This document shows, in pieces, positions 1 to 64,000 of a stretch of 64,000 nucleotides of DNA. A program made the position numbers and the translations under genes. The number at the start of each line of letters is the position of its first letter. The first letter of the stretch is position 1. The DNA lies in assembly GCF_002868845.1 (NCBI RefSeq), contig NZ_PKUB01000009.1:1-64000 (forward strand). Direction: 5' to 3'. Source of the stretch: Desulfuromonas sp. (GTDB lineage Bacteria > Desulfobacterota > Desulfuromonadia > Desulfuromonadales > BM501). The notes beneath the pieces were generated by a model. That model worked only from the letters and a program-made list of their open reading frames with translations. It had not been told where the DNA came from and did not search any database.

Positions 1-20
1 ATGATCAGTATCTTTTTCAT
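1..20 (-). CDS. Start of a further gene, cut by the window edge
   Basis: Just downstream of the glycosyltransferase stop codon, on the same strand, an ATG at 20 opens a frame reading MKKILI before the window ends. This opening is common in glycosyltransferases and nucleotide-sugar enzymes, and the position fits continuation of the LPS gene block. There is no strong Shine-Dalgarno sequence, so the call is tentative and no function can be given. Confidence 0.4.
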
Positions 21-60
21 ATTCCAAGGAGCGGGAGGCGATCGTCTCCTCCCCGGATGT

Positions 61-1134
61 CTATGCGGTCAGCAGTTCCTGGTAAAGAGCGCGGTATGCA
101 GCAAGTACGGCTTCAGGGCTGTGCTCGGAGCAAAGGGTCTGGTACCCCCTCTCGGCGATACGGCTGCGGTCAGAGTCACCGGCCCGGATCAACTCGGACA
201 TCCTGTCCGCCATCCCGACCGGATCCTGGCAAGGAACCAGCAGACCGTTTTCCCCGTCCCGGATCAACTCCGCTCCGCCCAACGAGGAGGTCGACACCAC
301 CGGCAGCCGGTGAGCCCACGCCTCCAGGATGACGTTGCCCAGCGTTTCGTGCCGGGAAGGGCACACGAAGAGATCCGCGAGGTCGAAATAGGTATGGGGA
401 TCGTTCTGCCAGCCCGCCCAGCGCAACCGCTCCTCGATGCCAAGCTCTGCGGCCTGGGCCAAAAGATTTTTCTTGAGGGGGCCGTCCCCGGCAATGACCA
501 GGAAAAAGGGCCGCCCCCCGACCTCAGCAGGTAGCCGCGCAAAGGCCGGCAGCAGGTCGTCGAACCCTTTGACCCCTGTGAACCGCCCGAGGGCGAAAAG
601 GACGAAAGCGTCCTCCGGCAACCGGAGGGAGCGCCGCAGCCGTTCCCGGTCCTCCGGGGGAGTCACGGAGCGGGGTTCGACGAAGTTGCCGATGTAGAAC
701 ACCCGCTCCGATGGCAACCCCTGCTGAACGAGATAATCGCACAATTTCCGGGTATTGCCGACCCAGGCGTGGGCGTGACGGTAATAGCCGTCTATTTTGT
801 AGTATCCCCCAAGTCGCGCCACGTGCTTAACTCCCCAACCATCGGGGATGCGGGTCAGCCGGGTGCCGCGGCCCATGTAGCTCTGAACGATATCGATCCC
901 CTCGTTCCGCACCAGGCGGCGGATTGCCAGGCCCGAGAGGATGTCCCAGCCGTTTCGCATGGGAACGTGGAACTGGCGCGTGGAGTCTCCGACGACGGGG
1001 CGCAGCTCGCTGCCAGGCCGCACGACGGCCATGGCACGGTGGTCCGGTCCGTTCAGTCCACGGACCAACCGCTGGAAAAACTGTTCGGCTCCGCCCATTT
1101 TGCGGCTGCCGATAATATGGAGGGAACGCAGCAT
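61..1134 (-). CDS. Glycosyltransferase family 4 (GT4), LPS-type
   Basis: About 357 residues, a GT-B fold retaining glycosyltransferase. The N-terminus shows MLRSLHIIGSRKMGGAEQFF, the usual acceptor-side GGAE start of GT4 enzymes. The C-terminal half has an SRHETLGNVILEAWA stretch, the E-x7-E-like donor-binding motif of the family, followed by LPVVSTSSLGGAELI. The gene is last in the lipid A/Kdo block and directly follows lpxK-Trm112, so it probably adds a sugar to the LPS core on the cytoplasmic face; donor and acceptor cannot be read. An upstream TTG at 1194 is in frame and would touch the lpxK stop, but homology-like sequence starts at the ATG at 1134, which is preferred. Confidence 0.85.
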   Translation of the reverse strand: MLRSLHIIGSRKMGGAEQFFQRLVRGLNGPDHRAMAVVRPGSELRPVVGDSTRQFHVPMRNGWDILSGLAIRRLVRNEGIDIVQSYMGRGTRLTRIPDGWGVKHVARLGGYYKIDGYYRHAHAWVGNTRKLCDYLVQQGLPSERVFYIGNFVEPRSVTPPEDRERLRRSLRLPEDAFVLFALGRFTGVKGFDDLLPAFARLPAEVGGRPFFLVIAGDGPLKKNLLAQAAELGIEERLRWAGWQNDPHTYFDLADLFVCPSRHETLGNVILEAWAHRLPVVSTSSLGGAELIRDGENGLLVPCQDPVGMADRMSELIRAGDSDRSRIAERGYQTLCSEHSPEAVLAAYRALYQELLTA

Positions 1135-1190
1135 GCCTTTGTCTTCCGTGCCTACTCCGGACTTTGGGCCTGGAGCCCCATGATCAGGGA

Positions 1191-2432
1191 TCAAAAACTC
1201 TCCGCCTCGTCAATGAGCATGACCGGGATGTCGTCCCGAATCGGGTACAGAAGCCGGCACTCTTCGCAGACGATCCGGTTCTTCTCTTTCCGGAGATGCA
1301 CCTCCCCCTTGCACTTGGGACATGCCAGCAGCTCAAGCAACTTTTCCGAAATTGCCATCTCAACTCCTTCTCGCAAAAAGGGGTTCAACGCCCTTTCCAT
1401 GACCGCCTCGTCCTGAACGACGAGATCCATGGGGACCTGGTAGCAGGGGACGGGAAGCTCACCGGAAGGAAGTTTAACACCATCCTTTTCGGTGGTCACC
1501 AGATAATCGGCCCCTTTGGCACCCTCGATCAGCCGTGCCAAATCCTCGCCCAGGTACCCGCAGTGGTCGGAAAACCCAAGGGAGTGGAGGAGATTCAAGC
1601 CCGCATTCTCCAGGGAGGCGAAGAACTTTCCGGGATCAGCGATTCCGGCAAATGCGACCCCTCTCTTCGCGCTAAGATCCTCCAGAGCCACGACTTCGCC
1701 GGACAGGGAGACGGCCTGGCCCGACAGGACATGACGGCTGCGCAAAACGGGTCCCGGGACCGGCGGTAGGAACCCTTCCCTGTCTCCGCAGCGGGTCAGC
1801 AGAAAAAGGTCCCCCCGTCCGAGAGCTGCGGGAAACTCCCTCAGAATCCCGGCGGGAAGAACATGGCCATTTCCGAGCGGCCGGGATGCGTCAAGCAGCA
1901 CGATGTCGAGGTCGCGCCGGACGGCCAGGTGCTGGAAGCCGTCGTCCAAAACGATGATCTCTGCGCCATATTTCTCGACTGCGAGGCGGATTCCCTCGGC
2001 GCGCCGGGGCGCGATAAAGACCAGAGCCAGAGGATTGCGCCGGGCCAGCAAAAAGGGCTCGTCTCCGCAGACGCGAGGGGACAGAAGGGGGCCCTGACCT
2101 GCACTGACCACGCCAACGCCCTCCGTCCCGGAACCTCCGTATCCCCGGCTGACGACGGCAACCTGCTTTCCGGCGGCGAGAAACCGCTTCACCAGGAAGT
2201 CCACCACCGGGGTCTTCCCGGTCCCTCCGACCGCGAGGTTGCCGACGGAAAGGACGGGAACCGGGGCCCGGAAGGAGGGGAGGATTTCCCGTCGGTAGAG
2301 CCACGCCCGAAACCGCGACAGCCATCCGAACGACCAGCCGAAAGGCAGCAGGGCGAAGAGAAGCACTCTTTGCAACCCGCCCCGGGGGCCCTTCGTGCTC
2401 AGGCGTCGGTGCAGAGCCTCCAGGCGTCTCAT
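1191..2432 (-). CDS. lpxK: Tetraacyldisaccharide 4'-kinase fused to a Trm112-like zinc ribbon
   Basis: A single 413-residue frame. Residues 1-355 are LpxK, which phosphorylates the 4' position of the lipid A disaccharide at the inner membrane; the family P-loop is at residues 64-75 (GNLAVGGTGKTP) after a hydrophobic N-terminal helix. Residues 359-413 form a complete Trm112/YcaR-type domain with two Cys pairs (C371/C374 and C389/C392). In E. coli the Trm112-like gene ycaR follows lpxK as a separate gene, so the neighbourhood is conserved but here the two are in frame without a stop. The ATG at 2432 sits 1 base past the waaA stop; an upstream in-frame start at 2513 lies inside waaA and is rejected. 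The Trm112 part keeps its own ribosome binding site, so both fused and free forms could be made. Confidence 0.9.
   Translation of the reverse strand: MRRLEALHRRLSTKGPRGGLQRVLLFALLPFGWSFGWLSRFRAWLYRREILPSFRAPVPVLSVGNLAVGGTGKTPVVDFLVKRFLAAGKQVAVVSRGYGGSGTEGVGVVSAGQGPLLSPRVCGDEPFLLARRNPLALVFIAPRRAEGIRLAVEKYGAEIIVLDDGFQHLAVRRDLDIVLLDASRPLGNGHVLPAGILREFPAALGRGDLFLLTRCGDREGFLPPVPGPVLRSRHVLSGQAVSLSGEVVALEDLSAKRGVAFAGIADPGKFFASLENAGLNLLHSLGFSDHCGYLGEDLARLIEGAKGADYLVTTEKDGVKLPSGELPVPCYQVPMDLVVQDEAVMERALNPFLREGVEMAISEKLLELLACPKCKGEVHLRKEKNRIVCEECRLLYPIRDDIPVMLIDEAESF
1356..1371 (-). promoter_or_regulatory. Internal ribosome binding site and start codon for a free Trm112 domain
   Basis: Reading the minus strand, AGAAGGAG is followed by TTGAG and ATG (start base 1358), a near-ideal Shine-Dalgarno and spacing, exactly at the boundary between the LpxK and Trm112 domains. 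Initiation here would give a 55-residue stand-alone Trm112-like protein (1191-1358) with all four cysteines. Trm112-like proteins are small zinc-binding activators of methyltransferases in eukaryotes and archaea; the bacterial role is unclear. Confidence 0.6.
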
Positions 2433-2433
2433 T

Positions 2434-3738
2434 CTAATCCCCGAGAATCCGCCGCAGGGTGGCAAGGGTGGCTTCGGTAGCACCGGCATGCTGCCGGACA
2501 AGATCCTGCCCACCTTTCCCCATGGCCAGACGCATGTCCTCCCGGTCGAGCAGCGTTCGCACAGCTCGTTTCAGCCCGGCTCGGTCATCGACGCACAGGC
2601 CTCCCTGTGCCTGAAGAACGAGATGGGCAATCTCCCTGAAATTGTTCATATGGGGCCCGAAAACCACCGGTTTTCCAAGCAGCCCGGCCTCCAGAACATT
2701 ATGGCCGCCGACCGGGACAAGACTCCCCCCCACGAAGACCAGGTCCGCAACCGCGATGAACTTCAGCATTTCTCCGACGCTGTCGACGAGCAGAACCTCC
2801 CCGGCGGCCAAAGCCCGTGGGAGGGCTTCCACCTCGCTGCGCAGGACAAAGGGCACATCCTGGTCCTGAAGGAGGTCCCCGACGCTTCCGCACCGCTCGG
2901 GGTGCCTCGGCACGAGAACCAGAACGAGCCCGCAACGCTCGGCCTCTTCAGCGGCCAGCTCCCGGAAAACAGAGACCACGTCCTCTTCCTCGCCGGCGTG
3001 AGTACTTCCGGCGACCCAGACAAGGGCGTCCTGGGGAACTCTGAAGGCGGCCTTTAGTCCTGCCGCAGCTGCTTCATCGGGAACCGCGGCCTGCATGTCG
3101 AACTTGAGGTTCCGGGTGACCTCCACCCGCTCCTGCCTGGCGCCGAGAGCCACGATACGCTCGGCGTCCTGCTCGGTCTGCATGCACAGAACTGAGAACT
3201 GCTCAAGAACCGGCCGCAGAAATGTGCGGGCCATCCGGTAACGGGGAAAGGAGCGATCTGAGATGCGCCCGTTCACGAGGGCAACGGGAATCCCCTCTTT
3301 ATGGGCCATGCGAACGAAGTTGGGCCAGATCTCCGTTTCCACAATAACGGCCAGGGAGGGCCGAACCCGACGCAGCACCCGCCGCACCACCCAGGAGAGG
3401 TCAAAAGGAAAGAAAAGGCACAGGTCCGCTTCGGCAATTTCCCGGGCAACGGCCTGCCCGGTCTCGGTAACGTTGGAAAGGACCAGGGCGCAATCGGGAT
3501 AAGCCGCCTTCAGGGCTTTCAGCAAAGGGATGGCGGCGCGGGTCTCCCCCACCGACACGGCATGCACCCAGAAGACCGTTCGGCCTTCCAGGAGATCGAG
3601 TTGCCCGGGCAGGAAAAACCCCAGCCTTTCGCGGATGCCCCGCCGAACCTTGCCCCGTCGAAGCCCCCGCAAAAGATAATAGGGGATCAGGAAAAGAGCG
3701 GAGAACAGCAGGATCAGATCATACAGCAGATAAACCAT
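2434..3738 (-). CDS. waaA: 3-deoxy-D-manno-octulosonic acid (Kdo) transferase
   Basis: A 434-residue GT30 enzyme that transfers Kdo from CMP-Kdo onto lipid IVA or its precursor at the inner membrane. It has a membrane-anchoring helix at residues 4-22 and the family motif HAVSVGE with the candidate catalytic base E65. Later it carries NGRISDRSFPRY and the GGSLVPVGGHNVLEA donor-binding region typical of WaaA. Length matches the family. It overlaps the upstream DUF374 gene by 20 bases and abuts lpxK, indicating co-translation. Whether it adds one or two Kdo residues cannot be told from sequence. Confidence 0.95.
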   Translation of the reverse strand: MVYLLYDLILLFSALFLIPYYLLRGLRRGKVRRGIRERLGFFLPGQLDLLEGRTVFWVHAVSVGETRAAIPLLKALKAAYPDCALVLSNVTETGQAVAREIAEADLCLFFPFDLSWVVRRVLRRVRPSLAVIVETEIWPNFVRMAHKEGIPVALVNGRISDRSFPRYRMARTFLRPVLEQFSVLCMQTEQDAERIVALGARQERVEVTRNLKFDMQAAVPDEAAAAGLKAAFRVPQDALVWVAGSTHAGEEEDVVSVFRELAAEEAERCGLVLVLVPRHPERCGSVGDLLQDQDVPFVLRSEVEALPRALAAGEVLLVDSVGEMLKFIAVADLVFVGGSLVPVGGHNVLEAGLLGKPVVFGPHMNNFREIAHLVLQAQGGLCVDDRAGLKRAVRTLLDREDMRLAMGKGGQDLVRQHAGATEATLATLRRILGD

Positions 3739-4393
3739 AACTTGTCAACCGGCTCTCGGCCCGCTCCAGGTTCTCCTTCATGGCTTCCTGAATCCGTGCC
3801 CGAAACTGTTCAACGCTCTCCCCCTCGGCGTGGTAAAGAGGAGGCCCAAAGGCAAAAACCCCCCTGCAGAATGGGTACGGCAGCAGGAAACGGTCCCAGG
3901 AGGCAAAACGATGCCCGCGACTGCAGGCAAAGGCCATCGGAACGACCCCCCGCCCGGTCAGGCGAGCCAGCTGAACAACCCCGTCCTTCACCTGGTGCCT
4001 CGGCCCCTTGGGACCATCGGGGGTCACCACCAGATCGACTGACTCCTTGCCCAGGGCGACGAGTTCCCGAAAAGCCGCCCGTCCGCCCCGATTCGACGAT
4101 CCCCGCACGGCCCCCATGCCGAAGCGGTGCATGACGCGTGCGATCAGTTCCCCGTCCTTGGAAGCGCTGATGAGGATTTTGGAGCCGGGGCCCGTATAGC
4201 CGAGGACCATGAGGAGCAACTGGTCGTGCCAGAAAGCCAGGATGGGGTACTCGCCACGCTCCACAAAGGAGCGGGGCACTTCCCCGCCGACCGTCTCCAA
4301 ACGCATCAGCCTTCCCAGCATCCGTATGACGAAGGCGGCCGCGGGGGGAGCCAGGTTGAGAAGACACCATTTCGGAAAGGACCCCTTGGACAT
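3719..4393 (-). CDS. DUF374 acyltransferase, candidate lipid A secondary acyltransferase (LpxJ-like)
   Basis: A 224-residue protein of the DUF374/lysophospholipid-acyltransferase-like family. The family histidine motif appears as FWHDQLLLM near residue 55, followed by SASKDGELIARV, RGSSNRGGRAAFRE and the TPDGPKGPRHQVKDG stretch characteristic of DUF374. Helicobacter and Campylobacter LpxJ, a lipid A secondary acyltransferase, belongs to this family. Its position between msbA and waaA, with no LpxL/LpxM-type gene in the cluster, makes a role in adding a secondary acyl chain likely. That role is inferred; the acyl donor and position are unknown. Confidence 0.75.
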   Translation of the reverse strand: MSKGSFPKWCLLNLAPPAAAFVIRMLGRLMRLETVGGEVPRSFVERGEYPILAFWHDQLLLMVLGYTGPGSKILISASKDGELIARVMHRFGMGAVRGSSNRGGRAAFRELVALGKESVDLVVTPDGPKGPRHQVKDGVVQLARLTGRGVVPMAFACSRGHRFASWDRFLLPYPFCRGVFAFGPPLYHAEGESVEQFRARIQEAMKENLERAESRLTSYGLSAV

Positions 4394-4398
4394 GGCGC

Positions 4399-6132
4399 CT
4401 AGTCCTGAAACTGCATTTCGTAAAGCTTGTTATACAGGCCGCCGAGCTCGAGCAGCTCCCGATGGGTTCCAACCTCCTGCACCCTTCCGTCGTCGAGGAC
4501 AACGATCTTGTCGGCATGCATGATCGTCGAAAGGCGATGGGCGATGACAAAGGTGGTGCGGTTCTGCATCAGGTTGGCGAGGGCCTTCTGGACCATGGCC
4601 TCGCTTTCCGTGTCGAGGGCGCTGGTCGCCTCGTCGAGGATCAGGATCGGCACGTTCCTCAGGATCGCCCGGGCGATGCAGAGCCTTTGGCGCTGGCCGC
4701 CGGAAAGGCGCACCCCGCGGTCGCCGATATGGGTCTCGTAACCCTCGGGCATCTGGGCGATGAACTCTTCGGCAAAGGCCTGGCGGGCCGCCTCTTCCAC
4801 CTCAACGTCGCTTGCCGACGGGTTCCCGTACCGGATGTTGGCGCGAACCGTGTCGTTGAAAAGAAAGGTTTCCTGATCGACAAAGGCCAGGTTCGCTTTG
4901 AGGCTTTCCTGGGTCACCCCCCGAATGTCCTGCCCGTCGATGCGGATCGTTCCCTCGCTCTGGTCGTAGAACCGGGCCAGCAGTCCGACCACCGTCGATT
5001 TGCCCGCCCCGCTGGGCCCGACCAGGGCGACGACTTCTCCGGGCTGCGCGACGACGGAAAAGTCACGCAGAACCGGGTCCTGATCGTAGGCAAAGGTCAC
5101 GCGGTCGAAGGCCACCTCACCGGCGACCCGGCCGAGGGAGCAGGCACCGGGAGCGTTCCGGATATCGGGAACCTCGTCCAGCACCTCGAAAACCCGCTCG
5201 GCGGCTCCGACCGATTTCTGGATGGTATTGCTGACCTTGGTCAGCCGCTTGACCGGAGTGTAGAGCATCAGGATTGCCGCGGTAAAGGAAAAGAGCTCCC
5301 CCTGGGTAATGGCGCCGGTGAGAACCCGGTTGATTCCGTACCAGAAGACCGCGGCGACACCGAAAGATGCGAGGAGTTCGATGATCGGGGTGGCGGCAGA
5401 ATCGTATTTGAGCACCTTGCGCATGAAGTGATAGAAGGAGCGATTCTCCGTGCGGAACCTGCCGACTTCATCCTGCTCCTTGCCGAAAGCCTTGATCACC
5501 TTGATTCCGGAGAAGGTCTCCTGCAGGATGCCCGTGAGGTTCCCCATGCTGGCCTGTCCCCGGCGGGTGTTGACCTTGATCTTCCCTCCGATAAGGGAGG
5601 CCGGCACCACCGCCACGGGCAGCACCAGAAAAGCCATAGTGGCCAATTTCCAGTCAGTGTAAAAAGCCAGGCAGGTCAGCCCCACCAGGGTGAAGCTTTC
5701 ACGCAGAGCGTCCACCAGGACATCGGAGGCGGAGCGCTGCATGATCCCCACGTCGTTGAGGATCCTCGACATGAGGTTGGCCATCGGGGAACGGGCGAAA
5801 TACCCCATCGAAAGAGAGAGGGAATGGGCGTACAGGTCGTTGCGGATATCCTGCACCGCCAGTTGACCGGCGGTCTTGATCAGGTAGGCCTGCACGTAGC
5901 GTCCCACCCCCTTAACCACGGCAAGCCCGATGACGATCACCGGAACGATATTCACCAGGGCGAGTTCCCGAGCGGCGATAATGCGGTCGATCAGGGGCTG
6001 GATCAACTTCGCCGAGGCGACATCGACACTCGCCACGACCAGTGAGGCCAGCATGGCCAGCGCGATTCGCCCGAAATAGGGTCTGGAGTACCCCAGCAAC
6101 CGACGGTATATGTTGAGACCGGTTCCGCTCAC
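4399..6132 (-). CDS. msbA: Lipid A export ABC transporter (MsbA family)
   Basis: A 577-residue half-transporter that flips lipid A-core from the inner to the outer leaflet of the cytoplasmic membrane as a homodimer. The N-terminal ~320 residues hold six predicted membrane segments. The ATPase domain has Walker A GPSGAGKST at 372-380, signature LSGGQ at 476-480, Walker B ILILDEATSALD just after, and the switch histidine in FVIAHRLSTI. The likely start is GTG at 6132, 5 bases downstream of the lpxB stop. The location between lpxB and the DUF374/waaA/lpxK genes supports lipid A as substrate rather than another lipid or peptide. Confidence 0.95.
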   Translation of the reverse strand: MSGTGLNIYRRLLGYSRPYFGRIALAMLASLVVASVDVASAKLIQPLIDRIIAARELALVNIVPVIVIGLAVVKGVGRYVQAYLIKTAGQLAVQDIRNDLYAHSLSLSMGYFARSPMANLMSRILNDVGIMQRSASDVLVDALRESFTLVGLTCLAFYTDWKLATMAFLVLPVAVVPASLIGGKIKVNTRRGQASMGNLTGILQETFSGIKVIKAFGKEQDEVGRFRTENRSFYHFMRKVLKYDSAATPIIELLASFGVAAVFWYGINRVLTGAITQGELFSFTAAILMLYTPVKRLTKVSNTIQKSVGAAERVFEVLDEVPDIRNAPGACSLGRVAGEVAFDRVTFAYDQDPVLRDFSVVAQPGEVVALVGPSGAGKSTVVGLLARFYDQSEGTIRIDGQDIRGVTQESLKANLAFVDQETFLFNDTVRANIRYGNPSASDVEVEEAARQAFAEEFIAQMPEGYETHIGDRGVRLSGGQRQRLCIARAILRNVPILILDEATSALDTESEAMVQKALANLMQNRTTFVIAHRLSTIMHADKIVVLDDGRVQEVGTHRELLELGGLYNKLYEMQFQD

Positions 6133-6137
6133 CCGAC

Positions 6138-7316
6138 CTATGCCCTCCCCGGCGCAGACTGCCGGCTCATCTCGGAAGCCATGAGCGCCACCCGCTCCGA
6201 GCAGCCCGGTTCCCCCATGCGGTCTTTAATCTCGGCCAGTCCCCGCCGCATCTCGCCGTTGTATTCTTCGTCCAATAGTATCTTCTCGACCTCCCCGGCG
6301 AGCGCCTCCGGGGTGGCCTGGTCCTGGATAAACTCACGAACCACGCCCCTACCGGCCACAACGTTCGCCAACCCGATATGCGAAACGCGCACCAGACGGC
6401 GGCCGATAGCGTAGCTCAGAGGCGCCATCTTGTAGCAGATCGCCATGGGCGTCCCGACGAGGGCTATCTGCAATGTCACCGTCCCCGAGACCGTGAGAAT
6501 GGCGTCGCAGGCGTTAATGGCATCGTAGATATCCCGGCGCACCAGGGTCACGGGCAAGTCGAGCCCCCCAAGCGTCTGCTCAAAATGTTCCTCGGCCAGG
6601 GTCGGCGCCACCGGCAGGAGGAAACTGACCTCGGGACGCTCCCGCTGGATGGCTTGGGCGCTTTGAACCAGAGTGTCTAAGTTGTAACGCAGCTCGCTTC
6701 TTCGGCTGCCGGGGAAAAGGCCCACCACCGGCAGGCTGGGATCGATACCCAGGGCATTGAGATAGCCCTGCCTTTCACAGGCGACCTGCACCTCATCGAG
6801 CAGGGGATGCCCAACGTATTCCACGTCGATGTCTAGCCCCTTGTAGTACAGGGGTTCGAAGGGAAAGATGGTGGCCAGGCGATCGACTACAGAGGCGATC
6901 TTCTTCACCCGACCCTGCCGCCACGCCCAGACCTGGGGGCTGATGAAGTAGAGGACCGGCACCCCGGCTTTTTTCGCCTCATTGGCCAGGCGCAGGTTGA
7001 AATCGGGCATGTCGAGCAGAACCAGCACATCGGGCGCCTCGGAGCTGTGAAGAATCTTCTTGAGACGTTGAAAGGCTCGCCAGATCACCGGGAAGTGCCC
7101 CAGCACTTCCACCAGGCCCATGACCGACAACTCCTCGGCGGGGATAAGAATCTCGCATCCCTCCTTGACCATGGTCTCGCCACCGACCCCGAAGAATGAC
7201 AGATCGGGGTCGAGGGCCTTGGCCTCGCGAATCACCTTGGCGGCGTGCAGATCGGCCGAAGCCTCTCCGGCAACGATCATCGCCCGCCGGCGACCCTTTT
7301 TCTCCACTCCAGGCAT
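6138..7316 (-). CDS. lpxB: Lipid-A-disaccharide synthase
   Basis: A 392-residue GT19 enzyme that joins lipid X-type monosaccharide to its UDP-activated form to give the lipid A disaccharide. The hallmark GEASADLHAA is near residue 17, followed by FFGVGGETM and the LLDMPDFNLRLA and YFISPQVWAWRQGR motifs typical of LpxB; PGSRRSEL provides the nucleotide-binding loop. It starts 3 bases after the aminotransferase stop. The ATG at 7316 gives a slightly long basic N-terminus (MPGVEKKGRRR). A start at M13 is possible but less likely. The usual lpxI (UDP-diacylglucosamine pyrophosphatase) is not next to it. Confidence 0.96.
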   Translation of the reverse strand: MPGVEKKGRRRAMIVAGEASADLHAAKVIREAKALDPDLSFFGVGGETMVKEGCEILIPAEELSVMGLVEVLGHFPVIWRAFQRLKKILHSSEAPDVLVLLDMPDFNLRLANEAKKAGVPVLYFISPQVWAWRQGRVKKIASVVDRLATIFPFEPLYYKGLDIDVEYVGHPLLDEVQVACERQGYLNALGIDPSLPVVGLFPGSRRSELRYNLDTLVQSAQAIQRERPEVSFLLPVAPTLAEEHFEQTLGGLDLPVTLVRRDIYDAINACDAILTVSGTVTLQIALVGTPMAICYKMAPLSYAIGRRLVRVSHIGLANVVAGRGVVREFIQDQATPEALAGEVEKILLDEEYNGEMRRGLAEIKDRMGEPGCSERVALMASEMSRQSAPGRA

Positions 7317-7319
7317 CCC

Positions 7320-8414
7320 TTACAGTGCACCCTCAATGACATCGCAGACCTGATCGACTTGGGCCTCGGTCAGTTCCGGGAATATGGGCAGAGAGAGGAC
7401 CTTCTGGGCCACCGCCTCGGTCACCGGCAGCTCCACCGAGGCAAATTGCTCGGCATAGACATCCTGACGGTGAAGGGGGATGGGATAGTAGATGGCCGAA
7501 GCGATCCCCGCCTCCGTCAGCGCCTTTTGAATCCGCTCCCGGGATTCGGACAGAAGGGTGTACTGATGGTAGACGTGCGTCCCCAGGCCGTCCTCAAAGG
7601 GAGGGGTGACTCCCATGGCCTTCAGGCGCGCAGTGTAATGGTGAGCTGCCCGGCGACGATTGGCATTGTAGGTGTCGATGCGCTTGAGTTTGGCGCGCAG
7701 CACCACCGCCTGCATCTCGTCGAGCCGGCTGTTGTAGCCGATGACGTTGTGGTGGTAGCGCTCCTTGCTGCCGTGGTTGCGCAACACCAGAACATCTTTG
7801 GCCAAACAATCGTCATCGGTGATGATCATTCCACCGTCGCCGTAGCAGCCGAGGTTCTTGCTGGGGAAAAAGGAAAAGCATCCGAGCGCCCCCCAGGCAC
7901 CGGTCATCTTCCCCTGGTAGTCGGCGCCGAACGACTGGGCGCAGTCCTCCACGATCAGAACCCCGTGCTTTTGGCCCAGATCCCGAATGGGCGCGAGATC
8001 GGCGGGCTGCCCGAAGAGGTGGACCGGGAGGATCGCCTTGGTCCTCTCGGTGATGGCTGCCTCGATGGCTCCCACGTCGATATTGAAACTTTTGGGGTCG
8101 ATGTCGACAAAGACCGGCGTGGCCCCGACGTAGGAGATCGCCTCAGCGGTGGCGATAAAGGTGAAGGCGGTTGTGATGACCTCGTCCCCCTCGCCGATCC
8201 CCGCGGCCCGCAAGGCCAGGTGAAGGGCATCGGTGCCAGAGGAAACACCGATGGCGTGTTTAACACCGCAATAGGCGGCGACCTCCTCCTCCAGGGCCTT
8301 GACATTGGGTCCGAGAATAAAAGCCGTCGATTCGAGCACCTCGGCGATGCCGGCGTCGATCTCCCCTTTAAGTTGCTGGTACTGCCCCTTCAGATCCACC
8401 ATGGGGATATTCAT
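7320..8414 (-). CDS. gnnB: DegT/DnrJ/EryC1 aminotransferase, candidate UDP-GlcNAc3N-forming GnnB
   Basis: A 364-residue PLP-dependent sugar aminotransferase. The internal aldimine lysine is K186 in FFPSKNLGCYGDGG; D157 and Q160 in EDCAQSFGA contact the cofactor in this family. It lies immediately between a Gfo/Idh dehydrogenase and lpxB. In Acidithiobacillus ferrooxidans, gnnA and gnnB occupy the same site between lpxA and lpxB and convert UDP-GlcNAc to UDP-GlcNAc3N, which leads to amide-linked acyl chains on lipid A. Closely related WbpE/WlbC-type enzymes serve O-antigen pathways, but no acetyltransferase partner is present here. The ATG at 8414 follows a GGAG ribosome site. The gnnB name is inferred from family and context. 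Confidence 0.8.
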   Translation of the reverse strand: MNIPMVDLKGQYQQLKGEIDAGIAEVLESTAFILGPNVKALEEEVAAYCGVKHAIGVSSGTDALHLALRAAGIGEGDEVITTAFTFIATAEAISYVGATPVFVDIDPKSFNIDVGAIEAAITERTKAILPVHLFGQPADLAPIRDLGQKHGVLIVEDCAQSFGADYQGKMTGAWGALGCFSFFPSKNLGCYGDGGMIITDDDCLAKDVLVLRNHGSKERYHHNVIGYNSRLDEMQAVVLRAKLKRIDTYNANRRRAAHHYTARLKAMGVTPPFEDGLGTHVYHQYTLLSESRERIQKALTEAGIASAIYYPIPLHRQDVYAEQFASVELPVTEAVAQKVLSLPIFPELTEAQVDQVCDVIEGAL

Positions 8415-8441
8415 TTGATAATCTCCGTAAAAAGTTGCTTA

Positions 8442-8490
8442 AAAAAACAAAGGCGCAGGCCACCCTGGGGGCCTTCGCCGGTTGTTTTTT
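8442..8490 (-). terminator. Hairpin with flanking A/T runs between the two sugar-modification genes
   Basis: A long inverted repeat. On the plus strand AAAAAACAA, GGCG and AGGCC are mirrored by GGCCT, CGCC and TTGTTTTTT around a short loop. On the minus (coding) strand the stem ends in a T-rich tract, so it resembles an intrinsic terminator placed inside the operon, between the dehydrogenase stop (8508) and the aminotransferase start (8414). It may partly terminate transcription or stabilise the upstream message; the structure is visible, the function is inferred. Confidence 0.65.
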
Positions 8491-8507
8491 GGTCCTTTGG
8501 TCAGGCC

Positions 8508-9458
8508 TCAAGGCCGAACTTCGTGCCAGAGTTTCTGGGTGATCTGCAACGCCACCTCCAGCGCCCTCTTGCCGTCTTCGCCGCTGACCACCGGCGCCTT
8601 GCCCTCGGTCACCGCCTCGATAAAGGACTCGATCTCCGCCAGCAGGGCGTCGCTCTTTTTGAAGCTGGCGTGCTCCATGGTCACGTTGGGAATGCTCGGC
8701 ACCGGCAGCCCCTTTCCCCCCTTGCGGTAAATAGCGGTCTTGCGGGCCTCGTAGTCGATGGAGACGTAGGCGTCCTGTTGAAAGATGCGGATTTTGCGCA
8801 TGGAGTCGCGGCTGACCCGGCTGGCGGTGACGTTCGCCACGCAGCCGTTTTCAAACTGCAGACGTGCGTTGGCAATGTCCCCCTGCTCGGTGAGCACCGG
8901 TACCCCCACGGCATTGACGGTCTTGATCTTGGAACCGACAAGGCTGAGGATGATGTCGATATCGTGAATCATCAGGTCGAGCACCACGTTGACGTCGGTG
9001 CCCCGCGCTTTGAAGGGGGCAAGGCGATGAGTCTCGATGAAGAGGGGGTTGTCCAGGACATCCTCAAGGGCAAGGATGGCAGGATTGAAGCGCTCCAAGT
9101 GCCCGACCTGGAAGACAAGACCCTTTTCTTTCGCCAGAGCAATGAGTTCCTCGGCCTCCTCCACCGTCTGAGTGACCGGCTTCTCCAACAGGATATGTAC
9201 GCCGGCATCCAGGCAATCCTTGGCCACGCCGAAATGATACTGAGTGGGGACGACAATGGAAACCAGGTCCACCTGGGAAAGGAGTTCCTTGTGGTCGGTA
9301 AAGGCTTCGGCCTTTACCTCGGCAGCGATTTCATCGGCTCGGGCCGGATCATAATCGACCACCCCGACGAGTTCTACCCCCTTGAGGGCTGCATATTTCT
9401 GGGCATGAAAGCGCCCCAGATATCCGACTCCGATGACTCCAGCGCGCAGTTTACTCAT
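8508..9458 (-). CDS. gnnA: Gfo/Idh/MocA dehydrogenase, candidate UDP-GlcNAc 3-dehydrogenase GnnA
   Basis: A 316-residue NAD(P)-dependent oxidoreductase. The Rossmann motif VIGVGYLGRFH is at residues 8-18, the family EKP signature at 92-94, and the DLMIHDID region (H165, D168) supplies the catalytic histidine area. It sits between lpxA and the aminotransferase, the same order as gnnA-gnnB in A. ferrooxidans, where the enzyme oxidises the 3-OH of UDP-GlcNAc to a ketone before transamination. ATG at 9458 is preferred over the in-frame GTG at 9470 because the conserved region begins right after it and AGAGGA lies just upstream. Related WlbA/WbpB enzymes act on UDP-GlcNAcA, so substrate remains an inference. 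Confidence 0.8.
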   Translation of the reverse strand: MSKLRAGVIGVGYLGRFHAQKYAALKGVELVGVVDYDPARADEIAAEVKAEAFTDHKELLSQVDLVSIVVPTQYHFGVAKDCLDAGVHILLEKPVTQTVEEAEELIALAKEKGLVFQVGHLERFNPAILALEDVLDNPLFIETHRLAPFKARGTDVNVVLDLMIHDIDIILSLVGSKIKTVNAVGVPVLTEQGDIANARLQFENGCVANVTASRVSRDSMRKIRIFQQDAYVSIDYEARKTAIYRKGGKGLPVPSIPNVTMEHASFKKSDALLAEIESFIEAVTEGKAPVVSGEDGKRALEVALQITQKLWHEVRP

Positions 9459-9476
9459 TGATCCTCTCACTTTCCA

Positions 9477-10247
9477 TCAACGGGCGACCCCCCGCTGGCT
9501 GTTGCGAACGAAATCGGCGAAGAGGTCGACTTCCGGAATGCCTTTGATTTCTTGGGAAACCTTCTCAAGAGCCTCTTCGGTTCGCAGTTTACTGCGGAAC
9601 ACCAGCTTGAAGGCCCGCTTTATGCCTCGGATGGCTTCGGGCGAGAACCCCCGGCGCTCAAGACCGATGGTGTTGATTCCGACCGTTTTGGCCCGGTCAC
9701 CCTGGGCGATGGTAAAGGGGGCGATGTCCTGGGTGACCATGGCACCGCCACTGATCATGGCATGGCAGCCGATCCTGGCAAACTGATGGGCTGCGGACAG
9801 CCCCCCAAAAATGGCCTGCTCCCCGACCTCCACGTGGCCGGCCAAAGTCGCCCCGTTGGCGAGAATGACCCGATCTGCCACCCGGCAGTCGTGGGCCACG
9901 TGGGAGTAGGCCATGAAGAGGCAGTCGCTTCCGACAACGGTTTCGCCGCCGCCGCTTTCGGTTCCGCGGTGCAGCGTGGTGAACTCGCGAATCGTATTGC
10001 GGTCGCCGATGCGCAACCAGGATTTCTCATCGCCGAATTTGAGGTCCTGGGGGGCCGCACCGACCGAGGCGAACTGGAAGATCCGGTTGCCGCGCCCGAT
10101 CTCGGTCCACCCTTCGATGACGGCATGGGGGCCGATAGTGGTCCCACTGGCGATGGAGACGTGCTCCCCGATAACGGCATAGGGACCGATCTCGACCCCG
10201 TCCGCAATCCGGGCACCTTCATGAATGATAGCTGTCGGATGAATCAT
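9477..10247 (-). CDS. lpxA: UDP-N-acetylglucosamine (or GlcNAc3N) acyltransferase
   Basis: A 256-residue left-handed beta-helix acyltransferase, first enzyme of lipid A synthesis, using hydroxyacyl-ACP. The hexapeptide repeats fill residues 1-190. The catalytic-histidine region AYSHVAHDCRV and the GGLSAAHQFARIG loop are clear, followed by the C-terminal helical domain beginning near GLERRGFSPEAIRGIKRA. Canonical LpxA acylates the 3-OH of UDP-GlcNAc; with gnnA/gnnB next door this enzyme may instead N-acylate the 3-amino group, as shown for LpxA of A. ferrooxidans. The next gene downstream starts about 19 bases after its stop. Confidence 0.95.
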   Translation of the reverse strand: MIHPTAIIHEGARIADGVEIGPYAVIGEHVSIASGTTIGPHAVIEGWTEIGRGNRIFQFASVGAAPQDLKFGDEKSWLRIGDRNTIREFTTLHRGTESGGGETVVGSDCLFMAYSHVAHDCRVADRVILANGATLAGHVEVGEQAIFGGLSAAHQFARIGCHAMISGGAMVTQDIAPFTIAQGDRAKTVGINTIGLERRGFSPEAIRGIKRAFKLVFRSKLRTEEALEKVSQEIKGIPEVDLFADFVRNSQRGVAR

Positions 10248-10263
10248 GATTTAGGAAAACCCT

Positions 10264-10704
10264 CTAGCGGGCCGCGAAGGTGGCCTTCAGCTCGGCTTCG
10301 GCGACCAAGGTGCCATCGACATACGCCTTGCCCTTGAAACAATACAGGCCGCGTCGGCAGGTGAGCAGTTCCAGTTCCATGCGCAGAACGTCTCCGGGGA
10401 CGACCGGCTTGCGGAAACGGGCCTTATCGATCCCGGCAAAATAGGTAACCTTGTCATCGTCGATTTTGTCCGAAACGATCGCAAAGACTCCCCCGACCTG
10501 AGCCATCGCCTCGAGGATAAGGACCCCCGGCATGATCGGGTGATCGGGAAAATGCCCCTGAAAAAAGGGCTCGTTGATGGTGACGTTTTTGACGCCGACA
10601 ATCTTTTTCCCTTCCTCCAACTCCACAATGCGGTCCACCAGGATGAAAGGGAACCGGTGCGGAAGCAACTTCATGATTTCCTGGATATTCAACACCATTG
10701 CCAT
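10264..10704 (-). CDS. fabZ: 3-hydroxyacyl-ACP dehydratase
   Basis: A 146-residue hot-dog fold dehydratase of type II fatty acid synthesis. The catalytic pair is H51 in [11 protein letters not shown] and E65 in [11 protein letters not shown], at the normal spacing. It lies between lpxD and lpxA as in most Gram-negative bacteria, where it competes for the 3-hydroxyacyl-ACP pool used by LpxA and LpxD. Its start overlaps the last base of lpxD, so the two are translationally coupled. A second in-frame ATG two codons later is an equally possible start. Confidence 0.97.
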
Positions 10705-11741
10705 TACCTCTCTTTGAGCTTCATTTCAAGTTCGTCAATTTGTCTTTTTAAACGATTCACGTCTTTGCGGATCTCCGGGAGCTTTGAAAAACTCATGGAC
10801 GCCTTGAGCCATTCTTTGTGCGGCATGACCGGCAGGCCCGAAAGAACCTGGTTGGGTCCTACGCTGTTGGACACCCCGCCCTTGCCACCGATAGTGACAT
10901 TGTCGCCGATCTTGATATGCCCGGCTGTCCCGGCCTGCCCGCCAAAGGTGCAGTGGGTCCCGACCTCGGTACTCCCGGCAATCCCGACCAGCGCCGCCAT
11001 TACCGTATCTTCCCCGACGCTGACATTGTGAGCGATCTGCACCAGGTTGTCGAGCTTGACCCCGCGCTTCACGCGGGTTACCCCCAAGGCGGCCCGGTCG
11101 ATGCAAGTAGAGGCCCCGACCTCCACGTCGTCTTCGATCTCGACGATCCCCACCTGGGGAATTTTAAAGTATTTCGCCCCGTCAGGAGCGAAACCGAAAC
11201 CGTCGGACCCGATGACCGCCGAGGGCTGAAGAATGACCCGGTCGCCCAGGCGACACCCTTCCCTCACCACGCACCCGGCGTGTACGATACAGTCCGCCCC
11301 CATGACCACGTCGTCGTAGAGAACTACGTTAGGGTAGAGGATGGTCCCTGCGCCGATGGTGACGTTTTCACCGACGACGCACCCGGGATAGATGGTGACA
11401 TCCTTCCCGAGGGTGGCGCTGGGAGCGACCCTCGCCCCCTCCATGACCCCCTGCGGCGCGGGACGCTCCGCCTGCAGGCGGGTAAGGATCTTGGCAAAAG
11501 CGAGATAAGGGTTTTGGCAGACGATCAGAGAGAGGCCTTCGACCTCTACACCAGGAAAGACAATGACCGCCGAGGCATCGGTTTGGTCGAGCAGGGCGGC
11601 GTATTTGGGGTTGACCAAGAAGGTGATTTCCCCCTGCCGGGCCTCGTCGATGGCGGCCACCCGGAGAATCTCCAAGTCCCCATCTCCGACGAGCTCGCCG
11701 CCGACCAGTTCCGCCAGTTCGCTCAGCCGTACCGATGCCAC
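10704..11741 (-). CDS. lpxD: UDP-3-O-(or 3-N-)acylglucosamine N-acyltransferase
   Basis: A 345-residue enzyme that adds the second hydroxyacyl chain, to the 2-amino group of the monoacylated UDP-sugar. The N-terminal uridine-binding domain (residues 1-98) is followed by a long hexapeptide beta-helix. The catalytic histidine is H238 in [13 protein letters not shown], and a C-terminal helix follows ([19 protein letters not shown]). The chosen start is GTG at 11741, which directly follows the ompH stop, has AGAAGGGG upstream and gives the family N-terminus; the in-frame ATG at 11774 lies inside ompH and is rejected. Confidence 0.95.
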
Positions 11742-11742
11742 C

Positions 11743-12273
11743 TTATTGCCCCTTCTGGGCCCTGAAAGCTGCATTGTAGGAGTGGACCAGTTTTTCGGTC
11801 AGGTCGATGGCCCGATCGGCATAAAGGATGGAGCTTTCAGTCTTCTCCATGATGAGGGTGTACCCCTCCTGCGCACCGATCTCTTCGACGGTCTGAAGAA
11901 GTCCGTCCAGAATCCTGCGGGTGAAATCGGCATCTTCCTGCCGCAACTCCTCCTGCGCGTCCTTGGTGAAGCGCTGGAACTCTTTGACCTTTTGCTGGTA
12001 GTCGCGCTCCTTGTTGGCGCGCGCCTCTTCGGAGAGAAGCAGGGCCTTTTTCTCCAGTTCGTCCTTCAGAGCCTTGAGTTCTTCCTGGCTGCTGTTGATG
12101 ACCCCCTCGTACTGCTTGACCTTCAGGGCGATCTTCTCCTTGGCGGCCTTGCCCGACTCCGATTCATTCAGGGCGGTCTGCAGGTCGACATAGGCGATCT
12201 TGGGTTCGGCGGTCCAGGCAGGAACGGCAGCCAACAAAACAATGGCCAGAATCAGGGCGGAAAAATGCTTCAT
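11743..12273 (-). CDS. ompH: OmpH/Skp family periplasmic chaperone
   Basis: A 176-residue secreted protein that escorts unfolded outer-membrane proteins to the BAM complex. A signal peptide occupies residues 1-22 (MKHFSALILAIVLLAAVPAWTA), then IAYVDLQTALNESESGK begins the trimerisation core. Residues ~55-130 are a long charged coiled coil (EELKALKDELEKKALLLSEEARANKERDYQQ), matching the Skp tentacles. The ATG at 12273 has a GGAGAG site 5 bases upstream; the longer frame to 12303 is not supported. It sits directly after bamA, the standard bamA-skp-lpxD order. Confidence 0.95.
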   Translation of the reverse strand: MKHFSALILAIVLLAAVPAWTAEPKIAYVDLQTALNESESGKAAKEKIALKVKQYEGVINSSQEELKALKDELEKKALLLSEEARANKERDYQQKVKEFQRFTKDAQEELRQEDADFTRRILDGLLQTVEEIGAQEGYTLIMEKTESSILYADRAIDLTEKLVHSYNAAFRAQKGQ

Positions 12274-12299
12274 GGGTCTCTCCTTTTTAGGTAATTGTC

Positions 12300-14594
12300 T
12301 CAAAAGAACCGCCCGAGAGAAAACTCGAACTGACTGCGCTCCTCATCCTCTTCGGGATCGAGGTTGTAACCCCACTCCAGACGCATCGGCCCCATGGGGC
12401 TGAACCAGCGGATACCAGCGCCTGCGCTATAGCGCATACCGGTGAAGAAGTCCTCGTCCTCCCCCCAGGCATTCCCGGTGTCGAAGAAGATCAGGCCCTT
12501 CAAACCCATCTCCTTGGCCACTGGAAAAAGATATTCGAAGTTGATGTAGGCGGCCTTGTCCCCGCCGATGTATTGGTAATCCTTGCTTTCCGCGCCGACA
12601 ATCCCGGTTTCGGGATCGATGCTCTGGATGGCCGTGCGCACCCGGGGGCCAACCTCCCGGGTTTTGAATCCCCGGAGGGTGCTGATGCCGCCGAGGAAAA
12701 AACGCTCGTCAATGGGAATCTCTTCGCCGCCCACCTTCTGGATGTAACCGAGGCGACCGTGGACCGAAAAGACCGTTCCCCACTTGACCGGAAAAAAGTG
12801 CCGGTGATCGAGAATGTATTTACTGAATTTTTCCGTTCCCCCCAGTCCGGCAAACTCGACCGACCCCTCGCTGACAGCCCCCGAGGAGGGGTCGAGGCGG
12901 TAGTCGGTGCTGTTGCGATTGAGGGACGCGAGGATCGAGGATAAGGTCGAGGTCCCCTCCTGCTCGCGGATAACAAAGGAGGCGTCGGCATCGACGTCGT
13001 AGATCTCCTTGTTTTCGTATCGATAGACAAGGAAAGCACGGGTGTTTTCCGTCACCGGAACCCCGACCTTGACATCTCCGCCGTCGGTTTTTTTCGAGAA
13101 ATCGACGTAATCGCGCCGGGTCTTGTACAGGTCGAAGCCGAGGGAGAGTTTGCTGTCAAGGAAGTAGGGCTCGTAAATGCCGACCTGGTAGGTGTTGCTG
13201 CTTCCGCCGAAGGAGCCGGCGAGGTTGAGCCGCAAGGCCCTGCCCAGGAAGTTATCCTGGGAGACGGACCCCTGGCCGATGAAGCCGTCCACCGAGGAGT
13301 ACCCGAAGCCGAGGCTGAAGGTTCCGGTCGGACGCTCCTTCACCTCTACGTCGACATTCATGTGAGCTTCATCGCTCCCCCTGCTGGTCGCAACGCTCAC
13401 CTCGTCGAAAAAGCCGAGGTTCCGGATTTTGCTGCGGCTCTCCTTGATCCGGGTTGCGCTGTACAGGTCACCCTCGACCAGTTTCGTTTCGCGCCGGATC
13501 ACCTTGTCCCGGGTTTTGGTATTGCCGGAGATGCGGACTCTCTCGATAGCGACCTGCAGTCCCTGTTCCACTTCGTACAGGAGTACGACCTCCCGCTTCA
13601 GAGGGTCGAGCCTGGTCAGGGGCGAGACGTTGACGTATGCGTACCCCCGGTCGGCGTAAAGGTCGTTGATGGCGAAGACGTCCTGGCGCAACCGGCTCCG
13701 GCTGAAGACATCCCCGGTCTGGAGCTGGAGCAGGTCGACAAGCTCCTCCTTGGGCCGGATCAGGTCGCCCCGGATATCGACCGTTCCGACCTTGTACTGC
13801 TGCCCCTCGTCGATCTCGACAAGAAGGTCGATGTACTTTCTGTCGTCGCTCAAGGTCACCAGGGGCTGCTTCACCTTGACCTCGAGATAGCCGGTATTGA
13901 AGTACTGGTCGGCAATGATTTCGAGGTCGGCCTGAAGTGCCTCCTCGTTGAAGGTGCCCCGGTCGGTCAGCCAGGAGAATAGCCAGCGCTCCTTGGTGAC
14001 CATGGCCTTCTTCAACTCCTTCGCCGGGAAAACGTCGTTCCCGTCGAAGCGGATACGATCCACCAGGACCTTGTTGCCTTCATCGATGACAAAGGCAAGG
14101 GTCGCTTCGTTGTTTTCGGAGGTGTCGAGACGCGGCTCTACCGTTGCGGCATAGTAGCCCTCCTCCCGGTAGGCTTTCCTGATGGCATCGGCTGCCCTGG
14201 ACACCTCACGGGGGCTGTAAAAGGCAGGCGGATCGATGGCGACGAGGGGTTGGAGTTTGTCGAGTTCAAGCTCATCGTTCCCCGAGATCTCGACCTTTCG
14301 AACGAGGTGCCGCTCGGCCACCCGATAGGTGAGGAGTTTGGCGTCTCCCAGGTCCTGGAGTTCTGCGCTGACATCGACGAACCGCCCGAGCTTGAAAATG
14401 GCCCGGAGGTCTTGATCGATCTCCTCGAGAGTGACGGACTGGCCGGCCTGCACCCCGACGACGGAGAAGATAAAACTCTTCTCGGTCCGGACGTTTCCCT
14501 CGACAGCGACTTCACCGATAGAGAGGCTCTGCGCCGCGGCGCCTGCGGCAAGGGCCGCAAGCATGACAAGTGAAAAAAATACGGTCTTGAACAT
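12300..14594 (-). CDS. bamA: Outer membrane protein assembly factor BamA
   Basis: A 764-residue Omp85-family insertase. A signal peptide (MFKTVFFSLVMLAALAAGAAA) leads into five POTRA domains, recognisable from repeats such as GEVAVEGNVRTEKSFI, RKVEISGNDELELDKL, DRIRFDGNDVFPAKEL, GTVDIRGDLIRPKEEL and ERVRISGNTKTRDKVI. The C-terminal ~380 residues are the 16-strand barrel with the loop 6 motif (RGF in TLRGFKTREVGPR) and a terminal aromatic (GRFF). The start at 14594 places the signal peptide at the N-terminus; the in-frame extension to 14747 runs into lolD and is rejected. It is the core of the outer-membrane protein assembly machine. Confidence 0.97.
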   Translation of the reverse strand: MFKTVFFSLVMLAALAAGAAAQSLSIGEVAVEGNVRTEKSFIFSVVGVQAGQSVTLEEIDQDLRAIFKLGRFVDVSAELQDLGDAKLLTYRVAERHLVRKVEISGNDELELDKLQPLVAIDPPAFYSPREVSRAADAIRKAYREEGYYAATVEPRLDTSENNEATLAFVIDEGNKVLVDRIRFDGNDVFPAKELKKAMVTKERWLFSWLTDRGTFNEEALQADLEIIADQYFNTGYLEVKVKQPLVTLSDDRKYIDLLVEIDEGQQYKVGTVDIRGDLIRPKEELVDLLQLQTGDVFSRSRLRQDVFAINDLYADRGYAYVNVSPLTRLDPLKREVVLLYEVEQGLQVAIERVRISGNTKTRDKVIRRETKLVEGDLYSATRIKESRSKIRNLGFFDEVSVATSRGSDEAHMNVDVEVKERPTGTFSLGFGYSSVDGFIGQGSVSQDNFLGRALRLNLAGSFGGSSNTYQVGIYEPYFLDSKLSLGFDLYKTRRDYVDFSKKTDGGDVKVGVPVTENTRAFLVYRYENKEIYDVDADASFVIREQEGTSTLSSILASLNRNSTDYRLDPSSGAVSEGSVEFAGLGGTEKFSKYILDHRHFFPVKWGTVFSVHGRLGYIQKVGGEEIPIDERFFLGGISTLRGFKTREVGPRVRTAIQSIDPETGIVGAESKDYQYIGGDKAAYINFEYLFPVAKEMGLKGLIFFDTGNAWGEDEDFFTGMRYSAGAGIRWFSPMGPMRLEWGYNLDPEEDEERSQFEFSLGRFF

Positions 14595-14670
14595 CCCATC
14601 CCTGACGATGATGCGGGTCGATTGAAAAAGGAGCATTATAGGAGATGCACCAGGGGGTGTAAACCCCAAA

Positions 14671-15336
14671 CTAGCCGAGAATTCGGCCGTCCTCCATGCG
14701 CACGACCCGGTCCATCCGTCCTGCCAACACCTCGCTATGAGTGACAAGGATCATGGTCAGCCCCCGGGTCTGGTGCAGCTGCTGAAGGAGGTGGTAGATC
14801 TCGTCGGAGGTCCCGCTGTCCAGGTTGCCCGTCGGTTCGTCGGCGAGGAGCACCCGGGGCTTCATGACGAGGGCCCTGGCGATGGCAACCCGCTGCTGTT
14901 CTCCGCCGGAGAGTTGACCCGGCTTGTGGGAGAGGCGATGACCGAGCCCTACCTCACGAAGCAGGGCCTCGGCGGCTGTCTGGGCCATGCGGGGCGCCTG
15001 GCGTGCAATCAGAGCAGGCATCATGACGTTTTCAAGGGCGGAGAACTCGGGGAGAAGCTGATGAAACTGGAAGACGAAGCCGATGGTCCGGTTGCGGAAA
15101 CCGTCCAGGTCGGGACCCCGAAGCGAGAAAATGTCTTTACCTTCGAACAGAACCCGGCCGGCGGTGGGCTGGTCGAGGGCACCGAGAGTATGCATCAGGG
15201 TCGTCTTGCCGGCGCCGGAGGCACCGACCACGGCGATGCGCTCACCTTCGCGGATGCTCAATACAACGTCCCGCAGCACGTCCACCTGTGAGGTGCCGGA
15301 AACGAAGCTTTTGGATAGATTTTCGACTTCGATCAT
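14671..15336 (-). CDS. lolD: Lipoprotein-releasing system ATPase LolD
   Basis: A 221-residue ABC ATPase that drives extraction of mature lipoproteins from the inner membrane. Walker [10 protein letters not shown] is at 38-45, the signature LSGGEQQR at 142-149, and Walker [17 protein letters not shown] follows, the sequence typical of the LolD/MacB subfamily. The start at ATG 15336 gives the conserved [10 protein letters not shown] opening; the longer frame to 15393 lacks support. It lies 74 bases after lolC and before bamA, so lipoprotein transport and BAM assembly are in one transcription unit. Confidence 0.95.
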
Positions 15337-15410
15337 CGCATTTACCACGGTTTGATGCCTTTTCCCGAGTCGGTCCCGTCTTTGCCACCCCAACCGCTCC
15401 CACCAAACGG

Positions 15411-16664
15411 CTATTCGTATCGCAACGCCTCGGCAGGGTCCATCCTCGCCGCCCGCCAGGCCGGATAGATCGTCGCCAGCAGAGAGATGGTCATGGCCAC
15501 CAGGGTCACCATGACCACGTCGCCGGGGTTGACCACGGAAGGGAAGTGCTCCATGCCGTAAACCGACTGATCAAAGATCTTGACTCCGAAAAGGCCTTCC
15601 AGCCCCTTGATAATGGGGTCGGCGTTTTTCGCCAGGAGCAGTCCGAGCACCGTCCCGAGGGCGGTCCCCACAGTGCCGATAATGAGCCCCTCCAGAACGA
15701 AAATCTTCATCACGCTATTGGCGGTCGCCCCCATGGCCCGGAGGACTGCGATATCCTTGTGTTTTTCCATCACCACCATGATCAGGGTTGTGGCGATGTT
15801 GAAGGCGGCGACAAGGACAATGATGCCGAGGACGATGAACAGGCCGAGCTTTTCCAGGCGCAGCGCCGAAAGGAAGGAACCGAAGAGATCCTCCCAGGAG
15901 CGCACCACGAAGGGATAGGCGAATTGCTCGCGCAGTTCTGAGGCGACCAGGTTCGCGTGGTCAAAGGAATCGACCTCCACCTCGATGCCCGACACCACCC
16001 CCTCGGCATCGAAGAAACGCTGCGCCTCGGACAGTGAGACATAAGCGTAAAAAGTATCGAGGAATCCTCCCCGGTGGTGGGAAATCCCGACGACCCGGAA
16101 GGGTTTCATCTTCGGGATCATTCCAAAGGGGGTGATGGTGAACATGGGGGGAATCACGTTGACCGGGTCGCCCACTGCAACACCGAGGGTGGTGGCGGTG
16201 TCCAGGCCGATAACAATGCCCGGCATCCCTTCTGCCTCAGTGAAGAGCAGCTCTTCGACATTCTCCTGCCTGACTGTCAGGAAGGGCTGCTGAAAGACCT
16301 TGTTGCCCCGCTCCAGCCCCTTGACGCTGACGGCTGCAACGTTGCCTCGGGACAGGAGCATGGCCTCTTTGGAAACGAAGGGCGAGGCCCCGATGACATG
16401 AGCAGAAGAATCGCTGACACGGGAGACGGCCTCGGGATATTCGGCGATCTCCCCCCCGTGCTTCTGCACGAGGACGTGAGGAATATTCCCGAGGATCTGC
16501 TTGCGCACACCGTCGTGGAAACCGGTCATAACCGCAAGGACCACGATAAGCGCGGCCACCCCCAGGGTCACCCCGGCAATGGAGATAAAGGAAATGACCG
16601 AGATAAAGGTCTGTTTGCGCTTGGCCCGCAGATAGCGCTGGCTAACGAACCACTCGTAACCCAT
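15411..16664 (-). CDS. lolC: Lipoprotein-releasing system permease LolC/LolE
   Basis: A 417-residue FtsX/MacB-type permease. It shows an N-terminal membrane helix ([20 protein letters not shown]), a large periplasmic domain of about 200 residues with the Lol[18 protein letters not shown] start, and three C-terminal helices ([69 protein letters not shown]). The terminal [12 protein letters not shown] is a family hallmark. Only one permease gene is present, suggesting a homodimeric LolF-like arrangement. The next gene is lolD. Confidence 0.95.
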
Positions 16665-16697
16665 GGGTCTCCTTCGGCGTGGGCGGAACGGGGAGGC

Positions 16698-18182
16698 TTA
16701 CTTGGTTTCCGGCCGCAACTGGGGAAAGAGAATGACCTCGCGGATCGAAGGCGCGTCGGTCAGCAGCATCACCAGACGATCGATGCCGATCCCTTCGCCG
16801 GCGGTGGGCGGCAGACCATGCTCCAGGGCGCGGACGTAGTCCTCGTACATGGCGTGGGCCTCTTCGTCGCCGGCCTCCTTCTCGGCCAGCTGCTTGAGAA
16901 AGCGCTCCCTCTGGTCGACGGGATCGTTGAGCTCCGAGAACGCATTGGCCAGCTCCCGCCCGACGATGAACAGCTCGAAGCGGTCGACCACGTCCGGATT
17001 GGCGTCATTTCTTCTCGAAAGGGGCGACACCTCGGTGGGGTATTCGGTGATAAAGGTCGGGTTCCACAAGTTGGGTTCGGCAACGGCATCGAAAAGCTCG
17101 GTGAGTAGCTTGCCGTGGCCGATCGCCTTGTCCAGCTCCAGCCCCAGACGTCCGGCGTAGTCAAGGCATGCCTGCCGGTCTTCGAGGTCATCAATGGAGA
17201 TATCGCCGTACTTGGCAATCGCCTCACGCACCGTCAGGCGGTCCCACGGGGCGGTGAGATCGACTTCTTTTCCGCCGTAGTTAAAGACGAGACTGCCCAC
17301 AACCTCCTGGGCCACGTGGCAGATCAGTCTTTCGGTGAAATCCATGAGGTCGGCGTAGGTGGCATAGGCCTGGTAGAACTCCATCATGGTGAACTCGGGA
17401 TTGTGCTGTATGGAGATGCCCTCGTTGCGGAAATTGCGATTGATCTCGAAGACCCGATCGAACCCGCCGACCACAAGACGCTTCAGGTAGAGTTCCGGCG
17501 CGATGCGCAGGAAGAGGTCCATCTTCAGGGTATTGTGGTGGGTGGTGAAGGGTTTGGCCGTCGCCCCTCCGGCAATGGGCTGCATCATGGGCGTTTCGAC
17601 CTCGAGGAAATCGTTCCCCACCATGAAGTCGCGTATGAGGCTGATGATGCGGCTGCGCTTCTGGAACACGTCCCGGACCTCCGCGTTGACGATGAGGTCG
17701 AGATAACGCTGGCGGTAGCGGGTCTCCACGTCGGTCAACCCGTGCCACTTCTCGGGAAGGGGCTGCATCGACTTGGTCAGGATACGGATCGTCTCGGCGC
17801 GCAGGGAAAGCTCGCCGGTCTTGGTCCGGAAGGGGGTCCCGGCTACGCCGACGATATCCCCCAGGTCGAGTTTGCGAAACTGCTCAAACACCTCGGCCCC
17901 GACCTGATTGAGGGCCACATAGATCTGGAGGCGACCGTTGCGGTCCTGGAGCTGGATAAAGGCCGCCTTGCCGAAGTCGCGCCGGGCCATGATGCGCCCG
18001 CCGAGGACGTAGCGATCGGCACAATCTTCCAGAGCGGCGTCATCCTGTTGCTCATGGGCGGAGAGGACATCCGCGGTGGTATGGCTGACGGGGAAATCGT
18101 TGGCATAGGGGTTGAGCCCCTGGCCGCGAAGGTCCTCGATCTTTGCGAGGCGCTGTCTCACCAGTTCATTGCGTTCTTCCAT
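16698..18182 (-). CDS. lysS: Lysyl-tRNA synthetase, class II
   Basis: A 494-residue class IIb enzyme that charges tRNA-Lys. The N-terminal OB fold (about residues 55-145: [29 protein letters not shown]) binds the anticodon. The catalytic core has motif 1 around [25 protein letters not shown], motif 2 [24 protein letters not shown], and motif 3 [17 protein letters not shown] near the C-terminus. ATG at 18182 is chosen; a GTG at 18194 would add four residues. It is 33 bases upstream of lolC and appears to head the lolCD-bamA part of the block, although same-strand genes lie upstream. Confidence 0.97.
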
Positions 18183-18333
18183 AGATTCCAACACCTTTCG
18201 TCCGGATTTATCCGGGGACGTACCTTATACCGGGGGGGTAGGCAAGTCAAGGTCTAACAAGGACGGCGGGCACCCCTCGAACGGCCATTGAAAATTTCCT
18301 CGGGGGATCAGATACCCAACGAACGCCGGCCCC

Positions 18334-19554
18334 TCAGGGAGAGCCTTCGGCCGTTGTAAAGGACCAGGAGAAATCGTCCAGCGGATTCCCTGCGAGATCG
18401 GTGATCCCCTCGCCGAAACTCATCGTATAGGTTGTGCCGCTGTCCAGGGCGAGACCTTCAGCGACGGTAAAGATGGCGACCCGGAATATCTCGCTGTACG
18501 CGGCCTGCCCATCGACCTCGTTCCCTCCTGCGTCCACCATCACAAGGGATCTCTCCCCAAAGGTGTCCGGATCGAGGGACTCGCTGAGCAGAACGCTGAT
18601 GTCCGTCTCCGCCTCGACATCGACGGCCCCCTCCCTGGGGTTCGTCTCCTCCGCGAAGGGGGCGGTCAGGTCGAGGGTGATGACCGTCTTTTCGGTCACG
18701 ACCTTCTGCCCGTCCTTTCTCGCGACAACAGAGACATCGTAGGTGTCTTCCTCGTCCAGCCCGGCGACAAGGTAGCTCCAGCCGCCGTCCTGCACGGTCG
18801 CCGGCAGCTCTTCGCCCCCGTCGATCTTCACCAGAACGGCATCCACCTGAGAGGGGTCGAAGGAGCCGCTGATGGTCTGCTCCGACTGATTGGTGAGATC
18901 GTCGACAACGTCTATGGTCACAGCCTGAACAGTTATTTCCACCTTGAGGGAGCGCAGGGAACTCGTCGCATTTTCGTCCTCGAATGCCTCGAGGGTGACC
19001 TTGTTTTCACCGTCGGCAAGCCCCTCAAGCAAAAACGACCAGGTGCCGTCGGAACTTTCAAGATCGGCCGCCCCGGGCTCTTCGCCCTTCAAGGCAACCT
19101 GGATCGAGCCCACATTGTAAGGATCGTAGGTCCCGGTCAGGGTTTGGGCCCTCTCCACCGTCGGCGAGACCAACTCGTCCAGGGCGAACCCGTCGTAGGT
19201 CAGAAAAAAGGTGAGACTGGAGAGGTTCCCCGCCTCATCCTCCGCCGAGACGATGACGGTGCTGGTCCCGACATCGAGGTCCGACAGAGAACACGTCCAT
19301 CGCCCCTGTTCGCTTTGATCGACCTCTCCGACGGTGGCGTCGGGTTCTATCCTGACATCCACGGCCGCCCCCTCTTCCACGTCTCCGGCGAGGTCGACAA
19401 ATCGAACCAGGGTCGAACGTTCGCCGGTTTTATCGAGCGTCAGTTCCGGCGGCGTCAGGTCACCGTTGCTCTCGTCGGAGCAACCGCTGGACAGACCGAG
19501 GAAAGCGACCGCGAAAATCGCCAGCAGCCTTTTGAAAATAATCAGATTTTGCAT
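18334..19554 (-). CDS. Putative lipoprotein with Ig-like domains
   Basis: A 406-residue protein with a lipoprotein signal (MQNLIIFKRLLAIFAVAFLGLSSGC, lipid-modified Cys at 25). Several repeats of about 85 residues follow, each with an Ig-like signature such as GTYDPYNVGSIQVAL...GTWSFLLEGLADGENKVTLEA and GSFDPSQVDAVLVKI...GGWSYLVAGLDEEDTYDVSV. The last ~105 residues resemble the bacterial Ig-like Big_5/SbsA domain (TNPREGAVDVEAETDISVLLSESLDPDTF ... SFGEGITDLAGNPLDDFSWSFTT). It is acidic and likely surface- or periplasm-exposed. It lies between prfB and lysS on the same strand, an unexpected place for a cell-surface protein; no specific function can be assigned. The start has GAGAGG upstream of the ATG. 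Confidence 0.8.
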   Translation of the reverse strand: MQNLIIFKRLLAIFAVAFLGLSSGCSDESNGDLTPPELTLDKTGERSTLVRFVDLAGDVEEGAAVDVRIEPDATVGEVDQSEQGRWTCSLSDLDVGTSTVIVSAEDEAGNLSSLTFFLTYDGFALDELVSPTVERAQTLTGTYDPYNVGSIQVALKGEEPGAADLESSDGTWSFLLEGLADGENKVTLEAFEDENATSSLRSLKVEITVQAVTIDVVDDLTNQSEQTISGSFDPSQVDAVLVKIDGGEELPATVQDGGWSYLVAGLDEEDTYDVSVVARKDGQKVVTEKTVITLDLTAPFAEETNPREGAVDVEAETDISVLLSESLDPDTFGERSLVMVDAGGNEVDGQAAYSEIFRVAIFTVAEGLALDSGTTYTMSFGEGITDLAGNPLDDFSWSFTTAEGSP

Positions 19555-19580
19555 CCGTAAACCTCTCGGCAGGGTAAAGA

Positions 19581-20676
19581 TCATTTCTTCTGCAGCAGGT
19601 ATGCCTCGATGAATCCGTCCAAGTCGCCATCGAGCACCGCATCGGTATTGCCGACCTCGAAACCGGTGCGATGGTCTTTCACCATCCGGTAGGGATGCAG
19701 GACGTAGGAGCGAATCTGGCTTCCCCAACCGATATCCTTCTTCTCACCGGTCAGGACCGCGGCTTCCTCCTCTTTCTTGCGCACTTCCATTTCATAAAGC
19801 CGGGCCTTGAGCTGCTTCATCGCCACCGCCCGGTTCTTGTGCTGGGAGCGCTCGTTCTGGCAGGCGACAACGACGCCTGTGGGGATGTGGGTGATACGAA
19901 TGGCCGAATCGGTTTTGTTGACGTGCTGACCGCCCGCTCCGCTGGCGCGGTAGGTATCGACCTTGAGATCCTTCTCGCTGACCTCCACGTCGACTTCGTC
20001 GGAGAGTTCGGGAAAGATGAATACCGAACCGAACGAGGTATGGCGCCGGGCGCTGGCATCGAAAGGGGAGATTCTAACAAGGCGATGGATGCCCATTTCT
20101 GCCTTCAGGTAGCCGTAGGCATAGTCTCCCTGGACAGCGATGGTGACCCCCTTGATCCCAGCCACGTCCCCATCCTGATAATCGGTTATTTCCGTGCTGA
20201 ACCCTTTCTTCTCGCAGTAGCGCAGATACATGCGCAACAGCATTTCGGTCCAGTCCTGGGCCTCCGCCCCGCCGGCGCCGGCGTTGATGCTGAGGATGGC
20301 ACTATTGGCGTCGTGCTCGCCGGAAAGCATCCGTGCGAACTCCATCCGGGCCACGGTCTTCTCCAGGGACGGCAGCACATCTCGAACCTCGTCCAGGGAC
20401 GCCTGGTCCTCGCTCTCTCCCCCCAGCTCCACAAGAACCTGCAGGTCTTCAAGCTGCCCGAAAGCCCCCTCCCAGGTCTCCACCTGCTTCTGCAAAGAGG
20501 TCCGCTCCCTGAGAAGATCCTGGGCCTTTTCGCCCTGATCCCAGAAATCGGGCTTGGCGCTCTCTGTATCCAGTTCGGCGACGCGCTCTTTCTTGGCGTC
20601 TATGTCAAAGATACCCCCTCAGCTCTTCGAGCTTGAGCTGGAGATCCTTCAGGGTTTCATTCTCCTCGCGAAACAT
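19581..20676 (-). CDS. prfB: Peptide chain release factor 2, with programmed +1 frameshift
   Basis: Release factor for UGA and UAA stops. The first 23 codons run from ATG at 20676 (good AGGAGAG site) through MFREENETLKDLQLKLEELRGYL to an in-frame TGA at 20605-20607. The slip site is the classic AGGGGG-TAT-CTT-TGA-C; after skipping one T the frame continues LDIDAKKERVAEL through to 19581, for a total of about 364 residues. The tripeptide anticodon motif SPF is in RISPFDASARRHTSF and the catalytic GGQ is at 248-250 in ASGAGGQHVNKTDS. Any caller using one frame will truncate the protein to about 304 residues. It lies downstream of lnt. Confidence 0.97.
20604..20619 (-). promoter_or_regulatory. 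RF2 autoregulatory frameshift site
   Basis: On the minus strand the sequence reads AGG GGG TAT CTT TGA C, identical to the well-studied E. coli prfB site: an internal Shine-Dalgarno, the slippery CTT and the UGA stop followed by C. Low RF2 lets the ribosome pause and shift +1, so the protein controls its own level. Confidence 0.95.
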
Positions 20677-20792
20677 GGCAACTCTCCTTTATCAAATCGA
20701 TCAAAACGTGGGGATTATAACGAGTCGGCGCGGCCAGAACAAGCCTCGATGCACATTTCTCCCTCCCCATCGGCCGCTGCGCCTCGGCCTCT

Positions 20793-22319
20793 TCAGGGGA
20801 TGGCAAGCCGGCGCCGGGTCCGGACCAGCCACCACAGCCCCAGCACAAGGCAAAGGACGGGGCCGAGGTCTCCGATCCGATTGTAAAGAGTCGGATCGGC
20901 ACCGAGGCCGATCGAACCGTTCAAAAAGGCCGTTTCGAACAACTTCGTGCGCTCTGAGATGCGGCCCGAGGGTGCAATAAAGGCCGTGATTCCCGTGTTG
21001 GCGGCCCGAGCGACCCAGACCCGGTTCTCAACGGCCCGAAAGCGGGTCATGGCCAGATGCTGAAAAGGGGCCGAAGAACGGCCGAACCAGGCGTCGTTGG
21101 TAATGTTGACCAGGGCATCGGCCCCCTGCCGAACAAAATCACGGGCCAATTCGGGGAATATCCCCTCGAAGCAGACCAGAACCCCGAGACTCTCTCCGTT
21201 CAGGGGAAGGGGGCTGACCGCGCCGGGGGAAAAGTCGCCGATTCCGACAACCATTTTGTCGATAAAGGGCAGAAAGCGCCCGAGGGGCACATACTCTCCG
21301 AAGGGAACCAGGTGCACTTTGTCGCTTCGCCCGAGTCCTCGGCCCTCCCCGGAGAGGAGAAAGGCGCTGTTAAGGTAACGGTTCTGGCGATTGAGCACCT
21401 CGTAGGCGGGGCTGCCGAAGAGCAAGTGGGCCCCGGTTCCTCGAGCGACCGATTCGACCCTGGCAGAGAGGGGCCCCCCGTTCTGAAAATAGAAAGGAGT
21501 CGCGCTTTCCGGCCAAACGATCAAATCGAGGGGACCGTCGGCGGCGGCTTGCCGGGAAAGCCGGCCATAAGTGCTCACGGTGGAGGCCTTGTGGGCAGGA
21601 TCCCATTTAACCGACTGGTCGATGTTCCCCTGGACGAGGGATGTCTGCAGGGTTTTATTCCTGTCGTCAAGCCCCTGTCCGAGACGAAAGTGACCGTACC
21701 CGAGATTGCCTGCAAAAAGGCAGACCGTCAGGACCAGGGCCGGCCAGGGAAGATATCCTGGCTGCCGCTCCCACAGGGACCGTGCACAGCTGGCCAGAAC
21801 CCCGTTGCTCAGCACCAGGAGGAAACTGAGGCCGTAGACCCCGAACAGGTCTGCCGACTGGATGATGTGAAGGTGACTTTGCTGGGAATAACCGAGGGTG
21901 GCCCAAGGGAAACCGGTCAGCAGAAAAGAACGCAGGAACTCGAGGCCCACCCAGAACACCGGCAGAGTCCAGACGGGGGACAGGTCGAGTTTTTCTTTCA
22001 GGCGGCAGGAGGCCCAGGTGGCGGCGCCGAAAAAAAGGGCCAGATAGCCGACCAGGAGCAGATATGCGACGACGGAAAACACCGGGTGGAGCTTCCCGTA
22101 GTTCGTCATGACAATGTTCAGCCAATAGAGGACCAGGCCGAAAAAGCCGACTCCGGCGACAAAGCCGCTGCGAAAGGGGCGCCGGTCCATGACAAGAAAT
22201 AGCGGCACCAGCCCGACCCATGCGAGGCTGGCGACATCGGGACGCGGGAAGGCCATGGCCAGCAGCAGGCCCGATAAAAGGGCCAGGCAGCTGGTGCGAT
22301 CGGGAAGAAAACGACCCAT
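20793..22319 (-). CDS. lnt: Apolipoprotein N-acyltransferase
   Basis: A 508-residue inner-membrane enzyme that adds the third acyl chain to the N-terminal cysteine of lipoproteins. Several membrane helices occupy the first ~210 residues, followed by a nitrilase-fold periplasmic domain. The catalytic triad is visible as E271 (IVWPESATPF), K334 (KVHLVPFGEY) and C383 (LVCFEGIFPE). A final helix (LGPVLCLVLGLWWLVRTRRR) anchors the C-terminus. It lies 5 bases downstream of the CBS-domain gene, the same corC-lnt order as in E. coli. Confidence 0.96.
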   Translation of the reverse strand: MGRFLPDRTSCLALLSGLLLAMAFPRPDVASLAWVGLVPLFLVMDRRPFRSGFVAGVGFFGLVLYWLNIVMTNYGKLHPVFSVVAYLLLVGYLALFFGAATWASCRLKEKLDLSPVWTLPVFWVGLEFLRSFLLTGFPWATLGYSQQSHLHIIQSADLFGVYGLSFLLVLSNGVLASCARSLWERQPGYLPWPALVLTVCLFAGNLGYGHFRLGQGLDDRNKTLQTSLVQGNIDQSVKWDPAHKASTVSTYGRLSRQAAADGPLDLIVWPESATPFYFQNGGPLSARVESVARGTGAHLLFGSPAYEVLNRQNRYLNSAFLLSGEGRGLGRSDKVHLVPFGEYVPLGRFLPFIDKMVVGIGDFSPGAVSPLPLNGESLGVLVCFEGIFPELARDFVRQGADALVNITNDAWFGRSSAPFQHLAMTRFRAVENRVWVARAANTGITAFIAPSGRISERTKLFETAFLNGSIGLGADPTLYNRIGDLGPVLCLVLGLWWLVRTRRRLAIP

Positions 22320-22324
22320 GGAAA

Positions 22325-23188
22325 TCAGCCCTCCCCCTGCTCCGGGAGGCTCTGGTCCGTCCGACGAATCCGCACCCGGTGAATTTTTCGCTCGTCCGAC
22401 TCCAACACGGTCATGACCAGGCCGCCGTCCCCGATCTCCTCCCCGGCCCGGGGCACGTGCCCAAGGAGGTGGAAAAGGTAACCGCCAACCGTGTCGAATT
22501 TTTCCCGTAGAATGTGGATTCCGAAATGCTCCTCCAGTTCCTCGATATTGAGGCGGGCATCGACCTGAACCGCTCCGTCGCCCTCATCCTGCAGCCACGA
22601 CTCCTCCAGATCGTATTCGTCCTGGATGTCCCCGACGATCTCCTCGAGGAGATCCTCGATAGTCGCCAGGCCCGAGGTGCCGCCATACTCATCGACGGCA
22701 ATAGCCATGTGGACCCGCTTGGTGCGAAATTCCTGGAGCAGCTCTTCGATCTTTTTGGTCTCGGGGACAAAGTAAGGAGTGCGCATGACCTCACCGACGG
22801 AGATATCCTGGGCCCTGTTCCCCCAGTATTTCAAAAGGTCCTTGGCATAGACCAGTCCCACAATCCGGTCAGCGGAGCCCTCGTAAACGGGGATCCGAGA
22901 GTGCCCGGAGGTCAATATGGCCTCCACCAGTTCATCCAGAGAAGTGGTGATGCTGCAGCAGACCATGTCGGTGCGAGGCACCATGATCTCCCGCACAATG
23001 GTCTCGCCGAACTCGAAGATGGAGTGGAGCATGTCCCCCTCATCCTCGTTGATGATCCCCTCTTCTTCAGACTCGCTGATGACCTCCTGAAGGTCCTTTT
23101 CCGTCAGGACCCGCCGGCGGCCGAAAAGGACCCGCTGCAACTCCTGCAACCAGGCCCCGGTTTTACCGTTGGAACTGTCGTCGTCCAA
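22325..23188 (-). CDS. corC: CBS-domain protein of the CorC/HlyC family
   Basis: A 287-residue soluble protein. Two CBS domains occupy about residues 70-190 (VPRTDMVCCSITTSLDELVEAI and MRTPYFVPETKKIEELLQEF), followed by the CorC_HlyC C-terminal FAD-binding-like domain (residues ~205-280). EMVPRTD and VDEYGGTSGLATIEDLLEEIVGDIQDE are family hallmarks. It lacks the DUF21 membrane domain, so it is the E. coli CorC/YbeX type, linked to magnesium/cobalt homeostasis. The start is TTG at 23188, supported by AAGGAGGAGG just upstream. It sits between the kinase/phosphatase gene and lnt, as ybeX does near ybeY and lnt. Confidence 0.9.
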   Translation of the reverse strand: MDDDSSNGKTGAWLQELQRVLFGRRRVLTEKDLQEVISESEEEGIINEDEGDMLHSIFEFGETIVREIMVPRTDMVCCSITTSLDELVEAILTSGHSRIPVYEGSADRIVGLVYAKDLLKYWGNRAQDISVGEVMRTPYFVPETKKIEELLQEFRTKRVHMAIAVDEYGGTSGLATIEDLLEEIVGDIQDEYDLEESWLQDEGDGAVQVDARLNIEELEEHFGIHILREKFDTVGGYLFHLLGHVPRAGEEIGDGGLVMTVLESDERKIHRVRIRRTDQSLPEQGEG

Positions 23189-23242
23189 AAACCTCCTCCT
23201 TAAAAATGAAAAAAGTAACGGCCCCGGGGCCGAAGGTCCTCG

Positions 23243-23941
23243 TCAGCCCAGGAACAGGTAGAAGATCAGGGGGACCATGATGCCGAGGACGCCGCCGACC
23301 AGAACTTCCCGCAGGGAATGGATTCCCAGGAGCAGCCGGCTGTGGCTGACCATGGCAGCCAGGGATATGGCCATCAGCGACAGAAGCGTACCCGCCCCGG
23401 AAAGCATCATTGCGGTGGCGATGCAGAAGGCCATGGCGGAATGACCGCTCGGCATCCCTCCGTGCAATGGAGCCCCGCCCCCGCTGCGGGCCTTGAGCAG
23501 AACCACCACGATCGTCACCGCCAGCAGCGACACGATCGCCAGTTCCCCCGGGGCCTGCCAGGCCCCTTCTTCTTCACCTTTCAGGCTCGGGAAAAGATGC
23601 CCGGAGAGGATCAGGTAGCCCATGACCACGGCACCGACGCTGGCCACAAGGACAATGCCGGCCGCCACGTCCTTGGCCCGGCGAGCCAAGGGATGGTAGT
23701 CGGGCGAGACAAGGTCAACGACCACCTCAAGGGCCGTGTTGACCAGTTCGGCACAGAGCACCAGGGTGGCGGCGAGGGCGAGCAGAGTGAATTCGAGGGC
23801 CGAAACCCGCAGCCACATGGCAAGAAGAAGTACCACCATGGCGGCGAAAAAGTGATAGCGCATATGCCGTTGGGTACGGACGGCCCATATCACGCCATCG
23901 ATGGCGCAATTAACGCTCTCCAACCAGTTGGTGGGCTTCAT
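23243..23941 (-). CDS. Diacylglycerol/undecaprenol kinase fused to a PAP2-type phosphatase domain
   Basis: A 232-residue membrane protein with two parts. Residues 1-115 match the DgkA/UdpK family, with the conserved AELVNTALEVVVDLVSPDYHPLARRAKDVAAG (E65, E72, D76 and the RRAKD stretch). Residues 130-232 look like the PAP2 superfamily: PSGH at 164-167 and SHSRLLLGIHSLREV with H208 and a Glu at 212 where Asp is usual. The first PAP2 motif (KxxxxxxRP) is not well conserved. The fusion would place kinase and phosphatase for the same lipid carrier or diacylglycerol in one polypeptide; which activity dominates is not clear. It lies just downstream of ybeY. Confidence 0.85.
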   Translation of the reverse strand: MKPTNWLESVNCAIDGVIWAVRTQRHMRYHFFAAMVVLLLAMWLRVSALEFTLLALAATLVLCAELVNTALEVVVDLVSPDYHPLARRAKDVAAGIVLVASVGAVVMGYLILSGHLFPSLKGEEEGAWQAPGELAIVSLLAVTIVVVLLKARSGGGAPLHGGMPSGHSAMAFCIATAMMLSGAGTLLSLMAISLAAMVSHSRLLLGIHSLREVLVGGVLGIMVPLIFYLFLG

Positions 23942-23953
23942 CTCGGCGCCAGT

Positions 23954-24406
23954 TCAGGCAGGCAGGAATTCCTCACGAATAAGGTCAAAAACCTCCTCCT
24001 CCTTGGCCTCCATGCGCCTCGCCTCTTCGGCGCTTCCCCGCTCGTGGTCGAATCCCAGCAGGTGCAGGGTGCCGTGCAGCAGCAGAAAATAGAGTTCGCT
24101 CTCGAAGGGAAGCTCCGCTTCCCGGGCGTGCCGGTCCGCAGTCTCTGCGGAAATCACCACGTCTCCGAGCACCTCGGGATGAAGCCCGGCCCCCTCCCCC
24201 TCCTGCATGGCGAAGGAGATCACGTTGGTGGCACGGTCCCGCCCGAGGTAGTCCCGGTTGAGGCTCCGGATCTCCTCATCGTCGACGATGACGACAGAGA
24301 TCTCGGCGTCAGGACATCCCAAGGCGCTTAAGATCCTCCCCGCCACCTTTTCCAGGGCCTGGGTCTTTAACCTTAGGTTCTTTTGCCTGTTCTCGATGTG
24401 GATCAT
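23954..24406 (-). CDS. ybeY: Endoribonuclease YbeY
   Basis: A 150-residue metal-dependent RNase for 16S rRNA 3' maturation and ribosome quality control. The metal-binding motif is HGTLHLLGFDHE with H111, H115 and H121. The N-terminus (MIHIENRQKNLRL) and VVIVDDEEIRSLNRDYLGRDRATNVISFAM are typical. The start is ATG at 24406, after a GGAAGAAG site; an in-frame TTG lies just before it. The gene starts 98 bases inside the 3' end of the upstream 7TM-HD gene, and the overlap appears genuine because both reading frames are needed for their own conserved ends. The order phoH, HD protein, ybeY is common. Confidence 0.96.
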   Translation of the reverse strand: MIHIENRQKNLRLKTQALEKVAGRILSALGCPDAEISVVIVDDEEIRSLNRDYLGRDRATNVISFAMQEGEGAGLHPEVLGDVVISAETADRHAREAELPFESELYFLLLHGTLHLLGFDHERGSAEEARRMEAKEEEVFDLIREEFLPA

Positions 24407-26786
24407 CAACGTTCTTCTTCCTGACAGGTTCGTTTTCCCGCCCCTTGTAGGCCGGCTCGGGGTAATCGATGCGATGATGGAAAATCCCCGCCAGAATACG
24501 GTTGAAACTCTTGGCGATGTTGTGCAAATCCTTCAGGGTCAACTCACATTCGTCGAGCTGGCCGTCGATGAAGATATTGTTGATAATTTTCTGAACCATG
24601 CCCTGAATGCGTGCGGGGGTCGGGTCAGGCAGGGTCCGGCTGGCCGCTTCCACCGCATCGGCGAGCATGATAAGAGCCGCCTCGCGGGTCTGGGGCTTGG
24701 GCCCGGGGTAGCGATAATCCCTCTCGTTGACCTGCTGAACCTCGGGGTCCTCGTTATTCTTGGCCTTGTCGAAAAAGAACTTGATCAGCGCGGTCCCGTG
24801 ATGCTGGCGTAAAATATCGACCAGGGATTCACCGAGCCTGTTCTCCCGAGCGGTTTCGACACCGTCCTTGACGTGAGACATGAGAATAAGGGCGCTCATG
24901 GAGGGAGCGAGTTTGTCGTGCTTGTTCTCCCCTCCGCCCATGTTTTCAACGAAATACAGGGGTTTGCGAATCTTGCCGATGTCGTGATAGTAAGCGGCCA
25001 CCCGCGCCAGAAGGGGGTTGGCGTTGATCGCCTCGGCCGCCGTCTCCACAAGGTTCCCCACGATAATGGAATGGTGATAGGTGCCCGGGGCCTGAATCAT
25101 CAACTCCCGAAGAACCGGCTTGTTCATGTTGGCCAGCTCGAGGAGCTTGATGTCTGTGGTGTACTTGAAAAGGTGTTCCACGAGGGGAATGGTCCCGGTG
25201 ACGACCACCGCGCAGAACAGACCGCCCGCCAGACCGAAGCCGAGCTTGTAGAGCAGCTGCACGTCGAAGGCCCGTCCCGCCAGGAGATGGATGCCCAGGA
25301 TCAGCAAAGCGTTGATGAGCGAGAGCCTCAGCCCTGCGTTGTAGAGAGTCGTGCGCTCCTTGCAGTGCCGAACCCAGTGAGCCGCGGTCATGCTTCCGAC
25401 CAGGGCATAGATGGCGATGAAAAGGCTGTTGCCGAACAGCACGCCCATGAGCAGCGAAGAGACGAGGGCGAAAACAAGGGCCACTTCCGAGTTGAGGACG
25501 ATCCTCACCAGCATGGTCCCGACGGCAAAGGGGAAGAGATAGTAGTAGCTCGCCGAATCGACGTAGGGGAAGGCGCTTTCCAGCGCAGTGGAGATAAATA
25601 TAGCGAGCTTGATGAGGCCGAACAGCCCGATGAAGGTCGTGACCAGGAACAGAAGATCCCGGGTGTTGGGATGGTACTTCCGGATATTGCGCCGGGCGAA
25701 CCGGTGTCCGACGAAAGACAGCAGCAGAATTGAGAGAAACAGCCCGGCGCCGGTCCTCAGGGTGCTGTAATGGTTGCCCAGCTGACTCAGGGCCTTGAGC
25801 TTTTTGATCTGCCCCTCGTTGACCCGCTCGCCCTCCCGGACGATCATCTCGCCCTTCTTGACTTGAAACAGGACCGGCTTGACCGCCTCGCGCGCCTGGC
25901 GCTTGCGATCCTCGGTCTCGTTCTTGTTGAAGGTCAGGTTGGGCCGCAGCAGCTTCTGAACCAGGGAGGTCACTCCCCTGCGCTGATCGTCCGACAGGCC
26001 TTCAATCTGCTTCAGCCTGTCACGCAACAGGTCCTGGGCGTCGCCCAACCCGATGACGCTCTCCAGGTTGTTCCCCTCGGCCTCGGTCCGGCTGACCAGG
26101 TTGCGAATGATAACCCCTCTAGAACGATCGGCCTGGAAAAGCTGGAGGTTGCCTACAACCTTGCGCCCCAGGGTCTGAACCATCGCCTGGCGCAGGCCCG
26201 AAAGGGGATCGGGACCGGGCTTTGCCGCGTCGGATCCGGTTGGTTGTTCGACCGCAGGTCGTTCACTGGCCTCGGGTGTCGCCTCCGCCGGGAGAGCCTC
26301 CTGACCGGCAGGAGTCACGGCAAAGGCCCTCAAAGCGCCCATTTCGGAATCTTCAAGGCTGACCCCCAGAAGACCCTGAAGATCCTCCACCAGGTTCTCT
26401 GTTGCGGCTCCCAACAGGCCGCCCTGAAGCCTGCTGACGGCCGCCTCGATCTTGCCGGGGATTTCCTGGCCGGTCTGCGGGTCGAAATCGTAAAGGGGGA
26501 GAACAGCCTCTTCGGCTTCAAGCCGCTTTTTTTCAGTGAGGGGCTGGTCCGCGACGAGCATTTCCCGGGGGGCCTTGATGTCCCGCGAGGCGATATCCCC
26601 CGGCTGATAATAGTCGGGAACGAACCCCCCCTTGGGAATGATAATCACGGTAAGAACCAGAGCGAGCAGAACCAAGAGCAAATGCCTCTGCTGGCGCTCT
26701 CCCAAGAAGAGAAAACGCCTCACGGCGGACGAAGACCTCCGTGTCTTGCGTCCACCGGGTTCTTGCTTGCGATCATTCCTGGTCAT
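24309..26786 (-). CDS. 7TM-HD family phosphohydrolase (PgpH-like)
   Basis: An 825-residue membrane protein. A membrane helix near residues 36-53 is followed by a large extracellular 7TMR-HDED domain (about residues 60-330), seven membrane helices (about 340-540), and a cytoplasmic HD domain with H601 and D602 in YYHDIGKIRKP. Listeria PgpH, in the same architecture, hydrolyses cyclic di-AMP; here the substrate is not proven. The extracellular part contains a low-complexity Glu/Ala/Pro stretch near residues 160-185. The start codon ATG at 26786 overlaps the phoH stop (TGATG), so they are translationally coupled. The C-terminus runs into ybeY and is charged (PVRKKNVDDPHREQAKEPKVKD). Confidence 0.9.
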   Translation of the reverse strand: MTRNDRKQEPGGRKTRRSSSAVRRFLFLGERQQRHLLLVLLALVLTVIIIPKGGFVPDYYQPGDIASRDIKAPREMLVADQPLTEKKRLEAEEAVLPLYDFDPQTGQEIPGKIEAAVSRLQGGLLGAATENLVEDLQGLLGVSLEDSEMGALRAFAVTPAGQEALPAEATPEASERPAVEQPTGSDAAKPGPDPLSGLRQAMVQTLGRKVVGNLQLFQADRSRGVIIRNLVSRTEAEGNNLESVIGLGDAQDLLRDRLKQIEGLSDDQRRGVTSLVQKLLRPNLTFNKNETEDRKRQAREAVKPVLFQVKKGEMIVREGERVNEGQIKKLKALSQLGNHYSTLRTGAGLFLSILLLSFVGHRFARRNIRKYHPNTRDLLFLVTTFIGLFGLIKLAIFISTALESAFPYVDSASYYYLFPFAVGTMLVRIVLNSEVALVFALVSSLLMGVLFGNSLFIAIYALVGSMTAAHWVRHCKERTTLYNAGLRLSLINALLILGIHLLAGRAFDVQLLYKLGFGLAGGLFCAVVVTGTIPLVEHLFKYTTDIKLLELANMNKPVLRELMIQAPGTYHHSIIVGNLVETAAEAINANPLLARVAAYYHDIGKIRKPLYFVENMGGGENKHDKLAPSMSALILMSHVKDGVETARENRLGESLVDILRQHHGTALIKFFFDKAKNNEDPEVQQVNERDYRYPGPKPQTREAALIMLADAVEAASRTLPDPTPARIQGMVQKIINNIFIDGQLDECELTLKDLHNIAKSFNRILAGIFHHRIDYPEPAYKGRENEPVRKKNVDDPHREQAKEPKVKDPGPGKGGGEDLKRLGMS

Positions 26787-27772
26787 CAATCGGTCTTCAC
26801 TTTTACGGATGACGAGCGAGCCCTTTCGTAGGCCTGCACAATGCTCTGCACGATAGGATGACGGACCACGTCGCGGTCGGAAAAAAAGTTGTGGTGAATC
26901 CCCTTGACCCCCTTGAGGACCTCAACGGCCTGAACGAGTCCGGAGAGACGCCCGGATGGCAAATCGATCTGGGTGACATCACCGGTAACGACGGCTCGGC
27001 TTCCGAAGCCGAGCCGGGTCAGGAACATTTTCATCTGCTCCGCGGTGGTGTTCTGAGCCTCGTCGAGAATGACGAAGGCGTCGTTCAGGGTACGCCCCCG
27101 CATAAAGGCCAAAGGAGCCACCTCTACCACCCCCTTGTCGATCAGTGCCTGCCCCTTCTCAAAGTCCATCATGTCGAACAACGCGTCGTGCAGAGGGCGC
27201 AGGTACGGGTTGACCTTCTCGGCGATATCCCCGGGGAGAAAACCGAGCCTCTCTCCCGCTTCGACCGCCGGACGCACAAGCACGATGCGGCTGACCTCCT
27301 TCTTGGCCAGGCAGGAAACCGCCATCGCCATCGCAAGATAAGTCTTTCCCGTTCCCGCCGGACCGATTCCGAAAACCACGTCGTTAGTCCGGATGGCGTC
27401 GATATAGGTCTTTTGCGCCAGGCTCTTTGGGGTGATGATCTTTTTCCGGGCCGAAATGAAGATGGTGTCGAGAAAAATATCCTTGAGGCGGGCATTGGAA
27501 TCGGCGCTTAGAATGCGCAGGGCATACCCGATGTCGGCCGGATAAAGAGGATAGCCCTCCTGCAACAGGCCGTGGAGTTCCTCCAGCAGCCGCTGGGCCA
27601 GATGCGCCTGAAACCGCTCCCCCTGGATATGAATTTCACATCCCTTGGAACCGATGCGCACACCCAAAAGCCGTTCAATCTGCTTCAGGTTGGCATTCTG
27701 TTGGCCAAACAGAAGGTTGGCCAATTTTTGGTCGGCGGCGGCAAAACGCCCCGGGGTGTTGCTCTTATTCAA
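26786..27772 (-). CDS. phoH: PhoH family ATPase (YbeZ)
   Basis: A 328-residue cytoplasmic P-loop ATPase. Walker A is GPAGTGKTY at 137-144 and Walker B AFVILDEAQNTT at 232-243. The N-terminal ~90 residues form a KH-like RNA-binding segment (ERLLGVRIGSKGCEIHIQGE). PhoH and YbeY are linked genes and interact in several bacteria, suggesting a role in RNA metabolism. The likely start is TTG at 27772 with AAGGAT 7 bases upstream. It heads the long outer-membrane block; a sigma70-like promoter is visible upstream. Confidence 0.93.
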   Translation of the reverse strand: MNKSNTPGRFAAADQKLANLLFGQQNANLKQIERLLGVRIGSKGCEIHIQGERFQAHLAQRLLEELHGLLQEGYPLYPADIGYALRILSADSNARLKDIFLDTIFISARKKIITPKSLAQKTYIDAIRTNDVVFGIGPAGTGKTYLAMAMAVSCLAKKEVSRIVLVRPAVEAGERLGFLPGDIAEKVNPYLRPLHDALFDMMDFEKGQALIDKGVVEVAPLAFMRGRTLNDAFVILDEAQNTTAEQMKMFLTRLGFGSRAVVTGDVTQIDLPSGRLSGLVQAVEVLKGVKGIHHNFFSDRDVVRHPIVQSIVQAYERARSSSVKVKTD

Positions 27773-27810
27773 AAAGCTATCCTTGGTTTGGGCAGCAATT
27801 CAAGCTTTAA

Positions 27811-27839
27811 ATGTTATCATCGCAGCTCGTCGAAAGCAA
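27811..27839 (-). promoter_or_regulatory. Candidate sigma70 promoter for the phoH-led block
   Basis: On the minus strand TTGCTT is followed after 17 bases by TAACAT, about 40 bases upstream of the phoH start. It is divergent from eno. The match is moderate and no regulator site was recognised. Confidence 0.4.
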
Positions 27840-27882
27840 TTATTTTCACACGTTGCAAAACCGCAGAATGGCGAAAAGGGGC

Positions 27883-29258
<1,376 letters not shown>

Positions 29259-29270
29259 CCCTGCCCCAAC

Positions 29271-29314
29271 GGACATAAAAAAGCCCGCGGCGTGCCGCGG
29301 GCTTTTTTATGTCC
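29271..29314. terminator. Strong bidirectional intrinsic terminator after eno
   Basis: A perfect 20-base inverted repeat with a 4-base loop (CGTG): GGACATAAAAAAGCCCGCGG and its mirror. The GC core is flanked by A6 and T6, so it can end transcription of eno on the plus strand and of the facing minus-strand gene at 29501. Confidence 0.95.
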
Positions 29315-29500
29315 TTCAACCCAAACGAAATGTTTTCCCCTGGGGACGCAGACCTGTGATGCAAAGCTCAAAACAGGGGAATACCACGCCCGATTCTCAG
29401 ATCGTCAATCTTTGCGCCCCTTCCCGCCTCCTGGCCGGATCTGCGTTATAGAGCGGCGGATTTCGGTCCACCTTTTGCGCGTTTTGTGCATTCCTTTTTC

Positions 29501-29923
29501 TTACTTTCCGGGATGGAGCCGAAAGGTTCCGCCCTCCCGGATTCGGCTGAGAGCCCCGGCGGCATCCATCTCCCGAAGAAGGCCCTGAAAGCGCCGCCGG
29601 GGTTCGTTGGGAAAGAGCGGATACAGATCGGTCTGCAAGATGCCGGGGTGCTCCCGCAAGACCTCCAGGATACGTTCCTCGATGGTCGTCTGGACCGGGT
29701 CCTCTGGGACAACTATCGGAGGCGGTTCGCGGTCGGATTCAGGCCCTGCGGCCTCGGCACCACCACCGTCTGAACCGTCCTTTACGATCTCTGTTTCTGG
29801 TTCACTCGAGACACACTCCCTCAACTCGCCGCGGATCTCCTCCTCAAGGTCCTTTAATTTTCGACAGGAAAAATAGCCGAAAACGACAACCCCAACGGCA
29901 ACGATCCAGAAAACCACTCCCAT
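29501..29923 (-). CDS. Small membrane-anchored protein with a winged-helix-like C-terminus
   Basis: A 140-residue protein of unknown function. A single membrane helix spans residues 2-19 (GVVFWIVAVGVVVFGYFS), then an acidic linker (residues ~30-75) and a C-terminal ~65 residues (IEERILEVLREHPGILQTDLYPLFPNE...LREMDAAGALSRIREGGTFRL) that reads like a winged-helix fold. ATG at 29923 has GGAGG upstream; its first base is next to the ftsH stop (TGATATG), so it is likely co-translated with ftsH. Being anchored and adjacent to ftsH, it could be a partner or substrate adaptor of the protease, but that is speculation. Confidence 0.8.
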   Translation of the reverse strand: MGVVFWIVAVGVVVFGYFSCRKLKDLEEEIRGELRECVSSEPETEIVKDGSDGGGAEAAGPESDREPPPIVVPEDPVQTTIEERILEVLREHPGILQTDLYPLFPNEPRRRFQGLLREMDAAGALSRIREGGTFRLHPGK

Positions 29924-29924
29924 A

Positions 29925-31862
29925 TCATTCCTCCCCGGCAGAGACCTGCCCATGCGAACCACCGCGCTCCTCCACTGGGGAGGTCCGGGTTCCCGTCTCG
30001 GAATCGGTTTCGACCCGGCCGAGGACCTCTTCTACACGGTCTTTTCCCAAAACTTCCTCTTCCAGCAGGGCCTCTGCCAACGCATCCAGGCCCGAACGAT
30101 TCTCACCAATAATCATATCGGCGGTCTGCTCCCCTTTCTTTATGAGCTTCTCGATCTCCTGGTCGATCAGCCAGGCCATCTGTTCGCTAAAGGTCTTCTC
30201 CGCCGCCAGCTTCCGCCCCAGGAAAGGATGCTCCTCGCCACGGTTGAAGGTGACCGGGCCGATCTTCTCGCTCATCCCCCATTGGCACACCATCTTCTCC
30301 GCCAGTTCCGTCACCTGCTTCAGGTCGCTCTGAGCACCGGTGGAGAATTCGCCGAACACAGCCTTTTCCGCGGCCCGCCCGCCGAGGCTGACCCCGATGC
30401 GGGTCATGAGGTAGCCCCGGCCGTAGTGGTAGCGATCGTCCTGTGGTAGTTGCTGGGTCATCCCCAGAGCCTGCCCCCTGGGGATGATGGTGACCTTGTG
30501 GATGGGATCGGCACCGGGCAGATTCCTGGCCACGATGGTATGGCCTGCTTCATGATAGGCGGTGATCCGCTTCTCCTCCTCGGAAAGGAAGAGTTTGCGC
30601 TCCGCACCCATCAGCACCTTGTCCTTGGCCCGTTCCAAGTGATCCATAACGACCAACTCCCGATCCTCCCGGGCGGCGATCAGGGCGGCCTCGTTGGTCA
30701 GGTTCTCAAGGTCGGCCCCGCACATCCCCGGGGTGCCGCGGGCGATCAACTCCAGATCGACGTCATCGCCGAGAGGAATGCGACGGGTGTGGACCTTGAG
30801 AATGCCGAGGCGCGCCCGCCAGTCGGGCCGGTCGAGGACAACCTGCCGGTCGAAGCGCCCCGGGCGCAACAGGGCCGAATCGAGAACGTCGGGCCGGTTG
30901 GTGGCCGACATGACAATGACCTCTTCGTGGGTCTCGAAGCCGTCGAGTTCGGCCAGAAGCTGGTTGAGGGTCTGCTCCCGCTCGTCATTCCCCCCCCCGA
31001 GACCGGTCCCCCTGGCCCTGCCGACGGCGTCGAGTTCATCGATAAAGATGATGCTGGGGGAATTCTTTTTGGCATTGTTGAAAAGGTCCCGGACCCGGCT
31101 GGCCCCAACCCCCACGAACATTTCGATAAACTGGGAGGCGGAAATGGAGAAAAAGGGAACCCCCGCCTCCCCGGCGACCGCCTTGGCCATCAGGGTCTTT
31201 CCTGTCCCCGGCGGTCCGGCCAGAAGGACGCCGCGGGGCACCTTCCCGCCGAGGCGGGTGAATTTGTCCGGGTTGCGCAAAAAATCGACCACCTCGCCGA
31301 GTTCCTGTTTCGCCTCCTCCAACCCGGCCACGTCCTTGAAGGTCACGCTGGAGGACTCCCGGGTATAGAGATGGGCCCCCGATTTGGAAAAGCTCCCCAT
31401 GATCCCGCCTCCGCCCGCCCCCTTGCTACGCATTCCTTTCAGGATGAACCACCAGACCCCGATGATCAGCACCCAGGGGATCAGGTAGAGCAAGGCCGTG
31501 GCCCAGGGCGAAGGCTCCTCCTCGGGCAGGACATGGACCTCCACGTCCCTGCTGGCTAACTCTGCGAGGAGCTGGGGGTCTTGAAAAGGCGGCAGGGTGG
31601 TCTGGAATTGCATGAAATGGGGGGCGGGAACGGCCCTCTGCGCGTCTCCGACCAGGATAGCCTCCCTGAACTTCCCGGCAATGGCCGTCCCCTGAAAAGT
31701 GACCTCGAGGAGGTTGTCCTGTCTCAGCTCGTGTTTAAATCGGCTGTAACTGATGGAAGCGACCAGGGTCGGTTCCCGGGGCGCGAATGTCACATACAGG
31801 TAATTGAACACCAGGATCAGCAGGAGGATGAAAAAGACCTGTTTCCAGGCGTTTTTATTCAT
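29925..31862 (-). CDS. ftsH: ATP-dependent zinc metalloprotease FtsH
   Basis: A 645-residue membrane AAA+ protease for misfolded membrane proteins and regulatory targets (in many bacteria including LpxC, controlling lipid A). Two helices (residues 8-26 and 120-142) flank a periplasmic domain. Walker A GPPGTGKT is at 216-223, Walker [13 protein letters not shown] follows, and SRH is replaced by the usual RPGRFDRQV region. The zinc site is HEAGH at 437-441. The N-terminal periplasmic part is somewhat longer than in E. coli FtsH. It lies upstream of the small membrane protein, which begins where it ends. No promoter was identified upstream. Confidence 0.95.
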
Positions 31863-31965
31863 ATTCTCTCCGCCGGCGAGACAAGTGGGTTGACATATCG
31901 GGCACTTATCAGTCTATCAGGGCAGGACAACGGGGCAACTTGGGCCCTATGCCAGACCAGAAGAC

Positions 31966-31995
31966 AAAAAGGCGGCGGGGAATTCCCGCCGCCTT
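31966..31995 (-). terminator. Intrinsic terminator after the zinc-ribbon gene
   Basis: AAGGCGGCGGG and CCCGCCGCCTT form an 11-base stem with a 5-base loop (31969-31995). On the minus strand it ends in TTTTT. It separates the zinc-ribbon gene from ftsH. Confidence 0.9.
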
Positions 31996-32013
31996 GAACC
32001 ATATATCCGTCTC

Positions 32014-32313
32014 TCAGTCTTTTTCCCCTTTGAACCATTTGTCGAACCAGGTTCGATGGTCCTTCTCGGCGAGCAGCTGCAGATCACGGGGCCCCAACCA
32101 AACCCCACCGCACCCGGGACACTTGTCGAGGGGGACCCCGCGAAAGGTCAGGGGGTCGATGGGATCCCCGCACTTGGGGCAACGGTTACGGCAGCACTCC
32201 CGAACAACCTGCTCCCGTGCGGTCTCCTTCATCTTCTGAATTTTTTCTTTCTCCTGCTTGTAGATAAACTCGTTTTCCAGGGCCTTTTTTCGCTCGTCCC
32301 ACACATTTGTCAT
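32014..32313 (-). CDS. Zinc-ribbon (TFIIB-type) small protein
   Basis: A 99-residue cytoplasmic protein. An amphipathic N-terminal helix (residues 4-36) precedes a C-terminal zinc ribbon with CPKCG (near residue 45) and CPGCGGVWLG (near residue 65), the zf-TFIIB domain found in many bacterial proteins of unknown function. It has GGGGAG upstream of the ATG, its own promoter and its own terminator, so it appears to be a monocistronic gene. No specific role is known. Confidence 0.85.
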   Translation of the reverse strand: MTNVWDERKKALENEFIYKQEKEKIQKMKETAREQVVRECCRNRCPKCGDPIDPLTFRGVPLDKCPGCGGVWLGPRDLQLLAEKDHRTWFDKWFKGEKD

Positions 32314-32349
32314 GGCAGCTCCCCCCGAAGTGATGTTCTATTTTAATGA

Positions 32350-32377
32350 AGTATAACGCGGTTTACGAGGCTTTCAA
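32350..32377 (-). promoter_or_regulatory. Sigma70 promoter for the zinc-ribbon gene
   Basis: On the minus strand TTGAAA and TATACT are 16 bases apart, about 37 bases upstream of the start codon. The AT content stands out from the flanks. A good match to consensus. Confidence 0.6.
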
Positions 32378-32430
32378 GTCCTGCAAAAAGCCGTACGCCA
32401 TCCTTCATAAGAAGCCATGACCTGAGGACA

Positions 32431-33387
32431 CTAGCGGCTGGCGGAACGACCGGAAAGGGAGAAGTGGCCTGCTCCGTAGGCCGCCCCCTTGCCAATATTG
32501 AACAGAGAGGCGAGCCTCAGCACCCAGTCGACCTCCCCGAGGCTCTTTGCCCCCAGAATCATCGATCCGGCCAGTCCCCCCAAATCCTGCTCTTTCACTC
32601 CTTCCCCCAGGACCCGCCAGTCCCGCCAGGCCAGGGTGCTTTCCAAAACCTCCACCTGCCGGGCTGAAGCCAGGAGAGGGCTTGAATCGCTGACGACCTC
32701 CAGGTCGCAATGGGCAAAAAGCATGGAGGTCACCCTGCGCAGCAGAAAGGGGAATATTTGGGAGAAACTGGCCCGGAAGAGGGGCCGTCCCTGGGACATC
32801 ACGCGGGCGGGTGTGACAAAGTCCATGGCCACATTCTCCGCCAGGTCATCCTGAACCTCGAGCCACCACAGGGCATCTTGAATCGGAAGGACCCAACGTC
32901 CGATCCTCTGCCCCTCGTCCCAAATCCTTACCTTCTCCCCGCCGGAAGCCACGGCTTCAACCGCCACCAGGTCGAAGAGCCCCTGTCCTCTGTGAAAGCC
33001 GACCGGCCCGAGCGCCCTCAGGGCTTTGGCAAAGGCTTCCACCAGGTGCCGCCCGTTCCCCCAGAACAGTACCGGCAATTCCAGCTGATCGCCCATTTCA
33101 AAATCATGGGGAAATCCGCAACCGGGCGGATGTATGACGAAGGGGGGCCCCGGCCGCTGAAACCGGCGAAGTGCGACCGGATCTGAACTCAGCGGGGGCT
33201 CAAAGAGAAGGGCCAACCTCTCCCGACCTCCCGGCTCCATATCAAGGGCTGAACGGGCGGCCTGCCGGAGATCGCGCCGCATTCGCAACAAGGCTTCCTC
33301 GGTCAGATGGAAATCGTCCAAAAATTCCAGACGAAAGATCAAAGAAGAGAACTCTGCCGCTCGCAACTGCTCGGGTGCGCCACCCAT
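32431..33387 (-). CDS. Orphan Cas6-like RAMP protein
   Basis: A 318-residue protein resembling the CRISPR Cas6 endoribonuclease family. Residues 62-90 (LFEPPLSSDPVALRRFQRPGPPFVIHPP) match the usual Cas6 segment before the second ferredoxin-like domain, and MGDQLELPVLFWG at ~98-110 follows it. The C-terminal LGGLAGSMILG and the glycine-rich loop near 298-308 (IGKGAAYGAGHF) are typical of the family's RNA-binding loop. There are no other cas genes and no repeat array anywhere in the window. A Shine-Dalgarno GGAGGTGAG precedes the ATG. It follows the sdhB terminators. Function outside CRISPR is unknown; it could process another RNA or be a vestige, although the frame is intact. Confidence 0.75.
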   Translation of the reverse strand: MGGAPEQLRAAEFSSLIFRLEFLDDFHLTEEALLRMRRDLRQAARSALDMEPGGRERLALLFEPPLSSDPVALRRFQRPGPPFVIHPPGCGFPHDFEMGDQLELPVLFWGNGRHLVEAFAKALRALGPVGFHRGQGLFDLVAVEAVASGGEKVRIWDEGQRIGRWVLPIQDALWWLEVQDDLAENVAMDFVTPARVMSQGRPLFRASFSQIFPFLLRRVTSMLFAHCDLEVVSDSSPLLASARQVEVLESTLAWRDWRVLGEGVKEQDLGGLAGSMILGAKSLGEVDWVLRLASLFNIGKGAAYGAGHFSLSGRSASR

Positions 33388-33435
33388 ACCTCACCTCCCC
33401 GGGGCCGATAATTAGTCCACTGAAACTTCCGCACG

Positions 33436-33522
33436 AAAAAAAGGGGCGAAGGAATGACCCTTCGCCCCAGAGCATGTTTCCATGCGAGCTAAGCAAAAGG
33501 GGTCTCCCGGAGACGACCCCTT
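33436..33522 (-). terminator. Tandem hairpins ending the sdhCAB operon
   Basis: The first hairpin met on the minus strand (33497-33522: AAGGGGTC/GACCCCTT with an inner GTCTC/GAGAC) ends in TTTT. The second (33443-33468: a 10-base stem GGGGCGAAGG/CCTTCGCCCC) is followed by eight Ts, the strongest intrinsic-terminator signature here. Together they insulate sdhB from the Cas6-like gene. Confidence 0.92.
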
Positions 33523-33530
33523 GATTATTA

Positions 33531-36193
<2,663 letters not shown>

Positions 36194-36205
36194 GATGAAA
36201 TCTCC

Positions 36206-36883
36206 CTAAATTTTGACGAAGCCCACGATAATGAGGACGGGGATGGCAATGTACCCTAGAAGGACCACAAAACCGAAGGCCTTGCTGGCCATCCCGATCC
36301 CGTCGATGGTCCGGTCGTTGTTCCACCCCATGGTCTGGAAAAAGCTGCCAAAACCGTGACTCACGTGGAGGAAGAGGAAGACCATGGCAGCGACGTAGAC
36401 GAGGGCGATGAACAGCTTCTGGAAACTGAGGACGACCATGGAGAAGACATCGAGCCGGTTCATGGCGTCGAGCGGCAGGTTGTGGGCCGAAATCTCCGGG
36501 TTGGATACCTGCACGGTAAAGTGAAGCAGGTGGTAGATCAGGAAGATCAGCAGAACGAGGCCGGACCAGATCATGGTCCGGGCGCCGATGGTGGTGCGCA
36601 GGTTCTGCTTCTGTACATAGCTGCCGGGGCGGGCGGCGCGGTTTTCCAGGGTCAGCTGGACGCCCATAACGATGTGCAGGGCAAAGACAGCAAGCATGAC
36701 CAGCCGGAAAATCCATACCAGGGGCCCGAGGGCATGAAGGTGCTCCGCATAGGCGTTGATGCCGTCGGGACCGGCAAATATCGATGAGTTACCGAGCAGA
36801 TGAACGATGATGAAGCTGATCAAGATCAGGCCGGTACAGGCCATCAAGATCTTTCTGCCCACAGAACTATTCGTAAGTAGCAT
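36206..36883 (-). CDS. sdhC: Succinate dehydrogenase/fumarate reductase cytochrome b subunit (B-type)
   Basis: A 225-residue membrane anchor with five predicted helices, the diheme cytochrome b558 type that fuses the roles of SdhC and SdhD. Helices start at residues ~12, ~55, ~105, ~150 and ~200, and histidines in IIVHLLGN, ALHIVMG, LIYHLLHF and LFLHVSHGF are candidate heme ligands. It is first in the sdhCAB operon. ATG at 36883 with AAGGGA 8 bases upstream. A long untranslated leader of about 270 bases precedes it. Confidence 0.95.
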   Translation of the reverse strand: MLLTNSSVGRKILMACTGLILISFIIVHLLGNSSIFAGPDGINAYAEHLHALGPLVWIFRLVMLAVFALHIVMGVQLTLENRAARPGSYVQKQNLRTTIGARTMIWSGLVLLIFLIYHLLHFTVQVSNPEISAHNLPLDAMNRLDVFSMVVLSFQKLFIALVYVAAMVFLFLHVSHGFGSFFQTMGWNNDRTIDGIGMASKAFGFVVLLGYIAIPVLIIVGFVKI

Positions 36884-37155
36884 AATTTTAATCCCTTGGA
36901 ATGAAATTCAAGAGTCTATCAGGGTCGGTGATGTACCGTTTTGAGCCGTATGCAAAGGCTCCCTTCACAGCCGGGGCGAGGGAATGGTTCCCACGCTTCC
37001 GCCTGGACATCTCCAATCCACCACCGGTGGTCCCCGCCAACTGCTGAAACTCTGCATCTTTTCTCTCCTTGGGAAAAAGTGACATTGACTTGAATACAAG
37101 GGCCCCGCCAAGACCAGCGAGACACACAACACCCTGGCCCTTTGGCAGGACAAAA
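36884..37155 (-). other. Long 5' leader of sdhC with a possible small open reading frame
   Basis: No established gene. If the promoter at 37163-37192 is correct, this is a ~270-base leader. On the minus strand AAGGAGA precedes ATG at 37054 and a frame of about 30 residues (MQSFSSWRGPPVVDW and on) to a stop. A second, longer frame (start 37196 or 37172, stop at 36888) overlaps the promoter and is less credible. A short dyad CGGTACATCACCG sits near 36927-36939. No known riboswitch pattern was recognised. Confidence 0.4.
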
Positions 37156-37162
37156 CTGAGTT

Positions 37163-37192
37163 TATCTACCATCCGCAGAGCGCCGCTGTCAA
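37163..37192 (-). promoter_or_regulatory. Sigma70 promoter for sdhCAB
   Basis: On the minus strand TTGACA and TAGATA are 18 bases apart, the best consensus match in this intergenic region. A palindromic GTATAC lies just upstream near 37200 and might bind a regulator. Transcription would begin about 270 bases before sdhC. Confidence 0.6.
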
Positions 37193-37405
37193 CCAAAATA
37201 TGTATACAGTATGCACCTTGTAAAACCCTGTTCTCCTCCTATTCGACCGGGTTCCCACCCCCCTTGCCCTCCCCTCGGAACGCGATCTTTCCCTCTAAAA
37301 CCCTTCGTTGCCAAAGGTTACCGTTTCTGCTAGAGTTCTCGCCCAGCTCGTTTCGCAAAGCAGGACCGCAACCATCGTCCCCACTCACCATTTCTGGAAC
37401 CGCCC
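37193..37405. other. Divergent intergenic region between sdhCAB and tgt
   Basis: 213 bases with no convincing gene on either strand. The part next to the sdh promoter has the GTATAC dyad; the rest is C-rich. No clear promoter for tgt and only a weak GGA near its start were seen. Confidence 0.5.
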
Positions 37406-38524
37406 ATGTTTCGTTTCGACCTTTTGACGACCGACCGCACCAGCGCCGCACGCCGGGGCCGTGTGACCACCCCCCACGGAGTCATCGAGACGCCGGTTTT
37501 CATGCCCGTCGGCACGCACGCAGCGATGAAGGCGATGACCCCGACCCAGGTGGACGAGACCGGCGCCCAGATCATTCTTTCCAACACCTACCACCTTCAT
37601 CTCAAGCCGGGCGAGGGGCTGGTTGAAAAAGCCGGCGGCCTTCATCGGTTCATGAACTGGGACAAGCCGATCCTCACCGACAGCGGCGGGTTCCAGGTCT
37701 TTTCACTGCCGAAAAAAAAGATCACCGACACGGGGGTCTTTTTCCGTCACGAGGTCACGGGCGAGGAGATCTTTCTCGGCCCCGCCGAGGCCATGACCAT
37801 CCAGAACGCCCTCGGCGCCGACATCATCATGGCCTTCGACGAGTGCATCCCCTTCCCTGCGACTCACGACTATGCCGCCACATCGATCAGGAAGACCCTG
37901 CGCTGGGCTGAAGAATGCCTCAAGACCCACCGCCGGTCGGACCAGGCCCTCTTCGGCATCGTCCAGGGGGGGATCTACGAAGACCTGCGCCGCCAGTGCG
38001 CCGAGGCCTTGACCGCCATGGATTTCCCCGGCTACGCGGTCGGAGGGGTGAGCGTCGGCGAGGGGCTCGACCTGCTCAAGCAGGTGGTCGAATACACCGC
38101 CCCCTTTCTTCCCGAGAACAAGCCGCGCTACCTGATGGGGGTCGGGCTTCCCGAGGACATCCTCGAGAGCGTCGAGCGGGGCATGGACATGTTCGACTGC
38201 GTTATCCCCACCCGCTACGCCCGCAGCGCCACCCTCTTCACCAGCCGCGGCAAGATCCGCCTCACCCACCGCCGCTATCGCCGCGATTTTTACCCCGTCG
38301 ACGCCGCCTGCGACTGCTACTGCTGCAGCAACTTTACCCGGGCCTACCTGCACCACCTGTACAACGCCAACGAAATCCTCTCCGCCATCCTCGCGGCGAT
38401 CCACAATGTCCGCTTTTACCAGAACATGATGAGCCGGACCCGGCAGGCCATCGAGAATAACGAGTTTGCCGCCTTCAAAGCAGAATTCCTCGGCCAATAC
38501 GGATATACTCCCGCCAAAGGTTGA
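37406..38524 (+). CDS. tgt: Queuine/preQ1 tRNA-guanine transglycosylase
   Basis: A 372-residue TIM-barrel enzyme that swaps guanine 34 for preQ1 in tRNAs with GUN anticodons. Motifs are complete: TPVFMPVGTHAAMKAMTP, ILTDSGGFQVFSL with the general-base Asp, FDECIPFP, YAVGGVSVGEG, and DCVIPTRYARSATLFTSRG with the nucleophile Asp. The zinc site CDCYCCSNFTRAYLHHL is near residue 307. Length matches the family. The next gene starts about 30 bases downstream on the same strand. Confidence 0.97.
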   Translation: MFRFDLLTTDRTSAARRGRVTTPHGVIETPVFMPVGTHAAMKAMTPTQVDETGAQIILSNTYHLHLKPGEGLVEKAGGLHRFMNWDKPILTDSGGFQVFSLPKKKITDTGVFFRHEVTGEEIFLGPAEAMTIQNALGADIIMAFDECIPFPATHDYAATSIRKTLRWAEECLKTHRRSDQALFGIVQGGIYEDLRRQCAEALTAMDFPGYAVGGVSVGEGLDLLKQVVEYTAPFLPENKPRYLMGVGLPEDILESVERGMDMFDCVIPTRYARSATLFTSRGKIRLTHRRYRRDFYPVDAACDCYCCSNFTRAYLHHLYNANEILSAILAAIHNVRFYQNMMSRTRQAIENNEFAAFKAEFLGQYGYTPAKG

Positions 38525-38555
38525 CGGGCACTCGGCCGCATCCCATAATGGACGC

Positions 38556-39365
38556 ATGAGCGATGCGGACCATAGAGGCGGCCTCGACCCGGGCCTGGCC
38601 GGGCGTCTCCGGCTTGCCCTGTCGGCCCGGGGGGACGCCCTCTTCGCGATACTGCAGGATTCCTCCGGGGACGTCCTGCGCGCCGCGCTGAAAAACCCTC
38701 ACATCTCCGAAGAACATCTCCTTGCGCTTCTCAAACGCCGCGACCTGTCAGATGCCCTGCTCAAGGCGCTCTACCAACTTGAGCAGAAGCGCCCCGGCCA
38801 TCGCCTCAAGGTCGCCCTGGTCCGGAACCCGGCCACCCCCGGGCCGATCGTCCGCAGCCTGCTTCCCCACCTCCACCTCTTCGAACTGGTTGACCTCTGT
38901 TTCCTGCCCGGGGTCACCCCGGATCAGCGCGTGGCCGCCGAGAGGGCCATCGTCCAGCGCCTGGCCGAGACCGAACTGGGCAATAAGATCACCCTCGCCC
39001 GCAGGGCGACGGCGACGGTTGCGGGCGAACTCCTCAAGGAAGGCCACCCGGCCCTGATGGAAGCCTGCCTGTCCAATCCCAGGCTGAAAGAAGTCTCCAT
39101 CCTGCAACTCCTCCAGGGACCCCACGGAACCGCCGCGTCGATCTCCGCGGCGGCCCGTCACCCCCGGTGGAAAAACCGGCCCAACGTGCGCCTCGCTATC
39201 CTCAAAAACCGCAAGACCCCGGCGGTCTGGTTCACCCTTTTCCTGCCCCGCCTCAAGCCCAGCGACATCAACAACCTTCTCGCCTCCCCCCGCCTGACTC
39301 CGCGCCAGAAGGGTCTGATCCGCGAAGAGCTGAAGAAGCGGGGCTATATGGACAAGAAGAGATGA
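38556..39365 (+). CDS. Conserved-looking alpha-helical repeat protein, unknown function
   Basis: A 269-residue cytoplasmic protein. It has no signal or membrane segment. It contains repeated helical units with a shared pattern, hydrophobic residues then NP and a Thr/Pro-Leu-Leu stretch: ALKNPHISEEHLLALL, LVRNPATPGPIVRSLL, CLSNPRLKEVSILQLL and ILKNRKTPAVWFTLFL. This suggests an alpha solenoid like HEAT or leucine-rich-repeat-variant proteins. ATG at 38556 is chosen because the repeat-like part starts soon after; the frame is open to 38466 but that part overlaps tgt. Its stop overlaps the glycosyltransferase start (ATGA), so the two are coupled. Function unknown. Confidence 0.75.
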   Translation: MSDADHRGGLDPGLAGRLRLALSARGDALFAILQDSSGDVLRAALKNPHISEEHLLALLKRRDLSDALLKALYQLEQKRPGHRLKVALVRNPATPGPIVRSLLPHLHLFELVDLCFLPGVTPDQRVAAERAIVQRLAETELGNKITLARRATATVAGELLKEGHPALMEACLSNPRLKEVSILQLLQGPHGTAASISAAARHPRWKNRPNVRLAILKNRKTPAVWFTLFLPRLKPSDINNLLASPRLTPRQKGLIREELKKRGYMDKKR

Positions 39366-40510
39366 CAGCCCTGCTCACGGCCCTCGCCTTCGGCACTCTC
39401 GGCTTTTTTGCCGCCTTCGCTGCCGCCCTCTTCGGGAGCAGGGGATACCGCCTGAACCTTGGGACCGTCGCCCCCTGCAAGGTCTGCCCCCCGGTTTCGG
39501 TCATCATCGCCGCCCGCAACGAACAGCGCAACATCGCCGAAGCCCTGAGTTCGGTCATGGCACAGGACTACCCGGCCAAAGAGATCGTCGTCGTCAACGA
39601 CCGATCGACAGACGCCACCGGCGCCATCCTCGAGGAACTCGGGGCGAACGGTCCCCAACTGCACGTCGTCACCGTCACAGACCTGCCCCCGGGCTGGCTG
39701 GGCAAGAACCACGCCTTGTGGCTCGGCGCGCAAAGGGCGCAGGGGGACATCCTGCTCTTCACCGATGCGGACGTGGTCATGGAGCCTTCGGCTGTCTCCA
39801 GAGCTGTCTCCTATATGGAGCGCACCGGCATCGACCATCTGGCGGTTGGGCCGGAGGTCGCAATGAAGGGATGGATCCTCAACTGCTTCGCGGCGGCCTT
39901 CATGATTTTCTTCACCCTCTACGCCCGGCCCTGGGCCGTCCGCAATCCGAAGAGCGGCGCCCACATCGGCATCGGCGCCTTCAACATGGTGCGCCGGAAG
40001 GCCTACCAACACGCAGGAGGGCACCGGGCGATCGCCATGCGCCCAGACGACGACATGAAACTCGGCAAGCTGATCAAGAAAAAGAGATTCCGCCAGGACC
40101 TGCTGGCGGGAAGGGGAATGCTGCGGGTGGAGTGGTACGCTTCGGCGGGGGAGATGGTGCGGGGGCTGGAGAAAAACACCTTCGCCGGGGTGAACTACAA
40201 CTGGGCTCTGCTGATCGCCGGAACCCTCGCCTGCCTGCTCGGCTTCGCATGGCCCTTCGCGGCGGTCCTGCTGACCTCGGGGATCACCTGGTGGTGCAAC
40301 CTGGGCGTCGTCGGGGCCATCTGCCTGATCTACTTCGAGTGCGCCTCCGCCAACGGCATCCGGCTCCGCTACGGCCTCGGCCTGCCCCTGGCGACCCTGC
40401 TCTTCGTCTACGTGCTGTGGCGCTCGGCGATCGTGATCACCCTGAAAGGGGGGATCGACTGGCGGGGGACCCACTACGGGCTGGAGGAGCTGAAAAAGAA
40501 CCGGGTCTAG
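39362..40510 (+). CDS. Membrane glycosyltransferase family 2
   Basis: A 382-residue GT-A enzyme with one N-terminal helix (residues 3-24) and about three C-terminal helices (from ~290 on). The nucleotide-binding region has VSVIIAARNEQRNIAEAL and VVNDRSTDAT, PPGWLGKNHALWLGAQRA and the metal site FTDADVVMEP. These resemble the HpnB-like and carotenoid/lipid-linked glycosyltransferases; no QxxRW motif is evident, so it is not a processive synthase. It is translationally coupled to the helical-repeat protein and may glycosylate a lipid or membrane substrate. The substrate cannot be named. Confidence 0.85.
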   Translation: MTALLTALAFGTLGFFAAFAAALFGSRGYRLNLGTVAPCKVCPPVSVIIAARNEQRNIAEALSSVMAQDYPAKEIVVVNDRSTDATGAILEELGANGPQLHVVTVTDLPPGWLGKNHALWLGAQRAQGDILLFTDADVVMEPSAVSRAVSYMERTGIDHLAVGPEVAMKGWILNCFAAAFMIFFTLYARPWAVRNPKSGAHIGIGAFNMVRRKAYQHAGGHRAIAMRPDDDMKLGKLIKKKRFRQDLLAGRGMLRVEWYASAGEMVRGLEKNTFAGVNYNWALLIAGTLACLLGFAWPFAAVLLTSGITWWCNLGVVGAICLIYFECASANGIRLRYGLGLPLATLLFVYVLWRSAIVITLKGGIDWRGTHYGLEELKKNRV

Positions 40511-40526
40511 GCAAGTCCGGCCTGCC

Positions 40527-41441
40527 TCACCAGGCGTAGATCAGGTTGGCGTGACCGAAGCAGTAGCGGTAGCTCTCGCTTGTCGCCTGGGCCGTGGTGC
40601 AGCCGAAACGGGTGTCCAGGCCGAACTCCGGAGTGAACCACCCCTTGAGCCGGGCCTCCGCCCAGTAGGCCTCCTTGTTCTCGTCGTCGATCACCTGGAT
40701 GCCGGGACCGGCCAGGCCACGAATCACCCAGTTGTCGCCCCCGAAGGCTTTGGCCGCGCCGAAGAGAAGAAAGTATTCCTCGAGCCGGTCGGGGCTGAAA
40801 TACCCGATGCCGTTGAAATCACTCTCCAGGACCCGCCCCTTGAGCTGGACGTTGAACCAGTCGTGGTTGCGCGGCGTGTAGACGATGCGCCCGACCCGGC
40901 CGAGCCGGTCGTTGCCGTCGGAAAAGTCCTGGGTGAAGAGCGCCCCGACCACGGTGAACTCGTCGGTAATGTTGTAGTCGGCAGAGACGCCGTAGGTATC
41001 GACCGTGTACTCGAGGCGCGCGGAGGTCACCGAGTCGACGATCCCCCGCTCGGCGAAGACCTCCGCGTACCACTTGCGGGTCGGGCCGTAAACCAGGTTG
41101 GCCGCATAGAGGGCGGGGGACCAGTCGTCACCTTGGTAGAGTTTCCCCTTCAGGTCGAGGTGTATGTTTTCCGAAAGGTCCGAACGGTGGTTCAGTTCCA
41201 GGACCTTGAACCGTTCCGATCCGGAGACGTCGTTGAGAGTCAACACGCCGCCGCGAAAGCCCCATTCAGGCTTATAGGCACTGTCGTCGAAGCGATGCGA
41301 GTACCCCAGGTAGACGCCGTACTGATCGGCGTCGTCGCTGTCGCTGGAGAACTCGACCCCGCCGGTGACGCGGTTGCCGGCGTGAGCCCCCTGGGCGAAG
41401 AGGACCAGGGTGATCAGCAGAACCATCGACAGGCGGATCAT
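40527..41441 (-). CDS. Outer-membrane beta-barrel protein, YaiO/PgaA-barrel-like
   Basis: A 304-residue protein with a signal peptide (MIRLSMVLLITLVLFAQGAHA) and alternating amphipathic strands throughout (GGVEFSSDSDDADQYGVYLGYSHRF, KWYAEVFAERGIVDS, FGHANLIYAW at the end). NGIGYFSPDRLEEYFLLFGAAKAF resembles the C-terminal barrel of polysaccharide exporters such as PgaA and of YaiO-family barrels. The ATG at 41441 overlaps the upstream synthase gene by 4 bases; the longer frame to 41717 lies in that gene and is rejected. Context suggests it exports the polysaccharide made by the neighbouring enzyme. The assignment is by pattern and context, not by a search. Confidence 0.7.
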   Translation of the reverse strand: MIRLSMVLLITLVLFAQGAHAGNRVTGGVEFSSDSDDADQYGVYLGYSHRFDDSAYKPEWGFRGGVLTLNDVSGSERFKVLELNHRSDLSENIHLDLKGKLYQGDDWSPALYAANLVYGPTRKWYAEVFAERGIVDSVTSARLEYTVDTYGVSADYNITDEFTVVGALFTQDFSDGNDRLGRVGRIVYTPRNHDWFNVQLKGRVLESDFNGIGYFSPDRLEEYFLLFGAAKAFGGDNWVIRGLAGPGIQVIDDENKEAYWAEARLKGWFTPEFGLDTRFGCTTAQATSESYRYCFGHANLIYAW

Positions 41442-42757
41442 TTCGTCCCCCATGATTTCTTGAAGTGAAAGAATTCGGAGAAGTACCCGAGAATGCTGGC
41501 TGGAGACATGATCACCTGGTAGGTCAGCATGTAAAGGATAAGCCCGAGAAAGTTCTTGCGGACCTTCAGGCCGTAGCGGCGGAAGATGCGCCGCTGGTTG
41601 AAAAACATCAAAACGTTGATCAGAAGCATCAGAGGCAGCAACAGCAGGGTCATGACCCCGACAATGGCGTAATACTGGAAGAAGACCGCGGCGAACACGC
41701 CGGGAAGAAAGACGCACAGGAAGACGAGGTCAAGGTAGGGGAAGAGTGCGTTGAGGTAGATGAAGGGGGTGATCATCCTCGGTCGGGTGAAGATCCGCGG
41801 ATGAAAGCGGAACGCCTCCATCAGCCCCCGCGCCCAGCGCTTGCGCTGGCGAAAGAACTGACCATAGGTCTCGGGAACATTGGTGAAGACGAAGGCGTTT
41901 TCGGCGTACCCCACCCGGTAGCCGAGCTCGTGAAAGGCCCAGGTCAGGACGATGTCCTCCCCGACGGTATCGGCCCACCCCCCCGCTTTCTCCAGGGCCT
42001 CCCTGCGGTACACCGAGAAGGCCCCCTGGGAGACGAGGGTCCCCTGGTAAAGAGACTGGATGCGTTTGACCACGGAGATCCCCAGGAAGTAGTCCCATTC
42101 CTGGAGCTTGGTGATCATGTTGTTCCGCGAGTTGCGGGCCAGAACCGTGCCGGCCACAGCCGCGGTATGGGCGGGACCGTCGATGATATTGGTGACGATG
42201 CGGGCCAGGGCATCCTTGAACAGGTGGGTGTCGGCGTCGACCGAAGCAATAAGATCGTGACTGGCCTGGGCGAGGGCGACGTTCAGGGCGTTGGCCTTGC
42301 CCCCGTTGGGAAAGACCGGAATCAGCCGGAAGCTGAAATTCTTCCCGGCCCCGAGGGTCCCGATGGTCTCGGCCACGACCTCGCGGGTCCGGTCGGTGGA
42401 ACCGTCATCGACGACCAGCACCTCCACGTCCCCGGGATAGTCCTGGACGGCGACCGAACGGAGAGTGTCGCCAATACACCCCTCCTCGTTGTAGGCCGCG
42501 ATGAGCAGAGTCACCGGCGGCAGTTTCTCGTGGATGAAGTAGCGGGGCCGGTGGTCGATCAGGAGTCCGGCGACAAGGAAGGCGTTGGCCCATCCCGGAA
42601 TCAGGGCGATGCCGGCGACGATAAACCAGGCCACGGGCAGGGAAAAGAGTTCGGCCAGGTCGTTGATCCAGGGAAGGGCGACATAAAGGCTGAAGGCGAC
42701 CCAGGAGATGGCGAAAGCCATTGCCAGGGCAAGTTTACCGCGGACGGGGACATACAT
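41438..42757 (-). CDS. PgaC/IcaA-like processive glycosyltransferase family 2
   Basis: A 439-residue membrane polysaccharide synthase. Two N-terminal helices (residues ~9-70) precede a GT-A domain with VTLLIAAYNEEGCIGDTL, VVDDGSTDRTREV, SVDADTHLF, GEDIVLTWAFHELGY and the QRKRWARG motif (QxxRW) that marks processive synthases. Three or four C-terminal helices follow (from ~320). Closest architecture is the poly-beta-1,6-GlcNAc synthase PgaC. No PgaB deacetylase or PgaD is nearby. It overlaps the downstream barrel gene by 4 bases (ATGA), so synthase and candidate exporter are made together. The product, possibly a biofilm polymer, is inferred. Confidence 0.85.
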   Translation of the reverse strand: MYVPVRGKLALAMAFAISWVAFSLYVALPWINDLAELFSLPVAWFIVAGIALIPGWANAFLVAGLLIDHRPRYFIHEKLPPVTLLIAAYNEEGCIGDTLRSVAVQDYPGDVEVLVVDDGSTDRTREVVAETIGTLGAGKNFSFRLIPVFPNGGKANALNVALAQASHDLIASVDADTHLFKDALARIVTNIIDGPAHTAAVAGTVLARNSRNNMITKLQEWDYFLGISVVKRIQSLYQGTLVSQGAFSVYRREALEKAGGWADTVGEDIVLTWAFHELGYRVGYAENAFVFTNVPETYGQFFRQRKRWARGLMEAFRFHPRIFTRPRMITPFIYLNALFPYLDLVFLCVFLPGVFAAVFFQYYAIVGVMTLLLLPLMLLINVLMFFNQRRIFRRYGLKVRKNFLGLILYMLTYQVIMSPASILGYFSEFFHFKKSWGTK

Positions 42758-43051
42758 ACGCTTTACTGGGCTCCGTTTTTGGGGAAAAACGGCGCACTTT
42801 CAGCCCCTTTCCCACGTACCTAATGAAACACACTTCTGCTAGAAATAACCCAACCCCCTCTCCCGTGTCAATCCTCATGGCCATTAACCCCAGCTCAGCG
42901 TCGGCCCTTCGGCGATGCGAAAAAACCATCGGCTGAAGGACCTCGAGAAAGGGCGTTGTGACCACCCGTTTGGTACGCTCCCTGCATTTTCATTCGGTCG
43001 TCCCCATAACCGGCCTGCGATGACATTTTTCCGACAGGCGTGGAGAACCGG
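42758..43051. other. Divergent intergenic region between the synthase and the lytic transglycosylase
   Basis: 294 bases with no convincing gene. It must hold promoters for the minus-strand synthase/barrel pair and the plus-strand transglycosylase, but no clear -35/-10 pair was picked. The short frames seen here overlap coding shadows and lack ribosome sites. Confidence 0.5.
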
Positions 43052-43807
43052 ATGGCGATCAACCCAGCAAGAGGGCTCCCCGGAAAGGGAGCGTTCCCGG
43101 CGGAAAGGGGCGCGCCGCACCGCGGCCACGGCAAAGATTCCGCCTTCGAAAATGCCCTGGAGTCCCTGCTTCGCAAAAGCGAAAAAGGCTTTACCCCCTC
43201 CGTGGACGGCCCGGCACTGGCCCGGATGGTCAGCCTCCAGATGTCCCGGGGCCTGCTGGGCCTGTCGGACGGAGACAGCGGCGGCGGAGCTTTTTCCTCC
43301 TCCGCCTGGCTGGAGAACCTGCGGAGCGCCGTGGCCCGCGGGGATCAAAATATCGAACCGTCCCCGCCACTGCCGGCCGCACCAGAAAAAAACCGGGCGC
43401 TGAGCCTTTACAAGGAAGACTCGGCGAACCTCGACGCCATTGTGGAGAAGGCCGCGAGCCGCTTCGGCCTGGAGCCGAGGTTGGTCAGGTCGGTGATCCG
43501 GGCCGAGAGCGACTTCGACACACAGGCGGTCTCACCCGCCGGGGCCAGGGGCCTGATGCAGCTCATGCCGGCCACCGCGCAAGAGCTCGGGGTGCGCGAC
43601 TCCTTCGACCCGGAGCAGAACGTCATGGGGGGAACCCGCTACCTGAGGCAGCTTCTCGACCGCTATGACGGGGACCTCGACTCGGCCCTCGCGGCCTACA
43701 ACTGGGGGCCTGGAAACCTGGACCGCAGCGACGGCACGCTCCCGGGGGAAACCCGCCGCTACCTCGCCAGGGTCAAGGGGTTCCTCGCCGGGCCGCCACG
43801 CGCCTGA
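43052..43807 (+). CDS. Lytic transglycosylase (Slt domain) without an evident signal peptide
   Basis: A 251-residue murein hydrolase. The Slt catalytic domain occupies residues ~125-250 with the catalytic Glu at E152 (VIRAESDFD), GLMQLMP at 167-173 and AYNWGPG at 215-221. Residues 1-120 are low-complexity and polar (FENALESLLRKSEKG) and contain no hydrophobic signal sequence, unlike typical periplasmic Slt proteins, so export could use a different route, as for flagellar-type muramidases; no flagellar genes are adjacent. GGAG lies 6 bases upstream of ATG 43052; a GTG at 43040 is less likely. Confidence 0.85.
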   Translation: MAINPARGLPGKGAFPAERGAPHRGHGKDSAFENALESLLRKSEKGFTPSVDGPALARMVSLQMSRGLLGLSDGDSGGGAFSSSAWLENLRSAVARGDQNIEPSPPLPAAPEKNRALSLYKEDSANLDAIVEKAASRFGLEPRLVRSVIRAESDFDTQAVSPAGARGLMQLMPATAQELGVRDSFDPEQNVMGGTRYLRQLLDRYDGDLDSALAAYNWGPGNLDRSDGTLPGETRRYLARVKGFLAGPPRA

Positions 43808-43840
43808 GGCCATCGAAAGAAGCGCCCTCCTGAAGCGCGA

Positions 43841-43875
43841 AAGCCGCCGGACCGATCATTCCGGTCCGGCGGCTT
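43841..43875. terminator. GC-rich hairpin between the transglycosylase and rlpA
   Basis: A 14-base stem (AAGCCGCCGGACCG with its mirror CGGTCCGGCGGCTT) around a 7-base loop, in the gap between convergent genes. The T tract on either strand is short (TT plus pyrimidines), so termination is likely but not certain. Confidence 0.7.
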
Positions 43876-43934
43876 CCCCTTCCCTCTTCAAGTAAATTCG
43901 GCGGCGGCCCTTGCGGCCCGGCCCGCTCCCCTCC

Positions 43935-44696
43935 CTAGTCGATCGCCACCACGAAACCGTTCCCATGCCCCGCCGCGGCAAGGCTCGCCCGGGCCTGATC
44001 GGCGGCCAGCAGGGACTCGTACCGGCCGACCCGAACCCGGTGAAAGAGGGTGCCGCCGACCCGCTCCTGCTCCACCGTGGCCACGCCGTAGCGTCCCTCC
44101 AGGTCCGCCCTCAGCCGTTCGGCGTTGGCCGCAACGCCGAAGGCCCCCACCTGGATGGCGAAGGGGCCGGAGTCGTAGCTGTCCAGGCGCCGGTACTCCA
44201 CCTTCCCCGCCTCGCCGATCTGCCGGAAACCGAGAGCCTCGATCCTCACGGGCGCGGTACCGGGACCGACCACCCCGAGCTTCGTCGCCGCGGCGAGAGA
44301 CAGGTCGATGATGCGCCCCTTGACGAAGGGACCCCGGTCGTTGACCCGCACTTCCGTCTCTTTCCCGCTGCCAAGGTGGCGAACCTTGACCGTCACCCCG
44401 AGGGGCAGGGTCTTGTGGGCGGCGGTCATGGCATACATGTCGTAGATCTCGCCGTTGCTCGTCTTGCGCCCGTGGAACTTCTCCCCATACCAGCTGGCGC
44501 CCCCCTCCTGCACGAACCCCTCGGAGCGCAGCATCGGCTCGTAACGCTCGCCGTTGACCGTGTACGGTTTCTGGTGCCCCTTCAGGTGGCTGTTCTCGGG
44601 GGTGTCGATGACCCGCGTGCGGTAGCCACCGCAGGCACCGAGCAGAAGGGCAAGGAACAGAAGAAGAAAAGAATAGTAAATGCGTTTAAGGGACAT
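43935..44696 (-). CDS. rlpA: Septal ring lytic transglycosylase-like RlpA lipoprotein
   Basis: A 253-residue lipoprotein (MSLKRIYYSFLLLFLALLLG then AC, Cys at 22). A double-psi beta-barrel domain lies at ~64-157 with GGASWYGEKFHGRKTSNGEIYD, HKTLPLGVTVKVRHL and VRVNDRGPF. The C-terminal ~75 residues form a SPOR domain (FAIQVGAFGVAANAERLRADLE) that binds denuded septal glycan. Together these indicate a cell-division murein hydrolase. ATG at 44696 has GAAGGA upstream; an in-frame TTG at 44708 is not favoured. Confidence 0.95.
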   Translation of the reverse strand: MSLKRIYYSFLLLFLALLLGACGGYRTRVIDTPENSHLKGHQKPYTVNGERYEPMLRSEGFVQEGGASWYGEKFHGRKTSNGEIYDMYAMTAAHKTLPLGVTVKVRHLGSGKETEVRVNDRGPFVKGRIIDLSLAAATKLGVVGPGTAPVRIEALGFRQIGEAGKVEYRRLDSYDSGPFAIQVGAFGVAANAERLRADLEGRYGVATVEQERVGGTLFHRVRVGRYESLLAADQARASLAAAGHGNGFVVAID

Positions 44697-44921
44697 CGGG
44701 TCCTTCAACTTCGGGGTAAAGCGGAAACAGGTCTCACGCCAGTTCGATGCGCTCTCTCAAGGCGCAAAGACATCCTGAAATCTGCACTGAAGACATTTAA
44801 AGCGATGGTTTAGCCACGACCACCTATCTGCCTGCTTTTCAGAGCTTTTCGTGGCTGTCCTGGATGGAATTGCAAACGAGAAGGGGGCACCGGAGCGGTT
44901 CACCGCAATCCCTCCCTCGGA

Positions 44922-45830
44922 TCAGGCATCGACCCGCTCGGCAAGAAAAGCCTCCGCCTCGGCAAGGGTCGGAATCGCAGTGCGCCCGCCGAGCTTGCGG
45001 GCCTTGAGGGCGGCGCAGGCGGCGGCGAAACGGACGACCCGCTTCAAGGGCCACCCCTGGAGCAGGCCGAAGATGTAGCCGCCGTGAAAGACGTCCCCAC
45101 ACCCGGTGGTGTCGACTGCGTCGACCAAGAAAGCGGGCTGATGGAATCGTTCCCCCTCCCGGCTTCCGGTATGGCTGCCCAAGGCGCCGAGGGTGACCGT
45201 CGCCGCCAGCCCCCCGCGATAGAGGAGCAAATCGACGGCCCGAAGAGGGTCATCGGGGCAGAGAGAGCGGGCGAAGCGCTCGCTGACAACGGGATGGTCA
45301 ATAAGGGGAAGCAGTTCCTCGGTCCCCTCCCGGAAAGTGCCTCCGTCGAGGACCGTGATCAAACCCCGAGAGCGGGCGATGCGGGCAGCGGCCAGGGACG
45401 CCCCCCGCTGCAGTCCGTCGAGGTGCAGGACCTGCGCGGCTCCGAGGATCCCGGGGTCCACCTCATCGGGCTCCAGGGGCCTGGCGCTGCCCCGGTGCCA
45501 GAAGATGTTGCGGTGGGCGCTTCCCCCTTCAACCGCGATGAAAGCGACCTGACTGGTCCGTCCTGAGTCGGAAAGGAGGCCGCTGCAATCGACCCCCTCC
45601 CCCTCCAGTCCGGAGCGGATTTTCTCCCCGAAGTCGTCGTCGCCGACCCGGCCCCAAAAGGCCGTTTCGACGCCAAGTCGGCAAAGAGCCACCAGGGCCG
45701 TGGCCACCGGCCCGCCGCCCTGGATCAGGACCTCGTGCAGCTCCGCCTTCTCATCGACCCCGGGATAGCGAGACAGGGTGCCGAGCAGGTCGAGGGCGCA
45801 CTGGCCGAGGCCTACGACCTGGTGGCTCAC
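44922..45830 (-). CDS. PfkB/ribokinase-family sugar kinase
   Basis: A 302-residue kinase. The N-terminal IQGGGPVATALVALCRLGVETAFWGRVGDDDFGE motif and the catalytic GCGD near D246 (DTTGCGDVFHGGYIFG) are family signatures. The substrate may be ribose, fructose, a sugar phosphate or a nucleoside, and cannot be told from motifs. The start is GTG at 45830, directly after the accA stop (45832), so it is probably translated with accA although the pathway link is unclear. Confidence 0.88.
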   Translation of the reverse strand: MSHQVVGLGQCALDLLGTLSRYPGVDEKAELHEVLIQGGGPVATALVALCRLGVETAFWGRVGDDDFGEKIRSGLEGEGVDCSGLLSDSGRTSQVAFIAVEGGSAHRNIFWHRGSARPLEPDEVDPGILGAAQVLHLDGLQRGASLAAARIARSRGLITVLDGGTFREGTEELLPLIDHPVVSERFARSLCPDDPLRAVDLLLYRGGLAATVTLGALGSHTGSREGERFHQPAFLVDAVDTTGCGDVFHGGYIFGLLQGWPLKRVVRFAAACAALKARKLGGRTAIPTLAEAEAFLAERVDA

Positions 45831-45831
45831 C

Positions 45832-46785
45832 CTACTCTGCGACCCGGGTCATGGCCCGGAACTTCTCGTAGCGCTGCTCCACGATCTCCTCGGCGGAGAG
45901 CTGCTGCAAGTCTTCGAGATGCTTCTTGAGGTATTCCTTGACCTTGGCCGCGGCGGCGACCGGATCGTTGTGCGCCCCGCCGAGGGGCTCGGGGATGACG
46001 TCGTCGATGACGCAGCCGAGCTCGCGGATGTCGTGGGCGGTCAGCTTGAGAGCCTCGGAGGCCTGGGGGCCTTTGGTGCCGTCGCTCCAGAGGATCGCCG
46101 CGCACCCATCGGGGGAGATGACTGCGTAGACCGAGTACTCCATCATCAGGACCTTGTTGCCGACGGCGATGGCCAGGGCCCCTCCGGAGCCGCCCTCCCC
46201 GGTGACGGTGACGATGACCGGTACGGTCAGGGCCGCCATCTCGCGCAGGTTGCGGGCGATCGCCTCGGCCTGGCCGCGCTCCTCGGCGCCGATGCCGGGG
46301 AAAGCCCCCGGGGTGTCGACGAAGGTGAAGATCGGCACCCCTAACTGCTCGGCCATCTGCATTACCCGCAGGGCCTTGCGGTACCCCTCCGGGTTGGGCA
46401 TGCCGAAGTTGCGGTAGACCTTTTCCTTCGTGTCCCGCCCCTTCTGGTGGCCGATGACGCAGCACGGCTCCCCGTCGAGGCGGGCGAAGCCGCAGACCAG
46501 GGCCGGGTCGTCCCGGAAGTTGCGGTCGCCGTGGACCTCGAACCAGTCGGTGAAGATGTGCTCCACGAAGTCGAGGGTGAAAGGCCGGTCCACGTGCCGC
46601 GCCAGCTGGGTCCGCTGCCAGCGCGAAAGGTTGGAGAAGATCTCCGCCCGCAGCTTGTCGGCTTTCTTCTCAAGCTTCCGGATGTCCCCTGTAAAATCGA
46701 CCTTGGCGGTGGAGAACTCCTTGAGTTCCCTGATCTTCCGTTCCAGTTCGACCAGGGGCTTTTCAAAATCTAGGGAAAAACGCAT
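45832..46785 (-). CDS. accA: Acetyl-CoA carboxylase carboxyltransferase subunit alpha
   Basis: A 317-residue subunit that, with AccD, transfers carboxyl from biotin to acetyl-CoA to make malonyl-CoA. The crotonase-like core has [78 protein letters not shown] and [38 protein letters not shown]. Length matches E. coli AccA. AGGAGA lies 6 bases before the ATG. It is 82 bases downstream of dnaE, the same dnaE-accA order as in many proteobacteria. Confidence 0.97.
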
Positions 46786-46867
46786 CTTTAATCTCCTGTC
46801 ATTTCAGCTTTCACCCGGCAGGCGGGCCCGGGTGAACCTTGAGCGTGCCACCGGTGCGGCCCGCCCG

Positions 46868-50341
<3,474 letters not shown>

Positions 50342-50385
50342 GGAAACCTGGATGTCGAGGTGTCAAGCGGCAGGTCGCAGGGGAG

Positions 50386-50410
50386 GAAAAGCCTGCCGGG
50401 CGGGCTTTTC
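50386..50410. other. Short hairpin upstream of dnaE
   Basis: GAAAAGCC and GGCTTTTC form an 8-base stem about 45 bases upstream of the dnaE start on the minus strand. It could affect dnaE translation or act as a secondary terminator for maf. Confidence 0.4.
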
Positions 50411-50452
50411 ACTTCCTCCTTGTCACCTTTCGCCCCCCGCCCTGCGGCGGGT

Positions 50453-50499
50453 AAAAAAAAACCGATATCGGCGAACGCTGCCGCGTTGCGATGACCGGT
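50453..50499 (-). terminator. Intrinsic terminator after maf
   Basis: On the minus strand a stem built from ACCG, ATCG and AACGC pairs with GCGTT, CGAT and CGGT around a GGCA loop, with small bulges, and is followed by a run of nine Ts. It ends maf transcription before dnaE. Confidence 0.85.
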
Positions 50500-50565
50500 T
50501 GGCTGGATTCGAGGCGCCTGCATGTTACCCCAGAGCGGCGGGGGCGTCAAGCGATACCCGAGGGG

Positions 50566-51147
50566 TCAGAGAACCTCCACCCCGAAGCGGCCGAGGAGGT
50601 CGATCACCTTGGTCAGGGGCAGGCCGATCAGGGCGGTGTAGTCGTCTCCCGCCATGCGCTTCATGAGGGCGATGCCCAGCCCCTCGATCTTGAAGGAGCC
50701 GGCGCAGTCCAAGGGGTTTTCCCGCTCGAGATAGGTCCGGATCTGGTCGTCGCTCAGGGAGCGGAGGGTCACGGTGTAGGTGGCGACGTCGGTGACCGAA
50801 TCCCCCGAGGCGCTGTCGAAGAGACTGACCCCCGTGTAGAAAACGTGGCTGCGCCCGGCCATCTCGCGAAGCTGCCGAAAGGCCCCCTCCGCCGTCCCGG
50901 GCTTGCCCAGGACATGGCCGCGGGCGTCTACGAACACCTGGTCGGCGCCGAGGATCAGGGCATCGGGATATCTCTCCCGAAGGCTTTTGGCCTTGTGGTG
51001 GGCGAGGTGCTTGACCTGAAGTTCGGGGGCCACCTCCTGGTCGATTTCCTCCTTGAACAGGGGGGCGTCGACGTGGAACTGGAGGCCTAGCTGGCGCAGC
51101 AGTTGCAGCCGGTAGGGGCTTGTCGAGGCGAGCACGAGGGTACGCAT
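50566..51147 (-). CDS. maf: Maf-family nucleoside triphosphate pyrophosphatase
   Basis: A 193-residue house-cleaning nucleotidase that hydrolyses non-canonical or modified NTPs, such as dTTP/UTP or m7GTP depending on the subfamily. It has LVLASTSPYRLQLLRQLGL at the N-terminus, ALILGADQVFVDARG and the GKPGTAEGAFRQLREMAGRSHVFYTGV region, and C-terminal AGSFKIEGLGIALMKRMAGDDYTALIGLPLTKV. ATG at 51147 has modest ribosome-binding sequence upstream. Subfamily specificity was not resolved. Confidence 0.94.
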   Translation of the reverse strand: MRTLVLASTSPYRLQLLRQLGLQFHVDAPLFKEEIDQEVAPELQVKHLAHHKAKSLRERYPDALILGADQVFVDARGHVLGKPGTAEGAFRQLREMAGRSHVFYTGVSLFDSASGDSVTDVATYTVTLRSLSDDQIRTYLERENPLDCAGSFKIEGLGIALMKRMAGDDYTALIGLPLTKVIDLLGRFGVEVL

Positions 51148-51226
51148 GGGGACGGTCCTTGGCAGGGGGTTTCCCCTTTTGTACCCCAGCGAATCCGAAA
51201 TTGCAACGGCTTACCCGCCCTGTCCT

Positions 51227-51619
51227 TCAGGCCACCGCGCTCCATGTCGGAGCGTCCTCGGCGACCCGGGATGCAGAGCCTCCTCCGCCGGGATGGGGGG
51301 ACATCCAGGCGGGCGATGGCGCCTGCCGTCCCGCCGACCCCGTCAGGGCGCGGGCGGCCTCTTCGAGGGCTTCCTCGACCTCCTCGCGGTCGACCCGCGC
51401 GAAGAAGTCCCGCAAGCGCTCCTCGGCCAGCCAGGCATCGACGAAGGTCACCTCAACCCCCACCCCCACCTCGAGAAGGACCTGCCCCTCGAAGAGGCCG
51501 TCCCCCAGCACGGCCGAGACAGCGACGACCTTCTCCCCCCGCTGCCGCCGATGCTCCACGTTGAATACGTCAAGATAAAGCAGACTGCCGTCGTTTCCCG
51601 CCATGTTCAGCCAGACCAT
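51227..51619 (-). CDS. Small unknown acidic protein
   Basis: A 130-residue protein of unknown function. Supported by a very good ribosome site (AGGAGGCAGAAG then ATG). The N-terminal ~60 residues look folded (SLLYLDVFNVEHRRQRGEKVVAVSAVLGDGLFEGQVLLEVGVGVEVTFVDAWL), residues 65-90 are acidic and helical (EERLRDFFARVDREEVEEALEEAARAL), and the last ~35 residues are low-complexity (SPHPGGGGSASRVAE). It has no signal or membrane helix. It lies between maf and the WYL regulator on the same strand. The tail codon pattern is less convincing than the start. Confidence 0.6.
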   Translation of the reverse strand: MVWLNMAGNDGSLLYLDVFNVEHRRQRGEKVVAVSAVLGDGLFEGQVLLEVGVGVEVTFVDAWLAEERLRDFFARVDREEVEEALEEAARALTGSAGRQAPSPAWMSPHPGGGGSASRVAEDAPTWSAVA

Positions 51620-51769
51620 CTTCTGCCTCCTGTACGAAAGGATTGTCCTGCGTGAAACAAGAGATACCAGAGACTGGTGACAGAATATGTCGCAGGGGCC
51701 GGGGGCCAGAAGCCAGGGGCAAAAAAGATCTTACGCCGTTGCGTTTCTGTCCAGGGCCTTTTCCAGGCC

Positions 51770-52744
51770 TTAGGCAAAGGTGCGCTTCAGTTCCGGCGGG
51801 GAGAGAACTTCGACGTGGGGGATGTAGGAATAGAGCCAGGAGAGGATTTCCTTTTCGCCGCCGGCATCGAAGGAAAGGACGACGGAGCACCCCTTCTCAA
51901 CGGCGAGGAGCTGGTCGGGGTGCCAGGTCCGTTCACGGATGAGGTGGGCCACCTCGGGGGCGAAGCGGACCCGAACCGCCATCGGCGCGTCGTCGATGAG
52001 CCCGAAGGCGCTGCCGGTCAGGTCTTCGACCCGGAAATCTTCGGGAACCTCGAAGCGCTCGGCGCCGGGCTCGACGCGCTGAAGACGATCGACGAGAAAA
52101 AGGCGCAGTGCGCCGCGGTTGTGGGCGAATCCCCCGAGGTAGAGGGAGTCCTTGAAAAACAGGAGTGTGTAGGGATCGAAAAGGTACTCCTCGGCCTCCC
52201 GCCGCGGCGGGGCGTAAAGGATCTTGCAACGGTACTGCCGAAGCAGGGCATCTCGAAGCGATTCAAGGATCTCCCGCTTGCCGCTGTAGTCGCGCAGTCC
52301 CTGGAAGCGCGGCACGGCCGCCTCGGCGAGGCGCTCGAGGTGGGCCACGCTGCGGGCCGGCAGGGCCGAGCGGATGCGAGCGAAGATGGCGTCGAGGTCG
52401 TCCTGAAAGGGGGTTCCGCGGAGAAAAGCGAGCTGGCCCCGGCAGAAGTAGAGGGTCATCAGCTCCTGCAGGGAGAAGGTGATGGGAAGAGTGTCCTTGA
52501 ACTCGGAGATAAAGCCGTGCAGCACGGTCCCGTCGGGCTGCTCCTCGCGGGTCAGGGGGTAGCCGGCCTCCTCCAGGGCCTGCAGGTCGCGGTAGACCGT
52601 ACGGCGGGTCACCCCGCACTCCTCGGCCAGCTCCGCAACCGTCGCGCCGTAGCGGGCCTTGAGGATGCGGATCACATCGTGCAGCCGCGCCGCCTGGCTG
52701 TATTTCTTGGCCGGCTTGCCCGGCTTGCGGACCGGGCCGCTCAT
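51770..52744 (-). CDS. HTH-WYL transcriptional regulator
   Basis: A 324-residue DNA-binding protein. The N-terminal winged helix (residues ~15-75, ILKARYGATVAELAEECGVTRRTVYRDLQALEEAGYP) is the HTH_11 type. Residues ~140-225 form a WYL ligand-sensing domain (IAY-like segment YLFDPYTLLFFKDSLYLGGFAHNRGALRLFLVDRLQRVEP), and a WCX-like C-terminal extension follows (VRVRFAPEVAHLIRERTWHPDQLLAVEKGCSVVLSFDAGGEKEILSWLYSY). Many WYL regulators control defence or DNA-damage genes; no such target is adjacent. ATG at 52744 overlaps the stop of the pyrophosphohydrolase (ATGA). Confidence 0.9.
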   Translation of the reverse strand: MSGPVRKPGKPAKKYSQAARLHDVIRILKARYGATVAELAEECGVTRRTVYRDLQALEEAGYPLTREEQPDGTVLHGFISEFKDTLPITFSLQELMTLYFCRGQLAFLRGTPFQDDLDAIFARIRSALPARSVAHLERLAEAAVPRFQGLRDYSGKREILESLRDALLRQYRCKILYAPPRREAEEYLFDPYTLLFFKDSLYLGGFAHNRGALRLFLVDRLQRVEPGAERFEVPEDFRVEDLTGSAFGLIDDAPMAVRVRFAPEVAHLIRERTWHPDQLLAVEKGCSVVLSFDAGGEKEILSWLYSYIPHVEVLSPPELKRTFA

Positions 52745-53112
52745 TCCCCGTCCCGATAGTAGGTGTACTTGTGGGATTTGCCCCGCACCTTCTCTTTCGG
52801 GTATTTGCGGATATTCTTCGCCATCTTGGCCAGCACCGTCTCGGAGAGGTCGAGTCCGAGGGTGTTGGCCATGGAGAGAGCGTAGATGACGATGTCGGCC
52901 AGCTCCTCGCCGATCTCCTCAAGGGCCTCGGCGTCAAGGGCCTTCGACTGTTCCACAGTCAGCCACTGGAAGTGCTCCATCAGCTCGGCCGCCTCGATGG
53001 CGATGGACATGGAGAGGTTCTTGGGGGCGTGGTACTGCTCCCAGTCCCGCTCCCGCACGAAGGCGGCCATCCTCTCCTTCAGCTCCTGCAGCGTCGTCTG
53101 CTGATCGCTCAC
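52741..53112 (-). CDS. MazG-like nucleotide pyrophosphohydrolase
   Basis: A 123-residue all-alpha NTP pyrophosphohydrolase (RS21-C6/dCTPase-like). Metal-binding acidic motif EAAELMEHFQW followed by EEIGEELADIVIYALSMAN is typical, and the C-terminal KYPKEKVRGKSHKYTYY is common in this group. Probably hydrolyses dCTP or modified dNTPs. The start is GTG at 53112 with GGAGGGC upstream. The stop overlaps the WYL regulator start, so the two are coupled. Confidence 0.9.
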   Translation of the reverse strand: MSDQQTTLQELKERMAAFVRERDWEQYHAPKNLSMSIAIEAAELMEHFQWLTVEQSKALDAEALEEIGEELADIVIYALSMANTLGLDLSETVLAKMAKNIRKYPKEKVRGKSHKYTYYRDGE

Positions 53113-53371
53113 CCCGCCCTCCCTTGATTAGATGTTTCACTCGAACCGCAGTTTACGGAAAATGCCCACGGGAAGCAACTCCTGCAGTTCGGCAAACGAT
53201 TTCTATACCAGGACGAGGCAGACAAACAAACGTGATTATTAGGGCGATGAATCTCCTGCGTCCGTTAAGAACAACAACGGCCGGAACGATACCGGAGAGG
53301 GTTTCTCGCTGCAGAGCAATCGCATATGACACCACGTCGGCCTCCTGCACGGCGGCAGCAGGAATGACCGG
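53113..53371. other. Intergenic region between the exosortase module and the pyrophosphohydrolase
   Basis: 259 bases. No convincing gene; short frames on both strands lack ribosome sites and family-like sequence. It separates two same-strand units, so it should hold the terminator of the exosortase genes and the promoter of the next, but neither was confidently seen. Confidence 0.5.
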
Positions 53372-53857
53372 CTAGGCTTGAGTCGCCTTGGCGTCCTCGG
53401 ACGATTGGGGATCGCTCGACAGGAGCAGTTCGCCCAATTGTCGGTGGGCTGCGATGATCCAGAGCAGTATCGGCAACACCCAGTGGCCGGCAAGCTCCCA
53501 GAAAAGGCTGTAGAGGTAATGGGCCTTTGAGGCCCCGTCACCGAGGCCCCTGGAAGGCGGCGCCCCCCAGACCATGAAGCTGAGCAGGTCGATGGCCCAG
53601 AAGGCTGACAAGCCGCCGAGGAGTGACAGAAGACGCCGCCTCGGCGACAGTCCCGGAGTGGCAAGGACCAGGGCGAGGAAAGGGATTATCCGGTAGGCGC
53701 TGTCGTAGTAGGCGGGAAAAGGGCCGGAACCTTTGGACAGCAGGAACATGGCCAGGAGCAGGATCAGCTCGTACCCCATCATCACCCACTTCTGGCAAGC
53801 GAAGAGCAGCAAGGAGAAACCGAGCAGTTTAGCCAGGAACAACACATTTATCTTCAC
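53372..53857 (-). CDS. Exosortase-associated membrane protein
   Basis: A 161-residue membrane protein with about four helices (residues 5-24, 28-44, 53-66, 75-97, then 118-139). It resembles the membrane protein reported beside exosortase H in several genomes. Its start, GTG at 53857, lies 29 bases inside the 3' end of the exosortase gene, so the two are tightly coupled. It probably forms part of the sorting machinery or helps the enzyme recognise its substrate; role not proven. Confidence 0.7.
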   Translation of the reverse strand: MKINVLFLAKLLGFSLLLFACQKWVMMGYELILLLAMFLLSKGSGPFPAYYDSAYRIIPFLALVLATPGLSPRRRLLSLLGGLSAFWAIDLLSFMVWGAPPSRGLGDGASKAHYLYSLFWELAGHWVLPILLWIIAAHRQLGELLLSSDPQSSEDAKATQA

Positions 53858-54389
53858 GCTTCACCACCATCTCGATCCAGGCCAGCCACATCAGGATCAA
53901 CAGAAAAAGAAACGCCACCTGCCACACGTAGTCGTGCACCAGAGCCTCGTGGCGAGGGATCAGCCGCACCACCCAAGCCAATCCGACCAGGCGGACGATA
54001 TTGGCGGCAAACAGAAAGGGTATCCCGACGGCCATCCCGATGGCCTTGGACCTCACCTTGGCCGGATAGGCGAAGACGAAGGAGAGGTATACGAAAGCCG
54101 CCGAGTATGCGGTGCACTCCGCGACGATTTTCCAGTGCGCCTCCGGCATGATGATTTCGATCCCCGTCAGGGTCAGGGGAATGCCCGAGGCAGAGACCAG
54201 TGCCGCCGTGATACGGGCCGTCGCCTCCTGCAGGGGCAGGAGGTAGCCCGGCGTCATGAGTTGCCAATGGGCCAGGTTGAGCCCGAACACGAGCAGCGCA
54301 AAGACCGTGCAGACCCGGCCGACAGGAAACCGGGGGCGGCTGCTTGCCGCCCCCGGATGTTGTACGGGTATTTTTTGTTTCTTTGTCAT
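53829..54389 (-). CDS. xrtH: Exosortase, XrtH-like
   Basis: A 186-residue inner-membrane transpeptidase-like enzyme that cuts C-terminal sorting tails. About six helices are predicted. The catalytic triad of the exosortase family is visible as C92 (VAECTAYSAAFVYL), R133 (NIVRLVGLAW) and H152 (VHDYVWQ). Placement as XrtH rather than another class is based on the partner gene, the adjacent substrate with a VPVMDGWW/RRRK tail (an IPTL-CTERM-like variant) and the lack of other exosortase genes in the window. It follows the 2002-residue protein gene by 12 bases. Confidence 0.82.
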   Translation of the reverse strand: MTKKQKIPVQHPGAASSRPRFPVGRVCTVFALLVFGLNLAHWQLMTPGYLLPLQEATARITAALVSASGIPLTLTGIEIIMPEAHWKIVAECTAYSAAFVYLSFVFAYPAKVRSKAIGMAVGIPFLFAANIVRLVGLAWVVRLIPRHEALVHDYVWQVAFLFLLILMWLAWIEMVVKREDKCVVPG

Positions 54390-54400
54390 CCGATGACCGA

Positions 54401-57400
54401 TCAGTTAGAGGTTTTCCTGCGGCGCCCGATCACGCCCATGCCGCCGAGGGCCCCGAGCAGAAGCCACCAGCCGTCCATGACCGGAACGCGGTTGGCCGTG
54501 GCAGTGGACGCGCCGGATATGCCCGCCGTCGGGTCCCTGTCCGACAGGAACTCCTGCAGGTTGGACAATCCGTCGCCGTCGGCATCCGCCGATGCGTCGT
54601 CAGCGTTCGGGTCGAGACCGTAGAGGTTTTCCCAGCCATCGAGCATGCCGTCGCCGTCGGTGTCGGGATCGTTGGGATCGGTGAACGTCGTCGTCAGTTC
54701 ATCTCCGTCGAGGATGCCGTCGCCGTCGGTGTCGTCGGGAGTCGGGGTGGCGACGGTGAAGGGCGAGAAGGAATCGGTCTTGCCGCAGACGATGTTCCTG
54801 TCGATGTCCGGGTTGGGGTCGGCTGAGCTCAGCTCGGTAATGTTGACCCAGCGGCCGCCGACGAAGTGCAGCAGTGAAAGGGCGAGCTCGTCCTGCTCGC
54901 TCATGCCGGTGTCGTCGTAGGGCAGACAGATCTCGACGCTGCCCGAGTAAGCTGCGGTGGTCGAAATATCGAAGATGGTGCCGTTGAAATGGTAGCTGGT
55001 CGGCTCCGGTGTGCCGGGATCGACCAGGACTTTCACCGATCCGGCCTGGCTGATCTCCTCGAAGAGGATCTCGACCGGTTCGCTCAAAACCTCGGTATCG
55101 TCCGGGTGAACGGCGATCGCCACATCGTTCTGCGGTTCGACGAAGTTGTAGTGCATCACGACCTCGCCCCGGGAAATGAAGCGGGTTCCCTGCGCGCAGG
55201 AGGTCGGCAGCGGGCCGAAGCCGACGCCGGTATAGGGCCCCGAATACACGATGCTGGCCCCGTTGGCGCCGTGCATGTAGACGAAGCTATCGCCCCTGTC
55301 GGCCAGCGAGGCGGCGCCGAGCCGGTAAGTGCCCTTGACGAAGCCCGGATCTTCCGGCGCCAGGGCCGGGATGTATACCGCCTCTTCGATGTTGTTCCAG
55401 AAGGGCCCGCTGTATGGCCCCGAGGCGGCGCCGGAGGCCTCCCAGCCGCCAGAGATTTCAAGCGGGGTGTTCTCGAGCAGTTCGGTCTCGGCGAAGGTGA
55501 TGGGAGCGGGCCGGGGCGAGACCATTTCGCCGCTCGCCTTCTCCCCGCGAATGCTGCTGACGTAGAGGCGGGTATCCGGCCCGTCGTTGCGGAAGGTGCC
55601 GCTGATGTCTCCGACCAGTGCGCCGTAATGCTTGTTGGCGGTGATGTCGACCACCCCGTAGCCCTTGGAGTGGTAGATCTCCCCCGAATCGGACGTCACG
55701 GTCCAGCTGGTGCGGAAGTAGCCCCAGCCGGCCTTCGCGCCGGTCAGGATCGTGATGCGCCGATCGACGGTGCCCTCAATGGTTCCGTTGATCAGGCCGG
55801 TGACCGGAACCGTCCCCGATTGCGAGTCCCTCTCGACGAGGACGTCGGCGTGGTCGCTGTAGAGCGACTCCGAACACCGGTCGATGGTCAGGTCGTTGGT
55901 CCAGATGTGGCTATTTTCCGTACCGGGCGATGCGCCCGCTACCGGTCCGTCGATCCGGATCACCCGCAGGCCTTCGTTGTCGCCGAGAAAAACCTTTTTC
56001 TCATCGATTCGCAGGCTCCAGGCGGGGGCTGGCAGATCGGTGAAATTGCCGCCGTGCAACCGGGTCGGGTCGGTGACATCGGCCGCCCACAGACGCTGAT
56101 CGCTGCCGATCCAGTAAAGCATGTTCTCCTGGGCCGCCATGTCCCGGATCAACATTCCCGGCTCATAAAAGAATCTGACCTCGATGGGGGCGGAGGGGGT
56201 GGAGATGTCGAGAACCCTGATCCCGTTGTCCGTGCCGGGCTCCCTGCCGAACTCGCCGACAAAGACGTAGTCGCCGGAAACGGCAACCTGAGTCGGCATG
56301 CCTGGGGTTTCGAAAGAACCGACCTCCAGGGGCGAAGTCGGATCGCTCAGGTCAATGATGCGGACGACACCCGGGGCCTCCGGGATGCCGGAGCCTGTCG
56401 CCAGAAGAGCCAGGCGACCGTCGATCACCAGATCGTTGACCGTGCCGGAGACGGGGATCGAGGCGACCTGCACTGGGCGGGCCGGGTCGATAAGATCGAA
56501 CACCCGGAATCCCCCATGGTAATCGGCGGCGTAGTAGTAATCGAGATCGGTACCCATGCCCCAGAGCCAGCCCTCGGTGGGGAAATGGGCGATCTCCCGC
56601 GGTGCGGCCGGGTCGGTGGCGTCGATGACCCGCATGTCGGAATCGCCGACATAGGCGTAGCCGGCTGCGCAGGCCACCTCCCAGGCCTCGGTCGCCATCT
56701 CGTAGGCGCCAATCTCGGTGGGCATTTCGGGCGTACCGACATCGATGATCCGGACTCCCGCGTCCATGGCGGCGGCATAGACGGTCATTAAATCGAGATC
56801 GATGTCGTTGACCTGCATCCCCGGGAGGTCGATAAAGCCGATTTCGGTAAAGAGGGTGACAGGGTCCCCGCCGACCCTGGGATTGGTGCCGTTGAGATAT
56901 TCGGTCAGGTTCTTGCGCCCGTCGCCGTCGAGGTCGCCCGAGGCGTCGGCCGGGTCGGCGGGATCGAGGCCGTTGGCCAGTTCGTAGGCGTTCGGCATCC
57001 GGTCCTGGTCCATGTCATCGCTGCAGGCGTCGCCGTAACTGTTGCCGCCCGAGGCGAGCTGGTCCGGGTTGCGAACCAGCGGGCAGTTGTCGGCGTTGTC
57101 GCCGATGCCGTCGCCGTCGCCGTCCTGCCACTCGCTGGCGTCATAGCGGAAGGGAAGTTCGTAGAAATCGGGGAACCCGTCGTTGTCGCCGTCCTCGTCG
57201 CAGGAGTCGCCGAGGCCGTCTTCGTCGAAATCGCCCTGGTCGGGGTTCTCCCTCTGCGGGCAGTTGTCCAGGTTGTCGCTGACGCCGTCGCCGTCGGCGT
57301 CGCCGCCGTCATCTTCCTGGTCCACGCCGGTGTAAAGGGTCGTCACCTCGGCGCCCGAAAGAGCCCGGTTGAGGATAGTCAACTCGTCGATGTCGCCGGG

Positions 57401-60400
57401 GAAGTTGTAGGTCGCATGGGTGTAGGCGCCGCCGATGGTCTGGTCGACATGCGTTTCGTAGGTCGGTACGCCGAGCGTACCGGAGGTGTGCGACACGCCG
57501 TCGATGTAGATCGTCCCGGTCGTCCCCGAGAGGGTCGCGACGACATGCTTCCAGGTGCCGTCGTCGATGCGCACCGTGGAGAAAATGCTCCTGTCGCCCG
57601 CCATGAAGTGCAGAGTCCCGTCCACGGTGCTCATCATGTAACCGGAGTGGGGCGAGACCTCGAGCATGTTGCTGAAGATGTGTTTGGAATCGGTCAGGTT
57701 CTCGGCGCGGACCCAGGCGGCGATGGTCAGGTCCCCGGCGATGTTGAAATCGACATGGTCGGGGATGCTCGCGTAGTCGCTCCCGTCGAAACGGAGAGCG
57801 GCGCCCGCGCCGCCGAGACGGTCGGCAACGGGGACTGCGCCGTGGACCGCGGCGTCGAGGCCGTTGCCTCCCGCGTCGAGGCCGTTGCCGTCGAGAGGAT
57901 AGTACGCCACGACGCCGTTGTCGACCGGATCCGAACCGGGCAGCACCATCTCGGCGGTGAGAACATGCTGGTTCCCGGGACTGCAAGGGCCCGGAACGGG
58001 GCTCGCGGCCATGACTCGATGCGGCCCGTGGGTGCCGAAGAGGATGCCCGTTCCGCCATCGATATAGATCATCCCTCGCGACTCGTTCTCCTCGACGGGC
58101 TCTCCGACCCAGTAGGTGGTCATGATCAAGCCCGAGTCTCCCGGGGCCAGCGCGGGAACCTGTATTTCTTCATCAACGATCTGCAGGAAGGGCCCGCTGG
58201 CGGCGCCGCTGGCGGCGCCGGAGGTCTGCCAGCCGGAAATGTAATGGACCGGGGTGGCAAGCAGGGTGCTGCTCTGGGCAAAAGTGGTCGGGACCGAGAC
58301 GGGAAGGACCAGTTCCCCGCCTGCCTGTTCGCCTTCGACGCTGGTGATCAAGAGCCGGACCGAGCCGCCTTCGACTTCGAAGGTGCCGTTGATGTCCCCG
58401 ACCGATCCGCCGAACTGCAGGCCGATGGGCGCCAAGCCGACCCCGTAGAGAGTGGAGCGGTAGACCTTGCCCGTGCCCGCCTCGGTCAGGGTCCAGTCGC
58501 TGCGGGAATACCCCCTCCCTTCCGATCTGCCCGTCAGGAACGAAACCTGCCTGGCGACGGTGACCTCCGATGTCCCGGTGATGGCCCCCGTAGTGGGCAT
58601 CGACATGGGATCGGAACCTTCCTGCACGAGGAGGTCGGTGTTTTCAGTCAGGGTGATATCGCTGCACTGGTCGACCGTGACATCCATGGTCAGGATATGG
58701 GTTCCGGAGATGTCGGCGAAATCGAAATGGGCGACCTGGAGGGAGTCGTAGTCGGCCACATAGGCGGTGCTGGCCGCGGCATCAACGTCGAAAGCCGCGG
58801 AAGGGGTGTCGAGGTTGGCGATGATTTCGGGCAGGGCCGGGTCGCTGATGTCGACCGCCCAGAGGCCGTAGCGGTCCCCGGCGACAAGAGCAATGTCGCC
58901 CGAGAGGCTCAGACCCGAAACGTATCCCGGAATCGAAAGAGTGCTGACCCGGACAGGGTTCGCGGGATCGCTGAGGTCGTAGATCCAGAGACCGGCAGAC
59001 GCGTTGGCGAAATATAGATAGTCGCCGCGCGCCTCGATGGCCAGGGAGGTGGCTGCGCTCCTGCCGCCCCCCAGGGATTGGACCTCGTAGGGATGGGCCG
59101 GGTCGGCGACGTCGATGACCGTCACACCGTACATCTCCCGGGCCAGGTAAGCGTAATCGCCGGCGACCGCCAGGTCAGACGCCTCTTCCGCGTCTACGGA
59201 ACCGATGACGGCGGGGTTTGCCGGATCGCTGACATCGACGATGTGCAGGCCCTCGTAACCGACGACATAGGCGCGAGAGCCGACCACGCGGACCGCCCGG
59301 GCCTCGGTCAGGTCGAGGAAGCCGACCGCAACCGGCTGCGTGGGGTCGCTGACGTCGACAATGCGCAAACCGTCAGAGCCGGTCGCCGCGTAGACGTAAT
59401 CGCCAGCCGCTGCGAGCCCGGCGGTCCAGCCCTCCAGGTCTATGGCGCCGATCTCCACGGGGGCGGCCGGTTCGCCGGCGTCGATGATCCGGAACCCGTT
59501 GTGGCCGTCGGCAACATAAACCCGGCTGCCGACGGCGGTGACCGCGTAGCTGTCTGTCGGCGGGGTGACCTGCCCCAGGGATCCGATACTGCCCGCCATG
59601 GTCGAGGGGGAGGCGGCCAAGACGTGCTCGAGTCTGCCCTCGCCGGCAGAGCCGAGAACGACCGGGCCGTAGACCGTCGCCTCGTGCATGCCGAACAGGG
59701 GGCCATCGCTCATGCCGATGCGGGGCATGACATCGGGGACCATGCTCTGGTCGGCGTAGAGGTAGGTCGACCCCGGGCCGCAGTCACCCGAGTAGTCGCG
59801 CAGCACGAACCCGCTCTCGAGGGATTGGATCAGGACCGCGGTGCCGTTGCTTTCGATCAGACCGTTGCAGACACCCGAGGCCATGCCGGCGATGGTGTTG
59901 GTGCTGATCCTGACCGGGACGTCGGCCAGGGCGCTGGTGGTGCCGTTAATGACGTTGTCGAGCGTCAGGGCGACCGTGCCGGATGCCTTGACCCCGCCGA
60001 TGCTTGTCAGGTGAAGTGTTCGCGCCGTACCGTCAAAGGCGGCCACCCCGTGGAGGTCCCCGGTAAGCGCTCCCCAGCCTTGGCTGCCGTTGCACACCTG
60101 GTAGATCTCCCCCGCGTAGCCGTCAATCTCGTAGAGCGCCTTGCGGTACGACCAGCCCTCGTAGGTGCCGCTTCCGATAAAGACCCGGCGGCCGCGATCG
60201 ATCTTCATCGGACCGCTCAGGGCCCCGGAGGCGGTCAACTCGACCGTCCAGTCGTCGTGAAGCGTCACATTGACCTGTTCGGTCTGGGGAGTTCCGACGG
60301 CGACAAAAGAAAAATCATTGCCCGTCACGAAGGCGGCCGCGGTACCGATGTCGAAGACGAGCAGCAAAAAGGTGACCAGCAAAGCAAAACGCATTTTCTC

Positions 60401-60409
60401 GGGGTTCAT
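54401..60409 (-). CDS. Giant secreted multidomain protein, predicted exosortase substrate
   Basis: A 2002-residue protein. A signal peptide is at 1-26 (MRFALLVTFLLLVFDIGTAAA within it). Domains in order: unnamed module A (~28-280), a six- to seven-blade LVIVD propeller (~284-573, blades like LRIVDVSDPTQPVAVGFL), module B (~570-826), a LamG-like domain (~833-1030), thrombospondin type 3 calcium repeats (~1034-1170), a second LVIVD propeller (~1190-1493), module C (~1498-1753), a beta-sandwich-like segment (~1757-1890), another set of DxDGDG repeats (~1890-1960) and a sorting tail at 1975-2002 (VPVMDGWW, a hydrophobic stretch, then RRRK). AGGAGG lies 6 bases before the ATG. The exosortase follows immediately. 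Probably a surface adhesin or matrix protein; ligands are unknown. Confidence 0.9.
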   Translation of the reverse strand: MNPEKMRFALLVTFLLLVFDIGTAAAFVTGNDFSFVAVGTPQTEQVNVTLHDDWTVELTASGALSGPMKIDRGRRVFIGSGTYEGWSYRKALYEIDGYAGEIYQVCNGSQGWGALTGDLHGVAAFDGTARTLHLTSIGGVKASGTVALTLDNVINGTTSALADVPVRISTNTIAGMASGVCNGLIESNGTAVLIQSLESGFVLRDYSGDCGPGSTYLYADQSMVPDVMPRIGMSDGPLFGMHEATVYGPVVLGSAGEGRLEHVLAASPSTMAGSIGSLGQVTPPTDSYAVTAVGSRVYVADGHNGFRIIDAGEPAAPVEIGAIDLEGWTAGLAAAGDYVYAATGSDGLRIVDVSDPTQPVAVGFLDLTEARAVRVVGSRAYVVGYEGLHIVDVSDPANPAVIGSVDAEEASDLAVAGDYAYLAREMYGVTVIDVADPAHPYEVQSLGGGRSAATSLAIEARGDYLYFANASAGLWIYDLSDPANPVRVSTLSIPGYVSGLSLSGDIALVAGDRYGLWAVDISDPALPEIIANLDTPSAAFDVDAAASTAYVADYDSLQVAHFDFADISGTHILTMDVTVDQCSDITLTENTDLLVQEGSDPMSMPTTGAITGTSEVTVARQVSFLTGRSEGRGYSRSDWTLTEAGTGKVYRSTLYGVGLAPIGLQFGGSVGDINGTFEVEGGSVRLLITSVEGEQAGGELVLPVSVPTTFAQSSTLLATPVHYISGWQTSGAASGAASGPFLQIVDEEIQVPALAPGDSGLIMTTYWVGEPVEENESRGMIYIDGGTGILFGTHGPHRVMAASPVPGPCSPGNQHVLTAEMVLPGSDPVDNGVVAYYPLDGNGLDAGGNGLDAAVHGAVPVADRLGGAGAALRFDGSDYASIPDHVDFNIAGDLTIAAWVRAENLTDSKHIFSNMLEVSPHSGYMMSTVDGTLHFMAGDRSIFSTVRIDDGTWKHVVATLSGTTGTIYIDGVSHTSGTLGVPTYETHVDQTIGGAYTHATYNFPGDIDELTILNRALSGAEVTTLYTGVDQEDDGGDADGDGVSDNLDNCPQRENPDQGDFDEDGLGDSCDEDGDNDGFPDFYELPFRYDASEWQDGDGDGIGDNADNCPLVRNPDQLASGGNSYGDACSDDMDQDRMPNAYELANGLDPADPADASGDLDGDGRKNLTEYLNGTNPRVGGDPVTLFTEIGFIDLPGMQVNDIDLDLMTVYAAAMDAGVRIIDVGTPEMPTEIGAYEMATEAWEVACAAGYAYVGDSDMRVIDATDPAAPREIAHFPTEGWLWGMGTDLDYYYAADYHGGFRVFDLIDPARPVQVASIPVSGTVNDLVIDGRLALLATGSGIPEAPGVVRIIDLSDPTSPLEVGSFETPGMPTQVAVSGDYVFVGEFGREPGTDNGIRVLDISTPSAPIEVRFFYEPGMLIRDMAAQENMLYWIGSDQRLWAADVTDPTRLHGGNFTDLPAPAWSLRIDEKKVFLGDNEGLRVIRIDGPVAGASPGTENSHIWTNDLTIDRCSESLYSDHADVLVERDSQSGTVPVTGLINGTIEGTVDRRITILTGAKAGWGYFRTSWTVTSDSGEIYHSKGYGVVDITANKHYGALVGDISGTFRNDGPDTRLYVSSIRGEKASGEMVSPRPAPITFAETELLENTPLEISGGWEASGAASGPYSGPFWNNIEEAVYIPALAPEDPGFVKGTYRLGAASLADRGDSFVYMHGANGASIVYSGPYTGVGFGPLPTSCAQGTRFISRGEVVMHYNFVEPQNDVAIAVHPDDTEVLSEPVEILFEEISQAGSVKVLVDPGTPEPTSYHFNGTIFDISTTAAYSGSVEICLPYDDTGMSEQDELALSLLHFVGGRWVNITELSSADPNPDIDRNIVCGKTDSFSPFTVATPTPDDTDGDGILDGDELTTTFTDPNDPDTDGDGMLDGWENLYGLDPNADDASADADGDGLSNLQEFLSDRDPTAGISGASTATANRVPVMDGWWLLLGALGGMGVIGRRRKTSN

Positions 60410-61091
60410 TACCTACCTCCTGGATTCATTTGCATGACAGGTTCGCCGCACCTCAAAAAATGACAGCCGACAAGCCGACGAAATCTTTGCGAGAATCGGG
60501 ACACGGTGACCAGACCCCACCTTTGCACCCGCTCATGGAAAAACCTTAAACAACGGATGCAAAAACCGGTACCGATTTCGAACATGATTGGAAGTAGTTA
60601 ATTGGTCGGCTCTTTTCCGCCGGGCAGAACAATCCGGGGAAAGCTTTTCAGACACAGCGGGGCAAATGACCCCGAAGGGAGGGGGGAAATGCCCCAACAC
60701 AGCAATGGTTCCGCAGAGCGAGTCGGATGAACGAGGCAAGGAGAATCCAAGAGGGGCAGCACGCGAGGTGGGGTTAAAAACAGTGACGCCAATCGTAAAG
60801 TGAACCCTCAACATAGGCGTCCAGGGGGAAAGAGGCCCATACGGCCGTTACTCGAAAGAGTTTCGAGAGGGCCTCCTCACCCTACCGCCAATCCCGTCAT
60901 CAGGAACGGTCAAAGGTTCCCCCTGCTATCAGATGTGAGACGGCGGCCCCTTAATGAAAACGACTGTCCAGGAGCGCCGGAGTCAAGATCATATCCCGAG
61001 ACGGCCTCTGTCTCCCAGATCGTGACTTCTTTAGTTGCACGAGCTTGCTCGAAACCGATACCGCGCCGCGGCTTTCGCAGGGGAACCAAAA
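60410..61091. other. Long non-coding stretch upstream of the giant gene
   Basis: About 680 bases without a supported gene. Small frames on both strands (for example 60533-60814 and 60910-61161 on the minus strand) have no good ribosome sites and no family-like sequence. It should contain the promoter of the exosortase module on the minus strand; there is no clear sigma70 or sigma54 site, and I recognised no known riboswitch. AT-rich patches lie near 60540-60600. Confidence 0.5.
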
Positions 61092-61125
61092 AGACAAAAA
61101 AAAGCCGTCGAAATAATCGACGGCT
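61092..61125 (-). terminator. Intrinsic terminator after guaA
   Basis: AGCCGTCGA and TCGACGGCT form a 9-base stem around AATAA (61103-61125). On the minus strand it is followed by a run of Ts. It ends the guaBA operon before the exosortase module. Confidence 0.92.
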
Positions 61126-61191
61126 CACAAAGTACACCTTGTTCTGATCCCGGGCCGGCAACGTCCAACCGTTAACCTGCCCCCTTGCGGT

Positions 61192-62754
61192 CTACTCCCA
61201 CTCGATCGTCGCGGGCGGCTTGCTCGAGATATCGTAGGTGACCCGGTTGATCCCCTTGACCTCGTTGATGATGCGGCTGCTGATGCGGGCCAAATCCTCG
61301 TAGGGCATCGGGTACCAGCCGGCGGTCATGAAGTCCTTCGTCTCCACGGCGCGCAGGGCGACGACGTACTCGTAGGTGCGCCCGTCGCCCATGACGCCGA
61401 CGCTCTTGACCGGGAGGAAGACGGCGAAGGCCTGGCTGATCTTGTCGTAGTGGCCGCTGGCGTAGAGTTCCTCGATGTAGATGGCGTCGGCCTGGCGCAG
61501 GATGTCGCAGAACTCCTTCTTGACCTCGCCGAGGATGCGCACCCCCAGCCCCGGTCCGGGAAACGGGTGGCGCCAGACCATGCGGTGGGGCAGGCCGAGC
61601 TCCTCGCCGACGGCGCGCACCTCGTCCTTGAACATCTCGCGCAGCGGCTCGAGCAGCTTGAGGGTCATGTAGTCGGGCAGGCCGCCGACGTTGTGATGGC
61701 TCTTGATGTTGTGCGCCTTGCCGGTCTTCGCCCCGGCGCTCTCGATGACGTCGGGGTAGATCGTCCCCTGGGCAAGCCATTTGGCATTGGCCAGCTTTTT
61801 CGACTCTTCTTCAAAGATATCGACGAAGAGGTTGCCGATGACCTTGCGCTTCTTCTCCGGGTCGGTCTCGCCGGCCAGTCCCGCCAGGAAGCGGTCTTCG
61901 GCGTCGACCCGGATCACTTTGACCCCGAGGTTCTCGCCGAAGGTCGCCATCACCTGGTCCCCCTCGCCGAGGCGCAGCAGGCCGTTGTCGACGAAGACGC
62001 AGGTCAGCTGGTCGCCGATGGCGCGATGGATCAGGGCGGCGGCCACCGACGAATCGACGCCGCCGGACAGGCCGAGGATCACCTCTTCGTCGCCGACCTT
62101 CTCGCGGATGCGGGCGACGGCGTCCTCGATGATCTGCCCCGGCGTCCACTGGCCGCTGCAGCCGCAGATCTTGCGCACGAAGGTATCGATCAGCAGTTCG
62201 CCGCGCGGCGTATGGTTGACCTCGGGGTGGAACTGCACCCCGTAGAGGTTGCGCTGAAGGTTCTGGATGGCGCAAACCGGGGCGTTGGCGGTGCGGGCGA
62301 CCGTCTCGAAGCCCTGCGGCATCGTCTCGACGTGATCGCCGTGACTCATCCAGACCGGGCTCCTGCCGTCGGCGAAGAACCCGTCGAAGAGCGGTCCCGG
62401 CTGGCCCATCGCCTCGAGATCGGCGTGACCGTACTCGCGCTTGCCGGCGGGCACAACCTCGCCGGCGAAATGGCGGCTCATGAGCTGCATGCCGTAGCAG
62501 ATGCCGAGTACCGGCACGCCGAGTTCGAACAGCTCTTCCTCGATCGCCGGAGCCCCCTCGTCGTAGACCGACTTGGGCCCGCCGGAGAGGATGATGCCGG
62601 TGGGCGCGAAGGCCTTGATCGCCTTCAGATCCATGTCGAAGGGATGCAGTTCGCAGTAGACATGGGCCTCGCGCACCCGGCGGGCGATCAGCTGAGTGTA
62701 CTGGGAGCCGAAATCGAGGATGAGAATTTTTTCCTGGTGGATGTCCTGAATCAT
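61192..62754 (-). CDS. guaA: GMP synthase (glutamine-hydrolysing)
   Basis: A 520-residue bifunctional enzyme converting XMP to GMP. The class I glutaminase domain (residues ~8-200) has the nucleophile Cys in GICYGMQLM and the His in [10 protein letters not shown]. The ATP pyrophosphatase domain begins with [19 protein letters not shown] (PP-loop), and the C-terminal dimerisation domain ends in [12 protein letters not shown], an almost invariant ending. It lies 17 bases downstream of guaB, the standard guaBA order. Confidence 0.98.
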
Positions 62755-62771
62755 GAGGCTGTCTCTTCCTT

Positions 62772-64000
<1,229 letters not shown>

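Follow-up and report, generated by a model that had tools for sequence, protein, structure and literature searches.

The window described here, a stretch of 64,000 nucleotides from Desulfuromonas sp., contains a small exosortase gene next to the gene of a very large secreted protein. This raises the question whether the enzyme and its neighbor form a private pair of a known exosortase class, as proposed in an earlier note on this DNA, or whether they belong to a larger system of a different kind. To our knowledge, the substrate recognition of exosortases is largely undefined.

The locus consists of three genes, all encoded on the minus strand (Table 1). Here, the substrate gene is followed after a gap of 11 nt by the exosortase gene, which overlaps the gene of a membrane partner by 29 nt. 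The co-directional unit with a 2002-residue secreted protein, the overlapping partner and the C/R/H triad, all described in the earlier note, are present as stated. The exosortase exceeds the cut-offs of both superfamily models (TIGR04178, 53.4 vs. 23 bits; PF09721, 52.2 vs. 25.7 bits), matches Exosortase_EpsH of Pfam (7e-14), and its triad is invariant in 14 family members. Searched against the PDB, the exosortase sequence retrieved only spurious matches (designed TIM barrels, PEN-2) and the partner sequence none. The AlphaFold models of both proteins are fair (pLDDT 86 and 83), and a fold search with these models against the PDB returned nothing better than E 1. Downstream of the module, at 51770–53112, lie genes for a WYL-domain regulator and a MazG-like protein, which overlap each other by 4 nt.

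Table 1. Features of the exosortase module within the window.
Feature	Position	Strand	Evidence
Substrate gene, 2002 aa: predicted Sec-type signal peptide, LVIVD propellers, LamG, TSP3 calcium repeats, juxta-tail domain, putative sorting tail	54401..60409	-	
N-terminal signal peptide (predicted), residues 1-27, MNPEKMRFALLVTFLLLVFDIGTAAAF	60329..60409	-	hydropathy peak residues 10-28
LamG (Laminin_G_3), residues 875-1022	57344..57787	-	Pfam E=7e-25
Juxta-tail domain, ~110 aa	54743..55078	-	E=3e-41
C-terminal sorting tail (putative), RVPVMDGWW-helix-RRRK	54413..54496	-	tail profile E=1.2e-14
Exosortase, 186 aa, unclassified XrtH-like subfamily, catalytic C92/R133/H152	53829..54389	-	
Hairpin, 11 bp, all GC, loop of 5, then TTTCC; within the 5'-terminal part of the exosortase ORF	54330..54356	-	
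Membrane partner, 161 aa, homolog of the C-terminal half found in true XrtH proteins	53372..53857	-	

The domains of the substrate were confirmed by Pfam, which besides the Laminin_G_3 domain recognizes nine stretches of LVIVD (3e-56) and TSP_3 (1e-9), corresponding to the propellers, LamG and calcium repeats read from the sequence before. The C-terminus of the protein, RVPVMDGWWLLLGALGGMGVIGRRRKTSN, agrees with the tail quoted in the earlier note, and the tail profile that detects it (Table 1) was built from 21 seeds, of which the window tail is one. Since the tail matches this profile and a related tail is found in independent genomes, its occurrence is not due to chance. The tail has the consensus VPVMxGWWLLxG..AGLGLxARRRK (in short VPVMxGWW, helix, RRRK), and in the alignment of the 21 tails V and W are invariant and P is near-invariant. 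Both this alignment and the seven tailed proteins of the window genome display the layout of CTERM signals, in which a protein that starts with a signal peptide has a motif, a helix and a basic cluster at its very C-terminus. In the window tail the hydrophobic stretch comprises ~15 residues and does not pass a 19-residue hydropathy scan. The juxta-tail domain directly precedes the tail in five of these seven proteins, is confined to tailed proteins within this genome and is also present in the substrates of two relatives (G225 and G247). Surface display of the substrate is plausible.

The earlier picture of a self-contained module with a single dedicated substrate was not upheld by targeted searches of the genome, which revealed exactly two exosortases above the cut-off and seven tailed proteins. 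The second exosortase belongs to a paralogous module on contig C25, where exosortase and partner are 54% and 52% identical to their counterparts in the window, the partner overlaps the exosortase by the same 29 nt and the substrate is again located 11 nt upstream of the exosortase. This substrate has 1450 aa, contains NHL and Ig-like repeats and carries the tail VPVGQGGW...SRRR. In the phylogenetic tree, the two exosortases are sisters (96/88). The second module (L009, G000:C25, 1-8100) lies between genes reading as flagellin and flgL, within a flagellar cluster. A third exosortase candidate on contig C2 was rejected, since it scores only 20.8 bits against PF09721, below the cut-off, and reads by eye as a CHASE2-like adenylate cyclase.

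Besides the two exosortase-adjacent substrates, five tailed proteins of 655 to 2021 aa are scattered over the contigs C16, C20, C21, C31 and C38, far from any exosortase; together, the seven tails match the profile at E-values from 4e-16 to 3e-12. All five were already found by a first profile at 9e-13 to 5e-6, whose seeds were the tails from relatives and from the two modules of the window genome, that is, without the scattered ones. The four that were scanned for domains (on C20, C21, C31 and C38) consist of Fn3, CarboxypepD_reg, propeller or LamG units, or gave a weak match to an Ig-like domain. Probably, the two exosortases serve all seven tailed proteins.

A close exosortase is present in 12 of the 277 genomes of the class, and one further member was found in a Desulfobulbaceae MAG. 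Neither the 60 genomes of the family of this relative (1/60 in total) nor a phylum-wide sample of 395 genomes contained an additional close member. The module is rare and shows a patchy distribution in Desulfuromonadales-related bacteria. Of these 277 genomes, 11 contain the tail, and each of them is among the 12 with an exosortase (Fisher p=8e-19). This test is partly circular because the profile seeds are mostly exosortase-adjacent genes; its independent part consists of the five scattered tails of the window genome, the tail of G181 and a second tail in G224 that is distant from the exosortase. In the twelfth genome (G047), which has no tail, the exosortase is cut at a contig edge and the juxta-tail domain is present elsewhere in the genome. 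Most relatives have a single tail. The gene directly upstream of the exosortase ends in the tail in 13 of the 14 complete loci, and in the remaining one, that of G224, it is reduced to a short frame. Since the sole tail of G181 lies ~0.9 Mb away from its exosortase, the link between tail and enzyme is not one of adjacency alone. Two exosortase-like proteins (L025 and L026, in G074 and G075) fall into the same clade on a long branch, and their catalytic His is replaced by Tyr (FFYDY); these two genomes yielded no VPV tail.

Each of the 14 complete loci has the partner gene after the exosortase gene, and the two overlap by 29 nt in 13 loci and by 8 nt in one. The partner matches no named family above a cut-off, and the model of the XrtF-associated protein is absent among the matches of 15 partners at E 10. 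A profile of the partner does, however, match longer, fused proteins from this class, in a stretch just past their exosortase core. Compared by hhalign with the C-terminal halves of ten fused XrtH-type proteins, the partner reached 97.3% (E=2e-11), against 51% and 73% in the controls with exosortase cores. Due to this homology, the partner looks like a detached half of an XrtH-type enzyme, which would make exosortase and partner a split XrtH-type enzyme. Partner genes without a detected adjoining exosortase are present in three further loci (L109, 4358-4855; L110, 4206-4640; L111, 3953-4270), one of which is degraded. In L027 and L031, XrtH-type proteins of ~670-700 aa possess an extra long C-terminal region past the partner-like half.

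The class of the enzyme decides whether the locus could simply be a divergent but ordinary XrtH/IPTL-CTERM system. The XrtH model (TIGR04177) is among the best models for the window exosortase with 67 bits, and to this extent the label XrtH-like holds. The pattern [VI]P-x-x-x-x-W of the tail resembles IPTL-CTERM, the partner and the C-terminal half of XrtH are homologs, and in G560 an XrtH (89.8 bits) is located directly downstream of a substrate whose VPTLSEWG tail matches IPTL-CTERM. In this adjacent pair (L107, G560:C1), the upstream protein has ~320 aa and ends with VPTLSEWG...KRR. However, the XrtH cut-off of 86 bits is missed by the window exosortase and by the other members of the family (14/14; best E-value 1.2e-20, about 74 bits), while proteins of 332 and 340 aa from the same class exceed it with 87 and 245 bits, and the tree places the family in a clade apart from the XrtH-type rows (support 98/97). 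The same holds true for the tail, since none of ten family tails matches IPTL-CTERM (TIGR04174) even at E 10, whereas the tail of G560, used as positive control, scores 32.6 bits against a cut-off of 20.5; the difference from IPTL-CTERM noticed in the earlier note is therefore real. A comparison with the named CTERM models, proposed there as a check, yielded no model above its cut-off, VPLPA-CTERM being the nearest with 22.5 vs. 25.35 bits. We consider an ordinary XrtH system unlikely. Because the XrtH of G560 adjoins its IPTL-CTERM substrate, the gene arrangement is common to both systems, while tail and enzyme have diverged. By its sequence, the enzyme is assigned to an unclassified exosortase subfamily, which is related to XrtH but distinct, has its own sorting signal and a predicted client set of one to seven proteins.

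The pairing of the enzyme with one adjacent target holds for most relatives, which together with the adjacent tail in 13 of 14 complete loci would fit a dedicated system, where the product of the neighboring gene is the sole target of each exosortase. Such pairs are a known pattern among sorting enzymes (PMC3237569). For the window genome the pairing fails, as five tailed proteins lack an adjoining exosortase and no third exosortase was found. In G181, moreover, the single tail is distant from the exosortase, so that strict dedication is improbable. It would be more surprising still if the tail served simply to anchor the protein in the membrane and the exosortase had other targets. A hydrophobic stretch followed by basic residues is common in anchors, but this would not explain the conservation of V, W and P, the sharing of only the tail or the juxta-tail domain by otherwise unrelated proteins, or the co-distribution of tail and exosortase. 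We favor, with a probability of roughly 80%, that the locus and its paralog on C25 are modules of an unclassified, XrtH-related subfamily with a tail of its own, in which exosortase and partner half-subunit would process large adhesive surface proteins. The sequences demonstrate the anatomy, the subfamily, the co-distribution of tail and enzyme, the second module, the seven tails and the homology between partner and XrtH; from these we infer cleavage, acceptor, surface display, the sharing of enzymes and the role of the partner.

Mechanistically, the substrate would be exported by the Sec system via its N-terminal signal peptide and then stay in the inner membrane, retained there by its C-terminal helix and the basic cluster. 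The exosortase, with Cys92 as nucleophile assisted by Arg133 and His152, would then cleave at or near the VPV motif, and the overlapping partner may work with it as a second half-subunit. The cleaved protein would be released or passed to an acceptor in the envelope, by which large adhesive proteins could reach the cell surface or matrix.

In comparison to known systems, the family shares with XrtH/IPTL-CTERM the core enzyme and its triad, a similar spacing of P and W in the tail and the possible position of the substrate gene directly upstream of the enzyme. In contrast, its tail reads VPVMxGWW and not IPTLxxWG, and the partner-homologous region after the core, which is fused to it in XrtH proteins from the same class, is here encoded by a separate, overlapping gene. 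A small exosortase with an adjacent partner is also known from the XrtF system of Flavobacterium johnsoniae, in which neither biofilm formation nor surface colonisation can do without XrtF and the exosortase F system-associated protein (Fjoh_1448/1449; PMC10936215). However, the window exosortase is far below the XrtF cut-off (46 vs. 90), the partners of the window family match no XrtF-associated model, and the XrtF substrates themselves are not known. VPLPA-CTERM (TIGR03370), the CTERM model closest to the window tail, matches the other tails of the family less well or not at all. Archaeosortase B (TIGR04144) is the top-scoring subfamily model for the window enzyme with 69 bits, but this is far below its cut-off of 150, and the enzyme is bacterial with a different tail. 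The rhombosortase/GlyGly-CTERM system likewise has a single enzyme-adjacent target in some genomes and many targets in others, most multi-target genomes being without adjacency (PMC3237569). In contrast to this unrelated protease family, both exosortases of the window genome keep an adjacent target.

With a sharp tail motif and one to seven known clients per genome, the family represents a compact system for probing the role of the partner and tail specificity. Here, the occurrence of the partner both as a separate gene and as the C-terminal half of fused XrtH proteins gives a handle on its role, and members with one substrate beside the enzyme add to the usefulness of the family. Furthermore, a set of predicted surface proteins is added to the Desulfuromonas group and its relatives, where attachment matters.

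A further-reaching proposal is put forward only tentatively, as we regard it as somewhat doubtful: a separate exosortase class with an enzyme split into two overlapping genes, a VPVMxGWW tail of its own, expansion of a dedicated pair in one lineage until two enzymes served seven clients, and a hairpin where the enzyme gene begins, which would result in far more substrate than enzyme. In most relatives, stems of 8–12 pairs are present at about the same place as the hairpin of the window (Table 1), and their sequences differ. The loci L041, L042, L003, L043, L044, L045, L009 and L048 have such a hairpin in the initial ~100 nt of their exosortase gene. As the stems sit in different registers among the loci, stem strength was compared with that of other segments within these loci. 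This gave a combined p-value of 1.3e-6 without the window and 9e-6 if a near-duplicate locus is left out as well, and three control sites gave no signal in the same test. A conserved peptide (GA...RP) could account for part of the stem. The hairpin may lower the level of the enzyme relative to the substrate by attenuation, or may protect the substrate mRNA.
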